Assembly (NCBI GenBank): GCA_016125075.1
Contig: WGMO01000015.1
Coordinates: 1-64,000, forward strand
Direction of reading: 5' to 3'
DNA: 64,000 bases
From: Terrimonas sp.
Lineage (GTDB): Bacteria > Bacteroidota > Bacteroidia > Chitinophagales > Chitinophagaceae
Shown here: positions 1-64,000 of the stretch, piece after piece
Position numbering within the stretch: position 1 is the stretch's first letter
Layout: every line of letters starts with the position of its first letter
The notes under the pieces: model-generated
Database searches by the model: none
Told to the model about the DNA's origin: nothing
Seen by the model: the letters and a program-made list of their open reading frames with translations, nothing else
Program-made: the position numbers and the translations under genes

Positions 1-110
1 GGGGCTTGGCCATACAAAAAATTTATACAGCAAAATTCAAAAACTGATAAACATTTTGCAACCGCTTTTTATACAGTTCAATTGTGAATAAACCAACCCT
101 GAAAACTGAA

Positions 111-140
111 AGAGGCTGCCCCTTTTTGGACAGCCTCTTT
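111..140 (-). terminator. Hairpin terminator after the NTF2-like lipoprotein gene
   Basis: The arms AGAGGCTG (111-118) and CAGCCTCT (131-138) are perfect inverse complements around a 12-nt loop. The hairpin lies just past the stop of the minus-strand lipoprotein gene at 153. T-runs are short on both sides, so it may work in both directions and also close a gene to the left of the window. Confidence 0.6.
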
Positions 141-152
141 TGGAAAAGGTGA

Positions 153-692
153 TTATTTCTTGGGTCTTTTATATTGGGCATACCAAACGATCTTACCATC
201 TTTTACCTGGTTAATATCATGGTAGGAGGCAGAATCGACCATGCCATTTTTATAGGTATCTGTTTCGTCGTACCAGGTTACAATGTACCCGTCTTTTTTG
301 TTGTTGGAATACATTTTTGACCAGGCCGCCATATCGATTTTTACCGAACTCAGGCTGTCGCGGTAGGTACCCCACATTTTCATCAGGTCGGCATTGGAAA
401 GCCTTAAATGGTCTCCGGACGACATATCTACGGTCACGGTATCGGCCATGCCAGCGCCCAATCCGCTCAAATTGCCATTTTCCCAATCCTTATAGGTCAT
501 CAAAACGGTTTTCAGATCGGCATCTGAAACATTATTGCTCCAATCGCTTGAATAGGACGCAGTATAGGGCAAATCAGCTGGCGTGGCAGCTGTAGCCGGC
601 GTCGCAGGCTCTTTGTCGTCTTTATCTTCTTTTTCATTGTTACAGGCAACCAAAACGGTTCCGAAAAGCAGGCAAAACAAAATCTTTTTCAT
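153..692 (-). CDS. NTF2/SnoaL-like lipoprotein
   Basis: The 179-residue product begins with a lipoprotein signal (MKKILFCLLFGTVLVAC), with the lipobox cysteine at residue 17 followed by a charged, Ala/Thr/Pro-rich linker to about residue 45. The remaining 130 residues have the pattern of an NTF2/SnoaL-like fold: an N-terminal helix with an 'MTYKDWENGN' segment, then strands ending in 'VKDGKIVWYAQY'. This fold is seen in many Bacteroidota lipoproteins, where it may bind a small ligand or mediate contacts; the ligand cannot be told from sequence. The gene stands alone and is closed by a hairpin at 111-140. The fold call is by overall pattern only. Confidence 0.7.
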   Translation of the reverse strand: MKKILFCLLFGTVLVACNNEKEDKDDKEPATPATAATPADLPYTASYSSDWSNNVSDADLKTVLMTYKDWENGNLSGLGAGMADTVTVDMSSGDHLRLSNADLMKMWGTYRDSLSSVKIDMAAWSKMYSNNKKDGYIVTWYDETDTYKNGMVDSASYHDINQVKDGKIVWYAQYKRPKK

Positions 693-1152
693 ACAAATTT
701 TTTTTAGTGATGATTTGGTGAGCGTTTATCAACAGAGCGGGATCCGGTTTACGGAGGGGCAGATTACAGGTAAAAGTTAATTATAACTTCTGAATCAATG
801 ATGTTTTTTTTGGCTATAGATTAAACCTGGACTAAGATTATTGAAATTTTGCAAAAGGCCTGGTCCGTATTAACATGTAAATAACCTGAAAAATGGCATC
901 AAAGAGTTATTATGATGCCACAATTTGTTAAGGATCTTTAACTGCAGCTCCACTCATCACAGGCCCATTACCAATTCCGGTTTTAGGTAGATAAACGGAC
1001 CAGCTTACCTACGCTATCGATAGAATATATATAAGGTCGTAGAGCTACAGTATGCCGGCTTCATTTACACCCTCGTCTACTTTCAAAAATTTCAGTGATA
1101 AACCAGGTTAGGTTTGGAAAATATTTCAATATTCAAACTTAAAATCAGGAGT
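693..1152. other. 460-bp intergenic region between divergent genes
   Basis: No convincing gene is visible. It contains an 8-bp inverted repeat, TGGCATCA (894-901) and TGATGCCA (913-920), around an 11-nt loop, and the short palindrome CTATCGATAG (1014-1023). TAGGTTTG at 1109-1116 matches the Bacteroidota -7 element TAnnTTTG, but I see no TTTG at the expected -33 distance, so it is a weak promoter candidate for the small secreted protein gene at 1153. Confidence 0.4.
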
Positions 1153-1494
1153 ATGAAAAAGAGAATTAAAAATTGGGTAAGTGTCTTTGCCCTGCTGCTG
1201 TTGGTAAACGAGATTCCTGCACAGCAAAAAATCAAACAGGCCCCCTGGGTATCAGAAAAAGGTTATTGGGTTTTGCAGACAAATGTAAACACCCCGCTTT
1301 ATTGTACCGTCAGTTTTTATAACAATGCTAATTTACTGATGTATTCAGAAAGACTGGTAGGTATACGACTTGACACAAATAAAAGAAAGGTCAAAATGAA
1401 ACTCAAGAAAGCCCTTGAAACCATTGACCTGGTATGGCAGGAAACCGGGGTTCCAACAGGGAACAAGCAGTATGTAATGGCGATGCTTCGTTAA
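1153..1494 (+). CDS. Small secreted protein of unknown function
   Basis: I do not recognise the family. The 113-residue product starts at ATG 1153 (MKKRIKNWVSVF), which gives a clean signal peptide: a basic start, a hydrophobic core LLLLVNEIP and a cleavage-like AQQ near residue 25. An upstream in-frame start would bury that signal. The mature part is about 88 residues, looks beta-rich, and has many Asn, Tyr and Lys residues. It ends 142 bp before the LytS-type kinase gene on the same strand, so the two may be co-transcribed. Small secreted proteins of this sort are often found beside LytS/LytTR pairs in Bacteroidota, but a functional link here is only inference. Confidence 0.65.
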   Translation: MKKRIKNWVSVFALLLLVNEIPAQQKIKQAPWVSEKGYWVLQTNVNTPLYCTVSFYNNANLLMYSERLVGIRLDTNKRKVKMKLKKALETIDLVWQETGVPTGNKQYVMAMLR

Positions 1495-1636
1495 TTCAAC
1501 ATTGTTCTTCCTGGTGCATAAGATCACCGGGATTAGCGACGAAGGCCGTTTGACTGCTGAAAATTACCGTATGACGATATTTCGGCCGCTTACCGGTGAT
1601 ATAGCTATGAGAGGCTGTAATTTTACTGCCAATCAA

Positions 1637-2794
1637 ATGAAGGAGCATCCTTTTATATTTTCTAATAAGAACCGGTATCGTATTGGCCGTCATATAGTGT
1701 TTTGGGGTTTATGGTGGTTGTTTCAGGGGTTTCTATATTCATTTATTGCAGCCTATGACATTGAAAACTGGTGGCAACGATTAGCGATGTCTATGTTGCA
1801 ATCACTTATTTACCTGGTGGCGCATGTCTTCCTTGCTTATTCCCTGATGTATTTTGTTGTTCCCCGTTTCCTGTTGCGGCAACGTTACTGGATGACTACG
1901 GCTTGGACCATTTTATTATTTGCCGCTACTGCGACTATTTCAATGCTGCTAGGTGTTTTTGTGATTGACCGATTGCGGGAACAGTTATTTGATGGCGTAT
2001 TTTCAGGTCGATATCGCAGCAATTCAAACAATATTTTTCTTTCCCTGATGGCGGGATTACGGGGTGCTATTACCATTGGAGGGATTGCTGCGGCTATTAA
2101 ACTCATGAAATACTGGTATATCAAAGAACAACGCAATATGCAGTTACAACAGGAAAACATTGCTGCTCAAATTCAGTTATTAAAGGCGCAAATCCATCCT
2201 CATTTTTTGTTCAATACTCTCAATAATATCTACTCATTCATCCAGGCAACATCCCCCCAGGCGGCAAAAATGCTTACAGGAATGTCAGACCTATTACGGT
2301 TTATTTTATATGAAGGCGATAAGCCGTTGGTTTCCCTCGAAAAGGAATTGAAAATGCTCAGGGATTATATCGAGCTGGAAAAAATCAGGTATGGGAATGA
2401 ATTGGAATTATTTCTGGATATCCCGAAACAAACCAATGGACTACAGATTGCCCCTTTACTGCTGCTGCCGTTGATAGAAAATTGCTTTAAGCACGGGACC
2501 AGTAATGTTGTTGAACAACCCTGGATTAACTTGCAGATAGTACTACAGGGCCGCCACCTGCATATGAAGCTTTTAAATGGAAAATCCCGGCAAAGCAACG
2601 CGACTTTGGGGAACAAAGGAATTGGTCTTAAAAATGTCGAGAAACGGTTACTTTTACTTTACCCGGGTAAACATGAATTTACCATAGCCAATGAGGAAGA
2701 AGTATTTATTGTCAACCTGAAACTAGAGCTGGAACAAAGTCATATTGAGGAAATGATATCTCAACAAACGCCCAACCTTGAACATGCAGGATAG
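1637..2794 (+). CDS. LytS/YehU-type sensor histidine kinase
   Basis: This is the membrane sensor of a two-component system. From ATG 1637 the product has 385 residues: about four transmembrane helices in the first 160 residues, a short coiled segment (KEQRNMQLQQENIAAQ), then the His_kinase family signature KAQIHPHFLFNTLNN, whose first His in HPHF is the phospho-acceptor in this family. A HATPase module follows, with the N-box LLPLIENCFKHG and the glycine motif GIGLKNVEKRL. The frame is open further upstream from a TTG at 1502, but that leader is neither hydrophobic nor conserved in type, so ATG 1637 is preferred. There is no extracellular sensor domain, so the signal is probably sensed in or near the membrane. 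The gene overlaps the response-regulator gene by 11 bp. Confidence 0.9.
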   Translation: MKEHPFIFSNKNRYRIGRHIVFWGLWWLFQGFLYSFIAAYDIENWWQRLAMSMLQSLIYLVAHVFLAYSLMYFVVPRFLLRQRYWMTTAWTILLFAATATISMLLGVFVIDRLREQLFDGVFSGRYRSNSNNIFLSLMAGLRGAITIGGIAAAIKLMKYWYIKEQRNMQLQQENIAAQIQLLKAQIHPHFLFNTLNNIYSFIQATSPQAAKMLTGMSDLLRFILYEGDKPLVSLEKELKMLRDYIELEKIRYGNELELFLDIPKQTNGLQIAPLLLLPLIENCFKHGTSNVVEQPWINLQIVLQGRHLHMKLLNGKSRQSNATLGNKGIGLKNVEKRLLLLYPGKHEFTIANEEEVFIVNLKLELEQSHIEEMISQQTPNLEHAG

Positions 2795-3497
2795 CAAAAT
2801 AATACGGTGCCTGATTGTGGATGATGAACCACTGGCAAGAGAAATCATTAGCAGGTATATTGCGGAAATTCCCAGCCTTGAATTAGTAGGGGAATTTCAA
2901 AACGCCCTGCAGGCTTTTGCCTGGTTACAGCAACATAAAGCAGATCTTATATTTTTGGATATTCGTATGCCTCAACTTAATGGGAATGATTTCCTTAAAA
3001 CACTAAAAAATCCCCCGAGGGTTATTTTCACAACCGCTTATACCGATTATGCGTTGGAAGGGTATGAACTTGATGTGGCAGATTACCTGATGAAACCTAT
3101 TCCTTTTGAAAGGTTTCTTAAAGCTGTCAATAAGGCGTTTCCGCAAGGTGTCCATACTGAGGAATCGAATATTGGACCGGATATTAAAAATGAATCCTTT
3201 GTTTACTTCCGGGTTGATCGTAAAATGGTTAAAGTAATGTTACACGAAATACAGTATATCGAAAGCATGAAGGATTATATTAAAGTTCATACAGCGGAGA
3301 GGGTTTTGCTAACCAAGCAGTCTATCAGTTCGGTCGAAGCTATGTTGCCGGAATCGGTTTTTATTCGGGTGCATCGTTCATTTATTGTATCACTGAATGC
3401 AATTAAATCCTTCACTTCTGAATTGCTGGATATTGGGAACACGGAAATTCCGGTTGGTAAATTATACCGGCAGGGTGTTATGAAGATGCTACAATGA
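2784..3497 (+). CDS. LytTR-family response regulator
   Basis: The cognate regulator of the preceding kinase. The 237-residue product has an N-terminal receiver domain: acidic pair in IVDDEP, phospho-acceptor Asp in LIFLDIRMPQ, switch Thr in FTTAYTDY, Lys in YLMKPIPFER. A C-terminal LytTR DNA-binding domain starts at about residue 140 (YFRVDRKMVK ... IQYIESMKDYIKVHT ... FIRVHRSFIV). ATG 2784 lies inside the end of the kinase gene, the usual sign of translational coupling. LytTR proteins bind direct repeats upstream of their targets. I could not identify such repeats here, so the regulon is unknown. Confidence 0.92.
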   Translation: MQDSKIIRCLIVDDEPLAREIISRYIAEIPSLELVGEFQNALQAFAWLQQHKADLIFLDIRMPQLNGNDFLKTLKNPPRVIFTTAYTDYALEGYELDVADYLMKPIPFERFLKAVNKAFPQGVHTEESNIGPDIKNESFVYFRVDRKMVKVMLHEIQYIESMKDYIKVHTAERVLLTKQSISSVEAMLPESVFIRVHRSFIVSLNAIKSFTSELLDIGNTEIPVGKLYRQGVMKMLQ

Positions 3498-3620
3498 TTA
3501 TAGGCTTAAGATCAAACATTATATTATCAATAATTTCTGTTTTTCAAATTGAAAACATTTGAACAGTTGCAATTTCTTTTGCATTATTGAATTATATTGC
3601 TGCTTAAATAAATTAATATT

Positions 3621-4664
3621 ATGAAAAGTACAAAAGCTTATGCTGCACAGAGTGCCAATACAGATCTTGCCCCGTTTACCATTGACAGGCGGGATCCCAA
3701 ACCGCATGATGTTCAGATCGAAATACTTTATTGCGGTGTATGTCACAGTGATCTTCACTTTGCCCGCAACGAATGGGGCATGACCGTTTATCCCATTGTT
3801 CCCGGGCATGAAATTGTGGGCCGGGTTACGGCAGTAGGAGGCCATGTAAAAAAGTTCAAAGTGGGCGATCTCGCGGGTATCGGTTGCCTGGTGGACAGCT
3901 GCCGCGAATGTGAAAATTGTAAGGAGGGCCTGGAGCAATATTGTCTGGAGGGCGCGGTGTTTAGTTATAACGGAAATGAACGCGATGGAAGCGGTAACAC
4001 TTATGGAGGGTACAGTAAATCGATCCTGGCCCACGAAGATTTTGTGCTGCATATTTCTGATAAACTTCCCCTGGATGCCGTAGCCCCTTTGCTTTGCGCA
4101 GGCATTACTACCTATTCGCCCCTGCGTTACTGGAAGGTGGGTAAGGGAACGAAAGTGGGGATACTGGGATTGGGTGGTCTGGGTCATATGGGCGTAAAAC
4201 TGGCCGTAGCCATGGGTGCCGAAGTGACCATGCTTAGCCACACCCCTTCAAAAGAAAAAGACGCAAAGCGGCTGGGTGCCCATCAGTTTGTTCTGACCTC
4301 CGATGAGGAACAGGTAAAAAAAGTGGCCGGTAGTTTTGATTTTATTCTTGATACCGTTTCTGCAGAGCATGATTACAATTTTTACCTGGGATTGCTGCGT
4401 ACCAATGGGGTGATGGTATGTGTGGGGGCACCACCGGCTCCTGCCACCTTGCCGGCTATGAACCTGATTTTTGGCCGAAAGAGTTTTGCGGGTTCATTGA
4501 TTGGTGGTTTACCCGAAACCCAGGAAATGCTTGATTTTTGTGCCAAGCATGGTATAGTCAGTGATATCGAACTTATCAGCATGGACCAGATCAATGAAGC
4601 GTACGAGCGGATGCTAAAAGGAGATGTGCGTTACCGCTTTGTAATTGATATGGCTACTTTGTAA
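3621..4664 (+). CDS. Zinc-dependent NAD(P)-alcohol dehydrogenase (CAD/YahK type)
   Basis: A medium-chain zinc alcohol dehydrogenase of 347 residues, normal length for the cinnamyl-alcohol/YahK-like branch. The catalytic zinc site is seen in YCGVCHSDLHFAR and PGHEIVGRV; the structural zinc cysteines lie in DSCRECENCKEGLEQYC. The nucleotide-binding motif is GILGLGGLGHMGVKLA near residue 180. The family reduces aldehydes to alcohols with NADPH or runs the reverse; the substrate here is not known. It stands alone on the plus strand and converges with the barrel gene at 4727, with a hairpin between them. Confidence 0.93.
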   Translation: MKSTKAYAAQSANTDLAPFTIDRRDPKPHDVQIEILYCGVCHSDLHFARNEWGMTVYPIVPGHEIVGRVTAVGGHVKKFKVGDLAGIGCLVDSCRECENCKEGLEQYCLEGAVFSYNGNERDGSGNTYGGYSKSILAHEDFVLHISDKLPLDAVAPLLCAGITTYSPLRYWKVGKGTKVGILGLGGLGHMGVKLAVAMGAEVTMLSHTPSKEKDAKRLGAHQFVLTSDEEQVKKVAGSFDFILDTVSAEHDYNFYLGLLRTNGVMVCVGAPPAPATLPAMNLIFGRKSFAGSLIGGLPETQEMLDFCAKHGIVSDIELISMDQINEAYERMLKGDVRYRFVIDMATL

Positions 4665-4681
4665 AAATGGATAGAGATTTT

Positions 4682-4722
4682 ATAGCCCTGTACAGGAAAC
4701 CAATACTCCCGTTCAGGGCTAT
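4682..4722 (+). terminator. Hairpin between convergent alcohol dehydrogenase and barrel genes
   Basis: The arms ATAGCCCTG (4682-4690) and CAGGGCTAT (4714-4722) are perfect complements with a 23-nt loop, followed on the plus strand by TGTTTT. It lies 18 bp past the dehydrogenase stop and 5 bp before the end of the minus-strand barrel gene, so it may serve both. Confidence 0.6.
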
Positions 4723-4726
4723 TGTT

Positions 4727-5581
4727 TTAGTTACGGGTTGCCGGACAACCCACCTTTTTTTCTTTTTTTACGGCCGGTAAACCCGTCATTTCCCTGCTCT
4801 TATCAAATACATGTCTGATGGTAAGGGTAAAAGCGAAATAAAAATAACTGTCTTTATACTTGTTACTTCCACGAATTGTACCGGCAGCAGGGTAAGGACT
4901 GGCACCCACTTCATCCCCCCGGTATGCGAATGCCACAGCTTTGGTACCCCGGGAATTCAGCAGCAGGTTTTGATCGGCATACCGGTTACTGACATCATCA
5001 AGATAATCGGTAAAGAGCTTGCGGTAACCTGCCTCCACTCCGAGCCTGACATTTTCTCCTAATGCCCTTTCCATACCTAAACCCACCGGGATAAAAAATT
5101 GAAGCCGATGGTATTTTTTTACCCCGGCAATCACCCCCTGGCCTTCCGTGCTGAGGGGTTGCAAAAAAACCTTATTGCCGGCTGAATCGGTGGTGAAGGG
5201 ATTGAAATGAAACAGACCGATTCCCCCAGCAACATAGGGTGTCCACCAGCGGCTGTTCAGGCTGAAAAGATCATACTGCACCGTTCCCTCCCATTCCCAG
5301 ATATTAGTCTGAAAACGAAGGTTTCTTTGCTGCATTTTGGGTGTCCCCCTACTGTCATCCCCTTCCAGTGCACCCAAACTAAAATACCCTCTAACAGCAA
5401 TGTGCTCCGATAGGTCATACTTTGCCCCGGCTGAGGCGAATATTTTTGACTGAGAAAGGGAAATATTTTTGGCTTTCAGGTCACCCTGGTAACTCGCGAT
5501 ACCCATTCGGCCGGAAAAATAGAAATTCTGTGCCGATGCCAGCAGTGGAGATAAAAAGGAAAGAAAAAAAAGTGTTTTCAT
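4727..5581 (-). CDS. Outer-membrane beta-barrel protein, DUF6089-like
   Basis: The product has 284 residues when started at ATG 5581 (MKTLFFLSFLSPLLASAQ), which gives a clear signal peptide; a start seven codons earlier would add a non-hydrophobic leader. The mature protein has alternating aromatic/polar strands typical of a small outer-membrane barrel, with the segments FSGRMGIASYQGDLKAK and IAVRGYFSLGALEGDD that resemble the DUF6089 family of Bacteroidota. It ends with a short charged tail (KKEKKVGCPATRN). Function unknown; such proteins are often built like porins or gliding-associated barrels. Confident about location and fold, less about the family name. Confidence 0.75.
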   Translation of the reverse strand: MKTLFFLSFLSPLLASAQNFYFSGRMGIASYQGDLKAKNISLSQSKIFASAGAKYDLSEHIAVRGYFSLGALEGDDSRGTPKMQQRNLRFQTNIWEWEGTVQYDLFSLNSRWWTPYVAGGIGLFHFNPFTTDSAGNKVFLQPLSTEGQGVIAGVKKYHRLQFFIPVGLGMERALGENVRLGVEAGYRKLFTDYLDDVSNRYADQNLLLNSRGTKAVAFAYRGDEVGASPYPAAGTIRGSNKYKDSYFYFAFTLTIRHVFDKSREMTGLPAVKKEKKVGCPATRN

Positions 5582-5648
5582 TGAAAATCGGAATAGGGGC
5601 AATACACTAAAACGGAGAAATAGTTAAATTATTTCTTTAGGCGGGATA

Positions 5649-5679
5649 AGAAAAAGCAGCCATACTAATTGGCTGCTTT
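5649..5679 (-). terminator. Rho-independent terminator after the GerW-like gene
   Basis: The stem AAAGCAGCCA (5653-5662) / TGGCTGCTTT (5670-5679) has a 7-nt loop and is followed on the minus strand by a T-run. It sits 19 bp past the stop of the GerW-like gene and closes the 6610-5698 gene pair. Confidence 0.8.
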
Positions 5680-5697
5680 ACCATGCACAAGACGGGT

Positions 5698-6084
5698 TTA
5701 CACGGTGGCTTCGGCTTTTTCTGCTTTCTTTTTATTCAGGTATTTTTCCAGCAGCTCGGGTACTTTCTCAAAAACGGCACTCAGTCCTTTGTTGTTACGG
5801 GTAGGGATGAAAGAAATCTGTTCTTTATGTGTGACGAGGAAGCCAATGGGTTCAACCCCAACACCTCCGCCTGCGCCTCCTCCAATACCTTCACCAGACC
5901 CTTTTCCCTGTTGACCGCCTTTCCCTTCTCCACCGCCATATCCCAGACCTAAACCAAACTTAATCACGGGTACACAGGTAAACTCTCCTAACTGGAATGA
6001 CTGGCCAACCACGGTTTCAGTACTGGCTTCTGTTTTAAAGAAATCAGTCAGTTCCTTTACTGTAGCTTCTAAATTGATTGACAT
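5698..6084 (-). CDS. GerW/YtfJ-family protein
   Basis: The 128-residue product matches the layout of the GerW (Spore_YtfJ) family: an N-terminal helix (NLEATVKELTDFFKTEAST), a VVGQSFQLGEFTCVPVIKFGLGLG strand region (quoted here in part), a long glycine-rich stretch at about residues 48-78, then GVEPIGFLVTHKEQISFIP. In Bacillus subtilis GerW is needed for normal spore germination. The family also occurs in non-sporulating bacteria, where its role is not established. No signal peptide is present, so it is cytoplasmic or membrane-attached through partners. It lies 31 bp downstream of a small membrane-protein gene that may be the counterpart of ytfI, the gene next to ytfJ in Bacillus. Confidence 0.85.
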   Translation of the reverse strand: MSINLEATVKELTDFFKTEASTETVVGQSFQLGEFTCVPVIKFGLGLGYGGGEGKGGQQGKGSGEGIGGGAGGGVGVEPIGFLVTHKEQISFIPTRNNKGLSAVFEKVPELLEKYLNKKKAEKAEATV

Positions 6085-6115
6085 ATTTGTTGAATTTTAT
6101 TGTTTAAAAAATAGG

Positions 6116-6610
6116 TTATTTCCAATAGGCATAAATAATTTTCCACATACGGTTGCTGATTTTTCCATAGAAATAATTGTGACCGGAAAAGTTGATCAGC
6201 ACATGCTCACGGCTATTGGGCAGAAAATTGATAGGAAATAATAGTGCATTGAAAGGGTAATCCCCGGTATCAATGGCTAACTGCCATTTTTCCACTGTAA
6301 ATGTCCTGAGCATGGCTTTCATTTTTTTAAGGATTCCTACGCGATTCCTTTTTTTCCCGTGGGGAGTTATTTTTTTTTTCTTTTTCGCAGCGCTTTGTTT
6401 CATCTGCTCCAGGTGAACGATATGACTGAAAAAGAAAACCCTGAACCTTAACAACCATTCCTGCTGGAAATAAACCGTTACAGAGCCTATTCCTGACCAG
6501 CGAAAGGTAAGGATTGGAGCCCTTGTGTCAACTTCAAGGGTAAACCTTGCCAGGAGCATCCATCCCAATAGCAGGGATAAAAAAACCAGGATCGATAATA
6601 AAATGATCAC
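6116..6610 (-). CDS. Small membrane-anchored protein, possibly DUF2953 (YtfI)-like
   Basis: The 164-residue product starts at GTG 6610 with one strong N-terminal membrane helix (IILLSILVFLSLLLGWMLL). The rest is soluble, with a very basic middle (MKQSAAKKKKKITPHGKKR) and a C-terminal part containing LPNSREHVLINFSGHNYF. The overall layout, namely an N-terminal helix, then beta-type segments (LEVDTRAPILTFRWSG), a Lys-rich linker and a short C-terminal domain, resembles DUF2953 proteins such as YtfI, and the gene lies directly upstream of a GerW/YtfJ gene as ytfI does in Bacillus. The family call rests on layout and neighbourhood and needs a profile search. Confidence 0.6.
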   Translation of the reverse strand: MIILLSILVFLSLLLGWMLLARFTLEVDTRAPILTFRWSGIGSVTVYFQQEWLLRFRVFFFSHIVHLEQMKQSAAKKKKKITPHGKKRNRVGILKKMKAMLRTFTVEKWQLAIDTGDYPFNALLFPINFLPNSREHVLINFSGHNYFYGKISNRMWKIIYAYWK

Positions 6611-6672
6611 TTTGCAAAATTGGAATTAACATTTTTCCAAAACAATGACAGGCATCATCGATTATGATGAGC

Positions 6673-6703
6673 AAAAAAATCTCCCGGTCAATAACCGGGA
6701 GAT
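6673..6703 (-). terminator. Rho-independent terminator after the barrel gene at 6733
   Basis: A strong stem ATCTCCCGGT (6679-6688) / ACCGGGAGAT (6694-6703) with a 5-nt loop is followed on the minus strand by seven T. It lies 30 bp past the barrel gene's stop and separates that gene from the GerW pair. Confidence 0.88.
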
Positions 6704-6732
6704 CGTTGAGGGATGGCAACAGAGGCTACAAC

Positions 6733-7404
6733 TTAAAACCTGATTCCAAATCCACCCGTCAAATTGAGTACGGAAATTTTTTGCTTAATGCTTTCTGAAT
6801 AGGGTTGCTCTCCTGTACTGGTATACTTCATGGTAAATTTTGGCCGCATGTACAGGTAATCCATATTGGCCAATAAGAAAACCTTGTTACTGATTCCGAC
6901 CTGCAAATCCACTCCTGTAACCAATACCGGGGCAACGGACCAGTCTTCTTCCACAACCGTTTCGCCCTGGTACCTGACATTCGGAGTATTGGCATTGGCT
7001 ACTCCACCCATCACCTGCAAGTTCAAAGCGATATTGCGGGGAAACATCTGCGTTATCATAGGGCCGGCGGAAATTCCATACCATTGCCAGTGGTTCAGCC
7101 GGGTACCTGGCAGGTCATGGCTGATCGCCGCATTGTCGAGTTTGTATTTGTTAAAGAAGGCACTTGCGGTAATTCCCAGGTTTTCTGTTATAGGAAAACC
7201 GTAGTCCAGGTTCAGGTTAAACCCGGTCCTTGCAAACCCGGCATCAGGATTATCATAATTGGCACTGGCAAAATCACTTATTGGAAAGGAAGGACCAACA
7301 TGCAGGGCAAGAAACTGTTCTCCCATCCTTTTCTCGTTTTTTCCCTGGGCCCCGATGAAGCCACCAACCAGCAGCGCTATCATCAAGAACAGCAGCTTTT
7401 TCAT
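6733..7404 (-). CDS. Outer-membrane beta-barrel (porin-family) protein
   Basis: A 223-residue exported protein with a signal peptide (MKKLLFLMIALLVGGFIGAQG) and repeated amphipathic strands separated by short turns: FLALHVGPSFPISDF, FNLNLDYGFPITENLGI, WQWYGISAGPMI. It ends in the barrel-closing strand LNLTGGFGIRF with a terminal Phe, the usual signature of outer-membrane barrels. The specific function is unknown. It is a single gene with its own terminator (6673-6703). Confidence 0.82.
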   Translation of the reverse strand: MKKLLFLMIALLVGGFIGAQGKNEKRMGEQFLALHVGPSFPISDFASANYDNPDAGFARTGFNLNLDYGFPITENLGITASAFFNKYKLDNAAISHDLPGTRLNHWQWYGISAGPMITQMFPRNIALNLQVMGGVANANTPNVRYQGETVVEEDWSVAPVLVTGVDLQVGISNKVFLLANMDYLYMRPKFTMKYTSTGEQPYSESIKQKISVLNLTGGFGIRF

Positions 7405-7583
7405 ATAAGTTAATTTAGAGATTCACCGTTCACACTTATTCCAGATTCACGGCAGAAATTTAAGATGGGGAAGAGCACAGAACAATGACAGCCGGAATTA
7501 CCGGTAATGATACCGGTCACCTGGGGAAAAGGAAATAAGACAGGGGGTTAAGACCAAAAAACCCATTGAGGTATTGATTACTT

Positions 7584-7832
7584 CTATGATTCCTCTCTTT
7601 CCACCGCTATGGTACACTCCCCTACAAGCGCAGCCAGTGCCCCCACAGCTGCCAGTACCGGTGCAAAAATTGCACCGACCACGCCAAGCGTCAGGGGAAA
7701 GGACATGAGTTCCTTACCGGATTTATCATGGATACTGATCTTACGGATATTACCTTCCTTGATCAGCTCCTTTACTTTATTGAGGAGGTCTTCTCCATGA
7801 ATGGTGAAGTATTCTTTTTTTGTCTTTTTCAC
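7584..7832 (-). CDS. DUF4342 family protein
   Basis: An 82-residue protein, GTG start at 7832. The first half is a predicted helical domain (EDLLNKVKELIKEGNIRKIS, then IHDKSGKELMSFPLTLG) and the second half is a hydrophobic, Ala/Val-rich segment (VGAIFAPVLAAVGALAALVG) that probably crosses or lies in the membrane. This two-part layout is typical of DUF4342 proteins, which have no established function. It lies 27 bp after the stop of the upstream DUF6544-like gene, so three minus-strand genes (9438 to 7584) may form one transcript. Confidence 0.8.
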   Translation of the reverse strand: MKKTKKEYFTIHGEDLLNKVKELIKEGNIRKISIHDKSGKELMSFPLTLGVVGAIFAPVLAAVGALAALVGECTIAVEREES

Positions 7833-7859
7833 GATAATAATATGAAGTGGTGAAAGAAT

Positions 7860-8960
7860 CTATTCTGTTACATTATACTCAATTTTTTGAAGTCGGAACT
7901 CCCCATAACAAAGATCGCCATCTTGATCATGGTAGCAGGCGTCTCCTCCCGAGGAAATTAAAAATTGTCCATATTTTTTATATGCTTTCAGGGGGGTAGA
8001 CCAGGTTGTTTTTTTCAATTGATGACCGGAATAGGCATAACGGTCATCCGAAATAAAATTGATCAGCTCGGCATTTTCATTAAAGACCAGGGTCGCCGAA
8101 ATGCTATGGGCTCCGTGGGTAAATATCGCTTTGACTGTCAGGCTGTCTTTTTCTGCCCACCTGATCCTTTTATCGGTCAGGGCTGCAGGGGCAAAAATAC
8201 AAAGGTCATTGAACCAGGTCACCAATTCAGAAATATCCATTTCTTTTCCTTGCATATATTGTACTGGGATCAGTGAAAGCAGCCTGATATCCATCACCGC
8301 ATGGCTGTTTCTATAGTGGTGAAACCCCGATACCGGGAATCCTTTCATGGTCGCTTTCATAAAAAACAGCCTGGTGGGGTTTTTCATGAAATTATATTGC
8401 TCTGTTGTAAACGGCATCCATTCAGAGGATAAGGCTTTGCGGATCCTTCCTTCAAAAATTAATTTAAAATTCCTAATATGGGGTTGATCAAGTGTACCGC
8501 TTTTTTCAATATACCGTTGAACAATGGTCGGTAATATCAGCAGGGAATTATTCTCATCGATACCCGGTTTTTCAGGGAAATTCATTTCTAACCGGGTCTG
8601 TACACTTTTCTTATACTGGTTTTCAAATCCTTTTGATGCCAAAGAGAGAATGGCAAAGATGAGAATGACGAAGTTGGCCAGGGTTCCCCATTTAGCGTCT
8701 TTCCAGGTCAGCATGATGAATATTTGCGAAACAAACATGGCGATCAGGCTCACCCACTCCCAGTCCTTTCCTGAAAAAAACAGGATCGCTGCCGAAATGA
8801 AAAGAAGGGCGGCCATCAACGCCATCAATCCTATCGGTTTTGTGATTTCTTTGCTGATCTGCGTGATTGGACTGTAACCAAAGGCTTTAGCAAACCCTAT
8901 GCAATGAATAAAACCGTGGAAAATGAACAAGAGCCCCAATAAAATTTTATAGCTACTCAT
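7860..8960 (-). CDS. Membrane protein with a DUF6544/DUF6920-like soluble domain
   Basis: The 366-residue product has four predicted membrane helices in the first 115 residues (for example YKILLGLLFIFHGFIHCIGF, where the HGFIHCIGF motif is typical of small membrane proteins), then a soluble domain of about 240 residues. The soluble part (VQRYIEKSGTLDQPHIRNFK, AFTTEQY-like and DDRYAYSG elements) resembles DUF6544/DUF6920 proteins, whose function is unknown. ATG 8960 overlaps the upstream gene by 8 bp, so the two are coupled. The naming is by pattern; the topology is clearer than the family. Confidence 0.7.
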   Translation of the reverse strand: MSSYKILLGLLFIFHGFIHCIGFAKAFGYSPITQISKEITKPIGLMALMAALLFISAAILFFSGKDWEWVSLIAMFVSQIFIMLTWKDAKWGTLANFVILIFAILSLASKGFENQYKKSVQTRLEMNFPEKPGIDENNSLLILPTIVQRYIEKSGTLDQPHIRNFKLIFEGRIRKALSSEWMPFTTEQYNFMKNPTRLFFMKATMKGFPVSGFHHYRNSHAVMDIRLLSLIPVQYMQGKEMDISELVTWFNDLCIFAPAALTDKRIRWAEKDSLTVKAIFTHGAHSISATLVFNENAELINFISDDRYAYSGHQLKKTTWSTPLKAYKKYGQFLISSGGDACYHDQDGDLCYGEFRLQKIEYNVTE

Positions 8961-9438
8961 CAGACTGTTTTTTCCATATATAGTCTTTATAGGGCTGTCG
9001 GATCAGTAGATACATTGCCAATGCGGCAATAAGGGTTGAGGGGAAACCCGAACCCACACCAAAAGGAACTATTGCCAGTAAAAAAAGGATGGCAGCAATG
9101 CCGCCCCATTTCACGATCCAACCCTTACCCAGCATCGAAAATGCGATCAATAACTGGCAACTGGCTATAAAACCTACCATGAGGAGGATATGCCTGCTAA
9201 ACCAGCCTAAAATGAACTGCCGGTAAACTCCAATCTCTACTAAATCGGCTTCACCCAGGTAGGTATTGGGGTTGTGCAGGGCCGTCAGCCAGTTGGTGAT
9301 GCCCGCCCAAAGAAATAACAGGAAAAACAATAATCTCCCCAGTCTTGCCGATTTCCAGGCAGCAGCCAGGATACCCAATGCCAGCAGGTTGGAAATGAGC
9401 AGCAAGATCAGGTAAGCCGAGTTTTCAATTCCTTTCAT
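8953..9438 (-). CDS. Four-helix membrane protein of unknown function
   Basis: I do not recognise the family. The 161-residue protein has about four membrane helices (YLILLLISNLLALGILAAAW, LGRLLFFLLFLWAGITNWL, ILLMVGFIASCQLLIAFSML, WGGIAAILFLLAIVPFGVG) and a loop containing LHNPNTYLGEADLVEIG. It overlaps the DUF6544-like gene by 8 bp, so the two products are probably made together and may form a complex. An 18-bp perfect palindrome lies 59 bp upstream, between this gene and the divergent gene at 9542. Confidence 0.72.
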   Translation of the reverse strand: MKGIENSAYLILLLISNLLALGILAAAWKSARLGRLLFFLLFLWAGITNWLTALHNPNTYLGEADLVEIGVYRQFILGWFSRHILLMVGFIASCQLLIAFSMLGKGWIVKWGGIAAILFLLAIVPFGVGSGFPSTLIAALAMYLLIRQPYKDYIWKKQSDE

Positions 9439-9496
9439 AATGCTATATACCTGTAAAATTCCGGGGGTTCCTATTGGAAAACAATGAGTACCATCA

Positions 9497-9514
9497 TCAA
9501 ATCAGCTGATTTGA
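9497..9514. promoter_or_regulatory. 18-bp perfect palindrome between divergent genes
   Basis: TCAAATCAGCTGATTTGA is its own reverse complement. It lies between the starts of the four-helix protein gene (9438, minus) and the small membrane protein gene (9542, plus), where an operator for both promoters would sit. A T-run follows at 9516 on the plus strand, so a hairpin is also possible, but no gene reads into it on that strand. Confidence 0.5.
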
Positions 9515-9541
9515 GATTTTTTTAAAGAAGGCTGTAAGAAA

Positions 9542-9841
9542 ATGGCTTCGATGGATACTAATAAAAGAAAAACTATGACTGCTACGACAACCCAACAAAA
9601 AGGGAACAAACGGGTTAACCGGGTTTTGTATTTATCCTTTGTTGCACTTAGTGCTTACTTCCTGTTTTTTTCCAGGGATATGGGCACAGCCATGTCGAAT
9701 TTGGGCATCGCCCTGGTATTCGATCCCTTTGATCCCGGGGTAGCCTGGAAAAACAGGCCATCCTGGCAGCGTGTAGTGTTGGTACTGCACCTGGTGGTGG
9801 TATTCATCCTCTTGGGTATGATGTTGTCAACAAAATTTTAA
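9542..9841 (+). CDS. Small two-helix membrane protein
   Basis: A 99-residue protein of unknown family. The first 28 residues are basic and Thr-rich (MDTNKRKTMTATTTQQKG), followed by a membrane helix (RVLYLSFVALSAYFLFF), a 40-residue segment with FDPFDPGVAWKNRPSWQR, and a second helix (VVLVLHLVVVFILLGMML). It may start instead at one of the internal Met codons. The gene precedes the ECF sigma factor gene by 30 bp on the same strand, so it probably belongs to that transcript. Confidence 0.6.
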   Translation: MASMDTNKRKTMTATTTQQKGNKRVNRVLYLSFVALSAYFLFFSRDMGTAMSNLGIALVFDPFDPGVAWKNRPSWQRVVLVLHLVVVFILLGMMLSTKF

Positions 9842-9871
9842 GAACGGACATTATAGGACAAAACCACCCGC

Positions 9872-10360
9872 TTGAGCGAAAAAGATTTTCTTCATTTACT
9901 CAATGAGAACAGGGCCATTATTTATAAGGTGGTTCAGTTGTATGCTGTTGATCCCGAGGAGAAAAAAGATCTGTACCAGGAAATTGTGTTACAATGCTGG
10001 AAAGGCTGGTCGTCTTTCAGGGGGGAGTCAAAATTCAGTACCTGGTTGTATCGCATCTGCCTGAACACCATATTTACGGCCAAAAGAAAAAAATCAAGGG
10101 TGGAATACCGGGAAGAACTTCCGGATGTACAAAAAGAGCAGCACCGCTCGCTTGAGCAGGAAGAAAAGCAACAGCTTTATGCTGCTATCCGGCAACTGGC
10201 TGAAACGGACAGGGCCATCATCAGCCTTCACCTTGACGGATACAGTAATAATGATATTGCAGCGATGATGGGGATCTCGGTCAACAGCACCAATGTAAAA
10301 CTTTTCCGTATCCGGGAAAGGTTATCAAAAATTTTAAAACCGGCAGCATATGAACCATGA
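9872..10360 (+). CDS. ECF-type RNA polymerase sigma factor
   Basis: A 162-residue extracytoplasmic-function sigma factor, with region 2 (YAVDPEEKKDLYQEIVLQCW, then FSTWLYRICLNTI) and region 4 with its helix-turn-helix (AIISLHLDGYSNNDIAAMMG). The start is TTG 9872. The downstream gene overlaps by 11 bp and encodes a membrane protein, the usual position for a partner that controls the sigma factor. No consensus target promoter could be assigned. Confidence 0.9.
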   Translation: MSEKDFLHLLNENRAIIYKVVQLYAVDPEEKKDLYQEIVLQCWKGWSSFRGESKFSTWLYRICLNTIFTAKRKKSRVEYREELPDVQKEQHRSLEQEEKQQLYAAIRQLAETDRAIISLHLDGYSNNDIAAMMGISVNSTNVKLFRIRERLSKILKPAAYEP

Positions 10361-10964
10361 AATATCCGGTAAGCCCTGGAGTTTTGAAGATGAGTACCTG
10401 CAGCAGCTTCTCCAACCAGGGCGTTTGAAAAAACTGCACAGCAAGAACCCATTGGCGATCCTCAAAAGGAAACTCAAAGGTTCCATGGTCTGGGCGGTCC
10501 TGATTACAGCAGGTTACATTATTTTGTTATTCCAAATAAAGAGCCTGTTGGTATTGATGGCATTAATTGTTTTGATCCTCTTCAATCTCTACATCATGTT
10601 TATCACGGTGCGTCTCATCCTGCGTATAGAGCCTGATATACGTCCCCGTGCCAACCTGCTGGATGAACTGCGTCGCCATTATAATGATTTTATGCAATGG
10701 TGGGATATACAGCGTAAAACAGCCCTTTTTATTTATCCTGTGGCTGCCAGCGGAGGGTTTATTTACGGGGGTTTGGTTGGTTCAGGAAAAACTGTCCCTG
10801 AACTTTTTGAAAAACCGGTGATGTGGATTTTCCTCCTGGTCAGTTTACTGGTACTGGTTCCCCTATGTCACTGGATGGCAAAATGGATGTTCAGGCTGGC
10901 ATATGGAAAGCATCTGCAACAATTAAAGGAGAATATCGACGCCCTGGAACAGGAAGCAGCATGA
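10350..10964 (+). CDS. Membrane protein coupled to the ECF sigma factor
   Basis: The 204-residue protein has a cytoplasmic N-terminal segment of about 45 residues (FEDEYLQQLLQPGRLKKLH) followed by about four membrane helices (VWAVLITAGYIILLF, LLVLMALIVLILFNLYIM, FIYPVAASGGFIYGGLVG, VMWIFLLVSLLVLVPLCHWM). It has no recognisable zinc anti-sigma motif and is not a standard FecR or RseA type. Overlap with the sigma gene suggests translational coupling and a role in holding or sensing for the sigma factor; that role is inference. Confidence 0.65.
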   Translation: MNHEISGKPWSFEDEYLQQLLQPGRLKKLHSKNPLAILKRKLKGSMVWAVLITAGYIILLFQIKSLLVLMALIVLILFNLYIMFITVRLILRIEPDIRPRANLLDELRRHYNDFMQWWDIQRKTALFIYPVAASGGFIYGGLVGSGKTVPELFEKPVMWIFLLVSLLVLVPLCHWMAKWMFRLAYGKHLQQLKENIDALEQEAA

Positions 10965-10996
10965 ACCGGTATTTAATATACCGGTAACAGTTTTTT
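10965..10996 (+). terminator. Terminator of the ECF sigma transcript
   Basis: The stem ACCGGTAT (10965-10972) / ATACCGGT (10978-10985) has a 5-nt loop and a T-run at 10991-10996. It begins directly after the stop of the membrane-protein gene. A second ACCGGTAAC copy follows at 11002-11010, 22 bp after the first at 10980-10988. Confidence 0.75.
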
Positions 10997-11207
10997 CATT
11001 CACCGGTAACATTCCGTATTTAAGTTGCAGGCTCTACGCAATGCCAGTGAAAGTATCAGGCAAATTTTGGGTGTTGTAATTGTAAGGTATTCCGGCAAAA
11101 GACAGTCCTTCAGGGAAATGCCTGCTGGTGGTGAGCAGCGAGCATAACGGAGTAATAAAAATTTACCAGACGCAATAATTTTACCATGTGTTAGCAAGTA
11201 GACCGGT

Positions 11208-11234
11208 AGCCCTTCAGCAATGAAGGGCTTTTTT
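11208..11234 (+). terminator. Strong hairpin terminator near 11.2 kb
   Basis: AGCCCTTCA (11208-11216) and TGAAGGGCT (11221-11229) form a perfect 9-bp stem with a GCAA tetraloop, followed by six T on the plus strand. It directly abuts the stop of the minus-strand MscS gene but the T-run points the other way. The plus-strand sequence in front of it (10997-11207) contains no convincing gene. Confidence 0.8.
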
Positions 11235-12129
11235 ACCTGACCTTCACATTGAATTCCGGGGCTTCAACAAGATGAAAAGTAGCGGAAGCCATTTTTATCT
11301 TCCCGCCTGATTGCTCCATGTCGTCGAGGATACTTTCAAATAGCTTATTCTTGGTAGTTCGGCGTAATTTATAATTGACCACGTACCGCAGCGTAAACTC
11401 AACCCAGTTATCATTGGCTACCATACTGATCATTGGATCCGTGCTCGCATCTTCTATCATATATTTTCGGACCATTTTTTTCCAGGTTTCAGCGGCCATT
11501 TCTGAATGCCTGCCCACGACATCTGTTGCAACACGTTGCAGCATCGCTTTTGTAAGCCGGTAGTCGCTTCCATATTGGATGGGGATCTTGATTTCGTCCC
11601 AGAGAAAAGGGAAATCCGCCGAATAATTGAAAACCGGCTCCTTGAAAACAAAACTGTTGGCGATCCTGACGATCCTGCCATTATAGAGGTCACCGTCCAC
11701 CCACTGTCCCAGTTCCATGACCGTGGTCCTTAACACGCCAATATCAATCACGTCCCCTTTGATACCACCCAGCTGTACCCTGTCGCCCACCCGGAAAAAC
11801 CCGCCGAATGATAAGGCCAGCCAACCGGCAATGCTGGCAAAAACTTCCTGTAAGGCAAAGGCGATACCGGCACCGGCTACCCCCAGGGCAATACCGATAT
11901 TGCCCAGCCGGTTGCTGAACAACACAATAATGAAAATGATAGTCAGGAAGTAACCGATATAAGTAACTGCTTTTCGGCTATGGTAGCGGGTGGCGTTATC
12001 GCCGATCTTTGAAACGATCCTTTTGCGTATAAAAAGCAGGGAGGCCCATAAGACGGCCCCGCCAATCAGCAATATCATCATTTTACTAATGACAGGATCT
12101 TTGATCCATTGTTGGAATAGTTCTTTCAT
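11233..12129 (-). CDS. MscS-family mechanosensitive ion channel
   Basis: The 298-residue product has N-terminal membrane helices (MMILLIGGAVLWASLLFI, YIGYFLTIIFIIVLFSN) and a pore-lining TM3-like helix rich in Gly and Ala (IALGVAGAGIAFALQEVFAS). The beta domain that follows starts GFFRVGDRVQLGGIKGDVID. The C-terminal alpha/beta domain contains LRRTTKNKLFESILDDM. MscS channels release solutes when the inner membrane is stretched. The gene lies 56 bp downstream of the amidohydrolase gene and may share its transcript. Confidence 0.9.
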   Translation of the reverse strand: MKELFQQWIKDPVISKMMILLIGGAVLWASLLFIRKRIVSKIGDNATRYHSRKAVTYIGYFLTIIFIIVLFSNRLGNIGIALGVAGAGIAFALQEVFASIAGWLALSFGGFFRVGDRVQLGGIKGDVIDIGVLRTTVMELGQWVDGDLYNGRIVRIANSFVFKEPVFNYSADFPFLWDEIKIPIQYGSDYRLTKAMLQRVATDVVGRHSEMAAETWKKMVRKYMIEDASTDPMISMVANDNWVEFTLRYVVNYKLRRTTKNKLFESILDDMEQSGGKIKMASATFHLVEAPEFNVKVR

Positions 12130-12185
12130 TTTTCCATATCACCTAATCTGAAAACTACCATTAAGCCGTAAAAAAAATTATGATA

Positions 12186-13916
12186 TTAGTTAGCCTGGTA
12201 TACGATTTTTCCCCTGAAAAGGGTCCATAGTACTTTTGTATCCTTCAAAACCTCAGGGGATACAGTCATTACATCCCGGTCAACCAGTATCATGTCTGCC
12301 CATTTCCCTTTTTCAATGGAACCGGCTTGCCCGTTAATCATCAGCGCCCTTGCAGCATTGATGGTATAGGCCATTAAGAGTGCCATTCTCGGCATCTGCT
12401 GAGTGGCATCCAGGATGCCAAGCGACCCTTCCCGGCTGGCTCCCCGGGCCATCGCTTCAAATGGATTGCCGCTGCTAACCGGCCAGTCACTGGCGCCGCA
12501 GATTGTTGCCCCGGATTGTAACAATGACCTGGCGGGATATTGCCATTTGTATAGGGATGAGTCAATATAAGGTTGTACAATATCAACCGTTGTGGCATCG
12601 GCAAATGCCCATAATAATTGAAAGGAAGCCAATACATCCAGGTCATGGAAACGGTGAAAGTCTTTTGGTTGTACAATTTGTAAATGGGTGATGGTATGCG
12701 GGATCCCGGAATGGCCATTTTCATTCCGGGCCTTTTCAAAGCCATCCAAACTGGCGGTAACCGCCCGGTCGCCGATGGCATGAACATGCACCAGGATCTT
12801 TTCCCGGTCGGCAGCAGAAACAAAACGGGCGAAACCTGCAGGATCAAATAAAAGGTTGCCACGTTCTCCGGTATTGGTGTAAGGTTTACTCAGGGCGGCG
12901 GTTTGGGTGGGATATTCCAATACGCCATCTGCAAAAATTTTAAAACCGATGATGGAAAGATCTTCCTGGTTAACCTTTTTTTGCAGGGACCGGAGCTTTC
13001 CAATTTGTGATTGGGGATCTTTATTGGCATCAGCCACAAGGGTAAGGGCAATATGGGCATGAAGCTGGTTATGTTGTTGCAGCCAGCTGTATGCATTGAG
13101 AAATGGGTAAGGCCCGGATTTCCCCAGGTCGGCAGCAGAGGGGTCCAGCCAGGCAGTGATACCATGGCGGTTATTATACAGCATGGCTTTTTGAGCGGCA
13201 GCATGATAATCTGTTTGATCGGTAGGAATGAAGGCAAATATTCTTTGCATACCGCTGTCGGCAACAAATCCATCCGGTTCCCCTGACTGGTTTCCGAAAA
13301 ATTTTCTAAAGGATGCTGGGACTGATTGGAGGTATTTTTGGGTAACCCCTGCTTTTTGCAGCATCGACCGGTTGGCCCATCCTGTATGACCATCCGAACC
13401 CCGGAGAAAAACGGGTTGCTGTTCAAATGCTCCTTCATTAAACAAAGCATTCAATTTTGCAATGGATGACCAGGTGGTGATGTTGATGCCATACACCAGC
13501 AATACATCGCCGGTCAATGAATTTTTATGTTGGAGATGGGAGCTTACAAAACGAAATAAAGAATCCGGAGCCAGGTATTGTTCATATACATTGGGGATGC
13601 CGAGACTGATACCACCTTTGATGGCATGTGTATGGCTGTCGATCAATCCGGGCAGGACCGTTTGACCTTCCAGGTCAATCCAAACCGCATTTTTGCTCAC
13701 CGCTTTTTGAACGGTGTTAAGATTCCCGACTGCCAATATTTTTTCTTTATAAACTGCCACTGCCTCTGCATAGGGTTCTTGCAGGGAAGCCGTAAAGATT
13801 TTTCCATTGTAAAACACTTTTTCATCAGCATTCAGTAAAGGCAAGGACTGGCCAAGACCCGTAATAAACAGGTTAAGGATCAGGAAAAATGATATGATAA
13901 TCCTCGGGCTTCTCAT
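12186..13916 (-). CDS. Exported amidohydrolase (YtcJ-like)
   Basis: A 576-residue metal-dependent hydrolase of the amidohydrolase superfamily with an N-terminal signal peptide (IIISFFLILNLFITGLGQ). The family features are the DEKVFYNGKIFTA opening strand, the HxH metal site in GLIDSHTHAIKGG, a second His region ILVHVHAIGDRAVTA, and the late Asp region GASDWPVSSGNPFEAMARG. It ends with the usual C-terminal small beta domain (KGKWADMILVDRDV ... VLWTLFRGKIVYQ). YtcJ-like enzymes hydrolyse amide-type bonds in unknown substrates; the export signal puts this one in the periplasm or outside the cell. Confidence 0.88.
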   Translation of the reverse strand: MRSPRIIISFFLILNLFITGLGQSLPLLNADEKVFYNGKIFTASLQEPYAEAVAVYKEKILAVGNLNTVQKAVSKNAVWIDLEGQTVLPGLIDSHTHAIKGGISLGIPNVYEQYLAPDSLFRFVSSHLQHKNSLTGDVLLVYGINITTWSSIAKLNALFNEGAFEQQPVFLRGSDGHTGWANRSMLQKAGVTQKYLQSVPASFRKFFGNQSGEPDGFVADSGMQRIFAFIPTDQTDYHAAAQKAMLYNNRHGITAWLDPSAADLGKSGPYPFLNAYSWLQQHNQLHAHIALTLVADANKDPQSQIGKLRSLQKKVNQEDLSIIGFKIFADGVLEYPTQTAALSKPYTNTGERGNLLFDPAGFARFVSAADREKILVHVHAIGDRAVTASLDGFEKARNENGHSGIPHTITHLQIVQPKDFHRFHDLDVLASFQLLWAFADATTVDIVQPYIDSSLYKWQYPARSLLQSGATICGASDWPVSSGNPFEAMARGASREGSLGILDATQQMPRMALLMAYTINAARALMINGQAGSIEKGKWADMILVDRDVMTVSPEVLKDTKVLWTLFRGKIVYQAN

Positions 13917-13960
13917 TTCATGAAAAAAAGATCAGAGATGGATTGTTAAAGCTACAGTCA

Positions 13961-15091
13961 TTATTTTAAATGGTACCCTGTACTGTTCATTTCAAGCGAA
14001 CGGAATATTTCATACTGGTATGGATCAAGGGGATAATCCCAGCATCCCATGCGCCGGAAGATATTTCCGCCAAAACCTGTCTTAAACCGGTATAAACCAT
14101 ATAAGGGGTGTGAAGGCCGGGCGGGTTGTGCAATTCCGAACATATCATATTCCACACATCCCTGTTTTTTTGCTTTTTTGATGGCTGCCCACTGCAGCGC
14201 ATATGTGGCCATAAGGTTTCTTTGATGGGTGGAGGAGGCGCCATATAAATAAGTGGCCCTTCCCCCGGTAATGGTCAGGAACATGCCTGCAAGCGGCAAG
14301 CCGTCTTTTTCAGCCATCAGCAGGTGAAGACCGGTTGCTGCATCACCGACTGTTCTTTTGGCGTTGAGGATCGAAGAAAAGTATTCGATTCCCTGCAGAA
14401 AGAGATGGTTTCGCAAGGCGGTTTCCTGATACAAGGCATACCAGGCAGGAAGGCTTTTAGGGGTAACCTCTTTTACGGTTACACCCCTGCGTTGTGCCAG
14501 TTGTATATTATACCTTGTTTTGGGTTTCATATTTTTCAGCAACAGGTCATTTTCTTTTTTGAGTGATATGAATACTGTGTTGGAGGGCAGGTTATCCGAC
14601 CAGGTCTTGCGCAGGTTATTTTTGATGGTATTGAAGTTGATGCGCATTTCCTGTACCGTCGGAGGAGGGGGCCCCAGCCATTGCTGATCCGTATCAAACC
14701 GATCCTCATCATGGGCCCAGCAGGACTCCCAGCGGAGGTCATACCGGATGAGCATACATCTTTTTGGCAAGTGGGGCCTTAAAGACTCGGATAATTCTTC
14801 CAGCAAAACACCCTGTAACTCCTCTTCCGGTTCAATCACGGGCCCATACGGGATATGGGCAATACACTGGTCGCCCCCTACCGGTTGCAGCAGTACCAGA
14901 AGGTCATCGGTTGCGGCCGCAGGTTTTTTATCGGTATTCCTTTTTACAGCAAGTTCCGCGTCGATCCTAATATCAAATGCTTTTGGTTGACAACCCAGGT
15001 GCTCTTTCACACCCGCCCAGAAGGCGGTTTGCTGTAAAACAGCAGAATTTTCAATATAACGTACCGGTTTTGGTAGGACACTGATCTGCAT
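13961..15091 (-). CDS. FemAB/GNAT-type transferase (peptidoglycan bridge-like)
   Basis: The product is 376 residues from ATG 15091 (MQISVLPKPVRYIEN); an upstream TTG at 15106 is possible. The fold is the double GNAT type seen in FemX and lipid-II glycyltransferase-like proteins. Visible features are FISLKKENDLLLKNMKPKTR, YNIQLAQRRGVTVKEV, the second domain LPLAGMFLTITGGRATYLYG followed by LMATYALQWAAIKKAKKQG, and the final DMFGIA ... YGLYRFKTGFGGN motif. FemAB-type enzymes add amino acids from aminoacyl-tRNA to peptidoglycan precursors, but the substrate of Bacteroidota members is not established. It is first of three closely spaced minus-strand genes. Confidence 0.82.
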   Translation of the reverse strand: MQISVLPKPVRYIENSAVLQQTAFWAGVKEHLGCQPKAFDIRIDAELAVKRNTDKKPAAATDDLLVLLQPVGGDQCIAHIPYGPVIEPEEELQGVLLEELSESLRPHLPKRCMLIRYDLRWESCWAHDEDRFDTDQQWLGPPPPTVQEMRINFNTIKNNLRKTWSDNLPSNTVFISLKKENDLLLKNMKPKTRYNIQLAQRRGVTVKEVTPKSLPAWYALYQETALRNHLFLQGIEYFSSILNAKRTVGDAATGLHLLMAEKDGLPLAGMFLTITGGRATYLYGASSTHQRNLMATYALQWAAIKKAKKQGCVEYDMFGIAQPARPSHPLYGLYRFKTGFGGNIFRRMGCWDYPLDPYQYEIFRSLEMNSTGYHLK

Positions 15092-15199
15092 GGCCGGATA
15101 ATACAATATTTTTATTTTACAGAAAAATATCAGGGTAAAATCTTCAATAAAAAATCTTTACTGAATAAAAACATAATCAGTATTGATAATTATCAGAAA

Positions 15200-15226
15200 T
15201 TGTGCGATTACGACCCGGTATTTTTG
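15200..15226 (+). promoter_or_regulatory. Possible promoter of the PEP carboxykinase gene
   Basis: TATTTTTG (15219-15226) fits the Bacteroidota -7 element TAnnTTTG, with a TTG at 15200-15202 upstream. The 16-bp gap is a little short of the usual 19-20 bp, so this is a moderate candidate. The gene starts at 15266. Confidence 0.45.
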
Positions 15227-15265
15227 GATACTTTTTATATGAAATTTTATTAAATCAGACTTATT

Positions 15266-17101
15266 ATGATACGACCAACCAAAACTGATATGCTGGAATG
15301 GGTTAAAAAAATGGCATTGCATTTCGAACCGGATCGTGTGCACTGGTGTACAGGAACGGATGAGGAATACAACACCTTATGCAACAGGCTGGTGGAAAAA
15401 GGCACTTTTATAAGGCTGAACCCCGAGAAAAGACCGGATAGTTTTGCCTGTTTCAGTGATCCGAGTGATGTGGCAAGGGTGGAAGACCGGACCTATATCT
15501 GTAGCAGGCGGAAAGAAGATGCAGGGCCCACCAATAACTGGATGGCCCCGGGTGAAATGAAGCAGAAACTGGATACGATTACCAAGGGATGTATGAAAGG
15601 GAGGACCCTTTATGTGATTCCATTCTGTATGGGACCCGTTGGCTCCCCCTATTCAAGATATGGCGTGCAACTCACCGACAGCGAATATGTCGTGGTGAAC
15701 ATGAAGATCATGACGCGTATGGGCGAAACCGTTTTACCATATATTGATGAAAATTTTGTGAAATGCATCCACACCCTGGGGGCTCCGCTCAAACCGGGCC
15801 AGGCGGATGTGCAATGGCCCTGTAATCCCACCGAAAAATATATCACACATTTCCCTGAAGAACGCCTGATCATTTCTTATGGAAGCGGTTATGGTGGCAA
15901 TGCCCTCCTGGGAAAAAAATGTTTTGCACTCCGGATCGCTTCTGTAATGGGCAGGGAGGAAGGCTGGCTGGCGGAACATATGCTGATATTGGGCGTGGAA
16001 TCTCCCGAAAAGGAAAAGACCTATGTGGCTGCAGCATTTCCCAGCGCCTGTGGCAAGACTAATTTTGCCATGATGATCCCCCCCGAAGGGATGGATAACT
16101 GGAAAGTGACCACGGTGGGTGATGATATCGCCTGGATCCACAAGGGAGAAAATGGAAAACTGTATGCCATCAACCCGGAGGCGGGATATTTTGGTGTGGC
16201 CCCGGGTACCAACGAAAAAACAAACCCCAATGCCATGCAATCCATCCGGGCACACACTATTTTTACCAATGTGGCCATAACAGCTGATGGTGATGTCTGG
16301 TGGGAAGGGATGACGAAAGAAGTGCCCGACGGACTTACTGACTGGCATGGACAACCGTACGATAAAAATAGCGGCAAACCTGCGGCACATCCCAATGCCA
16401 GGTTCACGGCACCGGCTCATCAGAACCCGGCAATCGACAGCGCCTGGAATGATGTGAAAGGGGTGGTAATCGAAGCGTTTATATTTGGCGGTCGCCGGAA
16501 CAGTGTGATCCCCCTCGTGTACCAGTCCTTCAACTGGAACTTTGGCGTTTACCTCGCAGCTACCATGGGCAGTGAAATGACAGCGGCAGCTTTTGGAGAA
16601 ATCGGGAAAGTACGCCGCGACCCCTTTGCCATGCTTCCGTTTATGGGTTATCATATGGGTGATTATTTCAACCATTGGCTGCAGTTTGGCCGGGACCTGC
16701 CCAATGCCCCAAGGATTTTCGGGGTGAACTGGTTCCGTAAAAACGAAAAAGGGGAATTCATGTGGCCGGGATTCGGCCAGAACCTCCGGGTATTGAAATG
16801 GATTATCGGCAGGATCAAGGGCAAAGCTTCTTCTGTCGAATGCCCAATTGGCTGGAGGCCCCGTTACCGGGATATGGACTGGAAAGGCCTGGACCAGGAT
16901 GTTTTTGCCAAAGACACTTTCTACGATATGATGATGGTTGACCGGGAATTATGGAAAAAAGAACTCCTGGGTCACGAAGAACTGTTTGAAAAAGCATACG
17001 ATCGCCTGCCAAAGGAATTTACTTTTATGCGTGAATTGTTATTGTCTGCTTTATGGAGGTCCCCGGAAAGATGGGGGCTAGCGCCGGAAAGACAGGAATA
17101 A
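15266..17101 (+). CDS. pckG: Phosphoenolpyruvate carboxykinase (GTP)
   Basis: GTP-dependent PEP carboxykinase converts oxaloacetate and GTP to PEP, CO2 and GDP, the entry step of gluconeogenesis. The 611-residue product is full length for the GTP family. It shows the kinase-1a loop with its hyper-reactive Cys ([15 protein letters not shown], about residues 254-268), the metal-site region [15 protein letters not shown], substrate-binding [16 protein letters not shown], and the GTP-family segment [20 protein letters not shown]. The carboxy-terminal region is complete. It leads a plus-strand block with an antiporter and pyruvate phosphate dikinase. Confidence 0.97.
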
Positions 17102-17186
17102 CGATTGCCGGCCATTTATACTGTACCGGGGGTGGGACCATGATTGTATAACTTTCCACCTTTTGTACGGTGCTATCTGAAAAATT

Positions 17187-18854
17187 ATGAACTGGTTCAG
17201 CAGTCTTTTTACAGAACCGGGTATCTCCCAAACAGTGGTCATTTACGGTTTGGTGATTGCCGTGGGGATCTGGCTCGGGAGGCTTAAAGTATTCGGAATC
17301 TCCCTGGGGGTTACCTGGATATTATTTGCCGGCCTGATCGTTTCTTATTTTGGCATGCAGGTGGAAAAGGATACCGAACATTTTCTAAAGGAATTCGGGC
17401 TGATCCTTTTTGTATATGCCATAGGATTGCAGGTCGGCCCGGGTTTTTTCGCCTCCTTAAGAAAAAATGCAGTGGCCAATAATATCCTGGCGGCTTCGGT
17501 TGTCATCATGGGCGTTTTGATCACCCTCCTGTTTTATTACCTCAGCGGTAATCATATTTCTGTGATGACAGGTTTGATGAGCGGAGCCGTGACCAATACC
17601 CCGGGACTGGCGGCCGCACAGGCTACGGTTACGGATATGCATTTTACCGGGATGGAGAAAAACCTCATCACCATCGCTTATGCAGCTGCCTACCCTTTAG
17701 GCGTGTTCGGCATTATCGGTTCTTTACTCCTGTTGAAAAAAGTATTCAGGATCAATATAGAAAAAGAACAGGAGCTTCACCGGAAACTGGGGAAGATACG
17801 CTCGGACCGGCCTGTTTCGGTTCACCTGGTTTTGGAAAACAGGCAACTTTCCGGCAAACCCCTCCGAAAATTATTTGAATTATTGCGGGAGCATATTGTG
17901 GTGTCCCGTTTACAGCATGGATCGGAAATCATCACACCCACCCCCGATTTCCTGATGACCGAAAATGATATTTTACTGATCGTCGCTTCCAGAAAACAGG
18001 TGGAGCAACTAAAATTACTGGTAGGCCCACCTGTGGATGTGGACCTGCGCTCCGTAAAAGAAAGCCCCCTGCAGTCCAGCAATATCGTGGTCACGAATGT
18101 TGCGGTTACCCATAAGCGTTTAGGGGACCTCCTTGAATTACACCAGCATGGTTTTACCATGACGCGGCTCAGCCGGGCAGGCATTGAAATGGTGCCCCAC
18201 GGAAATATCTTCCTGCAACTGGGCGATACGGTAAAGGTTGTCGGTACCCGGGAAGGGATCCAGGTCGTGAGCCAAACCCTGGGTAACTCTCTCAAAAAAC
18301 TGGAAGTGCCCGATATAGCACCCATCTTCATGGGTATTGTCCTGGGAGTGATACTGGGGTCTGTCCCAATTCATTTTCCCAATATACCCCTCCCTGTGAA
18401 GATTGGAATGGCAGGGGGACCCCTCATTATTGCCTTGGTATTAAGCAGGTTTGGGAGTATGGTTTATCTTACTAATTATATAACCAACAGTGCCAATTAC
18501 ATGATCCGTGAATTAGGCATTTGTCTTTTCCTGGCCAGCGTGGGTTTAAGCAGCGGTGGTAATCTCTCTGCTGCATTTGCAGACGGAAGAGGGTGGACCT
18601 GGATCGGCATGGGGGTTATTATCACCATGGTACCGCTCCTGCTGGTGGGATATATGGCCTGCCGGTTTTTTAAAAAGACATTTTTTGAAATGAGTGGACT
18701 CCTGGCCGGCGCTTCCACCGATCCGCCGGCACTGGCTTTTGCGAGTAAACTCGCGGGGAGTGATATCCCGGCTATCACTTACGCAACAGTTTACCCGCTG
18801 ACCATGATTCTCCGGATAGTGGCGGCCCAATTGTTGATCCTGTTTTTATTATGA
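17187..18854 (+). CDS. AspT/YidE/YbjL-type antiporter with two TrkA-C domains
   Basis: The 555-residue product is an inner-membrane transporter of the aspartate:alanine exchanger family. It has an N-terminal set of helices to about residue 190, with the family segments EFGLILFVYAIGLQVGPGFF and SGAVTNTPGLAAAQATV; two TrkA-C (RCK-C) ligand-binding domains at about 205-285 and 290-375; and a second helix set containing the matching repeat ELGICLFLASVGLSSGG and AGASTDPPALAFASKLA. Known members exchange amino or dicarboxylic acids, but the substrate cannot be read here. It lies 85 bp after pckG and 6 bp before the DUF2490 gene. A dicarboxylate role would fit the neighbour, but this is inference. 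Confidence 0.9.
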   Translation: MNWFSSLFTEPGISQTVVIYGLVIAVGIWLGRLKVFGISLGVTWILFAGLIVSYFGMQVEKDTEHFLKEFGLILFVYAIGLQVGPGFFASLRKNAVANNILAASVVIMGVLITLLFYYLSGNHISVMTGLMSGAVTNTPGLAAAQATVTDMHFTGMEKNLITIAYAAAYPLGVFGIIGSLLLLKKVFRINIEKEQELHRKLGKIRSDRPVSVHLVLENRQLSGKPLRKLFELLREHIVVSRLQHGSEIITPTPDFLMTENDILLIVASRKQVEQLKLLVGPPVDVDLRSVKESPLQSSNIVVTNVAVTHKRLGDLLELHQHGFTMTRLSRAGIEMVPHGNIFLQLGDTVKVVGTREGIQVVSQTLGNSLKKLEVPDIAPIFMGIVLGVILGSVPIHFPNIPLPVKIGMAGGPLIIALVLSRFGSMVYLTNYITNSANYMIRELGICLFLASVGLSSGGNLSAAFADGRGWTWIGMGVIITMVPLLLVGYMACRFFKKTFFEMSGLLAGASTDPPALAFASKLAGSDIPAITYATVYPLTMILRIVAAQLLILFLL

Positions 18855-18860
18855 CCCGTT

Positions 18861-19616
18861 ATGTTTCCTGATTACCGTATCAAGCATTTTCCGATAGCCG
18901 TTTGGATGCTCTTTGTAAGTGTTCTTCCCCGAATGCTGTTGGCGCAGAACAGCAAAAAGATCAATGACAACAGCCAGGCCTGGACCAGTATCAATACCCT
19001 GGCAACAATCGATAAGCACTGGGCCCTTATCGGTGATTTCCATATCAGGAGAAATGCGTTTATGCATGAACCCGGGTTTTATTTTATTCGCACAGGGGCA
19101 GCCTGGTATTGCCGGAAAGATCTTTTTGTGGCCCTTGGCTATGGCCATATGTGGCTGGCTACAAATATCCGGGATCATTATATCTATGCCGGTGAGAACC
19201 GGCTTTATCAGCAGCTTCAGTATCATGCCAGGACCGGAAGGATTGGGTTCACGCAAAGAATCCGGAATGAACAACGTTGGCAGCAAAAAATTGTCAATGG
19301 CCAGAAAACCGGTTACGAGCGCTTTTCCGACAGGATCCGTTATCTGTTCAGTGTCTCCATTCCCATTTTTAAGGATGTTCATTGGCCGGAACTGGTCATA
19401 GCTGATGAAGTAGCGGTTCAGTTCGGCAGGGAGATCATTTATAACCGGTTTGATCAGAACCGTTTTTTTATAGGGATCCGGCAAAAACTTTCCCAACAGC
19501 TCAGCTTTGATTTTGGGTACCTATACCAGTACCAGCAGAAATATACCCCCCATGAAGTCGACGAAAATCAGATACTCCGTCTTTTTTTCTATTACCAGCC
19601 CCGGCTCCGGAATTGA
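18861..19616 (+). CDS. DUF2490 outer-membrane protein
   Basis: The 251-residue exported protein has a signal peptide (FPIAVWMLFVSVLPRMLLAQ) and a barrel-like body. It shows DUF2490 features: QAWTSINTLATIDKHWALIG, a GYGHMW strand, and the ending ILRLFFYYQPRLRN with a terminal aromatic/basic strand. DUF2490 proteins are predicted outer-membrane barrels without known function. ATG 18861 is 7 bp after the antiporter stop, so both are probably made from one transcript. Confidence 0.82.
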   Translation: MFPDYRIKHFPIAVWMLFVSVLPRMLLAQNSKKINDNSQAWTSINTLATIDKHWALIGDFHIRRNAFMHEPGFYFIRTGAAWYCRKDLFVALGYGHMWLATNIRDHYIYAGENRLYQQLQYHARTGRIGFTQRIRNEQRWQQKIVNGQKTGYERFSDRIRYLFSVSIPIFKDVHWPELVIADEVAVQFGREIIYNRFDQNRFFIGIRQKLSQQLSFDFGYLYQYQQKYTPHEVDENQILRLFFYYQPRLRN

Positions 19617-19745
19617 CAAAGTTGATACAGAAGGCAATAATTGATAATAATCAGCCCCTATGCTGATGGATGTGCCCTCTTTCTGGGTTTACATGGAGTA
19701 ACTATGCAGTGTATTGAAATAATGATTGCATAAAATAATACTATC

Positions 19746-22499
19746 ATGACAAAGAAAGTTAAACCAAAGAAATATGTCTACTTCTTTGGCGGCGGTAAAG
19801 CCGATGGAAACGAATCGATGAAGAATCTACTGGGTGGAAAGGGTGCAAACCTGGCAGAAATGGCCGGTCACCCCAAACTCAAATTACCAGTACCACCGGG
19901 GTTTACGCTTACCACCGAGGTTTGTACTTATTATTATGATCATAAAAAGACATATCCTAAAGAATTAAGAACACAGGTTGAAAAGGCGCTGCAGTCCGTG
20001 GAGAAACTGATGGGCAAACAATTTGGTGATGCTAATAACCCCCTCCTGGTATCGGTTCGTTCCGGCGCCCGGCGTTCCATGCCCGGGATGATGGAAACGG
20101 TATTGAATGTGGGGCTGAATGAAAAGACGATTAAGGGCCTCATCGCCCATACCGGGGATGAAAGGTTTGCCTATGATGCCTATCGCAGGCTGATCATGAT
20201 GTATGCGGATGTAGTGATGGAAAAAGCAGCCGGTATCGAGATTAAGAATGGAAAAGGGATCCGAAAGCAGCTGGATGAAAAACTGGAGGCCATCAAGCAT
20301 CAACAGGGATATAAGAATGATACCGATCTTACTGTGGATGAATTGAAAAAATTGGTGAAAGACTATAAGGCTACCGTGAAGAATGTACTGGGCAGGCATT
20401 TCCCCGATGATCCCATGGAGCAGCTCTGGGGTGGTATCGGGGCAGTATTTGGAAGCTGGAACGGGAAAAGAGCGGTTGAATACAGGCGGATAGAAAAAAT
20501 TCCTGACGAATGGGGAACTGCCGTGAATGTACAGGCGATGGTATTTGGCAATATGGGCAATGATTGTTGTACCGGGGTGGCCTTTACAAGGAATCCAGGC
20601 ACCGGGGAGAATAAATTTTATGGAGAATATCTTGTTAATGCCCAGGGGGAGGATGTGGTGGCCGGTATCCGGACACCGGCTCCTATTAATGAGTATTCCA
20701 AAAATGCACAAAGCAAACATTTACCCGCCCTGCAAAAGATCATGCCGGCTTTATACAGGGAACTGGACAATTATCAAAACAGGCTTGAAAAACATTATAA
20801 GGATATGCAGGATATTGAATTTACCATCGAGAAGGGTAAACTCTATATGCTGCAATGCCGGGTTGGAAAAAGAAATGGGGTGGCAGCCGTGAGAATGGCT
20901 ACCGAAATGCACGCAGAAAAACTGATCAATGCCGAAACTGCAGTGGCCAGGGTGGCACCCAACCAGCTGGTTGAATTATTATTACCCATGCTTGACCCCA
21001 AAGCGGAACAAACCAATAAACCCATTGCTAAAGGATTACCCGCCGGACCGGGTGGCGCAAAAGGCAGGGCCGTATTTACATCGGAAGAAGCGGTGGAATG
21101 GGCAGCAAAAGGCGAAAAAGTGATATTGGTCAGGGAAGAAACCTCACCGGAAGATGTGGATGGTATGCATAAGTCACAAGCGATCCTCACCACAAAGGGG
21201 GGGATGACATCCCACGCTGCATTGGTAGCAAGGGGCTGGGGACGTTGTTGTATTGTTGGTTGCGGGGAAATTGAAATTCACCAGGAATCCAAAACCTTCA
21301 AGGCCAAGGATGGCACAATCATCCGGGAAGGAGACTGGATTACCTTGAATGGCACCAAAGGACTGGTATATGAAGGAAGTATGCCCCTGGTGGATATTGA
21401 TATTGATAAGAACCTTTCCTACAAAAACCTGATGAAACTGGTAGACAAGATCAAAGTGATTGGGGTAAGGGCTAATGCAGAGACCCCGGAAGATGCCGGG
21501 CATGCGATGAAATTCGGTGCAGAAGGAATCGGCCTGTTCAGGACAGAACATATGTTTTATGGAGAAGGAAGTGAACAGCCTTTATTCCTGCTCAGGAAAA
21601 TGATCATGAGTAAAACCGAGGAAGAAAGAAGGACAGCCCTGAATGAATTATATATCTATGTAAAAAAAGATATCAAGGATACCATGCTTGTGATGAAGGG
21701 TCATCCGGTAACGATTCGTTTACTTGATCCACCCCTTCATGAATTTGTTCCGCATGATAAGGAGAAACTGCAGATGCTGGGCAAGGAACTGGGTGTAAGT
21801 ATGAGTGTATTGAGAAGAAGGGTATTAGCCCTGCATGAAAATAATCCGATGCTCGGGCACCGGGGTGTACGGTTAGGGGTCAGTTACCCGGAAATCACGG
21901 AAATGCAGGTCCGTGCGATCTTGGAAGCAGCTGCAGAACTTTTGAAGTCAGGCAGGAAAGCCTTCCCGGAGATCATGGTACCGGTTACCTGTACGGTCAA
22001 TGAATTGGTGCACCAGAAAAAGATTGTCGACAGGGTGTATAAGGAAGTATGCCAGAAAATGAAGATGAAGAAAATACCCTATCTCTATGGAACCATGATA
22101 GAGATACCCAGAGCGGCGATCAGGGCGGGCCATATGGCAGAAGTAGCGGATTTCTTCAGCTTTGGCACCAACGACCTCACCCAGATGAGTTTTGGTTTTA
22201 GTCGCGATGATATCGGAGGGTTTTTGCCCAATTATCTCGATCAGAAATTATTACACGACGACCCGTTCCAGACGATTGACCAGGATGGTGTGGGCGAACT
22301 GGTAAAAATGGGAACTGAGAGAGGCAGGAAGACAAAACCGAAACTGAAAGTCGGTATTTGTGGTGAACATGGCGGCGACCCGGAAAGTGTAAAATTCTTT
22401 CACCGTACGGGTATGAACTATGTAAGTTGTTCACCTTTCAGGGTGCCTATAGCAAGATTGGCGGCAGCACAGGCGGCCGTGGAATTCAAGCGCAAATAA
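19746..22499 (+). CDS. ppdK: Pyruvate, phosphate dikinase
   Basis: This enzyme interconverts pyruvate, ATP and phosphate with PEP, AMP and pyrophosphate. The 917-residue product is complete. The N-terminal ATP-binding part has FGGGKADGNESMKNLLGGKG (quoted to 20) and PPGFTLTTEVC. The swivelling phospho-His domain carries LTTKGGMTSHAALVARGWG with the catalytic His near residue 489. The C-terminal PEP-binding barrel has VGICGEHGGDPESVKFF, where the catalytic Cys-Gly-Glu-His lies, then NYVSCSPFRVPIARLAAAQA. With pckG upstream it gives two routes to PEP. The 129-bp gap before it suggests its own promoter, though I could not assign one. Confidence 0.97.
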   Translation: MTKKVKPKKYVYFFGGGKADGNESMKNLLGGKGANLAEMAGHPKLKLPVPPGFTLTTEVCTYYYDHKKTYPKELRTQVEKALQSVEKLMGKQFGDANNPLLVSVRSGARRSMPGMMETVLNVGLNEKTIKGLIAHTGDERFAYDAYRRLIMMYADVVMEKAAGIEIKNGKGIRKQLDEKLEAIKHQQGYKNDTDLTVDELKKLVKDYKATVKNVLGRHFPDDPMEQLWGGIGAVFGSWNGKRAVEYRRIEKIPDEWGTAVNVQAMVFGNMGNDCCTGVAFTRNPGTGENKFYGEYLVNAQGEDVVAGIRTPAPINEYSKNAQSKHLPALQKIMPALYRELDNYQNRLEKHYKDMQDIEFTIEKGKLYMLQCRVGKRNGVAAVRMATEMHAEKLINAETAVARVAPNQLVELLLPMLDPKAEQTNKPIAKGLPAGPGGAKGRAVFTSEEAVEWAAKGEKVILVREETSPEDVDGMHKSQAILTTKGGMTSHAALVARGWGRCCIVGCGEIEIHQESKTFKAKDGTIIREGDWITLNGTKGLVYEGSMPLVDIDIDKNLSYKNLMKLVDKIKVIGVRANAETPEDAGHAMKFGAEGIGLFRTEHMFYGEGSEQPLFLLRKMIMSKTEEERRTALNELYIYVKKDIKDTMLVMKGHPVTIRLLDPPLHEFVPHDKEKLQMLGKELGVSMSVLRRRVLALHENNPMLGHRGVRLGVSYPEITEMQVRAILEAAAELLKSGRKAFPEIMVPVTCTVNELVHQKKIVDRVYKEVCQKMKMKKIPYLYGTMIEIPRAAIRAGHMAEVADFFSFGTNDLTQMSFGFSRDDIGGFLPNYLDQKLLHDDPFQTIDQDGVGELVKMGTERGRKTKPKLKVGICGEHGGDPESVKFFHRTGMNYVSCSPFRVPIARLAAAQAAVEFKRK

Positions 22500-22511
22500 G
22501 GAAAAAGAAAA

Positions 22512-22535
22512 CCGGTGAAATAACTATTTCACCGG
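22512..22535. terminator. Palindrome between convergent ppdK and acylase genes
   Basis: CCGGTGAAATA (22512-22522) and TATTTCACCGG (22525-22535) form a perfect 11-bp stem with a 2-nt centre. The right arm covers the stop of the minus-strand acylase gene. It lacks a T-run, but its position between converging genes makes a two-way terminator the likely role. Confidence 0.55.
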
Positions 22536-24569
22536 GTGATATATACGTTCTGCGTCCCTTAGGATTTCTTCCTTATCCAGGGTCATGTGCTTAAGCTGCT
22601 GTGCCTGGAACATCGTTTCCTGGTCATTGTAATGCGGTGAACCCGGATGAGACGAAGCGCCAAATGTATTGATCGATTCGATGATCGGTAAACCGTTTTT
22701 CGGGTACCGTATAAAACAGATATAGGCATCTCCCGAATTCACTTTTCGCAGCCCGTTTTTATAGGGGCTGGAATAGGCTGCTGTCAATACATCCGGCAGC
22801 CCCCATGCCGGGCGTACGTCATTTCCCCTGACCAGTTTCTGGATATCCCCAAGGGTTAGATCGGTGGTTCCGAAATTATCCAGCATATATCGGTACGCAT
22901 ATTGGTAGGCTTCCACACTCTCCTGTCTTGTCAGCTTGCGGGGCAGCTGCCCTTTCAGTTTTTTTTCAACATAATAATAGACAATCAGGAATACCGCCGC
23001 TCCCTTGCTGCCGGTTACCGCCTTCCGGTCCCATTGTTGCAGCCGGGTGATGATATCCGTCAGTTCCGGATAGGCGGACGCTGGTAAGGATAGCATACTG
23101 TCAATACGGTAGATGTATTGCAGCTGCTGCGGCAACTGCTGGTCGAATTTTATCTTTTTTATCGTTTCATAATCGATCTTATCCAACCCATGGATCATTT
23201 CATACACCCGCTGGCTGCGGTTGTTCTGATAGGTCTCAAATCCGTCATTGTTGTCGAACCGCCGGCGGTCAAGGTTATAAGCCGAATCGGTGGCTAAAAA
23301 AGGGGAATGGTTGGTGTTGAATAAGAATCCCGATCCCGGGTTGGTATATTGCGGCAGGGAATCAGCAGGTTTGAACCGGGTCCAGAGTGTGGCAGAAGTA
23401 TTACCGGGTAATAGACCCTTCCAGTTAAAACGGGGGTCGGGGTTCCGGTAGGGAATTTTTCCATTGCTGGTGTAAAAAATTGTGTCATAACGGTCTGCAT
23501 ACATGATATTGAACATGGGCAGGCTGCTCATGCTGACCGCCTTGTAAAATTCTGTAAAGTTTTTGGCCTTATTCATCCGGTACCACTCCTCCAGCGCTTT
23601 TATATCCATGTTAGCAGGCAGGCGTAAGGCAAAAACCCCTTTTTTGGTTTTCACCGTTGCACCGTATTTACTCCAGTAAATTTTTTTACCAATCGTAACC
23701 GGGACCCCTTTGACCTTCAGTTTTGCTTTTCTTTCTTCCAGGTTGACCCAGTTATCGTCAAAACGGTATTGGTTCCTGTTTTGCGGGTTTATTTGCAATT
23801 GGTACACATCAATCTTGTCCATGTAGTTTACCGTATGCGCCCAACCCAGGTTTTCATTGGTACCGTGAAAGATCAGGCAGCCGCCGGGAAAAACACCACC
23901 CAGCATATTCCAGCCTTCGCCGCTCTGGACATGGGCTTCATAAAAAGCGGTTGGCCCTTCCTGTGGTTGGTGTGCATTCACCACCAGGAAGGCTTCGCCG
24001 GTTGTAGTCCTGGAAGGATGTACGGCAAAAGCGTTTGAGCCCTGGGGATTAAAACCGGGAATAGGAGCTATTTTTTCATCTAAGATCAATGGTAATACCT
24101 GGTCAACCCCGCTAAAAACACTCAGGGAGAAAACCACTGCAGCCAGGTATTCTTTTTCATTGAAAGGAAATATCTTCTTGTATTTGACGGCCCCGGGGTG
24201 GGCGTCGGCAAAAGCCTTTATCCCGGCTACATAACCGTTGATCAGGGCTACAAAATCGGGGCTCAGGGTCTCCCATTGTTCTTCCACCACCTCGCGGCAG
24301 CGCAGGAGGTTGAATACATAATCAGCTTCAGCACCTTTTTTCCCGAGGGCTGTTCCCAACCTTCCTTTGCCGGATAATATCACGAGCTGGATGTCATCAA
24401 AATCATCTTCGGCATGGGCCCAGGCCAGCCCGTATGCACAGGCGGCATCCGTTGGGGCAAAGATGTGCGGGACACCGAATTTATCCCTGGCTATGGTGAT
24501 CTGTGATGGATCCACCTGGGCCGAAACCTTTGAAGCAATCAAAAAAAGAAAGGGGAGAATATATTTCAT
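22524..24569 (-). CDS. Penicillin acylase family protein (Ntn-hydrolase)
   Basis: A 681-residue exported enzyme that starts at ATG 24569 (MKYILPFLFLIASKVSAQ), giving a clear signal peptide. The family makes a precursor that cuts itself before a Ser; here the cut falls in GFNPQGSNAFAVHPSR, making a Ser near residue 178 the new N-terminal nucleophile of the beta chain. Other family features are DKFGVPHIFAPTDAACAYGL near the start and LGGVFPGGCLIFHGTNENLG after the nucleophile. Substrates of the family include beta-lactams and acyl-homoserine lactones. It is divergent from a tetR gene 152 bp away, next to an efflux operon, so a shared signal or drug is possible. Confidence 0.9.
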   Translation of the reverse strand: MKYILPFLFLIASKVSAQVDPSQITIARDKFGVPHIFAPTDAACAYGLAWAHAEDDFDDIQLVILSGKGRLGTALGKKGAEADYVFNLLRCREVVEEQWETLSPDFVALINGYVAGIKAFADAHPGAVKYKKIFPFNEKEYLAAVVFSLSVFSGVDQVLPLILDEKIAPIPGFNPQGSNAFAVHPSRTTTGEAFLVVNAHQPQEGPTAFYEAHVQSGEGWNMLGGVFPGGCLIFHGTNENLGWAHTVNYMDKIDVYQLQINPQNRNQYRFDDNWVNLEERKAKLKVKGVPVTIGKKIYWSKYGATVKTKKGVFALRLPANMDIKALEEWYRMNKAKNFTEFYKAVSMSSLPMFNIMYADRYDTIFYTSNGKIPYRNPDPRFNWKGLLPGNTSATLWTRFKPADSLPQYTNPGSGFLFNTNHSPFLATDSAYNLDRRRFDNNDGFETYQNNRSQRVYEMIHGLDKIDYETIKKIKFDQQLPQQLQYIYRIDSMLSLPASAYPELTDIITRLQQWDRKAVTGSKGAAVFLIVYYYVEKKLKGQLPRKLTRQESVEAYQYAYRYMLDNFGTTDLTLGDIQKLVRGNDVRPAWGLPDVLTAAYSSPYKNGLRKVNSGDAYICFIRYPKNGLPIIESINTFGASSHPGSPHYNDQETMFQAQQLKHMTLDKEEILRDAERIYHPVK

Positions 24570-24677
24570 GCCATATGATTTGAAGTAGAAGCAACTGATT
24601 CTCAAATATAAATACTCGATCCTTGTATAGAATGTTTAAGGCCTGGAAAGATTTTTTCAAATCAGGCTTTACTTTTT

Positions 24678-24708
24678 TTTGAAAACTGAACACTGTTCAG
24701 TAAGTTTG
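24678..24708 (+). promoter_or_regulatory. tetR promoter with embedded operator
   Basis: TTTG (24678-24681), a 19-bp spacer and TAAGTTTG (24701-24708) make an excellent Bacteroidota promoter 14 bp before the tetR start. The spacer holds ACTGAACACTGTTCAGT (24685-24701), a 7-bp inverted repeat with a 3-nt centre. A repressor bound here would block sigma contact, so self-repression by TetR is likely. Confidence 0.7.
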
Positions 24709-24721
24709 TCCTGAAAATGAA

Positions 24722-25336
24722 ATGATGACGATTACGGCAAGAAAGCAAAGGGAAAAAGAGGAGATGCGCCAGTTGATCCTGGATGCAGCCCGTGAGGTAT
24801 TCCTTCAAAAAGGGTATCATCATACCAGCCTTCGTACCATTGCCGAAAAGATCGAATACAGTCCGGGTACCATTTACCTTTATTTTAAGGATAAGGATGA
24901 GATCTTCCATGCCCTTCATGAAGAGGGTTTCAGGAGAATGCTGACCCAGATGCAACCCCTGCAGCATGTATCCGACCCGATGGAACGGTTAAAGGCCATG
25001 GGCAGGGTATATATGAACTTTGCCCGGGATAATAAGGATTTTTATGACCTCATGTTTATCATGGATGCTCCCATGGATCATGAAAAAGACCATGAGAAAT
25101 GGGATATGGGTAACAGAACCCTCGGCTACCTGAAAGCGGTATTGAAGGATTGCCAGGGAAAAGGTCATTTTGCCGGGAAGGATATCGAGTACCTGTCATT
25201 TACAATATGGTCTGCCATGCACGGCATGTGTGCCTTGTATTGCCGGGGCCGCTGCCAGGCTTACCCGGATCATGAACCCAACGACCTGATGGAAAAGGGC
25301 TATGAGAACTTTGTGGAATTACTGGAAAAGGGCTGA
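24722..25336 (+). CDS. TetR/AcrR-family transcriptional regulator
   Basis: A 204-residue repressor. The N-terminal helix-turn-helix lies at about residues 15-60 (MRQLILDAAREVFLQKG, TSLRTIAEKIEYSPGTIYLY), ending with the standard FKDKDEIFHALHEEG. The rest is the helical ligand-binding domain. It precedes the TolC/adaptor/RND operon by 63 bp and has a 17-bp palindrome in its own promoter with a near-copy before tolC, the normal layout for a local efflux repressor released by the pump's substrate. The ligand is unknown. Confidence 0.93.
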   Translation: MMTITARKQREKEEMRQLILDAAREVFLQKGYHHTSLRTIAEKIEYSPGTIYLYFKDKDEIFHALHEEGFRRMLTQMQPLQHVSDPMERLKAMGRVYMNFARDNKDFYDLMFIMDAPMDHEKDHEKWDMGNRTLGYLKAVLKDCQGKGHFAGKDIEYLSFTIWSAMHGMCALYCRGRCQAYPDHEPNDLMEKGYENFVELLEKG

Positions 25337-25353
25337 TATTTTTTTGATTAATA

Positions 25354-25370
25354 ACTGAACATTGTTCATT
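25354..25370 (+). promoter_or_regulatory. Second TetR operator candidate, before tolC
   Basis: ACTGAACATTGTTCATT differs at only two of 17 positions from the palindrome in the tetR promoter. It lies 29 bp before the TolC gene. A TTTG occurs at 25343-25346, but no good -7 element follows. Confidence 0.65.
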
Positions 25371-25399
25371 AAATAAACATTAATTAGTAAACCAATTGT

Positions 25400-26767
25400 A
25401 TGCAAAGAATCCTGAAACAAAAGCTCTTTGTTCTCCTTCTGATTGTGGCAGGCAGCCCGCTTTCAGCACAGGAAATATTGAACAGGTATATCGGCGAAGG
25501 ATTATCGAATAACCTGCTGTTGATAGAAAAAAAAGGTAACCTCGAAAAAAGCCTGCTGTCTCTGAAAGAAGCAAAATCGCTTTTTTTGCCCACGACCTGG
25601 CTGGAAACCCAGTATACCCTTGCCAGTGGGGGCCGTTCCATTGATATCCCGGTAGGGGATCTGTTGAACCCGGTATATACCACCCTGAACCAGTTGACTT
25701 CCTCCAATGCTTTTCCGAAGATCGCGAATGTGTCAGAGCAACTCACACCGGATAATTTTTATGATGCAAGGATCAAAACCATCCTGCCCCTTATCAACCC
25801 GGACCTGCATATCAACCGGGATATAAAAGAGCAACAGGTCAGTTTACAGCAAAACGAAATTGAGATCTATAAGCGGGAACTGGTGAGGGAAATAAAAACA
25901 GCGTATTATCAATACCGGATGGCCACGCAGGCCATCAGCATTTATGAAAATGCGTTGGTGGTGGTCAGGCAAAATGTAAAGGTCAACCAGTCCCTGCTGG
26001 ATAACGGTAAAGGATTGTATGCCTATATATCCCGTGCCGAGAGTGAAGTGAGTACTGTGGAAGCAGAACTGCAATCGGCAAAAAACGATCAGAATAATGC
26101 ACAGGCGTATTTTAATTTTTTATTGAATAAACCGCTTTCTGATCCCATCCTGACCGACCCGGTCAATATGCAAGCCATCGTATATACTGATTTGCCGGTG
26201 CCGGACAGTACTGTTGTCAATAAGCGGGAGGAAATCAAGGGCCTGCAAATTGCCCGTTCCATCGGCAATAATGTGCTGAAGATGAATCGCGCCTATGGTA
26301 CGCCGCGGTTGAATACCTTCCTGGATCTGGGCAGCCAGGGATTTGATTTCAAAGTAAATAATAAATCGTTTTTTTATCTCGCCGGGCTCCAGTTACAGGT
26401 ACCCCTTTTTACCGGTAAGCGCAACCTCTATAAGATCGGGCAAACGCAAATTGACCTGAAAAATCTTTCGGTCACGACCACCCATACCTTAAAACAGCTG
26501 GAACTGGCAGCCTTTGTAAGCCGTAATAACGTTTTGAATGCTTATCATAATTATTTATCCGCAGTAAAACAGCAGGAAGCTGCCCAGCGCTATTTTACAC
26601 TGATCGACCGGGGATATAAGGAAGGCATCAATAGTTTTATTGAGCAGCTGGATGCCAGGAACCAGTTGACGGGCAGCCAGCTCCAGGTCAATATCCAGAC
26701 ATTCAGGTATTATTCCGCGCTGGCCGATTATGAAAGACAAACAGCCACCTATTCCTTCAATCAATAA
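25400..26767 (+). CDS. TolC-family outer-membrane efflux protein
   Basis: The 455-residue protein has a signal peptide (KLFVLLLIVAGSPLSAQ) and two repeats of the TolC helical fold. Typical patterns are the long helical stretches IYKRELVREIKTAYYQYRM and SEVSTVEAELQSAKNDQNNA, the mid-protein beta segment GLQLQVPLFTGKRNLYKIG, and a second helical stretch ending with DARNQLTGSQLQVNIQTFRY. It forms the outer channel of a tripartite efflux pump with the next two genes. It ends 11 bp before the adaptor's start. Confidence 0.92.
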   Translation: MQRILKQKLFVLLLIVAGSPLSAQEILNRYIGEGLSNNLLLIEKKGNLEKSLLSLKEAKSLFLPTTWLETQYTLASGGRSIDIPVGDLLNPVYTTLNQLTSSNAFPKIANVSEQLTPDNFYDARIKTILPLINPDLHINRDIKEQQVSLQQNEIEIYKRELVREIKTAYYQYRMATQAISIYENALVVVRQNVKVNQSLLDNGKGLYAYISRAESEVSTVEAELQSAKNDQNNAQAYFNFLLNKPLSDPILTDPVNMQAIVYTDLPVPDSTVVNKREEIKGLQIARSIGNNVLKMNRAYGTPRLNTFLDLGSQGFDFKVNNKSFFYLAGLQLQVPLFTGKRNLYKIGQTQIDLKNLSVTTTHTLKQLELAAFVSRNNVLNAYHNYLSAVKQQEAAQRYFTLIDRGYKEGINSFIEQLDARNQLTGSQLQVNIQTFRYYSALADYERQTATYSFNQ

Positions 26768-26777
26768 ATTAATTTTT

Positions 26778-27821
26778 ATGCGAGCGATATCATTTGTTTT
26801 ATCTGTTTCCCTTATCCTGCTTTCCTGCGGGAACGCGTCAGAAAAAAAATCAACGGCTTCCACCTCCGATGCAGTACCGGTCAGACTGGCACCCGTTGTC
26901 GGCGACAGTCACCTGGAGCCTATCCATGCATCCGGACTTCTTATGACGGAAGATGAGGCGAGGCTGTCTTTCAAGACCGGTGGGGTCATTGATAATATTT
27001 CGGCTGACGAAGGACAATTTGTAAAAAAGGGACAGTTGCTGGCCACTCTCAAATCAACGGAAATTGCTGCCCAGGTTAACCAGGTACAACTGGCGGTTGA
27101 AAAGGCAGAACGTGATTACCAGCGGGCTCAAAATTTATACAAAGACAGTGTGGCCACACTGGAACAGTTACAAAATGCCAGAACAGGTCTTGATATGGCC
27201 AGGCAAAATTTGCAGCAGGTGGTCTTTAACCAGCAATACACCAGGATAGTAGCTCCCACTGACGGGTTTGTAGCAAAAAAACTGATGAATGTGGGTGAAC
27301 TTGCAGCGCCGGGTTCACCGGTACTGATCATTGGGGCAGTTTCCGCAAAAAGTAAATGGATCCTCAGTGCGGGGTTATCCGACAGGGAGTGGGCCATCAT
27401 ACAAACAGGAAACAGGGCGGAGGTGACGGTTGATGCATTTCCCCAATCAGTATTTACCGCCATGGTCAGTAAAAAATCACTTGCCGCCGACCCGTTAACC
27501 GGTTCATTCCAGATAGAACTGCGGGTCGATTTTGGTGAAAAGCAGCCTGCACTGGGCATGTTTGGCAATGCATCTATTCTTCCTTCCAAACCCACAGAGG
27601 GATTCAGTATACCCTATGAAGCCTTGCTGGAGGCAAACGGGAAAAATGGATTTGTATTTGTAACCGATGATCAACAAAAAGTGCAAAGGGTGTCTGTAAC
27701 CATCGCTTCCATCGATAATAAAAGGGTATATATCGAAAGCGGACTGGCCGGCCATCAGTATGTAGTGGTATCTGGCAGCCCTTACCTGAGTGATGGCGCT
27801 TCCATCACCTTCATTCAATAA
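26778..27821 (+). CDS. RND efflux periplasmic adaptor (lipoprotein)
   Basis: The 347-residue adaptor starts at ATG 26778 (MRAISFVLSVSLILLSC), placing a lipobox cysteine at residue 17 so the protein is lipid-anchored. It shows the membrane-fusion layout: barrel/lipoyl region (EGQFVKKGQLLATLKS), an alpha-hairpin (QLAVEKAERDYQRAQNLYKD), the second lipoyl half (TRIVAPTDGFVAKKLMNVGE) and a beta-barrel domain (GNRAEVTVDAFPQSVF). It bridges the TolC channel and the RND pump encoded on either side. Confidence 0.93.
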   Translation: MRAISFVLSVSLILLSCGNASEKKSTASTSDAVPVRLAPVVGDSHLEPIHASGLLMTEDEARLSFKTGGVIDNISADEGQFVKKGQLLATLKSTEIAAQVNQVQLAVEKAERDYQRAQNLYKDSVATLEQLQNARTGLDMARQNLQQVVFNQQYTRIVAPTDGFVAKKLMNVGELAAPGSPVLIIGAVSAKSKWILSAGLSDREWAIIQTGNRAEVTVDAFPQSVFTAMVSKKSLAADPLTGSFQIELRVDFGEKQPALGMFGNASILPSKPTEGFSIPYEALLEANGKNGFVFVTDDQQKVQRVSVTIASIDNKRVYIESGLAGHQYVVVSGSPYLSDGASITFIQ

Positions 27822-27849
27822 TCCGATTTAAACGATATAAAACGATTTT

Positions 27850-30800
27850 ATGCGTGCGACCTCATTTTTTGTCAAAAACTACCAGTTCACCCTCGTGCTT
27901 TTCCTCATGGTTGTGGTGGTCAGTGTCACCACTTTACTCACGATGCCCAGGGCAGAGGACCCCGAGATCAATCCTCCTCAATACCCGATTATCGTCTTGT
28001 ACCCGGGCACCAGTCCGAGGGATATTGAAGAACTGGTCGTGAAGCCAATCGAGAAAAAGATCAGTGAACTCGAAAATATCAAGAAGATTACTACCAAGAT
28101 CGACGATGGGGTTGCAGTGATCATTGTAGATTATAAGTATAACAGTGATGTTGAGGCCAAGTACCAGGAACTGGTGAGGGAGGTGAATGCGCTCAGGCCT
28201 GAGCTGCCGGATGATATTTACAGTATCAGGGTCAATAAGGTTTCGCCCACCGATGTGAGTGTTTTACAGATGGCCCTCATCTCGGAGAATGCTTCGGATG
28301 AGAAACTGAAACGGTATGCCGAAGACCTGAAAGAGGAACTGGAAAAGGTCAAGAGCCTAAAAAAGGTCGATTACTGGGGAGTCCCCGACCAGGTGGTGCG
28401 GGTTGACCTGCAATTGGATAAGATCGCCCAGCAAAAGATTCCGGTTAATTATATTATCGGGAGTATCCAGAGTGAAGCTGCCAATATCCCGGCGGGAAGT
28501 ATCAGGGCCGGTACCAAAACCTTTAACGTAAAAACAAGTGGCAAATACAAAAGCCTGGACGAAATCCGCAATACCATTGTATTTAATGGCAATGGGAAAG
28601 TGGTTTACCTGAAAGACGTAGCCACCGTAGGGCTCCATTACGAAGAGCAAAAACACATTACAAGGTTAAATGGGCATCGTTGTGTATTGGTAACTGCGGC
28701 ACAAAAATCCGGAGAAAATATTGCCGCCTCTCGAAAAGCATACCTGCCGGTGATTGAGAAATTCAGCAAATCCTTACCTGCTAATATCGACCTCGTCAGG
28801 AATTTTGACCAGGCTGATAATGTAAGCAACCGGTTGGGGGGATTAGGAATCGATTTTTTGATCGCGATCGGATTGGTGCTGATCACCCTGCTCCCCTTGG
28901 GATGGAGGGCATCCATTGTCGTGATGGTGGCCATTCCGCTTTCCCTCGGTCTGGGAATCGTGACGATGAATTTCCTCGGGTTTTCATTGAACCAGTTAAG
29001 TATTGTAGGTTTTGTAGTGGCGCTCGGACTGCTGGTGGATGACAGCATTGTTGTGGTAGAAAATATAGAGCGCTGGTTAAGGGAAGGCCATTCGCGGACA
29101 AAGGCGGCCATCGAAGCCACCCGGCAGATAAGCCTGGCCGTACTGGGCTGTACGGCCACCCTTATGATCGCTTTCCTGCCCCTGGTTTTTTTACCGGAAG
29201 CGTCCGGTGAATTTATACGGGGCCTGCCGATGGCAGTCATCACTTCTGTATTTGCATCCATGCTGGTTTCGCTCACCATCGTTCCTTTTTTTGCCAGCAG
29301 GTTGCTGAAAAACCACCATAACCCCGAAGGGAATATCTTTCTGAGGGGCCTCAAAAAACTGATCCATGGCAGTTATGCACGTTTGCTCGTAGCGGCACTC
29401 AAAAGACCGGTTATGACCCTGGTGATTGCCTTTGTGTTGTTTGGCGCTTCCCTGGCAGTTTTCGGAATCATTGGGTTCCGTTTATTTCCAACATCGGAAA
29501 AGCCACAGTTTCTCGTCAATATCAATATGCCTTTACAAAGCAATATTGCCGCCACCAATACCATGGCAGCCTATGTTGAGAGTGAATTGAAAAAGGTGGA
29601 CAAGATTGCCTATTTCACAACCAATGTGGGAAAAGGCAACCCGAGAATCTATTACAATGAAATTCCGGAAAATGAAAAACCGGATTATGCACAGATATAT
29701 GTCCAGTTGCAGCAGGATGTGAAGGCAAAAGAGAAGAAAGAGATCATCAACCGCTTGCGCGACCGGTTTGCCCAGACCGCCGGCGCAAAAATTGAAGTCA
29801 AGGATTTTGAACAGGGTCCCCCGGTAGACGCCCCGGTCGCCATCCGGATCACCGGAGATAACCTTGACACCCTGCGGTTACTGGCCTTACAAACCGAAAA
29901 TATCATTCAGTCTATTCCCGGTGCTATCTATGTGAACAATGAAACCGGTGTACTCAAATCAGACCTCAAGCTGAATATCCACACGGAAAAATCAAGGACT
30001 TTGGGTATTCAAACAGCCGATATTGATAAGACCGTCAGATTGGCTGTTACCGGTTTTGAGGCCGGCACTTTTACCAATGCTGACGGTGATGATTATGCTA
30101 TTATGGTAGATGCGCCAAGAGAAAATTTTGTCTCCCTCAATACGCTGGATCATGTCTTTGTCAATAATGCGATGGGCACTCCCGTTCCTTTAAATCAGAT
30201 CGCATCACTTGAATTTGAATCTTCACCCACCACGATCAAGCACCTGGATAAAAAAAGATTTGTTATGGTCAAAGCCTATACCGATAAAGGAGTGCTCGCG
30301 GGGGATATCAACAAAGCTTTTTCAGAAAAGGCCGCTCAGATCAGGTTGCCCGAGGGTTATGCCATTCAGATTGCCGGGGAGGCAGAAGGGGAAAAGGATG
30401 CCTTCGGAGGCGGGTTCATGACGGTTGTGATCGCGACGGTTTTCCTGTTTATCATGGTCCTGATCCTTGAATTCAAGACATTGAAAAGTACGTTGATCGT
30501 ATTATCGGTTATTCCCCTGGGTATCATCGGTGGTATATTGATGTTATGGTTTACCGGTAATCCCATGTCCTTTGTTGCGATCGTTGGATTTATCGGCCTG
30601 GCCGGTGTGGAGGTGAAGAATTCGATCCTGCTGGTGGATTTCACCAACCAGTTGCGCGAAGAAGGCAGGAGCCTGGATGAGGCGATAAAGATTGCCGGGG
30701 AATTAAGATTCCTCCCTATCATCCTCACGAGTATGACGGCTATTGGCGGGCTGATCCCGATTGCATTGAACAGTAATCCCCTGATCTCCCCCCTGGCCTT

Positions 30801-30903
30801 GGTCCTGATCGGCGGACTGATCTCTTCCACTTTGTTATCAAGGATCGTAACCCCCGTGGTCTATAAACTCATTCCACCTAAGATTGCCACCAAAGAGGAG
30901 TAA
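27850..30903 (+). CDS. RND-family efflux permease
   Basis: A 1017-residue proton-driven exporter of the AcrB/MexB-like superfamily. It has the N-terminal helix and porter region typical of RND pumps (TLLTMPRAEDPEINPPQYPI). TM4 carries the proton-relay Asp pair in VALGLLVDDSIVVVENIE, and the second half has the equivalent GLAGVEVKNSILLVDFTNQL. Length and twelve-helix layout are complete. It lacks the charged cation-relay pattern of CusA pumps that I would expect for copper, so an organic substrate is more likely. The pump is closed by a terminator at 30919. Confidence 0.94.
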   Translation: MRATSFFVKNYQFTLVLFLMVVVVSVTTLLTMPRAEDPEINPPQYPIIVLYPGTSPRDIEELVVKPIEKKISELENIKKITTKIDDGVAVIIVDYKYNSDVEAKYQELVREVNALRPELPDDIYSIRVNKVSPTDVSVLQMALISENASDEKLKRYAEDLKEELEKVKSLKKVDYWGVPDQVVRVDLQLDKIAQQKIPVNYIIGSIQSEAANIPAGSIRAGTKTFNVKTSGKYKSLDEIRNTIVFNGNGKVVYLKDVATVGLHYEEQKHITRLNGHRCVLVTAAQKSGENIAASRKAYLPVIEKFSKSLPANIDLVRNFDQADNVSNRLGGLGIDFLIAIGLVLITLLPLGWRASIVVMVAIPLSLGLGIVTMNFLGFSLNQLSIVGFVVALGLLVDDSIVVVENIERWLREGHSRTKAAIEATRQISLAVLGCTATLMIAFLPLVFLPEASGEFIRGLPMAVITSVFASMLVSLTIVPFFASRLLKNHHNPEGNIFLRGLKKLIHGSYARLLVAALKRPVMTLVIAFVLFGASLAVFGIIGFRLFPTSEKPQFLVNINMPLQSNIAATNTMAAYVESELKKVDKIAYFTTNVGKGNPRIYYNEIPENEKPDYAQIYVQLQQDVKAKEKKEIINRLRDRFAQTAGAKIEVKDFEQGPPVDAPVAIRITGDNLDTLRLLALQTENIIQSIPGAIYVNNETGVLKSDLKLNIHTEKSRTLGIQTADIDKTVRLAVTGFEAGTFTNADGDDYAIMVDAPRENFVSLNTLDHVFVNNAMGTPVPLNQIASLEFESSPTTIKHLDKKRFVMVKAYTDKGVLAGDINKAFSEKAAQIRLPEGYAIQIAGEAEGEKDAFGGGFMTVVIATVFLFIMVLILEFKTLKSTLIVLSVIPLGIIGGILMLWFTGNPMSFVAIVGFIGLAGVEVKNSILLVDFTNQLREEGRSLDEAIKIAGELRFLPIILTSMTAIGGLIPIALNSNPLISPLALVLIGGLISSTLLSRIVTPVVYKLIPPKIATKEE

Positions 30904-30918
30904 GGGGTAAAGGCAGAG

Positions 30919-30954
30919 AGCAGGGCATCAGGTATCCTGGTGTCCTGCTTTTTT
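30919..30954 (+). terminator. Terminator of the efflux operon
   Basis: A 14-bp stem with two G-U pairs (30919-30932 with 30936-30949) has a TAT loop, followed by a T-run to 30954. It lies 15 bp after the RND stop codon. Confidence 0.85.
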
Positions 30955-31053
30955 ATTCATTGGTTAGGGCAATAATCCCACACCGTTTTTTACTTCAAAA
31001 GATGGAGCGATAGGAAACAGCGCATTCGGAGACCTGGAAAATAACCATTTTCT

Positions 31054-32148
31054 TTAAACGGCCGGCTCCTGCTGGCTCAGGCAATGGAAACTCCCCAGGC
31101 CCCAGATGATATCACTGGAGTCAATACCCACCACTTTTCTTTCCGGGAAACATTGCTGGATGATCTGCAATGCCCTGTCGTCCCCGGGACAATTAAAGAT
31201 GGGAACAATCACTGCATGGTTAGCGATATAAAAATTTGCATATGAACAGGGCAGGCGCTGGTCTTCGTAAATCATTTCATCCGGCATCGGCAGTTCAACG
31301 ATGTTAAGCTGCTTTCCGTTCAGCAGGCGCATTTTTTGTAACTGCTGCAGGTTATGCTGCAGGAGACCATAATTAGCATCGTTCCTGTTTTCTTCGATCA
31401 CCGTCAGTACGGTATCTTCATTCACAAAACGAACCGTATCATCAATATGGCCGTCCGTATCATCACCAACAATGCCTTCATCCACCCAAAGCACTTGTTC
31501 AACACCGTAATAATTATACAGGTATGCTTCGATCAGCTCCTGGTTAAGCTGGGGATTACGGTTAGGATTCAGCAGGCAGGCCGTTGAAGTGATCAGGGTT
31601 CCCTTCCCGTTAAACTCCACACTGCCACCTTCCATCACAATACCCGGATGATAGACCGGAAGACCGAATTCTTTACCGATCAGGGTGGGAATCACATCAT
31701 CCAGGTCATAGGGAGGGTATTTATTGCCCCAGGCATTATAGCCCCAGTCAACGATTATTTTTTTAATGGCAGCTTCGGGATTGATTAAAAATGCAGGACC
31801 ATGATCACGGCACCAGGCATCATTGGTAGGGTGAAAATAGAATTCAACTTTAGCAAGGTCCACGCCCACCTTTTGCAGGTGGTTGACTGCAAACGCCTGC
31901 ATCCGGGTATCTGATACATTGATGCGCACGATTTCACCGGAGGTTAATTCCCTGATGAATCTTGCATAGCTGGGATAGATCGTTTCGATCTTCCCGGGCC
32001 AGCTGGCTTCCTTATGCGGCCAGCTCAGCCAGGTGGCCACATGAGGGGCGAATTCAGCCGGAAAATAATATCCCAGCTCTTTAGGTGTCGGGACGCTATC
32101 CTCCGGAAAAGCGAGGTTAGGATGCTTGGTTTTTTTCGATGCTGGCAT
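31054..32148 (-). CDS. aguA: Agmatine deiminase
   Basis: Converts agmatine to N-carbamoylputrescine and ammonia. The 364-residue protein has the guanidino-modifying family signatures: WLSWPHKEASWPG near the start, DAWCRDHGPAFLINPE, the DTDGHIDDTVRFV motif with catalytic His and Asp, and the C-terminal catalytic Cys in LGSFHCLSQQEP. The last motif is slightly unlike the usual GGGNIHCITQQ (FH for IH), but the Cys and QQ are kept. It follows the amidase gene on the same strand after 57 bp, so both steps of agmatine-to-putrescine conversion are together. A peptidyl-arginine deiminase-like role is the alternative. Confidence 0.93.
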   Translation of the reverse strand: MPASKKTKHPNLAFPEDSVPTPKELGYYFPAEFAPHVATWLSWPHKEASWPGKIETIYPSYARFIRELTSGEIVRINVSDTRMQAFAVNHLQKVGVDLAKVEFYFHPTNDAWCRDHGPAFLINPEAAIKKIIVDWGYNAWGNKYPPYDLDDVIPTLIGKEFGLPVYHPGIVMEGGSVEFNGKGTLITSTACLLNPNRNPQLNQELIEAYLYNYYGVEQVLWVDEGIVGDDTDGHIDDTVRFVNEDTVLTVIEENRNDANYGLLQHNLQQLQKMRLLNGKQLNIVELPMPDEMIYEDQRLPCSYANFYIANHAVIVPIFNCPGDDRALQIIQQCFPERKVVGIDSSDIIWGLGSFHCLSQQEPAV

Positions 32149-32205
32149 GAATGGATATTTCTTCGCGAATTGTTATTAGTGATGCAGTTGCAGTACAGGA
32201 TCTAT

Positions 32206-33078
32206 TTACTCGTCGATCATCCGTTTCGTGATCGGTTGGTAAGAATCGATCCTCCGGTCCCTTAAAAATGGCCAATGGGTTCTGTAGCTGTCTGTTTTAT
32301 CAAGGTCCAGTTCTTCTACATGTACTTCTTCCTGGTCATGGGATGCTTTATAAATGACACTGCCAAAGGGATTGGAAATAAAGGAACCACCCCAGAATTG
32401 CATGGCGCCATTCTGTTCAAAACCTACCCGGTTCACACTCACCACATGAACACCATTCGCAACGGAATGGCTGCGCTGAATAGTTTGCCAGGCATTGTAC
32501 TGTTCCGTGTTCGTTGCCTCGTCCTGCTGGGTAGACCAGCCAATGGCCGTTGGATAGAACAAAATTTCCGCACCCATCAATGCAGTGATCCTCGCCGCTT
32601 CCGGGTACCACTGGTCCCAGCAGATCAGCACGCCGATCGTTGCAAATTTTGTCTTGAATACCTTATAACCCAGGTCGCCGGGCGTGAAATAGAATTTTTC
32701 ATAATACGCGGGGTCATCGGGTATATGCATCTTCCGGTATTTACCGAGGTAGGTACCGTCTGCGTCCAATACCGCAGTGGTATTATGGTACAGGCCCTGT
32801 GCCCGCTTTTCAAACAAAGAGGCAATGATCACAACACCCAGTTCTTTGGCCAGCCTGGACAGCCTGTCAGTGGAAGGCCCCGGAATGGGTTCCGCCAGTT
32901 TAAAATGCTCATAATCCTCCACATCGCAGAAATATAAGGAAGTGAAGAGTTCCTGCAGGCATACGATGTTCGCACCTCCGGCAGCGGCTTCTTTCACTTT
33001 TTCTGTTGCTTTTAAGAGATTCGATTCCTTGTCGGCAGTACAGCTCATCTGTACCATTCCAATTTTTACAGTAGGCAT
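32206..33078 (-). CDS. aguB: N-carbamoylputrescine amidase
   Basis: A nitrilase-superfamily amidase of 290 residues that hydrolyses N-carbamoylputrescine to putrescine, CO2 and ammonia. The catalytic triad is visible: Glu in IVCLQELFTSLYF, Lys in YLGKYRKMHIPDD and Cys in VLICWDQWYPEAARI. The remaining pattern (GGSFISNPFGSVI, HWPFLRDRRIDSY) is typical of this subfamily. It is the upstream gene of the pair with aguA. Confidence 0.94.
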   Translation of the reverse strand: MPTVKIGMVQMSCTADKESNLLKATEKVKEAAAGGANIVCLQELFTSLYFCDVEDYEHFKLAEPIPGPSTDRLSRLAKELGVVIIASLFEKRAQGLYHNTTAVLDADGTYLGKYRKMHIPDDPAYYEKFYFTPGDLGYKVFKTKFATIGVLICWDQWYPEAARITALMGAEILFYPTAIGWSTQQDEATNTEQYNAWQTIQRSHSVANGVHVVSVNRVGFEQNGAMQFWGGSFISNPFGSVIYKASHDQEEVHVEELDLDKTDSYRTHWPFLRDRRIDSYQPITKRMIDE

Positions 33079-33198
33079 GTTCTTGATTTGCCCTGCAAAA
33101 ATATCTTTTTTGTCATGATTAACCGTTTAAAAAGAAATGCATGCCAATAAATTGCTTTAAAGCTTGTTTCATTAATTTCACTGCATAATTGGATTGCT

Positions 33199-33687
33199 AT
33201 GGCGATAAGGATCTTCATTACCGGCGGCACGTTTGATAAGGAGTACAATGAGATCACCGGTCATTTGTATTTTAAGGATACCCAGGTGCATGATCTGCTG
33301 GAAATGGGGCGTTGCCGGGTACCTGTAGAGATCCGGACCCTGATGATGATCGACAGTATGGAGATGACCCAGGAGGACCGGGAGCTGATTGCACACCAGT
33401 GTAACCAATGTGAAGAGGACATGATTGTCATTACACATGGCACGGATACGATGGCAGAAACGGCCAGGATGCTGGCCGAAAAAGTGAAAGATAAAACCGT
33501 GGTGCTCACCGGCGCCATGATTCCGATCAAATTCGGTAGCTCGGACGGTTTATTTAACCTGGGAAGCGCCCTTGCTTTTTCCCAAAGCCTGCCAAAGGGG
33601 GTTTATGTTGCCATGAATGGCCGTTATTTTAAAGCGAACAATGTGAGGAAGAACAAACAGACCGGTTTTTTTGAAGAGATAAAATGA
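33199..33687 (+). CDS. One-domain asparaginase-like protein
   Basis: A 162-residue protein that corresponds to only the N-terminal domain of asparaginase. It has the first catalytic Thr motif in IFITGGTFDKEYNE, the HGTDTMAETARMLAE motif with its Thr-Asp pair, and the Lys-equivalent region VVLTGAMIPIKFGSSDG. A full L-asparaginase is about 330 residues with a second domain that helps build the active site between subunits. Here the protein ends naturally with a Lys-rich tail (NNVRKNKQTGFFEEIK) and the next gene follows after 33 bp. Small proteins of this kind occur in other Bacteroidota; whether they are active is unclear. Confidence 0.85.
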   Translation: MAIRIFITGGTFDKEYNEITGHLYFKDTQVHDLLEMGRCRVPVEIRTLMMIDSMEMTQEDRELIAHQCNQCEEDMIVITHGTDTMAETARMLAEKVKDKTVVLTGAMIPIKFGSSDGLFNLGSALAFSQSLPKGVYVAMNGRYFKANNVRKNKQTGFFEEIK

Positions 33688-33720
33688 AAAACCCATTCCT
33701 TCATCAAACAGCCTTATTCT

Positions 33721-34569
33721 GTGCAGCACGTTGAATTCTTTCACCAGGAACATTTTCTTAAAAATTATCACCGGTCAAAACCTGTTGCAGCACTTGCCCA
33801 TTTCATTGAATTTTTCTGGGAAACCGATTTTGATGTGTTATGGAAAACATATCCCAGGGGGTTTTCAGATGCCCTATTCCCCAATATCGGTTATACCTAC
33901 CTGATCAACCTGGGAACACCCTTTGTCATGCAACTGGAGAACAGGAACTACACAATGAAAAGCGATGGCTTTCTGCCCCGGCATTCCTGTATTGAATGCT
34001 ATCATCAGCCCGGAAATAAGATCTTTGGTATCAAATTCAGGATATCACCGGTCCTGTTTGAGAAACGGATCAATTTTTCAGAATACAAGGAATATATCTT
34101 CCCCCTGAGCTATTTGCTGGACCCCCTGGTCCTGGACCAGATCAAGCAGGCCGGCAGCTTCGGGGAACGGGTGAAGATCGTCAACAATTATTACCAGCCC
34201 CTTGTCAAAAGATTTGCGGGATCACTGCAGCCCGTTAAGGTTGTCAGTGAGATCATTCAGTTTTGTGAAACCAGGAACAAGTTTGACTTTTCGATTGAAG
34301 AGCTGGCCGAAAGGTATTCGATCTCCTCGCGCACCCTGCAGCGCTATTTTGAAAGCACCATGAGTATTACCACCAAAAAGGCTTTGCAGATCCTGAGAAT
34401 CAGGAAGGTGGTCAGCGACTTACTGTCATCACCGGATACATTTCATTATTCCCGGTATGGTTATTATGATTACAGTCATTTTATCAAACACCTGAAAAGT
34501 TTTTTACAGAAGGATACCCTGAAAAAGATGAAACCACACCTCCTGCTCCTGGAAGGCTTGCATAAATAA
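33721..34569 (+). CDS. AraC-family transcriptional regulator
   Basis: A 282-residue regulator starting at GTG 33721; no ATG start gives the full N-terminal domain. The N-terminal 170 residues contain a sensing part (VLWKTYPRGFSDALFPNIGY, FGIKFRISPVLFEK) of the type often called DUF6597. The C-terminal AraC helix-turn-helix pair is FSIEELAERYSISSRTLQRY followed by FHYSRYGYYDYSHFIKHLKS. The ligand and targets are unknown. It lies 33 bp after the asparaginase-like gene on the same strand, so the two may be a unit. Confidence 0.88.
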   Translation: MQHVEFFHQEHFLKNYHRSKPVAALAHFIEFFWETDFDVLWKTYPRGFSDALFPNIGYTYLINLGTPFVMQLENRNYTMKSDGFLPRHSCIECYHQPGNKIFGIKFRISPVLFEKRINFSEYKEYIFPLSYLLDPLVLDQIKQAGSFGERVKIVNNYYQPLVKRFAGSLQPVKVVSEIIQFCETRNKFDFSIEELAERYSISSRTLQRYFESTMSITTKKALQILRIRKVVSDLLSSPDTFHYSRYGYYDYSHFIKHLKSFLQKDTLKKMKPHLLLLEGLHK

Positions 34570-34573
34570 ATGT

Positions 34574-34595
34574 GGGCCGGCAAGAATACCGGCCC
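34574..34595 (+). terminator. GC-rich hairpin after the AraC gene
   Basis: GGGCCGG (34574-34580) and CCGGCCC (34589-34595) form a perfect stem with an 8-nt loop, 4 bp after the AraC stop. No long T-run follows on either strand. It lies between converging genes. Confidence 0.55.
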
Positions 34596-34633
34596 GTAAT
34601 TTGATCTCCACTGAGATCTCCACATAAGAAAGT

Positions 34634-37087
34634 TTAATTGCCCGCTCTTTGTCTTTCTTCCTCCGAACCGGTTGCCCTTCGCCTTGCTCCCTGCACTTTG
34701 TTATTGCCAAACCGGTACGTAAAGCTCAGGTTGGCCACCCGGCTTTCCCGTAACGCGTGCCAGTACTCTATGTAATTGTCATAAGTAATCGTGGCTTCCG
34801 GCAGGTTGGTCCAGAAGATGTCGGTGATATTGAAACGAAGCAACCCTTTATCTTTTATTATTTTTTTCTGTACCCCGGCACCCACACCCCATTGCGGACG
34901 GATGACCATGAACCCGTATTGACCACCCGTATTCAGGTTGGCATTCAGTTCTGCACTCCATCCCTTTTTAAAACTGAAATTATTATTGGTGCTGGCCTGG
35001 AGAACGGCTTTCCCGTTGTTGAGTATGGTGCCGCCCAGGCTGCCGTTGAAGTGATTGTAATAAACGTTGGCGTTATTGATCATGTTCCACCAGTTGTTGA
35101 TCTTGATTGGTGTGGCAACGGTTAAGCCTATATAATCAGATGTTGCAAGGTTTACGGGTATCTGTAGCGTCACATTTTCATCGGAGGGGATATTGGGAAA
35201 TACATCCTTGAACCTTGCGATGACGATATTCTGGTTATCGGTCGTATGACTGTAGCCCAGCGTGAAACTGAGTTTTTTCATCGTATAGCTCAGTTCATAC
35301 GACCAGGTGAATTGGGGTAACAACCCGGGATTGCCGGTAGAATAGGTGGTTACGTCGATTAAGAACAGGAAGGGATTCAGTTGCGAATAACCCGGTCTGT
35401 CGATACGCCGGCTGATAGAAATCCCCAGGGTCTGGTCGTCCCTGACCTTATAGTTGAAGAAGGCGCTGGGGAATAACCGGAAGTAAGAAGAGTCCCAGCG
35501 TATATCGCCTTTCACCTGTCGGGTCTTTACCTGGGTATACTCTCCCCGTAAGCCCAGCTGGAAGCTGAACTTTTTAAACTCCTTGCTCAGGTTCACATAT
35601 CCGGCATGGTTGTTTTCGTCGTAATAAAAGCGGTTCGTCTTATTGACATCATCCTGCGGGGTGCCGGTGCTGACATCAAAAAACTTCGCATCATTGTCGG
35701 AGGAAACAAAACTGGTTTTAAAACCGGTTTCGAATTTGGCATTTTTCCGAAGGGGGTTGACATAATCGATTTTCGCAGTTGTGAATGTTAGTTGCCCGGT
35801 TTGGTCACCCTGCAGGATATAATCGGGCTGCTGCATACTGCCATCCAGTTTATAATATTTCGTAGCCGTGGAAGAAAGGGCATCGGAATGATAGGTACCA
35901 TAGTCAATATCAGCGGTCAGTTCCTTGCCGGTACTGTCGAAGCTGTGTTTGAAGTTGATATTGGCCACGGTATTATTATTCCTGTTTTTATTGTTTGTCC
36001 GGGTCTGAAAAGTAAAAACGGGGTCCTTGGTATTGTCCAGTACAATTGAATGATTATTATTGACGGGGTCTACCCGGATGAAATTACTGTTCACCACAAA
36101 TCCGATGATGGTATTTTTTGTAGGGAAGAAATCGGCACCGAACCTGCCAGTATGAAAATTGACAGGTATTTTGGTAAAATTATTTTTCTCGTCTTTTCCG
36201 TTAAAGCTGCCGTCCGGGTTGAAAAAATTCCGGTCGAGAAAAAGGTGGTTCAGGTTCATCCGGTAACTGTAATTATAGTTGCCGAATACATTTATTTTTT
36301 TATTCCGGTAGTTCCAGGAAAGACCGGCGTTTGTTTTTGGATACACGCCCTGGCCATAACCGGCCGTAAAGCTACCATTGCTGCCAAAGCGCTGGTCTTT
36401 TTTCATCCTGATATCAATAATGCCCGCATTACCGGCTGCATCATATTTGGCGGAAGGGTTGGTGATGAGATCGATTCTTTCAATGGCACTGGAGGGGAGA
36501 CCCCGGAGAAAACTGACAAGGTCCTGACCTGTCATGGGACTGGGTTTGCCATCGATCATGATGATGACACCACTACGGCCCCGCATGCTGATATTGTCAT
36601 TCGGGTCGATCTCAATTCCCGGCGAGCGTTCCAGTACATCAAAGGCGGTGCTTCCTGCATTCACGATGCTGTTTTCCACATTGACGATGATGCGGTCGGT
36701 CAGCTTCTGGATAAATGGTTTTTTGGCAGCCACCGTCACCGTACTCAACTGGGTGCTTTTTCTTTCCAGGCGAATGGATGCCAGTTGCTGCTCAGGGGCA
36801 GCAGCCGTTAAGCTAAAAACAGGGCTGAATGCGATATTGTAATTGATAGCGCTGGTCTTAACCAGGAAATCGCCCCAGGGGATATTGAAAAATTGAGCGA
36901 ATCCGTTTTGATCCGTGATCGCCACTTTTACCAGGGATGAATCTTTGGCTTTGAGTAATTCCACCGTCACGTTTTCGAAAGCTGACTGTTGTTCATTCCT
37001 GATCAGGAGGCTTACTTTACCGCTTTGTTGTGCATACCCGGTGTGGAGCATACAAATTGTGATCAGGGTCATTAGGTTTCTTCTCAT
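34634..37087 (-). CDS. TonB-type outer-membrane receptor (OMP_b-brl_3)
   Basis: An 817-residue outer-membrane protein with a signal peptide (MRRNLMTLITICMLHTGYAQ). It has a carboxypeptidase-like regulatory domain at about 25-105 (FENVTVELLKAKDSSLVKVA), a plug-like domain (IVNAGSTAFDVLERSPGIEI, GRSGVIIMIDGKPSPMTGQD) and a long beta-barrel ending in a short Arg/Gln-rich tail. The pattern is that of the OMP_b-brl_3 branch, whose substrates are mostly unknown. The start is ATG 37087. No partner SusD gene is nearby, so glycan import of the SusCD kind is unlikely. Confidence 0.9.
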   Translation of the reverse strand: MRRNLMTLITICMLHTGYAQQSGKVSLLIRNEQQSAFENVTVELLKAKDSSLVKVAITDQNGFAQFFNIPWGDFLVKTSAINYNIAFSPVFSLTAAAPEQQLASIRLERKSTQLSTVTVAAKKPFIQKLTDRIIVNVENSIVNAGSTAFDVLERSPGIEIDPNDNISMRGRSGVIIMIDGKPSPMTGQDLVSFLRGLPSSAIERIDLITNPSAKYDAAGNAGIIDIRMKKDQRFGSNGSFTAGYGQGVYPKTNAGLSWNYRNKKINVFGNYNYSYRMNLNHLFLDRNFFNPDGSFNGKDEKNNFTKIPVNFHTGRFGADFFPTKNTIIGFVVNSNFIRVDPVNNNHSIVLDNTKDPVFTFQTRTNNKNRNNNTVANINFKHSFDSTGKELTADIDYGTYHSDALSSTATKYYKLDGSMQQPDYILQGDQTGQLTFTTAKIDYVNPLRKNAKFETGFKTSFVSSDNDAKFFDVSTGTPQDDVNKTNRFYYDENNHAGYVNLSKEFKKFSFQLGLRGEYTQVKTRQVKGDIRWDSSYFRLFPSAFFNYKVRDDQTLGISISRRIDRPGYSQLNPFLFLIDVTTYSTGNPGLLPQFTWSYELSYTMKKLSFTLGYSHTTDNQNIVIARFKDVFPNIPSDENVTLQIPVNLATSDYIGLTVATPIKINNWWNMINNANVYYNHFNGSLGGTILNNGKAVLQASTNNNFSFKKGWSAELNANLNTGGQYGFMVIRPQWGVGAGVQKKIIKDKGLLRFNITDIFWTNLPEATITYDNYIEYWHALRESRVANLSFTYRFGNNKVQGARRRATGSEEERQRAGN

Positions 37088-37218
37088 ATACGCGTGTTGG
37101 CCGGTAAAAATGGGTAAAAAACGAAAAACTTCGTAGTGATATATGATTAGCAGGGCATAGTGAAAGACGAGTGGGTTGGAAAATTGTTAAAGGGTGTCGG
37201 AATTTTACAATAGGGGCT

Positions 37219-37260
37219 CATATTAAAAAAGCGGGTCAAGTGACCCGCTTTTTTAATATG
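37219..37260. terminator. Perfect 20-bp stem terminator
   Basis: The arms at 37219-37238 and 37241-37260 are perfect complements with a 2-nt centre. The GC core GCGGGTCA/TGACCCGC is flanked by A/T runs that give a T-run on either strand. It lies 17 bp past the M28 peptidase stop, so it terminates that transcript on the minus strand and could also stop plus-strand readthrough. Confidence 0.88.
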
Positions 37261-37277
37261 TACAGTTGAATCGGCAT

Positions 37278-38927
37278 TTAAGGTTGTTCTCGCAGGGCTT
37301 TGAACTCAGATCCTTCTTTCCATTTCGGCCATTCTTCACTGTAAGCAAGCCGTTTCCCAACTTTGAACAGTAATTGAAGGTCGTCAATAGCGCCGTCCAG
37401 TATCCAACTGTCGTTAAATTCATCCGAAGGCCGGTGATAATGTTTTGCATTATACTCATCATCCTTCTTTTTACCGTACCCTTTTTCTTTCCCGATCACA
37501 TTGATACCGCTGCCTGTGTATAAGGCGGGTACGCCTTTCTTTGCAAAATTGAAATGGTCGGACCGGAAATAGGATCCGGCTTCCGGGTGAGCTTCAAAGG
37601 AAATACTGCGGTGCTCTTTGGCAGCGAAATCCTTCAGGTAGTCTTCCAGGTCATTCTGTCCTTCCCCGACTACAATAATGTCGGAGGTTTTGCCATACCA
37701 GTTCAATCCATCCATATTGATATTGGCCACTGTTTTTTTCAAAGGATAGATCGGGTTCTCTGTGTAATAGGCCGAGCCCCAAAGTCCCTGTTCTTCTGCC
37801 GTGACCGACAAAAAGATCACAGTTCTTTCAGGCGGGGCGCTTAGACTTTTAAAACCACGGGCCAGTTCCAGTAATCCTGCTGTGCCGCTGGCGTTATCCA
37901 GCGCACCGTTATAAATACTGTCACCCGTTTCATCCGGTTTACCAAATCCGAGATGATCCCAGTGTGCTGTATAGATGATTGTTTCATCGGGGTGTTTGCT
38001 GCCCGTGATCTTACCAATCACATTATAAGTCTTGTTGTACTCCGATTGCACCTCTATATGGGTGGAAATACTGATACCAAGGGGTACTGGTTTGAAATCC
38101 TTTTGGGCGGCAGACAGGAAAAGGGAGGTATCCTTTCCGGCAGCAGCCAGCAATTTTCTGGCGGCAGGTTCTGATACCCAACCGATCATATCACAATAGG
38201 GTTGATCTTTACCACGGGTATCAAGCCGTAGTTTGGCGCTGTTCCAGTTGTTCTGCACCACACTGAAAGGATAACTGGCTGCATCCGTGTTATGAATCAC
38301 CAGGCAGCCTTTGGCACCCTGCCGGGCTGCTTCATCAAACTTATAGGTCCAGCGACCATAATAGGTCATCGTCTTCCCTTTAAAATAGGAGGGGTCGTTT
38401 GTAGGGTACCCCGGGTCGTTGACCAGGACCAAAACTACTTTCCCTTTTACGTCCAGCCCCGCATAATCATTACGGTTATATTCCGGGGCTACGATGCCAT
38501 AGCCGGCAAAGATGAGCTCCGATTGATCAAGCGAAATCGAGGGATCGGTTTTATCAGTCCAGATCACATAATCATCATATCCTTTCAGGGTGAAATTTTC
38601 CTTAGCGGATTTCACCTGCATTTGATCAGCAGCATGGGTGGTGATCTTCACCATGGGTACTTCCTGGAAATAGCTGTCGCCATTCCCGGGCTCAAGCCCA
38701 ATGGCCTGGTATTGCTCCCGGATATAGTTGATCGCTTTTGTTTCACCGGCACTAAAGGGTTTTCTGCCTTCAAACGCATCTGATGACAATTGCGCAATAT
38801 GGCTTCCAAGGCTATCGGCACTAAAGGCAGCCAGACCATCATTATCGCCGAGGTGATCTTTATTGTTGCAGGAAATAAGGGAAGTGCTGAACAAAAAAAG
38901 AACAGCAGGGAAAAATAATTTATACAT
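37278..38927 (-). CDS. M28-family metallopeptidase lipoprotein with PA domain
   Basis: A 549-residue zinc aminopeptidase-like protein from ATG 38927 (MYKLFFPAVLFLFSTSLISC), where the lipobox Cys at residue 20 marks it as a lipoprotein. An open frame continues upstream but lacks a signal. The first part contains an inserted PA domain (LIFAGYGIVAPEYNRNDYAG onward). The M28 domain shows the metal ligands in TAHWDHLGFG, DNASGTAGLLELARG, TAEEQGLWGSAYY, NINMDGLNWYG and SDHFNFAKKGVPALY. It is likely held on the outer membrane or in the periplasm and trims peptides. It lies 91 bp after the lipoprotein gene on the same strand. Confidence 0.93.
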   Translation of the reverse strand: MYKLFFPAVLFLFSTSLISCNNKDHLGDNDGLAAFSADSLGSHIAQLSSDAFEGRKPFSAGETKAINYIREQYQAIGLEPGNGDSYFQEVPMVKITTHAADQMQVKSAKENFTLKGYDDYVIWTDKTDPSISLDQSELIFAGYGIVAPEYNRNDYAGLDVKGKVVLVLVNDPGYPTNDPSYFKGKTMTYYGRWTYKFDEAARQGAKGCLVIHNTDAASYPFSVVQNNWNSAKLRLDTRGKDQPYCDMIGWVSEPAARKLLAAAGKDTSLFLSAAQKDFKPVPLGISISTHIEVQSEYNKTYNVIGKITGSKHPDETIIYTAHWDHLGFGKPDETGDSIYNGALDNASGTAGLLELARGFKSLSAPPERTVIFLSVTAEEQGLWGSAYYTENPIYPLKKTVANINMDGLNWYGKTSDIIVVGEGQNDLEDYLKDFAAKEHRSISFEAHPEAGSYFRSDHFNFAKKGVPALYTGSGINVIGKEKGYGKKKDDEYNAKHYHRPSDEFNDSWILDGAIDDLQLLFKVGKRLAYSEEWPKWKEGSEFKALREQP

Positions 38928-39018
38928 GATTGAATATTTGGGTAGCGGAAAGATAATAAGAAAAGACCGTAAGCGTCCCTTGGAATTATTGGAGAAAATC
39001 AAATGATGGAAAAGGGCA

Positions 39019-39441
39019 TTACGCTTTTTTGAAAACGGCAAGGAAGTAGTAGGGCTTGCTCTTTGTTTCAAATGATGCGGGATAGGCATCTCCCGATAAA
39101 TTGTAACAGATGCTGAGTAAACCACTCTCCTGTTTAAACAGGGCGGTGAAATGTTTACCGATATTTACCCCTTCCTCACCGTAGATATCCATCTTATTAC
39201 CGGAATACCGGATAATGCCTTTATCAACACTTTCAGCAGTGAATGTATAGGCCGTATCCTCAATCAACAGTTTTTGATGGGCGTAAAAGCTAGCAGGCAT
39301 TTCTTTACCATCCATGACCATCTTAATGGTTATCCAGGTTCCGTTGACAGGATAGGACGCAGCGGTATTGTGGCGGTGGGTAGCACAACCCAGGGAGAGC
39401 AGGAGGAGGAAGGGCATCAATACTTTTTTCAAGATAACCAT
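39019..39441 (-). CDS. Small lipoprotein, TIGR03067-like
   Basis: A 140-residue lipoprotein with the lipobox in LLLLSLGCATHRH. The mature part begins with a NGTWITIKMVMDGKEMP strand pair, then FTAESVDKGIIRYSGNKMDI, and ends LLSICYNLSGDAYPASF ... YYFLAVFKK. This pattern resembles TIGR03067-type domains of unknown function. The gene lies 7 bp after the decarboxylase stop, so the two are co-transcribed. Family assignment is tentative. Confidence 0.6.
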   Translation of the reverse strand: MVILKKVLMPFLLLLSLGCATHRHNTAASYPVNGTWITIKMVMDGKEMPASFYAHQKLLIEDTAYTFTAESVDKGIIRYSGNKMDIYGEEGVNIGKHFTALFKQESGLLSICYNLSGDAYPASFETKSKPYYFLAVFKKA

Positions 39442-39448
39442 TTTAGAT

Positions 39449-40945
39449 TCATGATGATTTTTCTTTTAGCAATGTTTCCGATACCCGGTGACCATTCCGG
39501 ACTACAATATCGATCACTTCTTCAATATCCTTTTTGCTCGTACGGAAATTGACGATACAGGCCCTTAAACAATATTTGCCATTCACAACAGCGTTGGACA
39601 AGAACAGTTCACCACCTTTCTGCAGCTCATTGAGTAAGGCCTCATTGAGTTTATTCAGATAAGCTTCCCTGTTTTTTCTTTCACTGCTGCCTGCTGGAAC
39701 AAAACGAAATGTGGTAATGCTCAAATGATTGGTTACTGCTTCCAGTTCATGATGTTTCCTGGCCAGTTTGTATAACAGACCTGCCAGCTGGATATCCTCC
39801 CGGATCATTTCTATATAACCCTTCCGGCCGGCCTGTTGCAGCGAGAGCCAAACTTTCAAAGCCCTGAATCCCCTTGAATTCTGAAAACCGTATTCATAAA
39901 AGTTCAAAGTCTCTGGTTCTTCATCATGACTGAAATTGTAATAAACAGGGTGCGAGCTGAAAGTGGCCGTTAAATGATTGGGATCTTTTACCAGGGTGCA
40001 ACCTGCTTCAAGCGGGGCATAGAGCCATTTATGCGGATCCAGTGCAATTGAATCGGCCTGTTCGATACCCGAAAACAGGGGCTGCAATTCCGGTACCACG
40101 GCAGCCGGAATGCCATAGGCTCCGTCAATATGAAACCAGAGGTCGTATTTTTTACAGATCATCGCGATGCCTTCCAGGTCATCTACCACACCGGTGCTGA
40201 CATCACCGGCGGTACCGATCACCATCAGGGGGTGGTATCCTTTTTCAAGGTCCTCCATAATGGTTTGCTCCAGCAATTGATTATTCATTTTTTGGTCACC
40301 GGCCGTTCCAATCCAGCGAATGGAACGGGTACCCAGTCCGAATAACACAGCTGCTTTATCTATCCAGGTATGGGTGGTGGTGGAACAATAGACCAGCATT
40401 TTCTGGCTGTCGTTGGCGATCCCTTCTTCTTTTATAGTTTTCGGGCCTTTTGCTGTCCTGGCCGCCAGGAATGCGGTGAAATTGGCCATATTCCCTCCGC
40501 TGACCAGGATACCGCCGCATGGGGTCGAATACCCGATCATCGATGCCAGCCATTTAATAGTTTGTTTTTCGATTTCTGTTGCCATCGGGCTGAGGATATT
40601 GGCACCGGCATTAGGGTTGACAGTTGCTGCCAGCAGGTCTCCCAGTGCACCGATGGGCGCCGGAGAAGAAGTGATATAACCAAAGAATTTCGGGTGTCCG
40701 TTATAGAGCGAATGGTTAAAGAGTAAACTAGCTGCGCGGGATAAGATTTCATTGGCCGGGCTGCCCTCCTCCGGCAGGAGTTCATTACCGAGTATCTGCT
40801 GTAAGGCCCCCGGGGATTCACCGGTGGTAACCGGTTGTTCCCGGATGCTGTCAATGAAATGGGCAATCTGGTCAATCAGCTGATAGCCGGATTTCCTGAA
40901 TTCCCTTTTTCCCATTCCAATAGGGGTATTCCGGTTCTTTTTCAT
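39449..40945 (-). CDS. PLP-dependent amino-acid decarboxylase (group II)
   Basis: The 498-residue enzyme belongs to the group II PLP decarboxylases (aromatic amino acid, glutamate, Dap and cysteine-sulfinate types). Visible elements are the substrate-side motif GYITSSPAPIGALGDLLAAT, the cofactor Asp-Gly region LWFHIDGAYGIPAAV, and the PLP-binding Lys in SIALDPHKWLYAPLEAGC. ATG 40945 gives MKKNRNTPIGMGK; Met 11 is an alternative. The substrate is undetermined. The best general match is aromatic-L-amino-acid decarboxylase, but DHKWLY alone does not separate members. Confidence 0.92.
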   Translation of the reverse strand: MKKNRNTPIGMGKREFRKSGYQLIDQIAHFIDSIREQPVTTGESPGALQQILGNELLPEEGSPANEILSRAASLLFNHSLYNGHPKFFGYITSSPAPIGALGDLLAATVNPNAGANILSPMATEIEKQTIKWLASMIGYSTPCGGILVSGGNMANFTAFLAARTAKGPKTIKEEGIANDSQKMLVYCSTTTHTWIDKAAVLFGLGTRSIRWIGTAGDQKMNNQLLEQTIMEDLEKGYHPLMVIGTAGDVSTGVVDDLEGIAMICKKYDLWFHIDGAYGIPAAVVPELQPLFSGIEQADSIALDPHKWLYAPLEAGCTLVKDPNHLTATFSSHPVYYNFSHDEEPETLNFYEYGFQNSRGFRALKVWLSLQQAGRKGYIEMIREDIQLAGLLYKLARKHHELEAVTNHLSITTFRFVPAGSSERKNREAYLNKLNEALLNELQKGGELFLSNAVVNGKYCLRACIVNFRTSKKDIEEVIDIVVRNGHRVSETLLKEKSS

Positions 40946-41001
40946 TTCGTTGGTTTATGAAGGCCCAGATCATTCCTTCCGATGAAGTGGATGGCTGCAG
41001 C

Positions 41002-41847
41002 CTATTTTTGGCCGGCAATTAATAACGCACAACTGTCGATCATCACTTTACCATCGGAGTATTTCTGGTGGATCAGTTCAAAAACTTCTTTTTTGATTTT
41101 TTCCCGCATCGCATCATCGGCCTTGCTCAGGGCCGATACAAAGGGGGCAGCCACATCTGTCATGATATTCCAGTACACATCGGCAGTACCACATTTCAGC
41201 AGTCCGGCCACTTCTGTTTCCGTGATATTGCTTAACCCCGCCTTTTTAAATATATCAAGGATCATCCCGTTTTTGGCACAGCGGAACATACCGGGGGCTT
41301 CAGGGGGCGGAGGGGTTAACTGCATGTTTCTATTGATCGTTCCACCAATGGCGGTCACCCAGAAATTTCTTTCCGGCAGGTACCAAACGGTGGTGGCCAG
41401 GCGACCTCCGGGCTTCAGCACCCGCACCATCTCTGATGCAGCCATCTGCATATCGGGGAAAAACATAAAACCAAAACGGCAGCTGATGGCATCAAAAGTA
41501 TTATCGGGGTAAGGCAACTCGCACACATCACAAATATGGGTTTCGATATTATGGATACCCTGTCTGCTTGCATTTTCCTTCGCCACCTCCAGCATACCGT
41601 CGGAGAGATCGGTGAGGATCACTTTACCATTCTTTACGGTTTTGGCAATGGTCAGACCCGGTTCTCCGGTGCCCGATGCCATATCCAGTACCAGGTCACC
41701 TTCTTTAAGTTCCAGCTTTTGGATGATCTCGTCCCCCATGGGTTTCAGAAAGTCCATCATCATCTCATCCCATTTTTTCCAGCCGGGAGAAAACTTGTTC
41801 CAGGAATTTTTCTGTTGATCGCGGATTTCTTGAAGTTGGGGTTCCAT
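41002..41847 (-). CDS. Class I SAM-dependent methyltransferase
   Basis: A 281-residue methyltransferase with the SAM-binding motif I LVLDMASGTGEPGLTIAK, motif II (VILTDLSDGMLEVAKENA) and the later EMVRVLKPGGRLATTVW segment. It resembles UbiE/COQ5-type small-molecule methyltransferases. The substrate is unknown. It lies 56 bp upstream of the decarboxylase on the same strand and may share its transcript. Confidence 0.88.
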   Translation of the reverse strand: MEPQLQEIRDQQKNSWNKFSPGWKKWDEMMMDFLKPMGDEIIQKLELKEGDLVLDMASGTGEPGLTIAKTVKNGKVILTDLSDGMLEVAKENASRQGIHNIETHICDVCELPYPDNTFDAISCRFGFMFFPDMQMAASEMVRVLKPGGRLATTVWYLPERNFWVTAIGGTINRNMQLTPPPPEAPGMFRCAKNGMILDIFKKAGLSNITETEVAGLLKCGTADVYWNIMTDVAAPFVSALSKADDAMREKIKKEVFELIHQKYSDGKVMIDSCALLIAGQK

Positions 41848-41997
41848 ATTTTAATTTTTTTAAAAGGTACAGAATTAAAAGAAATAAATTTTTTCCCATT
41901 GGGATAAGACCTTCTTTTATTTTTTGGGACAGTAAAACACTTAAAGGGAAGGGTATATCATCAGGGTTACAACCCATATTCTTCCTATCTTTCCCGC

Positions 41998-44220
41998 ATG
42001 CCTGAACACGATGCTGAAAATAAATGGTTTGAGCTGGCAGCGGGGCTGGTGAACAACAGTAACCGGCACGTATTCCTCACCGGGAAAGCCGGTACGGGTA
42101 AGACAACTTTTTTAAAATATATACAGCGGCATACCTATAAAAAAACAGCGGTGGTGGCCCCCACCGGGGTAGCGGCCATCAATGCAGGCGGTGTGACCAT
42201 GCATTCTTTTTTCCAGTTGCCTTTTGGCCCCTATGTGCCGGGAAGCAGCGGGTGGAACAATAGTGTTACGGACAGCAATACCCTGTTCAAGCATATTCGG
42301 TTCAACCAGGCTAAACGGGACCTGCTCAGGGAACTCGAACTCCTGATCATCGATGAAGTGAGTATGGTAAGGGCAGATATGCTCGATGCGGTGGATGCCA
42401 TATGCCGTCATTTCCGCCGGCAACCCTATACTCCTTTTGGCGGATTACAGGTTTTGTATATCGGCGACCTGTTTCAGTTACCCCCGGTGGTGAATGATGA
42501 AGAGTGGAAGAACATACTCTCCCTTCATTATAAAAGCCCCTTTTTTTTTGATGCCCAGGTGATCCGGGAAGCGGAACCCCTGGTGGTGGAACTGAAAAAG
42601 ATTTACCGCCAGGATGAAGAGGAATTTATTTCGGTGCTGAATAATATCCGTAACAATGCTGCCAGGGAAGAAGACCTTGACCTTTTGCATGAACATTTTG
42701 ACCGCAGCTTTGAACCCGCTTATGGCGAATCATATATTTTGCTGACCACCCATAACAATAAAGCAGATGCCATTAACCAGCAAAGACTGGAACAGTTAAA
42801 GGGAAGGGTATACGGTTTCCCGGCGGAAATCAAAGGAGAGTTCAGTGAAAAAGCTTTTCCCGCCGATAAAGAACTGCAATTGAAAGAAGGGGCCCAGGTG
42901 ATGTTTATAAAGAATGACAAAGGAGAAGCGAGAAGGTATTATAATGGTAAGCTGGCCATGGTGAGCCGCATTGATGAAGAGGGTATTTATGTTACGACAG
43001 AAGACAGTCCTGATGAATTGCTGGTGGAACAGGAGACCTGGAAAAATATCCGCTATGCATATGACCGGGAAAAAGACAGGATCGATGAGGAAGAACTCGG
43101 CACATTCAGGCAATACCCGCTTCGGCTGGCCTGGGCCATCACCATCCATAAAAGCCAGGGTCTCACTTTTGAGAAGGCGATCATTGATGCAGGGGCATCC
43201 TTTGCAGCCGGTCAGGTATATGTAGCCCTGAGCAGGCTCACTTCCCTGAAAGGCCTGGTGCTCTATTCCCGTATCCATCCCAATGCTATCCATACCGATG
43301 AACGGGTTTTACGGTTTGTACAGAATGAAATGCCGGAAGAGGAACTGGAATCATTACTGGCAGCAGAGCAAAAGAAATTTGTGGGGCATACCCTGGTCAG
43401 TTTTTTTGACTGGCAAAAGATCATTGATCATTTTCAATCCCATCTTGAAACCTATGCAGAAAACGGGATCCCGGAAAAAGAACAGGCTTTAGAGTGGGCA
43501 ACAGCCTTCTACAATAGCTTGCTGGAACAGGGGGCAATTGCGGACAAATTCATACGGCAGCTGGGAGAAATATTATCGGCTAATAAAATCGACTATGCGC
43601 ACCTCCACCAAAGAATAATTGCCGCGGTCAAATATTTTTTGGAAGCCGTTAAAAAACTGCTCCATGCCTTACAGGACCATACAGAAGCATACAGGATCAG
43701 GAAAAGAACAAAAAAATATATAACCGAACTGGACGCTATCCAGCTCCTGATAAAAAGAAAGGAATTCCAATTACAGCAATCAACAACACTGGCCGCAGCA
43801 CTTTCGAATAATAATGATACCGGGCAGTTGCTGAACCTGATCGAATCACAACAAAACAAGTCAGCCGTCATTACGGATGAACTCAGTAAAAAAACAACTG
43901 CCAAACGGCAAAAAGGGGAGAGTCAGCGGATCAGCCTCGAGATGTTTAAATCCGGAAATGATGTGCAGGCAATAGCCCGGGAAAGGGGATATGCGGTCAG
44001 TACCATTGAAGGCCACCTGGCCTCCTTTATCCCAACGGGGGAAGTTAGTATACAGGACCTGTTACCGGATGAAAAGATAAAAAAGATAACTGCCGTTATC
44101 GAATCATTGGGGGATAACCTGAACAGCAGTAAGGAGGTGAAGGATCAGCTACCGGATGAGTATTCTTTTGCCGATATCCGGGCAGTGATGCTCCACCTGA
44201 AAAATGAAACGAAAAGCTAA
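41998..44220 (+). CDS. Pif1-like DNA helicase with C-terminal HTH domain
   Basis: The 740-residue protein has a Pif1/RecD-type superfamily 1B helicase core: Walker A VFLTGKAGTGKTTFLKY, Walker B LLIIDEVSMVRADMLDA, GDLFQLPPVVND, and the late helicase motifs AWAITIHKSQGLTFEKAI and QVYVALSRLTSLKGLVLYSR. After the helicase a helical linker leads to a C-terminal HTH_40-like domain (SLEMFKSGNDVQAIARERGY, then STIEGHLASFIPTG). It probably unwinds DNA at replication barriers or G-quadruplexes, by family knowledge. It converges with the OmpA gene and has a palindrome over its stop. Confidence 0.92.
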   Translation: MPEHDAENKWFELAAGLVNNSNRHVFLTGKAGTGKTTFLKYIQRHTYKKTAVVAPTGVAAINAGGVTMHSFFQLPFGPYVPGSSGWNNSVTDSNTLFKHIRFNQAKRDLLRELELLIIDEVSMVRADMLDAVDAICRHFRRQPYTPFGGLQVLYIGDLFQLPPVVNDEEWKNILSLHYKSPFFFDAQVIREAEPLVVELKKIYRQDEEEFISVLNNIRNNAAREEDLDLLHEHFDRSFEPAYGESYILLTTHNNKADAINQQRLEQLKGRVYGFPAEIKGEFSEKAFPADKELQLKEGAQVMFIKNDKGEARRYYNGKLAMVSRIDEEGIYVTTEDSPDELLVEQETWKNIRYAYDREKDRIDEEELGTFRQYPLRLAWAITIHKSQGLTFEKAIIDAGASFAAGQVYVALSRLTSLKGLVLYSRIHPNAIHTDERVLRFVQNEMPEEELESLLAAEQKKFVGHTLVSFFDWQKIIDHFQSHLETYAENGIPEKEQALEWATAFYNSLLEQGAIADKFIRQLGEILSANKIDYAHLHQRIIAAVKYFLEAVKKLLHALQDHTEAYRIRKRTKKYITELDAIQLLIKRKEFQLQQSTTLAAALSNNNDTGQLLNLIESQQNKSAVITDELSKKTTAKRQKGESQRISLEMFKSGNDVQAIARERGYAVSTIEGHLASFIPTGEVSIQDLLPDEKIKKITAVIESLGDNLNSSKEVKDQLPDEYSFADIRAVMLHLKNETKS

Positions 44221-44242
44221 TGGCGAGCCATTAGCTTTTCGT
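44209..44242. terminator. Palindrome over the helicase stop codon
   Basis: ACGAAAAGCTAATGGC (44209-44224) and GCCATTAGCTTTTCGT (44227-44242) form a perfect 16-bp stem with a 2-nt centre. The left arm contains the helicase TAA stop (44218-44220). It lies between converging genes, 8 bp from the OmpA stop, and probably ends both transcripts. Confidence 0.7.
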
Positions 44243-44250
44243 CAAATTAT

Positions 44251-45123
44251 TTACATCCCTTTTTTAGGCTCCAGCAATTTAAAGAATTGATCAAGTTGCG
44301 GAAGGATCACGATCCTTGTCCTCCGGTTCGCAGCACGGCCTTCGGGCGTACTGTTATCTGCAATCGGCAGATATTCTCCCCTGCCGGCAGCGGCCATTTT
44401 TGCAGGATCAAGTCCATACTCATTTTGCAATATCCTTACTACAGCCGTAGCCCTTTTTACACTCAGGTCCCAGTTATCAAGCAATACACCGCTGCGGTAT
44501 GCCACATTATCGGTATGCCCTTCCACCATAAATTCAATATCAGGCTGGTTTTTTAAGACGGTGGCCACCTTACCCAGCACTACTTTGGCATCCTTGGTGA
44601 TATCATACTTACCGGTCTTGAAAAGCAGCTTATCGGAGATGTCGATATACACGACACCCTTATCCACTTTTACATTGATATCTTCATCATCAAGATTGCC
44701 GATTGCGCCTTTGATATTCATGACCAGGGCCATATTCAGCGAATCCTTCCTGGCCATCGACTCCTGTAATGTCTGGATATAAGAATCTTTTGCACCGATA
44801 TTCTCCATTGATTTCTTGATGCTTTCTGCCTGGGAAGAAGAGATGACCGAAAGGTCCTGCAATTGTCTTAGTGCCTGTGTATTATTTTCTTTAAGGAAAG
44901 CGATTTGTTTGTTCAGTCCGTCGATCTGGGCGATCATTGATGCGTTACTGTTGGAAAGTTCATTTTTTTGGGATTCGCAATCTTTTAAACTGCCCTGGAG
45001 TGACGTATAGGTAACATTGAGTTTTTCATACTGGGCCTGAGCATCCAGTAATTTCTTCTTACTGACACAGGATGTGAAAAACAGGACGGTTACCGCTAAG
45101 CCTAACTTTGTAATGCTGTTCAT
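44251..45123 (-). CDS. OmpA-family lipoprotein
   Basis: A 290-residue lipoprotein with lipobox LFFTSC. It has a coiled-coil of about 100 residues (DAQAQYEKLNVTYTSLQGSL ... ENNTQALRQLQDL) and a C-terminal OmpA domain that binds peptidoglycan (DIEFMVEGHTDNVAY, NWDLSVKRATAVVRIL, ADNSTPEGRAANRRTRI). It probably tethers the outer membrane to the wall. The sequence looks complete. Confidence 0.93.
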   Translation of the reverse strand: MNSITKLGLAVTVLFFTSCVSKKKLLDAQAQYEKLNVTYTSLQGSLKDCESQKNELSNSNASMIAQIDGLNKQIAFLKENNTQALRQLQDLSVISSSQAESIKKSMENIGAKDSYIQTLQESMARKDSLNMALVMNIKGAIGNLDDEDINVKVDKGVVYIDISDKLLFKTGKYDITKDAKVVLGKVATVLKNQPDIEFMVEGHTDNVAYRSGVLLDNWDLSVKRATAVVRILQNEYGLDPAKMAAAGRGEYLPIADNSTPEGRAANRRTRIVILPQLDQFFKLLEPKKGM

Positions 45124-45267
45124 ATTGATCTTTTTAGAGTTGAAAACTAATTGTGGGGTATTGCAAAAATAATAAACATAGAAAGAAATGACTATATAAA
45201 ACGGGATTAAAAATTTTTTTATAACTTTTAACAGTTCAGTGATTTATAAAACTTCATGCAGGAATAA

Positions 45268-45540
45268 ATGGAAAAGACGATCAGGATCATCGTGAAAGGT
45301 CATGTACAGGGTGTATTTTTCCGGGTAACAGCGAAAACGGTTGCGGAAAAACTGGGTATCGGGGGCACGGTAAAGAATAATGCCGACCGGAGTGTTGAAA
45401 TGATCCTGACTGCCCGGGAAGACCGGTTGGACCTTTTTATTGCCTGGTGTCACCAGGGGCCCCCCCGTTCAAGGGTTGAAACCGTGGAAGTATCCCAACT
45501 TGCCGATCAGCATTTCAGTGATTTTCGCATAACAAAGTAA
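45268..45540 (+). CDS. acyP: Acylphosphatase
   Basis: A 90-residue acylphosphatase, normal size, hydrolysing acyl phosphates. The motif VKGHVQGVFFRVTAK holds the phosphate-binding loop and catalytic Arg, and LGIGGTVKNNADRSVEM holds the catalytic Asn. It is a single plus-strand gene followed after 60 bp by the GH25 gene. Confidence 0.95.
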   Translation: MEKTIRIIVKGHVQGVFFRVTAKTVAEKLGIGGTVKNNADRSVEMILTAREDRLDLFIAWCHQGPPRSRVETVEVSQLADQHFSDFRITK

Positions 45541-45600
45541 ATTCAACCCGTATTAACAGGCTGCTAAAAAGCCATGGTTTATTTTTGCGGGTACATAGCT

Positions 45601-46380
45601 ATGGCGGTAAAAAAAAGAAGGAAGCGAAAAAAGAAAACAGCGTGGATCTGGGTATTGGGTCTTATTGTGATCCTTTTCTTCATTTATTTATGGGGGTTCG
45701 ACTGGTGGATCAGCCGCAAAGCGCGGTTTGTAAGCTATCCTGAATTCGGGATTGCTATTCCTGAAAAATATGCCATTCATGGTATTGATGTTTCAAAGTA
45801 CCAGGAAGTAATTGCCTGGGAAGCGGTGAAAGCCATGCAGGTGAAGCAGATAAAGATGTCATTTGTGTTCATCAAAGCCACGGAGGGGATCGGCAATACT
45901 GACAGGCATTTCCGTCGTAATTGGAGAAAATCAAAACAGGCGGGTCTGACAAGGGGGGCCTATCATTTTTTTCTGGCAACCAAGGATGGGAGGATGCAGG
46001 CAGAGAATTTTATCAGTAAGGTAGACCTTGAGCCCGGCGACCTGCCACCGGTGCTGGATATTGAACAAACCTATGGTGTTTCCCCGGAAGCCTTGAAAAG
46101 AGAGGTGAAAGAATGGTTAGCGGTGGTGGAAGCAAGCTATGGTATCAAACCGATCATCTACACCAATGTCGATTTTTATAAACGGAAGCTGGGTAGTGAA
46201 TTTGACAGCTATCCCCTTTGGATCGCCCATTATCTTCAGCCGGAAAAACCCAGGATCGACCGCGACTGGTCTTTTTGGCAACACAGCGAAACAGGGCATG
46301 TAAACGGCATCCTCTCCAAAGTCGATTTCAATGTGTTTAATGGCGACTCTGCGGCATTCAGTAATCTCTTATACAAATAG
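45601..46380 (+). CDS. Membrane-anchored GH25 lysozyme
   Basis: A 259-residue glycoside hydrolase family 25 protein from ATG 45601 (MAVKKRRKRKKKTAW). A cluster of nine basic residues is followed by one membrane helix (IWVLGLIVILFFIYLWGF), so the catalytic domain sits outside the inner membrane. Family features are IHGIDVSKYQEVIAWEAV, FVFIKATEGIGNTD, GAYHFFLATKD and the acidic pair in LPPVLDIEQTYG. It cuts the N-acetylmuramyl bond of peptidoglycan. The target could be its own wall or that of competitors. Confidence 0.93.
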   Translation: MAVKKRRKRKKKTAWIWVLGLIVILFFIYLWGFDWWISRKARFVSYPEFGIAIPEKYAIHGIDVSKYQEVIAWEAVKAMQVKQIKMSFVFIKATEGIGNTDRHFRRNWRKSKQAGLTRGAYHFFLATKDGRMQAENFISKVDLEPGDLPPVLDIEQTYGVSPEALKREVKEWLAVVEASYGIKPIIYTNVDFYKRKLGSEFDSYPLWIAHYLQPEKPRIDRDWSFWQHSETGHVNGILSKVDFNVFNGDSAAFSNLLYK

Positions 46381-46420
46381 GTTTTTTTATTCGCTGCAAG
46401 ATAATTTGTGGTAACTTGTA

Positions 46421-46675
46421 ATGACTCAAAAAAAATTTATGCCCAGCGGAATGGAACCGGAAATAAGAAAGCACCTTCAAAAAGTGGGATATTCCTTTTT
46501 TGCCGGATTGCTATGGCTCCTCGTGAATGTAACCCTGGGCATCTATTTCAGGCTGGCCATCGCCGATAAAGGTGTCTCCCTTGTCAATATCCTTTTCTAT
46601 GGCTGGTTTCTATTCAGCATCGCTCTCCTGCTGTATTATTTCTACAGGACCTGGAGAGGGGCGGCCCTCCACTAA
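46421..46675 (+). CDS. Small two-helix membrane protein
   Basis: An 84-residue protein of unknown family with two membrane helices (YSFFAGLLWLLVNVTLGIYF, LFYGWFLFSIALLLYYFY) and basic ends. Its stop is directly next to that of the minus-strand prohibitin-like gene at 46676. It is 40 bp after the GH25 gene on the same strand. Confidence 0.65.
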   Translation: MTQKKFMPSGMEPEIRKHLQKVGYSFFAGLLWLLVNVTLGIYFRLAIADKGVSLVNILFYGWFLFSIALLLYYFYRTWRGAALH

Positions 46676-47578
46676 TCAGTTTTTGGTATCCAGGATCACC
46701 GGGGTATTTCCCTTTCCCATGATGATGACTTTTGCATTGGGCGATTTGGCAAGATCCAGGTAGGCTTTTATCTGTTCGTATTGAATCTGCTTATCGGTCA
46801 AACCCTGGTTGATGATCCGCTGGTAATCCGCAATACCCTGTGCTTCTACCCGCTTTCTTTCGGCTTCCTGGGTTTCTTTCTGTAAAACAAACTGCATTTT
46901 CTGCGCTTCCTGTTCTGCATTGATCTTTTGTTCGATCGTACTTTTTACCGATTGCGGCAAGGTGATATTCCTCACGAGCAATTGTTCCAGCACCAGGCCT
47001 CTTTTCTTAAAGTCTTCATCAATGGCTTTAAAGATCCGGGCCTGGAATTCATCCCGTTTTGAAGAGTAGAGTGCAACGGCTTCATAGAAAACCGCATTGT
47101 CCCTGATCTTCGTCCGTGTCAGGGGTCTAACGATCTTATCCCGGTAATCAGTACCAATCTCCTTTAAGATATTTGGGGCTTGTGAGGGTAATACGGAATA
47201 TAAAACTGTGAGGTCAATCACCACTTCCAGCCCGTCGGCAGTCAGGACCCGGATAGCATCATCGCCTGATTTTGTGCCTTCGTCCTGGATCCCACTCATG
47301 GTATAGTTCTGGGTGCGGGTGTCAAATTTCACCACCTCCATCAGCGGGTTGATCATATGTAAACCGCTCAGCAGCACTTCCTTTTGTACTTTCCCAAACA
47401 GGGTCTTTACCCCGGTTTCGCCCGGGTTGATCTGGACGATACTGGCCGTCATGATACCGATAAGGATGAATACAATACCCAGTAACCTGCCCAGCCGGGC
47501 AAAACGGGCCAGTTCATCATTTCTTTGGATGACAATAGCGGCGATCAATACAAGGATTCCTAATACGATTAAAATCAT
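46676..47578 (-). CDS. Prohibitin-family (SPFH/Band 7) protein
   Basis: The 300-residue protein has N-terminal membrane anchors (ILIVLGILVLIAAIVI and LLGIVFILIGIMTASIV), then the SPFH domain (NPGETGVKTLFGKVQKE, KFDTRTQNYTMSGIQDEG), then a long coiled-coil near residues 220-275 (KINAEQEAQKMQFVLQKETQ, EAERKRVEAQGIADYQRI). Prohibitins form ring scaffolds on membranes. It is a single gene. Confidence 0.93.
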   Translation of the reverse strand: MILIVLGILVLIAAIVIQRNDELARFARLGRLLGIVFILIGIMTASIVQINPGETGVKTLFGKVQKEVLLSGLHMINPLMEVVKFDTRTQNYTMSGIQDEGTKSGDDAIRVLTADGLEVVIDLTVLYSVLPSQAPNILKEIGTDYRDKIVRPLTRTKIRDNAVFYEAVALYSSKRDEFQARIFKAIDEDFKKRGLVLEQLLVRNITLPQSVKSTIEQKINAEQEAQKMQFVLQKETQEAERKRVEAQGIADYQRIINQGLTDKQIQYEQIKAYLDLAKSPNAKVIIMGKGNTPVILDTKN

Positions 47579-47604
47579 TTTATTAAATTTTTGTTGAAGA
47601 AGGT

Positions 47605-48027
47605 TTAACTGCTATGATCGGCAATGATCAGCCATTGGCCGTTTATTTTTCGGAAGATAAGGGAATAATGCCCGCTGGCATCACCGATACTCCTTTTCAG
47701 GTACCATTTGCCTACAACCATATAATACTCTTTGGAAAGCTGCCTGATATGCAGGACTGTTGAGGTGAATTCACCCATGGCCGCTTTCCCGGGATAATTT
47801 TTCTTATAGTTGTCAAGTGTGTTTTGCCATCCATAGGTAATCCCCGATTTTCCGATGAACATCAGCGAATCGTTTTTCCAATACGTCTCCATAAAGGTGG
47901 CAAGATCGGCTTTGTTCCAGGCCACGACCTGTGCATCCATAGCTTTTAAGATGGCCTTTTCATCCTTTGATTGGGCGGATAAAAATTGGCTGATAAAGAG
48001 GAGTAAGGGGGAGCAAAACTTTTTCAT
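47605..48027 (-). CDS. Secreted DUF4440/NTF2-like protein
   Basis: A 140-residue exported protein with a signal peptide (MKKFCSPLLLFISQFLSAQS). The mature part is a NTF2-like fold: KAILKAMDAQVVAWNKADLA, YWKNDSLMFIGKSGITYGW, GHYSLIFRKINGQWLIIADH. Such proteins bind small ligands or act as folding partners. It is a single gene between the prohibitin and merC-like genes. Confidence 0.85.
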   Translation of the reverse strand: MKKFCSPLLLFISQFLSAQSKDEKAILKAMDAQVVAWNKADLATFMETYWKNDSLMFIGKSGITYGWQNTLDNYKKNYPGKAAMGEFTSTVLHIRQLSKEYYMVVGKWYLKRSIGDASGHYSLIFRKINGQWLIIADHSS

Positions 48028-48064
48028 ATAACGATTTACCGGAAGATAAGCAAAGTCTGTGAAC

Positions 48065-48457
48065 TCAATGGTTGCAATCAGATGAGTGGCAGTGGTTGGC
48101 TACGCGGCAGGACCGCCAGTTATAATAATGAGCCGATACGATCAGGATCACCGCGGGCGCCAGGAACCAGTATTGGAGGCTGTGATAATATTGCTTGAGC
48201 ACCAGGAATACAATACCGGCCGTGAACAGGAGTACCGGGAAAAACCGGTGATGGTGTTTGAGGTATCCGTGTAACAATGAATATCCCCCAATCAAGAAGG
48301 CCAGGACGATCATACCCGTCTCAAAAAAGATATTGTCGATGATATTAATACCAAAAAGCGGCAAACTGCTGAGCAACAGGGGAAGCAACGCGCAATGGAT
48401 GGCACAGGCCAGCGTAGCGGTAATTCCTAAGGCATCCCAGTTTAACTTTAATTTCAT
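48065..48457 (-). CDS. MerC-domain membrane protein
   Basis: A 130-residue protein from ATG 48457 (MKLKLNWDALGITATLACAI). It has four helices of the MerC type, with the paired-helix Cys-Ala-Ile-His-Cys segment (ACAIHCALLPLLLSSLP) that typifies MerC domain proteins, and a His/Cys-rich C-terminus (NWRSCRVANHCHSSDCNH) suited to metal binding. MerC members move mercury in mer operons, but stand-alone copies near Fur-type regulators are often linked to other metals. It is divergent from the SCO and Fur-family genes, with a 15-bp palindrome between. Confidence 0.85.
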   Translation of the reverse strand: MKLKLNWDALGITATLACAIHCALLPLLLSSLPLFGINIIDNIFFETGMIVLAFLIGGYSLLHGYLKHHHRFFPVLLFTAGIVFLVLKQYYHSLQYWFLAPAVILIVSAHYYNWRSCRVANHCHSSDCNH

Positions 48458-48465
48458 GCGGGAAG

Positions 48466-48496
48466 CAAAGGTATGATAATGCAACAAAGTTGCAAA
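48466..48496 (-). promoter_or_regulatory. merC promoter with operator in spacer
   Basis: On the minus strand TTTG (48493-48496), a 19-bp spacer and TACCTTTG (48466-48473) form a full Bacteroidota promoter. The 15-bp palindrome TGCAACAAAGTTGCA (48480-48494, perfect 6-bp arms) lies inside the spacer. The promoter end is only 8 bp before the merC ATG, so the leader would be only a few bases. Confidence 0.7.
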
Positions 48497-48546
48497 ATAT
48501 AGTTTATCTTTGGGACAGCTTTCAGAAGGGGGTTAATTTTGCAAAC

Positions 48547-49161
48547 ATGAAAAGAAAAACAATCGTCTATACTGGTTTTTTTGCCGTTTTGGTGCTGATA
48601 TTTTTTATCGTTCTCAATAAGATTGTCCCCGGTTTTAAAGAATCCAGGTTCCCCCCGATCGGAACGGTACAGCCTTTTGATTTCCTCGACCAGGACGGAC
48701 AACATATCACCAAAAAGGATGTGAATGGTAAAGTGTTTGTTGCGGAATATTTTTTCACCACCTGCCAGGGTATCTGCCCGGTCATGAATGGCAATATGAA
48801 GACCATTTATGACGAATTCAGGGACCGGGATGGTTTTTTGATTCTTTCGCATACCTGCGACCCCGCCAATGATTCCGTGGGGAGGCTGAAAGTATATGCC
48901 GATTCACTGGGTGTGGACACCCGTAAATGGCTTTTTTTAACCGGGAGGAAGGACAGCCTCTATAATATGGCCCGGTTCAGTTATAAGATTGACGACCCGA
49001 ACAATAACCTGAAAGATCCAGAGGATGATTTTCTCCATACCCAGTATTGGGCGCTGGTGGACCGGGATGGCAATATCCGCAAAGTGTATGACGGATTGAA
49101 AAGAAACGAGATCAATAAACTGAAAAACGATATAGAAGAATTGCTGGACAAAAAATTATAA
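48547..49161 (+). CDS. SCO1/SenC-family protein
   Basis: A 204-residue protein from ATG 48547 (MKRKTIVYTGFFAVLVLIFF) with one N-terminal membrane anchor and a thioredoxin-like domain outside. It keeps the copper-binding site of SCO proteins: Cys pair in FTTCQGICPVMNGN and the later His in DDFLHTQYWALVDRDGN. SCO proteins deliver copper to cytochrome oxidase or act as redox partners. It lies 17 bp upstream of the Fur-family gene on the same strand. On the plus strand TATCTTTG at 48505-48512 matches a -7 element with the shared palindrome just upstream. Confidence 0.92.
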   Translation: MKRKTIVYTGFFAVLVLIFFIVLNKIVPGFKESRFPPIGTVQPFDFLDQDGQHITKKDVNGKVFVAEYFFTTCQGICPVMNGNMKTIYDEFRDRDGFLILSHTCDPANDSVGRLKVYADSLGVDTRKWLFLTGRKDSLYNMARFSYKIDDPNNNLKDPEDDFLHTQYWALVDRDGNIRKVYDGLKRNEINKLKNDIEELLDKKL

Positions 49162-49178
49162 GGTTTAAAATATTTGTC

Positions 49179-49598
49179 ATGAATATCAGGGTGGAAGACA
49201 TACTTCGCCATAACCGATTAAGCATCACCGGTAGCAGAAAAAAGATCCTGAGCCTTTTTCTTTCTCATGCAGGGGCCCTGGCCCATGGCGATATTGAAAA
49301 GAAAGCCGGGGAAAAATTCGACCGGGTGACCATTTACAGGACCCTGCAGGCATTTGTTGAGAAAGGGATCCTGCATACCATTCCCACTTCGGATAATAAT
49401 GTGCGCTATGCATTATGCAATGACGAATGTTATGAGGGTCATCACCATGACGACCATGTGCATTTTATGTGCAGGCTTTGCGGAACAACCACCTGTATCA
49501 ATGATGCGTATATCCCGGAAGTCAAATTACCGCGGGGATACAATGCCCTCCAGGTGGAAGTGGTAGTGCATGGAATATGTAAGAATTGCAAAAAGTAA
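49179..49598 (+). CDS. Fur-family metal regulator (Zur-like)
   Basis: A 139-residue Fur-superfamily repressor. The N-terminal winged helix is at about 10-85 (SITGSRKKILSLFLSHAGAL, FDRVTIYRTLQAFVEKGI). The dimer domain holds HHHDDHVHFMCRLCGTT and a second CxxC in GICKNCKK; this His-rich segment and double CxxC are typical of zinc-sensing Zur and other metal-sensing members. It may control the merC/SCO divergent pair through the palindrome at 48480-48494. The metal cannot be told from sequence alone. Confidence 0.9.
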   Translation: MNIRVEDILRHNRLSITGSRKKILSLFLSHAGALAHGDIEKKAGEKFDRVTIYRTLQAFVEKGILHTIPTSDNNVRYALCNDECYEGHHHDDHVHFMCRLCGTTTCINDAYIPEVKLPRGYNALQVEVVVHGICKNCKK

Positions 49599-49737
49599 TT
49601 CCCTAAAAAAACAAGCCCCCATGTTGAAACATGCGGACTTAAGGTTAAGGCTCTGATTAGTAGCTATTTTAATATTTTTTCTTCAAGAGGATCAACAAAT
49701 TTAAGTGGATGGTAGCAAATTCCCATAATTAATGCCT

Positions 49738-49759
49738 ACTACTTTGTGGTAGTTTTTTT
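49738..49759 (+). terminator. Terminator after the Fur-family gene
   Basis: ACTAC (49738-49742) and GTAGT (49749-49753) form a stem with a 6-nt loop, followed by seven T. It lies 140 bp after the Fur stop. A second small inverted repeat, CATGTTGAAACATG, is at 49620-49633. Confidence 0.6.
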
Positions 49760-51479
49760 ATCCCAGTTTTTTTAACTCTTCGTGTACAAACAACATAAGG
49801 TCCTGAATATAGGCAGCACTGAAATTCAGTTCAATCCCTGCAGTCCTGTATAATTCGGGTAATGTTTTTGTTCCTCCAAGGTCAAGGGCCGACATATATT
49901 TTTCGATCGTCTCTTTTTTATTTTCCCTGAAATTTTTCCAGAGCCCGATGGCAGCCAATTGGGCGATGCCATATTCGATATAATAAAAGGGCACTTCAAA
50001 AAGATGTAATTGTTTTTGCCAGAAATATTTCCGGTAATGACTGAGCCCCGATGTATCAATTTCGCAAGAAGTGAAGGCATCCAGGATCGCTGTCCAGTTA
50101 TCAATCCTTTCATCGATACTATGATGCGGATGTTCGTAGACCCAATGCTGGAACTTGTCGATGGTGGCGATCCAGGGAAAAATGGTGATCACCCTTTCGA
50201 GCTGGTGTTCCCTGGCTCTTTTCAGGTCATCTTCGTTGTCAAAGAAAACATGCCAGTAATCCATGCTGAATAATTCCATTGACATGCTGGCCACTTCCGC
50301 CATCTCCATTGGGTAATCCTTAAAGGCCGTCAACTCAAGGTCATGTGCCAGGAAAGAATGGACGGCATGCCCTCCCTCATGTACCATGGTTGTTACATCA
50401 TCCATTTGCCCGGCAGCATTCATAAAAATAAAAGGCGCCCCGCTTTCGGCCAGCGGACAATTGTATCCACCGGGTGCTTTGCCCTTCCTGCTTTCCAGGT
50501 CAAGATGCCCCATGGTGCGCATTTTTTTGAGACAATCGCCGAAAAATGGATTCAGGGCCGTAAAACAGGCAATTGTTTTTTCAACCAGTTCCTCTCCCCC
50601 GTTAAAGGGAGATAAAGGTTTTTCATCGGCGGGATGTGCTTCGATATCCCAGGGCCGTAAATTATTGAGCCCTAATTTTTCTTTTTTTCTTTTGTAGATC
50701 GTGTTAACCAGGGGCAGTACATGCAACTGAACTGCTTCGTGAAAACGGAAACAGTCTTCGGGACTGTAATCAAAGCGGCCCATTTCGGTAAACTTATAAT
50801 CACGGTAATTGCTGAAACCGGTATTGACGGCAATCCTGTTTCTTTTTTCAACCAGCTGGGTGAACAGTTGGTTCAATGCGTCTTTATCTTCCAGCCGGCG
50901 GTCACCGATTTTTTTGTAGACCAATTCCCGGATTTGCCGATCGGGGTTTTCCAGGAATTTTGCTGCCTGTTGCAGGGTGTATTCCTTTCCCTCTATGGTA
51001 ATGCTCATCTTTCCGGAAATAGAACCAAACTGTTGCTGCATGACATTCAGGTCGGCCTGCAACTGTATATTTTCTTCCCGGAAAAGTTCAATATTCTTTT
51101 TTACGTTCCGGATATAAGTGAAATATTTTTCGGGATTCAGCTTGTCGATAAAGGGAGAACCCACCAGCTTCCTGTTAAGCTGGTCAGCCACCGGCTGAAT
51201 TTTAGGCTGGATCTCAAGCATGAAATAATTGAAAGCGGATTCCAGTTTTTCATTCTCCGTATCACAGGTCATCCTGATCTGGCGCCAGCAGACATCTTCG
51301 CTGATAACGGCCTCCAGTTCATTGTAGTCGCGTAACCACTGTTCAAGCGCTTCCCGGGATGGGATGGGCCGGTCCAGCAAATCGCAGAACCAGGGTTCCA
51401 GCGATTCCCAGTTGGTAATGGTAAAGGAAGCGGGTAAAAAATGACGGGGGATTTTTTGAATATCCGCACTATAATTCAT
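49758..51479 (-). CDS. M3-family oligoendopeptidase
   Basis: A 573-residue zinc peptidase from ATG 51479 (MNYSADIQKIPRHFLPA). The zinc motif is MVHEGGHAVHSFL (HEGGH), with the third ligand Glu about 25 residues later in YPMEMAEVASMSMELFS. The protein is mostly helical with the family's long N-terminal domain, and no signal peptide, so it is cytoplasmic and degrades short peptides. It is closest to PepF/M3B-type oligoendopeptidases. Confidence 0.92.
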   Translation of the reverse strand: MNYSADIQKIPRHFLPASFTITNWESLEPWFCDLLDRPIPSREALEQWLRDYNELEAVISEDVCWRQIRMTCDTENEKLESAFNYFMLEIQPKIQPVADQLNRKLVGSPFIDKLNPEKYFTYIRNVKKNIELFREENIQLQADLNVMQQQFGSISGKMSITIEGKEYTLQQAAKFLENPDRQIRELVYKKIGDRRLEDKDALNQLFTQLVEKRNRIAVNTGFSNYRDYKFTEMGRFDYSPEDCFRFHEAVQLHVLPLVNTIYKRKKEKLGLNNLRPWDIEAHPADEKPLSPFNGGEELVEKTIACFTALNPFFGDCLKKMRTMGHLDLESRKGKAPGGYNCPLAESGAPFIFMNAAGQMDDVTTMVHEGGHAVHSFLAHDLELTAFKDYPMEMAEVASMSMELFSMDYWHVFFDNEDDLKRAREHQLERVITIFPWIATIDKFQHWVYEHPHHSIDERIDNWTAILDAFTSCEIDTSGLSHYRKYFWQKQLHLFEVPFYYIEYGIAQLAAIGLWKNFRENKKETIEKYMSALDLGGTKTLPELYRTAGIELNFSAAYIQDLMLFVHEELKKLG

Positions 51480-51523
51480 TATCGGCAATGATTTCAGGTG
51501 TAGGCAATAGATCGACCGGTTCC

Positions 51524-52045
51524 CTATTTTTTCTTAGTGGCTTTTTTAGGGGTTTCTTCCTCCGCGGTCTTTTCTTTCTTCACGGCAGTTTTCTTTGCAG
51601 CCTTTTTGGGTTTTTCTTCCGTTGCCGGTGCTTCGGCTACTGGTACTGTTTCAGGTTCTGTTTCTGACAGTTTGATCTCAATCTTGTGATGGTTGAGTAT
51701 TTCATACCATTTCACCATTTTCTTCATATCGCTGGGATAGACCCTTTCAAAGTCCATATCGGGAAAAACCTTCTCAAAATATTTCTTTACGGCGGTATTG
51801 TCTTTTGTATCTGGCAGGGAGCTTCCGGCTTTCTCCATGGCCGCAAACACCTCTACCAGGTTTACATTGTCCTGTAAGGTGAAGATCTCAATGCTCTCCA
51901 GCTGTGAAAAATTATGAACACGTCCGGAAACAAATTTTGCTTTCTGCTCATCCAGTGAACGTACAATCGCTCCATCGCCTTTGCTCGTTATCAATTCATA
52001 AAGCCCGGGTAACCCCGTCACTGATACAATCTTGCTGTATTCCAT
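51524..52045 (-). CDS. DUF5606 protein with Lys/Ala-rich tail
   Basis: A 173-residue cytoplasmic protein. The first 135 residues form a DUF5606 domain (MEYSKIVSVTGLPGLYELIT, RVYPSDMKKMVKWYEILNHH), a family largely limited to Bacteroidota. The C-terminal 40 residues are a Lys/Ala/Glu-rich tail (EEKPKKAAKKTAVKKEK) similar in composition to histone H1 tails, so binding to nucleic acid is plausible but unproven. It is 44 bp upstream of the M3 peptidase on the same strand. Confidence 0.82.
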   Translation of the reverse strand: MEYSKIVSVTGLPGLYELITSKGDGAIVRSLDEQKAKFVSGRVHNFSQLESIEIFTLQDNVNLVEVFAAMEKAGSSLPDTKDNTAVKKYFEKVFPDMDFERVYPSDMKKMVKWYEILNHHKIEIKLSETEPETVPVAEAPATEEKPKKAAKKTAVKKEKTAEEETPKKATKKK

Positions 52046-52183
52046 ATTATATATGCTGTTTTTAGTGCTGCAAGATAAACCACATTATTGAAATGCCCTT
52101 TTTTGACCGTTCATCACATGCCTTCCCGCCCTTCGAAGGTTTTTAGCCCTGCCAGCATCCAATAGTTCATTAACAGAAATATC

Positions 52184-55075
52184 ATGATCAAAGCCCGGTT
52201 TTTATCTTTTTTATTCCTTTTGGCAGCTTTTTCTTCCATTGCGCAGGAACCTGTATTAAAGGGCGTTGTGAAAGACGGCGAAACAAAACTTCCACTGGCC
52301 GACGCAACCGTCAGGTTAACCGCTTCCGGCGATTCCACAATACGCTATAATACGCTTACGAATAAACAGGGTGTTTTCCAGTTTACAGCTATCAAACCCC
52401 TGTCTTACAGGCTGGAAATCAGTTATTCCGGTTTTGAAATTACCCGTACTGACCTGGCATGGAAAAACAGCAGCCAGGACCTGGGAGACCTGCTTTTGCT
52501 AAGGGAGGCCAAGACCCTGGGTGATGTTACTATCATTTCAAAGACTGCGGCAGTGAGGGTGAAAAATGATACGACCGAGTTCAGTGCCAGCCAGTTTAAA
52601 GTAAACCCCGATGCTAATTCAGAAGACCTGATAAAAAAGATGCCGGGGGTTACCGTCGAAAACGGGGTGGTGAAAGCCGGCGGAGAACAGGTCAAGAAGG
52701 TTACGGTGGACGGCAGGGATTTTTTTGGGGATGATGCAACCGCCACGCTCAGGAATTTACCCGCTGAAATCGTTGATAAAATACAGGTTTTTGATAAACT
52801 GAGCGACCAGGCTCAGTTGACCGGTATTGATGACGGGAATGCGGCAAAATCGATCAATATCGTTACCAAGGCCAATATGCGAAACGGACAGTTTGGAAGA
52901 GTCTTTGCCGGTTATGGCACCGATAACCATTACCTGGCCGGGGGCAATATGAGTTTCTTCAAAAATACAATGCGTTTATCCCTGGTGGGGTTAACCAATG
53001 ACGTTAACCAGCAGAATTTTACAGAAATGGACTTACTCGGCGCTACCAGCAGTTCCAACCGTGGCGGTTTCAGAGGTGGTGGCAGCCGGGGCGGAAGCTA
53101 TGGCGGATATGGTGGTGGTAACAACGGTTTCCTGGTGGGCCAGCAACCCGGTGTTAGCAAAACCAACTCTTTTGGCATCAATTACAACGATCAGTGGGGT
53201 AAGAAAACAGAGGTCAGTGGCAGCTATTTCTTCAACAACAGGAAACTGAATAATAAGGAAACACTATCCAGGGAGTATTTCCTGAATGGTGATTCCAGCC
53301 AGTTTTATGACCAGACAGCGCTTTCATCCAGCAATAACTATAACCACAGGGCCAACCTCCGGATCAATTATAAGATCGACTCTTTTAATTCGATCATGAT
53401 AACACCCTCTGTCAATTTCCAGCGTTATAATTCATTCAATGAAACAACGGGGTATAATTTTTATGATGCCGCCTCACCGATCAGTTCAACCGTAAACAGG
53501 TCGAATGCAACCCGTGATGCCATCAATTTCAATAATAATGTCTTATACCGGCATTCCTTTAAAAAGCGGGGCAGGACTTTTTCTGCTTACCTCACGACCG
53601 GGGTCAACAACAATTCCGGGGAAATTTACAATGATGCTTTTTCCGTGTATTATAAAGGGATCAACAACAACCTGAACGATTCCCTCCAGCAATATACCAA
53701 CCAGCAGACAAAGGGTTTATCCCTTTCTGCCAACCTGAATTACTCTGAGCCTGTGGGTAAAAAAGGGATCATTCAGTTCAGTTATAATCCCTCTTATTCC
53801 CTAAACAAGTCCGACAAGCAAGCTTTTCTGCTGGATAATATTGATAATAAATACAACAATTTCGACAGCCTGCTGTCCAATGTTTTTAAAAACACTTATG
53901 TCACCCAAAAAACAGGACTGGCATACCGGATGGGCGACCGGGACAAAAATATTTCTATCGGGCTCGACTACCAGGCTGCCAGCCTGAACAGTGACCAGAC
54001 ATTTCCTTATAGCACCACGGTAAAAAGGACTTTTAGCAACCTGTTGCCCAGTGCCATGATGCGATTGGATCTTTCCAAACAAAGCAATATCCGTTTGTTT
54101 TACCGGGCCTATACAAATCCTCCTTCCGTGACACAGCTCCAGGATGTGATCAATAACAGTAACCCCCTCCAGCTGTCGACCGGTAACCCCGACCTGAAAC
54201 AACAATATGCCCACCGCCTGGGTATTCGTTACCAGTTCACCAATACCAAAAAGGGGCAGAGCTTTTTTGCGAATATTTTCGGCTCAACCGCCAGCGATTA
54301 TGTGGCCACCGCCACCTATATCGCGCAGCGGGATTCGGTGCTCAATTCCAGTGTAACCCTTTTTAAGGGCTCCCAGTTATCAAAACCCGTCAACCTAAAT
54401 GGTCAATGGAGCGTCAACACCTTCCTGACCTATGGCGCACCGTTGAATTTTATCAAAACAACAATGAATATCAATGCCGGGGTGGTGTATAACAGGACAC
54501 CGGGGCTGATCAATAATGTAGCCAATGTTTCCAATGCCAATACCTTCAATACCGGAATCACTTTTGCCAGTAATATCAGCCAGTATATTGACTTTACGGT
54601 GATTTACAATGCCGGCTTCAGCAATGTAAAAAACAGCCTGCAGCCCAACCTGAACAATAAATATATTTCAGAGGCCACTTCCCTGCGGCTGAACTTATTG
54701 TCAAAAAGCGGGTGGTTGTTTAACAGCGACCTCAATAACCAGATCTATTCCGGGCTTACAGACGGCTTTAACCAGAATTACTGGTTATGGAATATGGCCG
54801 TTGCCAAAAAATTCATGAAAAACCAGCGAGGCGAATTACGCTTATCTGTCTTTGACCTGCTCAACCAGAACCAGAGCATTACGAGAACAACTACCGAAAC
54901 TTATATTGAAGATGTGAATACGCAGGTTATCAAGCAATATTTCATGCTCACCTTTACCCTGAACCTGAAAAACTTCGGAAAAGCGCCTGCCAATAATAAC
55001 CGGCGAAATTTTGAAGGTTTTGACAGGGGCGGATATGGCCCGCCAAGGGGTGGTGGCGGACCCGGGGGGATGTAA
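52184..55075 (+). CDS. TonB-type outer-membrane receptor with Gly-rich segments
   Basis: A 963-residue outer-membrane protein with a signal peptide (FLSFLFLLAAFSSIAQ). The order is a carboxypeptidase-like regulatory domain at about 22-100 (VLKGVVKDGETKLPLADATV), a plug-like domain (GVTVENGVVKAGGEQVKKVT, DKIQVFDKLSDQAQLTGID), then a long barrel. Two unusual parts stand out: a Gly/Arg/Tyr-rich loop at about residues 290-312, and a C-terminal tail with FDRGGYGPPRGGGGPGGM. The barrel strands lie between. It is followed after 73 bp by an ECF sigma gene on the same strand. The substrate is unknown. Confidence 0.9.
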   Translation: MIKARFLSFLFLLAAFSSIAQEPVLKGVVKDGETKLPLADATVRLTASGDSTIRYNTLTNKQGVFQFTAIKPLSYRLEISYSGFEITRTDLAWKNSSQDLGDLLLLREAKTLGDVTIISKTAAVRVKNDTTEFSASQFKVNPDANSEDLIKKMPGVTVENGVVKAGGEQVKKVTVDGRDFFGDDATATLRNLPAEIVDKIQVFDKLSDQAQLTGIDDGNAAKSINIVTKANMRNGQFGRVFAGYGTDNHYLAGGNMSFFKNTMRLSLVGLTNDVNQQNFTEMDLLGATSSSNRGGFRGGGSRGGSYGGYGGGNNGFLVGQQPGVSKTNSFGINYNDQWGKKTEVSGSYFFNNRKLNNKETLSREYFLNGDSSQFYDQTALSSSNNYNHRANLRINYKIDSFNSIMITPSVNFQRYNSFNETTGYNFYDAASPISSTVNRSNATRDAINFNNNVLYRHSFKKRGRTFSAYLTTGVNNNSGEIYNDAFSVYYKGINNNLNDSLQQYTNQQTKGLSLSANLNYSEPVGKKGIIQFSYNPSYSLNKSDKQAFLLDNIDNKYNNFDSLLSNVFKNTYVTQKTGLAYRMGDRDKNISIGLDYQAASLNSDQTFPYSTTVKRTFSNLLPSAMMRLDLSKQSNIRLFYRAYTNPPSVTQLQDVINNSNPLQLSTGNPDLKQQYAHRLGIRYQFTNTKKGQSFFANIFGSTASDYVATATYIAQRDSVLNSSVTLFKGSQLSKPVNLNGQWSVNTFLTYGAPLNFIKTTMNINAGVVYNRTPGLINNVANVSNANTFNTGITFASNISQYIDFTVIYNAGFSNVKNSLQPNLNNKYISEATSLRLNLLSKSGWLFNSDLNNQIYSGLTDGFNQNYWLWNMAVAKKFMKNQRGELRLSVFDLLNQNQSITRTTTETYIEDVNTQVIKQYFMLTFTLNLKNFGKAPANNNRRNFEGFDRGGYGPPRGGGGPGGM

Positions 55076-55148
55076 GAAAGAATGGCAGCCAGGTTTTTAA
55101 AAGCGATAAATAGATTATTTTAGACAGGATAGTAATAACCTGAATGAT

Positions 55149-55724
55149 TTGGTACCAGAACAAGCACTCATTGAGCAATTGAAACGTGGTGATGAAGCAG
55201 CATTTAAGCTGATTGTGGAGCAATGGAAGGATATGGTGTATAACACCTCACTGGGTATTGTGCAAAATGAAACGGAAGCAGAAGATATCACCCAGGATGT
55301 TTTTATCAGGGTTTTTGAATCTATCAGTTCTTTCAAAGGGGAATCGAAGTTCTCCACCTGGTTGTACAGGATCGCGGTTACAAAATCACTTGAGCTGCTG
55401 AGAAGCAAAAAAAGGAAGAAAAGGTTTGCTTTTTTGCAGCCCCTGCTGGGGAATGAAACTGCAGATTCACTACAGCCTGCTGATTTTCAGCATCCCGGCG
55501 TAGCGTTGGATAATAAGGAAAGATCGGTACAGCTTTTTAAAGCTATCGATAAACTGCCTGACAATCAGAAAGCAGCGTTTATCCTTCATAAACTGGAGGG
55601 TATCAGTTATAAGGAAGTCAGTGAAATCCTGGGGACAACGGTCCCGGCTGTGGAATCACTGATGAACAGGGCAAAAAATAATTTAAGGAAACACCTGGAG
55701 GAATTCTACCGTTCCAACAGGTAA
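55149..55724 (+). CDS. ECF-type RNA polymerase sigma factor
   Basis: A 191-residue ECF sigma factor. Region 2 is at about 15-80 (AAFKLIVEQWKDMVYNTSLG, EAEDITQDVFIRVFESISSF, STWLYRIAVTKSLELL). Region 4 ends the protein (QKAAFILHKLEGISYKEVSE, TVPAVESLMNRAKNNLRKHL). The start is a TTG at 55149 or a CTG slightly upstream (55140); no ATG in frame. It is followed by three small genes, one a membrane protein, so it probably controls its own cluster. Confidence 0.92.
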   Translation: MVPEQALIEQLKRGDEAAFKLIVEQWKDMVYNTSLGIVQNETEAEDITQDVFIRVFESISSFKGESKFSTWLYRIAVTKSLELLRSKKRKKRFAFLQPLLGNETADSLQPADFQHPGVALDNKERSVQLFKAIDKLPDNQKAAFILHKLEGISYKEVSEILGTTVPAVESLMNRAKNNLRKHLEEFYRSNR

Positions 55725-55769
55725 ACAGAAGGTTTTATCAATATTTATCATCATATCAGAGGTTAAGCT

Positions 55770-56108
55770 ATGATTAATAAGAACTCCATACAGGATGAAA
55801 TAAACAGGACCCTCGAAAGTCTTGACGGTGCAGAAAGGGCAAGGGCCAATCCTTTCCTTTTTACCCGTATCCAGGCTAAAATGAACCGCGAAAAATCGGT
55901 TTGGAGCATGTTATTGGGCACGATCAGCCGCCCGGCTTTTGCGTTTGCCATAATCGCTTTCATATTGCTGGCCAATATCTGGACCCTTTACCAGGGGAAT
56001 AACCGGACAGATTCCGCCAATTCTGCTTTCCAGGCCGCTACTGCTGCTGATTTACCGGAAGAATACAACCTTGCGGTCAATACATTCTATGATTATGAAA
56101 CCCCTTAA
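55770..56108 (+). CDS. Single-pass membrane protein, possible anti-sigma factor
   Basis: A 112-residue protein with a cytoplasmic N-terminal segment of about 50 residues (SIQDEINRTLESLDGAERAR), one membrane helix (PAFAFAIIAFILLANIWTLY) and a short exported end. It has no zinc-binding anti-sigma motif. Its position 45 bp after the sigma gene and its topology fit an anti-sigma partner, but the sequence does not prove it. Confidence 0.6.
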   Translation: MINKNSIQDEINRTLESLDGAERARANPFLFTRIQAKMNREKSVWSMLLGTISRPAFAFAIIAFILLANIWTLYQGNNRTDSANSAFQAATAADLPEEYNLAVNTFYDYETP

Positions 56109-56114
56109 TGACGC

Positions 56115-56633
56115 ATGACAGATTATATCAAAAATAATAAGACCCTGGTCTTTATCATTGCCATCCTTTTGATTTCCAATATGGCCCTTTTATTCTTCTT
56201 TGTTAAAGGTGATAGGAGAAAAGAGGGGGATCGTGATAAAAGGACGGAAATGAGCACCCGGGATTTTATGGCACAGACACTCAAAGATTCCGTAGGGTTT
56301 ACTGATGACCAGGTGGCAAAATATAAGGAATTGAGCATCGCCCATAAGAAAAGTATTAAACCCTTATTTGATGAGATACGCCAGACAAAGGACAGCCTTT
56401 ACAGGATCCTGGTTCAGCAAAATGTTGCCGATTCGGTGGTGAACAGTCTGCTGGATAAGATTGGCGAGGACCAGCGCAATATTGACCAGAAAATATTCAT
56501 GCATTTTCGCACTTTAAAAACAATATGCACGGCCGATCAGGAAGCAAAATTCGATTCAGTGACCCAGCATATCATCAAACACATGATTGCCGGCCCTTCC
56601 AGAAGAGGCGGCGACAGGGACAGGAAAAAATAA
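56115..56633 (+). CDS. Spy/CpxP-like membrane-anchored protein
   Basis: A 172-residue protein with one N-terminal membrane helix (TLVFIIAILLISNMALLFFF), then a mostly helical exported domain (GFTDDQVAKYKELSIAHKKS, KPLFDEIRQTKDSLYRIL) with the layout of Spy/CpxP-like metal-resistance and chaperone proteins. It ends in an Arg-rich tail (IAGPSRRGGDRDRKK). The gene starts 6 bp after the preceding stop. Such proteins hold unfolded envelope proteins or metals; either fits control by an ECF sigma factor. Confidence 0.8.
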   Translation: MTDYIKNNKTLVFIIAILLISNMALLFFFVKGDRRKEGDRDKRTEMSTRDFMAQTLKDSVGFTDDQVAKYKELSIAHKKSIKPLFDEIRQTKDSLYRILVQQNVADSVVNSLLDKIGEDQRNIDQKIFMHFRTLKTICTADQEAKFDSVTQHIIKHMIAGPSRRGGDRDRKK

Positions 56634-56652
56634 AATCTTAAACATAAATCAA

Positions 56653-57048
56653 ATGAAAAAAACAATCCTTATGATACTGGTATTTGTTACCGGTAGTATA
56701 GCAGCCATGGCCCAGGGCGGATTTCAGCAACGCACTGTGGAAGAAAGGGTAAAAAACGCAATGGAGAAAATGGAAGCTCTTAAACTGGACAAGGAAAAGA
56801 CAGCCAGGATAGACAGCATTTTCACTGATTTTTTCAAGGCGCAGGACAAAGCCATTGAAGAAATGAGAAGCAGCGGTAGTTTTGACCGCGATGCCATGCA
56901 GGCAAAACGGAAAGAACTGGGCGATGAAAGAGACGGAAAATTAAAAAAATTGCTGAGTGAAGATGAATTCAAGAAGTTCAAAGACGAGATTGAACCTGCC
57001 CTGCGCCCACAACGTCCGGGTGGCGGCGGTGGAAGAGGAAATAATTAA
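56653..57048 (+). CDS. Small exported helical protein, Spy-like
   Basis: A 131-residue protein from ATG 56653 (MKKTILMILVFVTGSIAAMA), giving a clear signal peptide; an open frame extends upstream but overlaps the previous gene's end. The mature part is helical and charged (EERVKNAMEKMEALKLDKEK, DKAIEEMRSSGSFDRDAMQA), with a Gly-rich end (RPQRPGGGGGRGNN). It resembles the preceding Spy-like protein and may be a soluble paralogue. It ends the cluster, before the terminator at 57091. Confidence 0.75.
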   Translation: MKKTILMILVFVTGSIAAMAQGGFQQRTVEERVKNAMEKMEALKLDKEKTARIDSIFTDFFKAQDKAIEEMRSSGSFDRDAMQAKRKELGDERDGKLKKLLSEDEFKKFKDEIEPALRPQRPGGGGGRGNN

Positions 57049-57090
57049 ACCGTTTTTCTCAAGGTTGAATGATCATAAGCAGTCATTGAC

Positions 57091-57117
57091 AACCCCGCCG
57101 GCAGGCGGGGTTTTTTT
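57091..57117 (+). terminator. Terminator of the sigma/Spy cluster
   Basis: CCCCGCC (57093-57099) and GGCGGGG (57104-57110) form a 7-bp GC stem with a GGCA loop followed by seven T. It lies 42 bp after the last Spy-like gene and touches the end of the minus-strand amidohydrolase gene. Confidence 0.88.
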
Positions 57118-58210
57118 ATTGCGGGAATAATGACTTATCAATATTGGGAATGATCCTCAGCGCATTTTTATAATAGATCTTCCGCAGAATATCATCGGGG
57201 AGACCCATTCCGTACATCGCCCAGAAAGCATGGTATTTCTTGTGGTAAGGGAAATATTCATCTTCCGATTCCAATACCCGGAAATAAGTTTCATATTCAG
57301 AGGGCACCCAGCTGTCCTTTCCAAAAAGGATACGGTCCTGGTATTTTGTAAAAAATGATTTCGCCATGCGGGGTTGTCTTCCCAGTTCTGCAATCACAGC
57401 CCCAAACTCGACCATCACATTGGGCATAGCATCCAGCAGTTCACCCAGTTTGGCCAGGTCGTTGGGGTACCAGCCAAAATGCGCGGCGATAAAAGTGGTG
57501 CGGGGATGTTTTTTAAACATCCTGTGCTGTTCTTCGATCAGGGTATCCCAGGGAGCAGGATTGGTATCACTTCTTTTACGGCCGGGATGGGTTTCGAGTT
57601 CCAGCCATCGCTCATTATTGGCATCCATCGGGTCCCAGAAAGGTTTGGGGTCTGCAGTATGGATCAATACGGGTATCTTCAGTTCTCCGGCTTTTTCCCA
57701 GATGGGGTCCAGCCGGGGGTCATCCACCGTAATCCTTTTGCCATGAATATCGGTGACGGAAAATCCAAGGCTCTTGTAAATTTTTAAACCATTGGCCCCG
57801 TTCCTGACATCAGCTTCGAGTTGCTTTGCTGCTGCCTCACCCCAGCCGTCTTCTCCCACCTTCCTGAAATCGATATTCGCAAAAACAATGAACCGGTTGG
57901 GATAATGGTCCCTGATATTTTTCGAAGACTGCCTGATCGCATCACCGCTTTGGCCGCTCAGGTTCACCATCACTTTCATGTTCATCTTGTCCATCTCCGT
58001 AACCAGGGTGCTGAGTTCCATCGTCGGCATACCAAACTGGTGGTTATGTACATCAATAAAAGGGTATTTTGCTTTGGTGATATGATGTTCGGGAACCCGG
58101 AGCGTTGAAGGCGGGTTATAAGATTCAAAATCCATTTTTTCTTTGGCCTGCGAACAGGAATAGAGGGAGATACCCGTCAACAGGAACAAGGGAAGCAGGT
58201 TTTTATACAT
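57116..58210 (-). CDS. Amidohydro_2-family lipoprotein
   Basis: A 364-residue lipoprotein (MYKNLLPLFLLTGISLYSCS) of the amidohydrolase-2 family. Metal ligands are seen in KYPFIDVHNHQFGMPT, IPVLIHTADPKPFWDP, TTFIAAHFGWYPND and RILFGKDSWVPSEYE. The family holds decarboxylases and lactonases of aromatic acids. The lipid anchor is unusual for this largely cytoplasmic family. The specific substrate is unknown. Confidence 0.88.
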   Translation of the reverse strand: MYKNLLPLFLLTGISLYSCSQAKEKMDFESYNPPSTLRVPEHHITKAKYPFIDVHNHQFGMPTMELSTLVTEMDKMNMKVMVNLSGQSGDAIRQSSKNIRDHYPNRFIVFANIDFRKVGEDGWGEAAAKQLEADVRNGANGLKIYKSLGFSVTDIHGKRITVDDPRLDPIWEKAGELKIPVLIHTADPKPFWDPMDANNERWLELETHPGRKRSDTNPAPWDTLIEEQHRMFKKHPRTTFIAAHFGWYPNDLAKLGELLDAMPNVMVEFGAVIAELGRQPRMAKSFFTKYQDRILFGKDSWVPSEYETYFRVLESEDEYFPYHKKYHAFWAMYGMGLPDDILRKIYYKNALRIIPNIDKSLFPQ

Positions 58211-58275
58211 GGCCTTCGTTTTAAGAGATCAATGTACAATGTTAAAAGCGAACAGAAAAACCATTGATGGAATTG

Positions 58276-58923
58276 CTATTGCAGCTCCAGGGATATATTA
58301 CGTATTCTTTCAGCCAGTGTATCATAGTCTGTGTATCCCCGGCTGAGCAGGTAGAATTTTTTTACATCTGCCTGCAGGAGAACAGTGGGATAACCACTAA
58401 CCTGTAATTGTTTACAGCGTGCAAACTCATAGTAGGCTTTCTCTTTATAGGCTTCATCAGCCAGCAGCTGGTAAAATGTTTCAGCCGGTATTTCATATTT
58501 GTCCAGTAAATGCCGGTAAGCTTCATTGTCCGTGAGGTCACGTCCTTCAAAATGCAGGGCATATTGAAGATCGGCGGCAAATTCAACCTGGCGGTCAGCC
58601 TGTAACGCTTTGAAAACAGCCATAGCGATGGCCGGCTTTTCGGAACTGAGGAACCAGTCACTGAGATCGGGATGATCAATATGCCATAAATAATCTTTTC
58701 CGAATTCGATTCCGGTCATTTCCTCCACGGTCTTATAGGCTTCTTTGATATATTGGGCGGTCCGGGATACCGGTACGGGATGATCACTGATGATCATACC
58801 GCCGGATAGCACTTCAAAGGCAAACTGCTCCCGGTAATGCAGCGCAAACTTTTTGATCACCGGGCTGAAACCATAACACCAGCCGCAATAGGCATCATAG
58901 CAGTAAAGGATTGTTTTTTTCAT
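58276..58923 (-). CDS. DsbA-family thioredoxin-like protein
   Basis: A 215-residue protein from ATG 58923 (MKKTILYCYDAYCGWCYGFS) with the active-site CGWC motif at about residues 13-16. The long helical insert (KALQADRQVEFAADLQYALH) and the late cis-Pro region (CKQLQVSGYPTVLLQ) are typical of DsbA/FrnE-like cytoplasmic oxidoreductases. There is no signal peptide. It sits 2 bp downstream of the YdeI-like gene, so the two are co-transcribed. Confidence 0.88.
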   Translation of the reverse strand: MKKTILYCYDAYCGWCYGFSPVIKKFALHYREQFAFEVLSGGMIISDHPVPVSRTAQYIKEAYKTVEEMTGIEFGKDYLWHIDHPDLSDWFLSSEKPAIAMAVFKALQADRQVEFAADLQYALHFEGRDLTDNEAYRHLLDKYEIPAETFYQLLADEAYKEKAYYEFARCKQLQVSGYPTVLLQADVKKFYLLSRGYTDYDTLAERIRNISLELQ

Positions 58924-58925
58924 AA

Positions 58926-59534
58926 TCACCTGTATGCCCAGTTCCGGTCTTTTCCTTCTTCCATCATGGCGATGGCTTTTGCAATCCTGTTATTTCTCGT
59001 TTCCTCCCTTTTTGCCTCCGTGATCCATTGAATATATTCTTTCACATGGCTGGGTGGGAATTGCTGGAAGGTGGCCCAGGCTTTTTTATTTTTCCGGATA
59101 GCAGCTAAAAAATAGTCGGGTACTTCCACTGGTTTTTTTGTTGCCGGTTTGGTTTTTTTCAGTTTGATGCTTTGCTCATTAAGAGCCATGGCTTCTTTGA
59201 TCCAGCCAGTAATTTTTTTATCCGGTGGCAGGTCTTTCAGGGATTGGATCCTGCCCAAATGCCCCATGGCGGATTCTGATTTTGCATTTTCGACCAGCAC
59301 TTTATCTTTCATCAGTGCAGCTTTCCAGAAACCAAAACTGCAATGTTGTTTGAAGGCAGCCATATTACAGAGAGGCACTCCTTTGTAATCAAAAAAGGGC
59401 ATACTCCATTTCATGGTCTCTTCCACATCGGGGCAGGCCTTGTGGATCAATATCCTTAAATGCGCAAGGATGGGCCGCGCAAAATCGGCTGATTTTGTGA
59501 TATAGGCGTCGATTGCCGGGTTTTTGGTAGCCAT
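58926..59534 (-). CDS. YdeI/OmpD-associated-like protein (DUF1801)
   Basis: A 202-residue cytoplasmic protein. The N-terminal half is a DUF1801-type domain (HLRILIHKACPDVEETMKWS, MPFFDYKGVPLCNMAAFKQH, CSFGFWKAALM), and the C-terminal half is the YdeI-like helix region (VPDYFLAAIRKNKKAWATFQ, FPPSHVKEYIQWITEAKREE, TRNNRIAKAIAMMEEG). Function is not established. It is directly upstream of the DsbA-like gene. Confidence 0.9.
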   Translation of the reverse strand: MATKNPAIDAYITKSADFARPILAHLRILIHKACPDVEETMKWSMPFFDYKGVPLCNMAAFKQHCSFGFWKAALMKDKVLVENAKSESAMGHLGRIQSLKDLPPDKKITGWIKEAMALNEQSIKLKKTKPATKKPVEVPDYFLAAIRKNKKAWATFQQFPPSHVKEYIQWITEAKREETRNNRIAKAIAMMEEGKDRNWAYR

Positions 59535-59549
59535 ATAGAAATATATATA

Positions 59550-62381
59550 TTAATGTGCGTCGAGCCAGTTTTCCCCTTCCCCGCATTCGGCTATACAGGG
59601 TACATCGTTGGGCAGCGGCAGGGCCGTCTGCATATTTTCAATGATCAGCGGTTTTAATTCGCTGACCTCTGATTGTAAGGCGTCAAAGACCAGTTCATCA
59701 TGTACCTGGAGGATCATCCTGCTTTTCATACCGGCTTTTTTCATCGCAGCATGTACTTTCTGCATCGCCAGTTTGATCATATCGGCGGCGGTTCCCTGGA
59801 TGGGGGAATTAATCGCATTTCTTTCGGCGAATCCCCGCACCGTGAAATTGGAGGAGTTGATATCCCTTAACCAGCGTTTCCTGCCCATCAGCGTTTGTAC
59901 ATAACCGTGTTCCCGGGCAAAATTGATCGTATCATCCATGTATTGCTGGATATTGGCAAACTGTTTTTTATAATTGTCAATGATCTCTTTGGCTTCTGAC
60001 CTCGAAATACCGAGATTATCGGCAAGCCCGAAGGCGCCCTGCCCGTAAATGATGCCAAAGTTTACGCTCTTGGCTTTATAGCGCATTTCCCTGGTTACAT
60101 CCTTTTCGTCAATATTATACACTTTCGCAGCGGTGGCGGTGTGGATGTCCTTCCCGGATTTGAACGCGTCGCACATGGCCGGATCGCCACTGATCGCGGC
60201 AACGATGCGCAGTTCTATCTGCGAATAGTCGGCCGATAATAAAATATGCTGAGCATCCCTTGGAATAAAGGCCTTCCTGATTTCCTTCCCCCGGTCGGTT
60301 CTTACCGGGATATTTTGCAGGTTTGGATTATTACTGGCCAGCCGCCCGGTTACGGCGACAGCCTGACCATAGGTAGTATGAACCCTTCCTGTTTTTCGGT
60401 TGATCAGCAGGGGTAATGCATCCACATAGGTCGATTTCAGTTTACTGAGCTCCCTGTAAACGAGGATGTCTTCCACGATCGGGTTATTATGCGCCAGTTT
60501 CAACAGCACATCTTCGCCGGTGGCATACTGGCCGGTCTTGGTTTTTTTAGCTTTAGGGTCCAATTGCAGCTTGTCAAACAAAACTTCACCCAATTGTTTC
60601 GGTGATGCCAGGTTGAAACGCACACCGGCAGCTTTGTATACCGCTTCTTCCGCCTGCTTCGCATCTTTTTCGAGTTCTTTTGAATATTCATTCAAAAAAC
60701 CTTCATCCACTCTGATGCCTTCATATTCCATATCCACCAGCACTTTCACCAGCGGGTTCTCCACGGTATAGAAAACTTTTTCGACCTCTTTTTCTTTGAG
60801 CTGGGGGAGGAATACATTTTTTAATTGTAAGGTGATATCAGCATCTTCTGCAGCGTATTCGGTGATCTTATCCAATTCCACATCCCGCATATTGCCCTGG
60901 TTCTTCCCTTTTTTCCCGATCAGTTCCTCGATGTGCACGGGTTCATAATGCAGGTATTGGTTACTCAGCGCGTCCATGCTTCTTTTGCCATCGGGTTCGA
61001 TCACATAATGGGCCAGCATCGTATCAAAGATATCTCCTTTGAATTCGATCCCATACCATTTCAGCACCAGCATATCATATTTCAGGTTCTGCCCGATCCA
61101 GGTGATCGAAGCATCATTGAAAAGCGTTTCAAACTGGGACAGAATCTTTTTTGTCGCATCGGTATCAGCCTGGCAGGGCACATAAAAAGCTTCGCCGGGT
61201 GTGACAGCGAAGCTCATCCCTACCAACTCGGTATCGTTCGCATCCAGCCCGGTGGTTTCCGTATCAAAACAGATCTCTTTATGTTTTTTCAGCAGGGTGA
61301 TCAGCTTTTTGATGGCGGCATCCCCGGTAACAGCCTCATAACGATGAGGGGTATCTGTAATTTTTTTCAGCTCTCCATAATTATCCGTAGTGTTATTGTT
61401 GTTCTCCTGACCAGGGCGGGAACCGGGTTTAGGGCTTTCCGTTTCTATGATATTGCCAAAAAGGTCGGTCTGTACAGCTTCAGGCGCTGTCTTGAACACA
61501 TTGAAATCCTCACCCAGCAGTCTTTTACCCAGGGTCTTGAATTCCAGTTCAGCAAAAATCTCTTTCAGCTTGTCCTTATGCCATTCGGACACCTTGAAGT
61601 TCTCTTCATGGAATTCAACCGGTACATCCGTGATGATAGTAGCCAGTTTTTTGCTCATCAGCGCCAGGTCTTTGCCCTGTTGAATTTTTTCGCCCAGCTT
61701 GCCTTTGATCTTATCGGCATTCTCCAGTACGTTTTCAAGTGTACCGTATTCTGCCAGCAGTTTGGCAGCTGTTTTTTCGCCCACACCCGGTATGCCGGGG
61801 ATATTATCCACGGAATCACCCATGAGTCCCAATACATCGATGACCTGGCTTACCGATTTGATATTCCATTTTTCACAAACTTCTTTAGGACCCAGGATCT
61901 CTACATCACCACCCTGGTATCCGGGTTTATAGATCTTCACTTTTTCTGTGACCAGTTGCCCGTAATCCTTGTCGGGCGTCACCATAAATACATCGTAACC
62001 GGCTTTGGCAGCCTGTACGCTTAAAGTGCCCACCACGTCATCGGCTTCATACCCATCCAGTTCCATGATCGGGATATCAAATCCTTCAATGATCTTTTTA
62101 ATATCGGGTATGGCGGCCAGGAGGTCTTCAGGCGCTTCCTGCCGGTTGGCCTTATAATCTTCAAAGTCGGTATGTCTTTCGGTAGGGGCGGCTGTATCAA
62201 AACATACCGCGATATGCGTAGGCTTCTGGTTGTTCAGCAGGTCGATCAGGGTATTGGTAAATCCAAACTGCGCATTGGTGTTTTTTCCTTTGGAAGTGAT
62301 GCGTGGATTGCGGATCAGCGCATAATAAGCCCGGAAGATGAGGGCAAATGCATCCAGCAGGAATAATTTTTTCTCGGCCAT
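59550..62381 (-). CDS. polA: DNA polymerase I
   Basis: A 943-residue complete Pol I for gap filling and primer removal. The N-terminal 5'-nuclease domain has EKKLFLLDAFALIFRAYYAL, ELDGYEADDVVGTLSV and MGDSVDNIPGIPGVGEKTA. The 3'-5' exonuclease keeps all three motifs: CFDTETTGLDAND, IGQNLKYDMLVLKWY and EYAAEDADITLQL, so proofreading should be active. The polymerase domain has motif A (LLSADYSQIELRIVAAIS), motif B (RYKAKSVNFGIIYGQGAFG) and motif C (MILQVHDELVFDAL). It is a single gene with ATG 62381. Confidence 0.98.
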   Translation of the reverse strand: MAEKKLFLLDAFALIFRAYYALIRNPRITSKGKNTNAQFGFTNTLIDLLNNQKPTHIAVCFDTAAPTERHTDFEDYKANRQEAPEDLLAAIPDIKKIIEGFDIPIMELDGYEADDVVGTLSVQAAKAGYDVFMVTPDKDYGQLVTEKVKIYKPGYQGGDVEILGPKEVCEKWNIKSVSQVIDVLGLMGDSVDNIPGIPGVGEKTAAKLLAEYGTLENVLENADKIKGKLGEKIQQGKDLALMSKKLATIITDVPVEFHEENFKVSEWHKDKLKEIFAELEFKTLGKRLLGEDFNVFKTAPEAVQTDLFGNIIETESPKPGSRPGQENNNNTTDNYGELKKITDTPHRYEAVTGDAAIKKLITLLKKHKEICFDTETTGLDANDTELVGMSFAVTPGEAFYVPCQADTDATKKILSQFETLFNDASITWIGQNLKYDMLVLKWYGIEFKGDIFDTMLAHYVIEPDGKRSMDALSNQYLHYEPVHIEELIGKKGKNQGNMRDVELDKITEYAAEDADITLQLKNVFLPQLKEKEVEKVFYTVENPLVKVLVDMEYEGIRVDEGFLNEYSKELEKDAKQAEEAVYKAAGVRFNLASPKQLGEVLFDKLQLDPKAKKTKTGQYATGEDVLLKLAHNNPIVEDILVYRELSKLKSTYVDALPLLINRKTGRVHTTYGQAVAVTGRLASNNPNLQNIPVRTDRGKEIRKAFIPRDAQHILLSADYSQIELRIVAAISGDPAMCDAFKSGKDIHTATAAKVYNIDEKDVTREMRYKAKSVNFGIIYGQGAFGLADNLGISRSEAKEIIDNYKKQFANIQQYMDDTINFAREHGYVQTLMGRKRWLRDINSSNFTVRGFAERNAINSPIQGTAADMIKLAMQKVHAAMKKAGMKSRMILQVHDELVFDALQSEVSELKPLIIENMQTALPLPNDVPCIAECGEGENWLDAH

Positions 62382-62450
62382 ACGCTAAGATAAGCCCATA
62401 GCCGGCCTCTCCCAAAAGGTGATATGTTTTTTTAAGGAGCTGGGGTAAAT

Positions 62451-62483
62451 GCCATAACCCGGAGATCCGGCTCCGGGTTTGGC
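62451..62483. terminator. GC-rich hairpin upstream of polA
   Basis: AACCCGGAG (62456-62464) and CTCCGGGTT (62471-62479) form a perfect 9-bp stem, extended by GCCA/TGGC outside a bulge. It lies between the small membrane-protein gene's stop and the polA start on the minus strand. It may end the former transcript, although no T-run follows. Confidence 0.5.
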
Positions 62484-62547
62484 TATCTTGATCTGCTTTG
62501 CTTTAATGGGTTAGTGGCTAAGTGCTGGAGTCATTCAGCAGTCAGGT

Positions 62548-62754
62548 TCACTTTTTCGCAACTTCAACCGTCGGCTTTTCTGTCATCACGCCGGCATTGT
62601 TTTGTACAGGGACAGTCCCGGTATACGTGGGAGCATGTGTGCCTGCATTCGCAAAATCATTTGAATTGTCCTTGTGAATAAAGTTCAGGTACAATGCAAA
62701 GAAAAGAAGGTTAAAGGCAAAGAAGTTTACAACTTTACGAAGTCTGTTTTTCAT
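62548..62754 (-). CDS. Small membrane protein of unknown function
   Basis: A 68-residue protein from ATG 62754 (MKNRLRKVVNFFAFNLLFFA). It has one membrane helix and an exported tail with Asn/Thr/Val-rich sequence (NAGTHAPTYTGTVPVQNNAG). I do not recognise the family. It lies between polA and parA on the same strand, with 152 bp before it. Confidence 0.5.
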   Translation of the reverse strand: MKNRLRKVVNFFAFNLLFFALYLNFIHKDNSNDFANAGTHAPTYTGTVPVQNNAGVMTEKPTVEVAKK

Positions 62755-62862
62755 AATAACTGGATTTGAGTAGGTATAACGCACAGTTACACGCAAACAT
62801 TGTATCGGCGATTGACTGATTGATACGATTTTAAAAAATCGGGGGATACTACGAAAAAAAGA

Positions 62863-62878
62863 ATCGTACAATTACGAT
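62863..62878. promoter_or_regulatory. Inverted repeat between parA and the small membrane-protein gene
   Basis: ATCGTA (62863-62868) and TACGAT (62873-62878) are complementary around CAAT. Another TACGAT occurs at 62825-62830 and a CGATTTT/AAAATCG palindrome lies at 62826-62841. This cluster could be an operator or a partition-type site for the adjacent ParA-like protein. No canonical parS is seen. Confidence 0.35.
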
Positions 62879-62906
62879 GCTGTAAAAAAATGATTGTATA
62901 GAATGT

Positions 62907-63647
62907 TTATAAGAGACCTTCTTTGATCTCTTCCCATAATTCACGGTAACAGGCGGCGGCATAACTGCTACGGGCAAACTCTTCTATCGGTGCTTTATGG
63001 ATCCCCATTTTTTCAACGTCGGAGAGATAAGGGATATAGTTTTGGAAAAAGCGTTTGTCCTTATAGAGTTCTTCCATCACTTCATTATGCATATTCCGGC
63101 GGATATCCGCCATGGTAAAAAAGCAGGCGAGTTTATGGATATCAATATTTTTCTCTTTGAAATATTGCTTCACCATTTCATAGGTCCGCAGGGACAGGGT
63201 GGTGGGGATGACCGGCATGAGTACAATATCGGCCGCATTAAAGATGTTTTCCGACAGGGATGACAAACCCGGGGGGCAGTCGATAAAGATGAATTCGTAT
63301 TCTTTGCTGTAGGGGTTTAATAAGGTCTTCAGCCGCTTCTTGGCAGTCTTCAGTTCTTCCATCATCACATCCAGGGCCTTGCCGGAATGATCGGCAGGGA
63401 TGATATCGAGTTTTTCATATTCGGTGGTCATGATGGCATTATCAAGGTCTGCATCCTTACCCACCAGGTTTTTTATGGCCGTGGTATCTTTGGGTTTGAT
63501 ATTATAATAGAAGGAAGTGGCTCCCTGCGGATCGATATCCCATAAAAGGGTCTGAAAATTATCTTTAGCGGCCAGGTAGGCAAAATTGACACAGGAGGCG
63601 GTCTTACCCACACCTCCTTTCAGGTTATAGAGGGCAATGGTAATCAT
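62907..63647 (-). CDS. ParA-family ATPase (orphan)
   Basis: A 246-residue ParA/Soj-type ATPase with the deviant Walker A IALYNLKGGVGKTASCVNF, an A' region LLWDIDPQGATSFYY and Walker B-like FIFIDCPPGLSSLSENIF. No ParB gene follows, so this is not a standard chromosome partition pair within the window. Orphan ParA proteins position other cargoes such as cell-surface machines or metabolic clusters. The nearby inverted repeats may matter. Confidence 0.9.
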   Translation of the reverse strand: MITIALYNLKGGVGKTASCVNFAYLAAKDNFQTLLWDIDPQGATSFYYNIKPKDTTAIKNLVGKDADLDNAIMTTEYEKLDIIPADHSGKALDVMMEELKTAKKRLKTLLNPYSKEYEFIFIDCPPGLSSLSENIFNAADIVLMPVIPTTLSLRTYEMVKQYFKEKNIDIHKLACFFTMADIRRNMHNEVMEELYKDKRFFQNYIPYLSDVEKMGIHKAPIEEFARSSYAAACYRELWEEIKEGLL

Positions 63648-63733
63648 GGATTGAATATAGCAAATTCTTCTGAAATGCCCGTCCTGCGGGAAGTGCCGGG
63701 AATATCCGGCTCTGCGAATAATACAGGTCTTGC

Positions 63734-64000
63734 CTAATGTTTTTCAGACAGGTAGTGTTGCCTGAGCACATCTTCCCCGTATTCATTGCCTTTTTCCCTC
63801 CAGATGGAATGGATATGATTGGCTCCGTTCCGCGGACCGCCATTATTGTCAAATTCAATCAGGAAACCCGGCCCGTTCAGGATATAGTAATGCGGCTTTT
63901 TCTCATCATATTCCCCGATCCATCCAAAGTATACCTTATCGATCCCGGCTTTTAGGATCTTGTCATATTCTATCATGGCTTTTTCATATTCGAGGTTGAA
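63734..64000 (-). CDS. DUF3500 family protein, 3' part only
   Basis: The gene runs off the right edge of the window, so only its last 88 residues are seen. The frame stays open from 63976 to 64000, so the ATG at 63976 is internal. The part seen has the DUF3500 C-terminal pattern: VYFGWIGEYDEKKPHYYILN, GPGFLIEFDNNGGPRNGANH, then IHSIWREKGNEYGEDVLRQH. DUF3500 proteins are poorly characterised exported proteins with this terminal motif. The stop is 86 bp upstream of the parA start. Confidence 0.85.
   Translation of the reverse strand, partial: FNLEYEKAMIEYDKILKAGIDKVYFGWIGEYDEKKPHYYILNGPGFLIEFDNNGGPRNGANHIHSIWREKGNEYGEDVLRQHYLSEKH

Follow-up and report, generated by a model that had tools for sequence, protein, structure and literature searches.

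The 15-bp palindrome TGCAACAAAGTTGCA between the divergent genes merC and SCO is a conserved, putative operator. It accompanies merC and a subfamily of Fur-type regulators in related genomes, and there it is also present at genes for ZigA-like GTPases and TonB receptors. From these sequence comparisons we consider one joint explanation probable, namely that a Zur-like repressor, with zinc as the most likely signal, binds the palindrome and blocks merC, and that the MerC protein imports zinc.

Organization of the merC-SCO-regulator locus

The window (the whole stretch of DNA analysed, 64,000 nucleotides) is part of a genome of 3.92 Mb in 32 contigs, and the named organisms closest to it are Chitinophagaceae. 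Start codons read from the sequence placed merC (ATG 48455-48457, minus strand) opposite the SCO gene (ATG 48547), which is followed after a gap of 17 bp by the Fur-like gene (ATG 49179), and the palindrome lies between merC and SCO. The features of the locus are as follows.

47605-48027, minus strand: DUF4440/SgcJ-like gene (PF14534), on the same strand as merC and about 40 bp downstream of it
48065-48457, minus strand: merC, MerC-family membrane protein of 130 amino acids (PF03203, 8.6e-22)
48480-48494, no strand: putative operator TGCAAC-AAA-GTTGCA, a 6-3-6 palindrome (TGCAACAAAGTTGCA), recognized by its conservation at merC
48547-49161, plus strand: SCO1/SenC-family protein of 204 amino acids with the motif CQGICP (PF02630, 84 bits, 1.2e-23)
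49179-49598, plus strand: Zur-like Fur-family regulator of 139 amino acids (PF01475, 9.3e-12; fold matches; sequence match to FurB/Zur)

A total of 55 loci were collected from other genomes, of which 48 (L016-L063) carry close relatives of the regulator and seven distant ones were left out of the site counts. The 48 loci together with 41 rows from further genomes, the window's own included, gave 89 rows (86 distinct loci). These comprised 68 rows with merC (66 distinct) and 21 without it (20 distinct). SCO preceded the regulator in all 89 rows, and was cut by a contig end in 5 of them. The merC-DUF4440 order was found in 24 of the 68 merC rows, DUF4440 was present in 8 of the 21 merC-less rows, and the DUF4440 gene may be cotranscribed with merC.

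Conservation of the palindrome

The preliminary description had reported the palindrome, and it was found exactly at 48480-48494. TGCAAC-N3-GTTGCA without mismatch occurs once in the 3.92-Mb genome, as does the exact string, and all seven of the listed sites with one mismatch fall within ORFs of 271-870 codons. Within the window the palindrome is the sole site at up to one mismatch; since at least one such site appeared in 14 of 100 shuffles, the lone copy is insignificant by itself, and it is the conservation that is significant.

Among the 66 distinct loci with a divergent merC, the palindrome was exact in 37 and had at most one mismatch in 65, the remaining locus (G041) having two mismatches; about 0.05 sites were expected from shuffling in the 68 merC rows. 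Base counts of the 15-mer over these rows showed 66 to 68 identical bases of 68 at positions 2-6 and 10-15, variable bases at the three central positions, and, at position 1, T in 45 rows and A in 20. The core GCAAC-N3-GTTGCA is thus nearly invariant, and the adjoining bases are variable except for a run of A that forms TTTG on the other strand; the A-richness of this flank reflects the -33 element of merC described below.

A scan of 99 related genomes with the word DGCAACNNNGTTGCAWAA gave matches in 37 genomes against 2 for the reversed control. When the longer word TGCAACNNNGTTGCAAAA was used across the phylum, 13 of 296 genomes matched against 1 for the reversed control. Seven of the 15 sites found lie at a MerC gene, a Fur-like gene or both (L082, L384, L090, L385, L097, L390, and L394), and at least six lie within ORFs; the exact word is therefore not general across the phylum. 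The motif had been expected to keep company with metal genes genome-wide. In the own genome only the merC site was clear, in relatives metal genes did lie near the motif, and some sites fell in ORFs in a chance-like manner.

Promoter elements around the palindrome

The words TTTG and TAnnTTTG, which by their consensus would be -33 and -7 promoter elements, were read from the sequence on both sides of the palindrome.

48493-48496, minus strand: merC -33 element TTTG, overlapping the putative operator by 2 bp
48466-48473, minus strand: merC -7 element TACCTTTG, after a 19-bp spacer
48505-48512, plus strand: TATCTTTG, the SCO -7 element of the preliminary description, less likely
48534-48541, plus strand: TAATTTTG, the likelier SCO -7 element, adjoining the ATG, in a position shared with 57 of 66 loci

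The palindrome fills most of the 19-bp spacer of the presumed merC promoter and overlaps two bases of TTTG, which agrees with the placement proposed earlier. TTTG was found in the equivalent place in 57 of the 66 distinct merC loci, and in 38 of the 66 a -7 element resembling TAnnTTTG followed it at 17-22 bp, as judged by a loose pattern. On the SCO side, the window has two TAnnTTTG words. The word TATCTTTG, previously taken for the SCO -7 element, is present, but TAATTTTG is the likelier candidate because TAnnTTTG stands at most 50 bp from the SCO ATG in 57 of the 66 distinct loci. Tested for helical phasing against the site in 31 loci, the position of the SCO -7 element gave a Rayleigh p of about 0.0045 at 10.5 bp and 0.0009 at 9.5 bp, with p below 0.05 over much of a 9-12.5 bp scan; as the periods were scanned, the loci are related and the -7 element was chosen by hand, this statistic is not counted as evidence.

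Association of the site with merC

A search of the 99 related genomes for PF03203 yielded 58 genes in 51 genomes. A site with at most one mismatch was present within 200 bp upstream of 51 of these 58 genes, against 1 of 2900 shuffled sequences, and many of the 51 sites lie on contigs that carry neither SCO nor Fur. The seven MerC-family genes lacking such a site belong to G041 (two genes, one with a two-mismatch site), G007 (two mismatches), G044 (two genes), G085, and G009, the last with a PF03203 match that scores below the family cut-off. In G007 and G041 the regulator and a merC of the C-x2-H-C type are both present, yet the sites at merC there have two mismatches.

The reverse situation was seen in the SCO-Fur loci that have no adjacent merC. 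Out of 20 distinct merC-less loci, 16 had 150 bp or more upstream and were usable, and four truncated ones were left out; 15 of the 16 have no site (at least three mismatches), and only G007 keeps an exact one. In seven loci (L187, L042, L050, L058, L059, L060, and L061) the DUF4440 gene, which elsewhere comes after merC, is 87-259 bp away from SCO, with both merC and the palindrome absent. These loci look like natural deletions, as if merC and the site had been lost together; in an eighth merC-less locus DUF4440 is 1.8 kb from SCO. Three genomes (G005, G035, and G057; loci L187, L190, and L185) contain SCO-Fur, and neither PF03203 nor DGCAACNNNGTTGCAWAA was matched in them.

Since the site is kept with merC and is gone from 15 of 16 merC-less loci, it belongs to merC, and in the window it may control SCO-Fur as well, but in a secondary way. 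The preliminary description had suggested a single metal-sensing circuit at the palindrome that controls both sides. The circuit itself is in keeping with a site that is conserved at merC, lies before stand-alone relatives of the regulator and occurs near metal genes in relatives. Control of both sides found no clear support, SCO-Fur persisting without the site in the 15 merC-less loci.

Properties of the Fur-family regulator

The regulator belongs to the Fur superfamily (PF01475, 45.6 bits against a gathering score of 23.1) and was the one match to this family found in a search of its genome. Its best PDB sequence match was FurB (Zur) of M. tuberculosis (1.3e-10), and with a profile BcFur ranked first and FurB second. 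Foldseek matches of the predicted model were structures of Fur, Zur, PerR, and Mur, with E values down to 8.6e-6. The model had a pLDDT of 79.5, and no geometry was taken from it because the sensor loop (residues 85-89) was below 50.

The metal-binding features named earlier, a His-rich stretch, the pairs C98xxC101 and C134xxC137 in the regulator and the tail HCHSSDCNH in MerC, are all present. The list of regulator residues was right as far as it went but missed C80, C84, and C106, which are nearly invariant. In an alignment of 72 relatives, C98, C101, C134, and C137 were each conserved in all 72, which corresponds to a structural Cys4 site of two CxxC pairs; H66, H93, H95, and C106 were each found in 71, C80 in 69, and C84 in 68.

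C80, which pairs with the YRRC cysteine of FurB, has the position of a Zur-type sensor cysteine; the profile alignment instead pairs the FurB cysteine with C84. The role of this cysteine is represented by C88 of EcZur and C79 of ScZur in the accessible part of PMC6103462. At C106, the same position is Glu in FurB, ScZur, and BcFur and Asp in PerR, so the acidic ligand is absent from the regulator. In Zur proteins the Glu that follows the first CxxC pair acts as a sensor ligand, and with C106 in its place the metal could differ from zinc. Canonical Fur proteins (n = 12, those of 30 that passed the ORF filter) have Glu at position 106 and a gap at both C80 and C84. The NCBIfam Zur equivalog model gave 32.2 bits against a cut-off of 167; this model is of the PRK11639 type, and distant Zurs may also fall short of it. 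Judged from its residues, the regulator would work like Zur and has the look of a zinc sensor, yet it is not filed as Zur because the acidic sensor residue is missing and the NCBIfam score stays below the cut-off.

Genes at the site in relatives and the metal signal

A COG0523 protein of G007, P0001, scored 580 bits against the NCBIfam ZigA cut-off of 600, and a second COG0523 protein scored 564. Among 13 close homologues of P0001 (E at most 2.2e-163), nine have the site 22-648 bp upstream; these include G016, where merC stands between the site and the ZigA-like gene, directly upstream of the latter. The other four have no site within 650 bp upstream, two of them having a site elsewhere in the locus and two none. 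No site was found at any of 17 distant G3E loci. Further neighbours of the site in relatives are genes for TonB receptors, DUF4625 proteins, and small His-rich proteins or His-rich lipoproteins. Zur is known to control COG0523 genes and TonB receptors, according to the accessible parts of PMC6103462 and PMC8000910. Zinc acquisition or COG0523 genes, which mark a Zur regulon, are thus found at the site in relatives and not in the own genome.

The ZigA-like GTPases and TonB receptors beside the site favour zinc. Of the two metals offered in the preliminary description, zinc or copper, the first is now better supported and the second less likely. In a copper circuit, the Fur-family protein would sense copper or another thiophilic metal and control MerC together with SCO for the delivery of copper to cytochrome oxidase. 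The cysteines C80, C84, and C106 would make a cysteine-rich sensor region suited to this reading. SCO itself has CxxxCP in 87 of the 87 rows covering this motif, followed by a His[T/S] pattern in 83, as is proper to the SCO1/SenC family, and it is the neighbour of the regulator throughout the 86 distinct loci, which were selected for close similarity of the regulator. Against copper, SCO is missing beside the 31 stand-alone relatives of the regulator, yet 12 of these carry the site, zinc GTPases of the ZigA-like kind are among the site neighbours, and the SCO-Fur loci mostly lose the site together with merC. We regard the copper circuit as unlikely, and the earlier proposal that SCO is its copper carrier has gene linkage as the sole evidence in its favour.

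Candidate binder of the palindrome

The 12 stand-alone relatives with the site upstream include eight without an adjacent merC. The arrangement in which merC and a Fur-family gene diverge from the site and SCO is absent was also seen in further families of the same order (G075, G077, and G090) and outside the order (G274 and G276); such loci are L103, L214, L215, L390, and L394. At 30 canonical Fur loci, the roughly 3 kb of each contained no site with up to one mismatch. G044 is the one genome that has an ordinary C-x2-H-C merC and lacks a PF01475 match, and this merC is without any site; being a single genome, it gives a hint. In G085 the PF01475 match is canonical only and the MerC gene has no site. 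The sites at stand-alone relatives, their absence at canonical fur and the recurring arrangement point to the neighbouring Fur-family protein, which is most probably the binder of the palindrome.

As the only Fur-family protein found in its genome, the regulator might alternatively be a general iron regulator with MerC as one target of many; just 1 of 60 family genomes (G031) yielded a canonical Fur, at E near 1e-27 or better, while other families of this order often have one. This is very improbable, since one mismatch-free site and seven one-mismatch sites in ORFs are not enough for an iron regulon if its sites are not degenerate, none of the canonical Fur loci has a site, and the cysteine of a zinc sensor is present. 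It is just as improbable that a different regulator binds the palindrome and the Fur-family neighbour is incidental. The 19 of 31 stand-alone relatives that have no site upstream would fit such a regulator, but the 12 that have one, set against none of 30 canonical fur genes, the recurrence of the divergent arrangement in other families and orders, and the joint absence of Fur family and site in G044 speak for the adjacent protein.

MerC as a candidate zinc importer

MerC of the window belongs to PF03203 (78.2 bits against 27.6). C18, H21, C22, and P26 are invariant in 27 aligned relatives, five of which share only 20-30% identity; C-x2-H-C was present in 68 of 68 MerC rows beside SCO, and the His/Cys tail pattern in 56. 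Five helices were predicted in a model of modest confidence (pLDDT 72.8), and a fold search of the PDB gave no match at E up to 0.001. The established role of the MerC family is that of a mercury carrier. A mer-operon function, in which mercuric ion is imported and then reduced, is scarcely credible here despite membership in PF03203, because the best MerA match in the genome reached 313.9 bits against a cut-off of 454.45, no MerR, MerT or MerA was found among the ORFs examined beside merC (45-52.5 kb), the window MerC matched no NCBIfam family at E 0.001, the organomercurial transporter MerC included, and the CC pair is carried instead of C-x2-H-C by the site-less MerC-like proteins of G044 (C202) and G085, the former matching NCBIfam MerC weakly, below the cut-off.

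A gene under a Zur-like repressor is expected to import metal. This expectation, together with the import of mercury by classical MerC (accessible part of PMC6416403), leads to the proposal that MerC imports zinc. The own genome gave no match to ABC-3/ZnuB, Zip or the ZigA-like P0001. Across 60 family genomes, ZIP was present in 6 of 39 genomes with merC against 15 of 21 without it (p 3e-5), and the corresponding numbers for ABC-3 alone were 4 of 39 and 2 of 21 (p 1). About six changes of merC fall on a tree built from rpoB fragments, with four independent pairs on supported branches, so few that a sign test cannot reach 0.05; the tree was made by a quick method, 11 of its 60 inner branches were starred, and G057, having no rpoB match, was left out. 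The anti-correlation of merC and ZIP, which comes mostly from two clades, is a hint that agrees with the importer idea.

Proposed mechanism and relation to known systems

In the proposed mechanism, the Zur-like repressor (49179-49598), loaded with metal that is most likely zinc, would bind the palindrome at 48480-48494 and block RNA polymerase at the overlapping -33 element of merC. When zinc drops, the repressor would be released and merC expressed, and MerC, with C-x2-H-C in its first helix and its His/Cys tail, would most likely carry zinc into the cytoplasm. The regulator would be cotranscribed with SCO, starting on the opposite side of the site, and the bound repressor may also affect the SCO promoter, which would result in autoregulation. 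On this reading the regulon of the own genome consists of one site only, a point that counts against it.

The regulator resembles Zur in its Fur fold, its two structural CxxC pairs, a sensor cysteine after the YxxC position, and a His-rich hinge region, and the system does so in a palindromic operator over a promoter and in ZigA/COG0523 genes and TonB receptors as targets in relatives. It differs in having a cysteine (Cys106) rather than an acidic residue at +5 after CxxC, an extra Cys84, a score under the NCBIfam Zur cut-off, and a MerC-family gene as the main target. The putative operator TGCAAC-N3-GTTGCA also differs from the E. coli box TRWNAYRWTATAWYRTNWCA, as given in the accessible part of PMC6103462. 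MerC is like that of mer operons in being a small multi-helix membrane protein of PF03203, and unlike it in the C-x2-H-C motif with a His/Cys tail, in having no adjacent mer genes and in its Fur-family-type site. The ZigA/COG0523 GTPases of relatives share the site, whereas no homologue of P0001 was found in the window's genome. A further comparison is PgFur of Porphyromonas gingivalis, likewise a divergent Bacteroidota Fur-family protein with two CxxC motifs for structural zinc (accessible part of PMC6613475). According to the same part of that source, PgFur belongs to a Porphyromonas-specific subfamily, its single CPL cysteine is unlikely to bind a regulatory metal, and no link to MerC is made.

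These results suggest that in these bacteria a relative of MerC is the zinc uptake route under scarcity. Most of the MerC-family members here lie far from mer genes, and with the putative operator before 51 of 58 they gain a testable function, metal import under starvation, the metal being probably zinc. For genomes without recognizable ZnuB or ZIP, MerC would answer how zinc might enter. A wider claim, to which we give somewhat less than even weight, is that MerC-family proteins with C-x2-H-C are new bacterial zinc importers and the main target of zinc starvation in Chitinophagaceae and other Bacteroidota, where they would replace ZnuABC/ZIP under a distinct Zur-like subfamily (Cys-for-Glu sensor, TGCAAC-N3-GTTGCA operator), the whole regulon of the window organism being perhaps a single site. 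For zinc control in Bacteroidota, such a system would provide a sensor variant together with an operator word; this phylum goes unmentioned in the Zur reviews PMC6103462 and PMC8000910, as far as a search of their text by term shows. In the full-text literature covered, as far as its accessible parts go, no paper linked MerC to Zur or to the palindrome; subscription papers and RegPrecise lie outside this scope, and a prior description is possible.

Other genes beside the palindrome

Small His/Cys-rich proteins that look exported are encoded beside the palindrome in two distant genomes, in L392 (about 1074-1430, minus strand) and in L096 (1055-1384, minus strand), and the protein of L096 matched no Pfam family. 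In four loci (L106, L108, L113, and L101), the palindrome is accompanied by a TonB receptor and a lipoprotein that is His-Asp-rich or acidic, with an ending like TDIEVxFxxxIQ; the lipoproteins of L106 and L113 gave no Pfam family match. The TonB receptor and the lipoprotein of these loci form a candidate pair for zinc uptake across the outer membrane.
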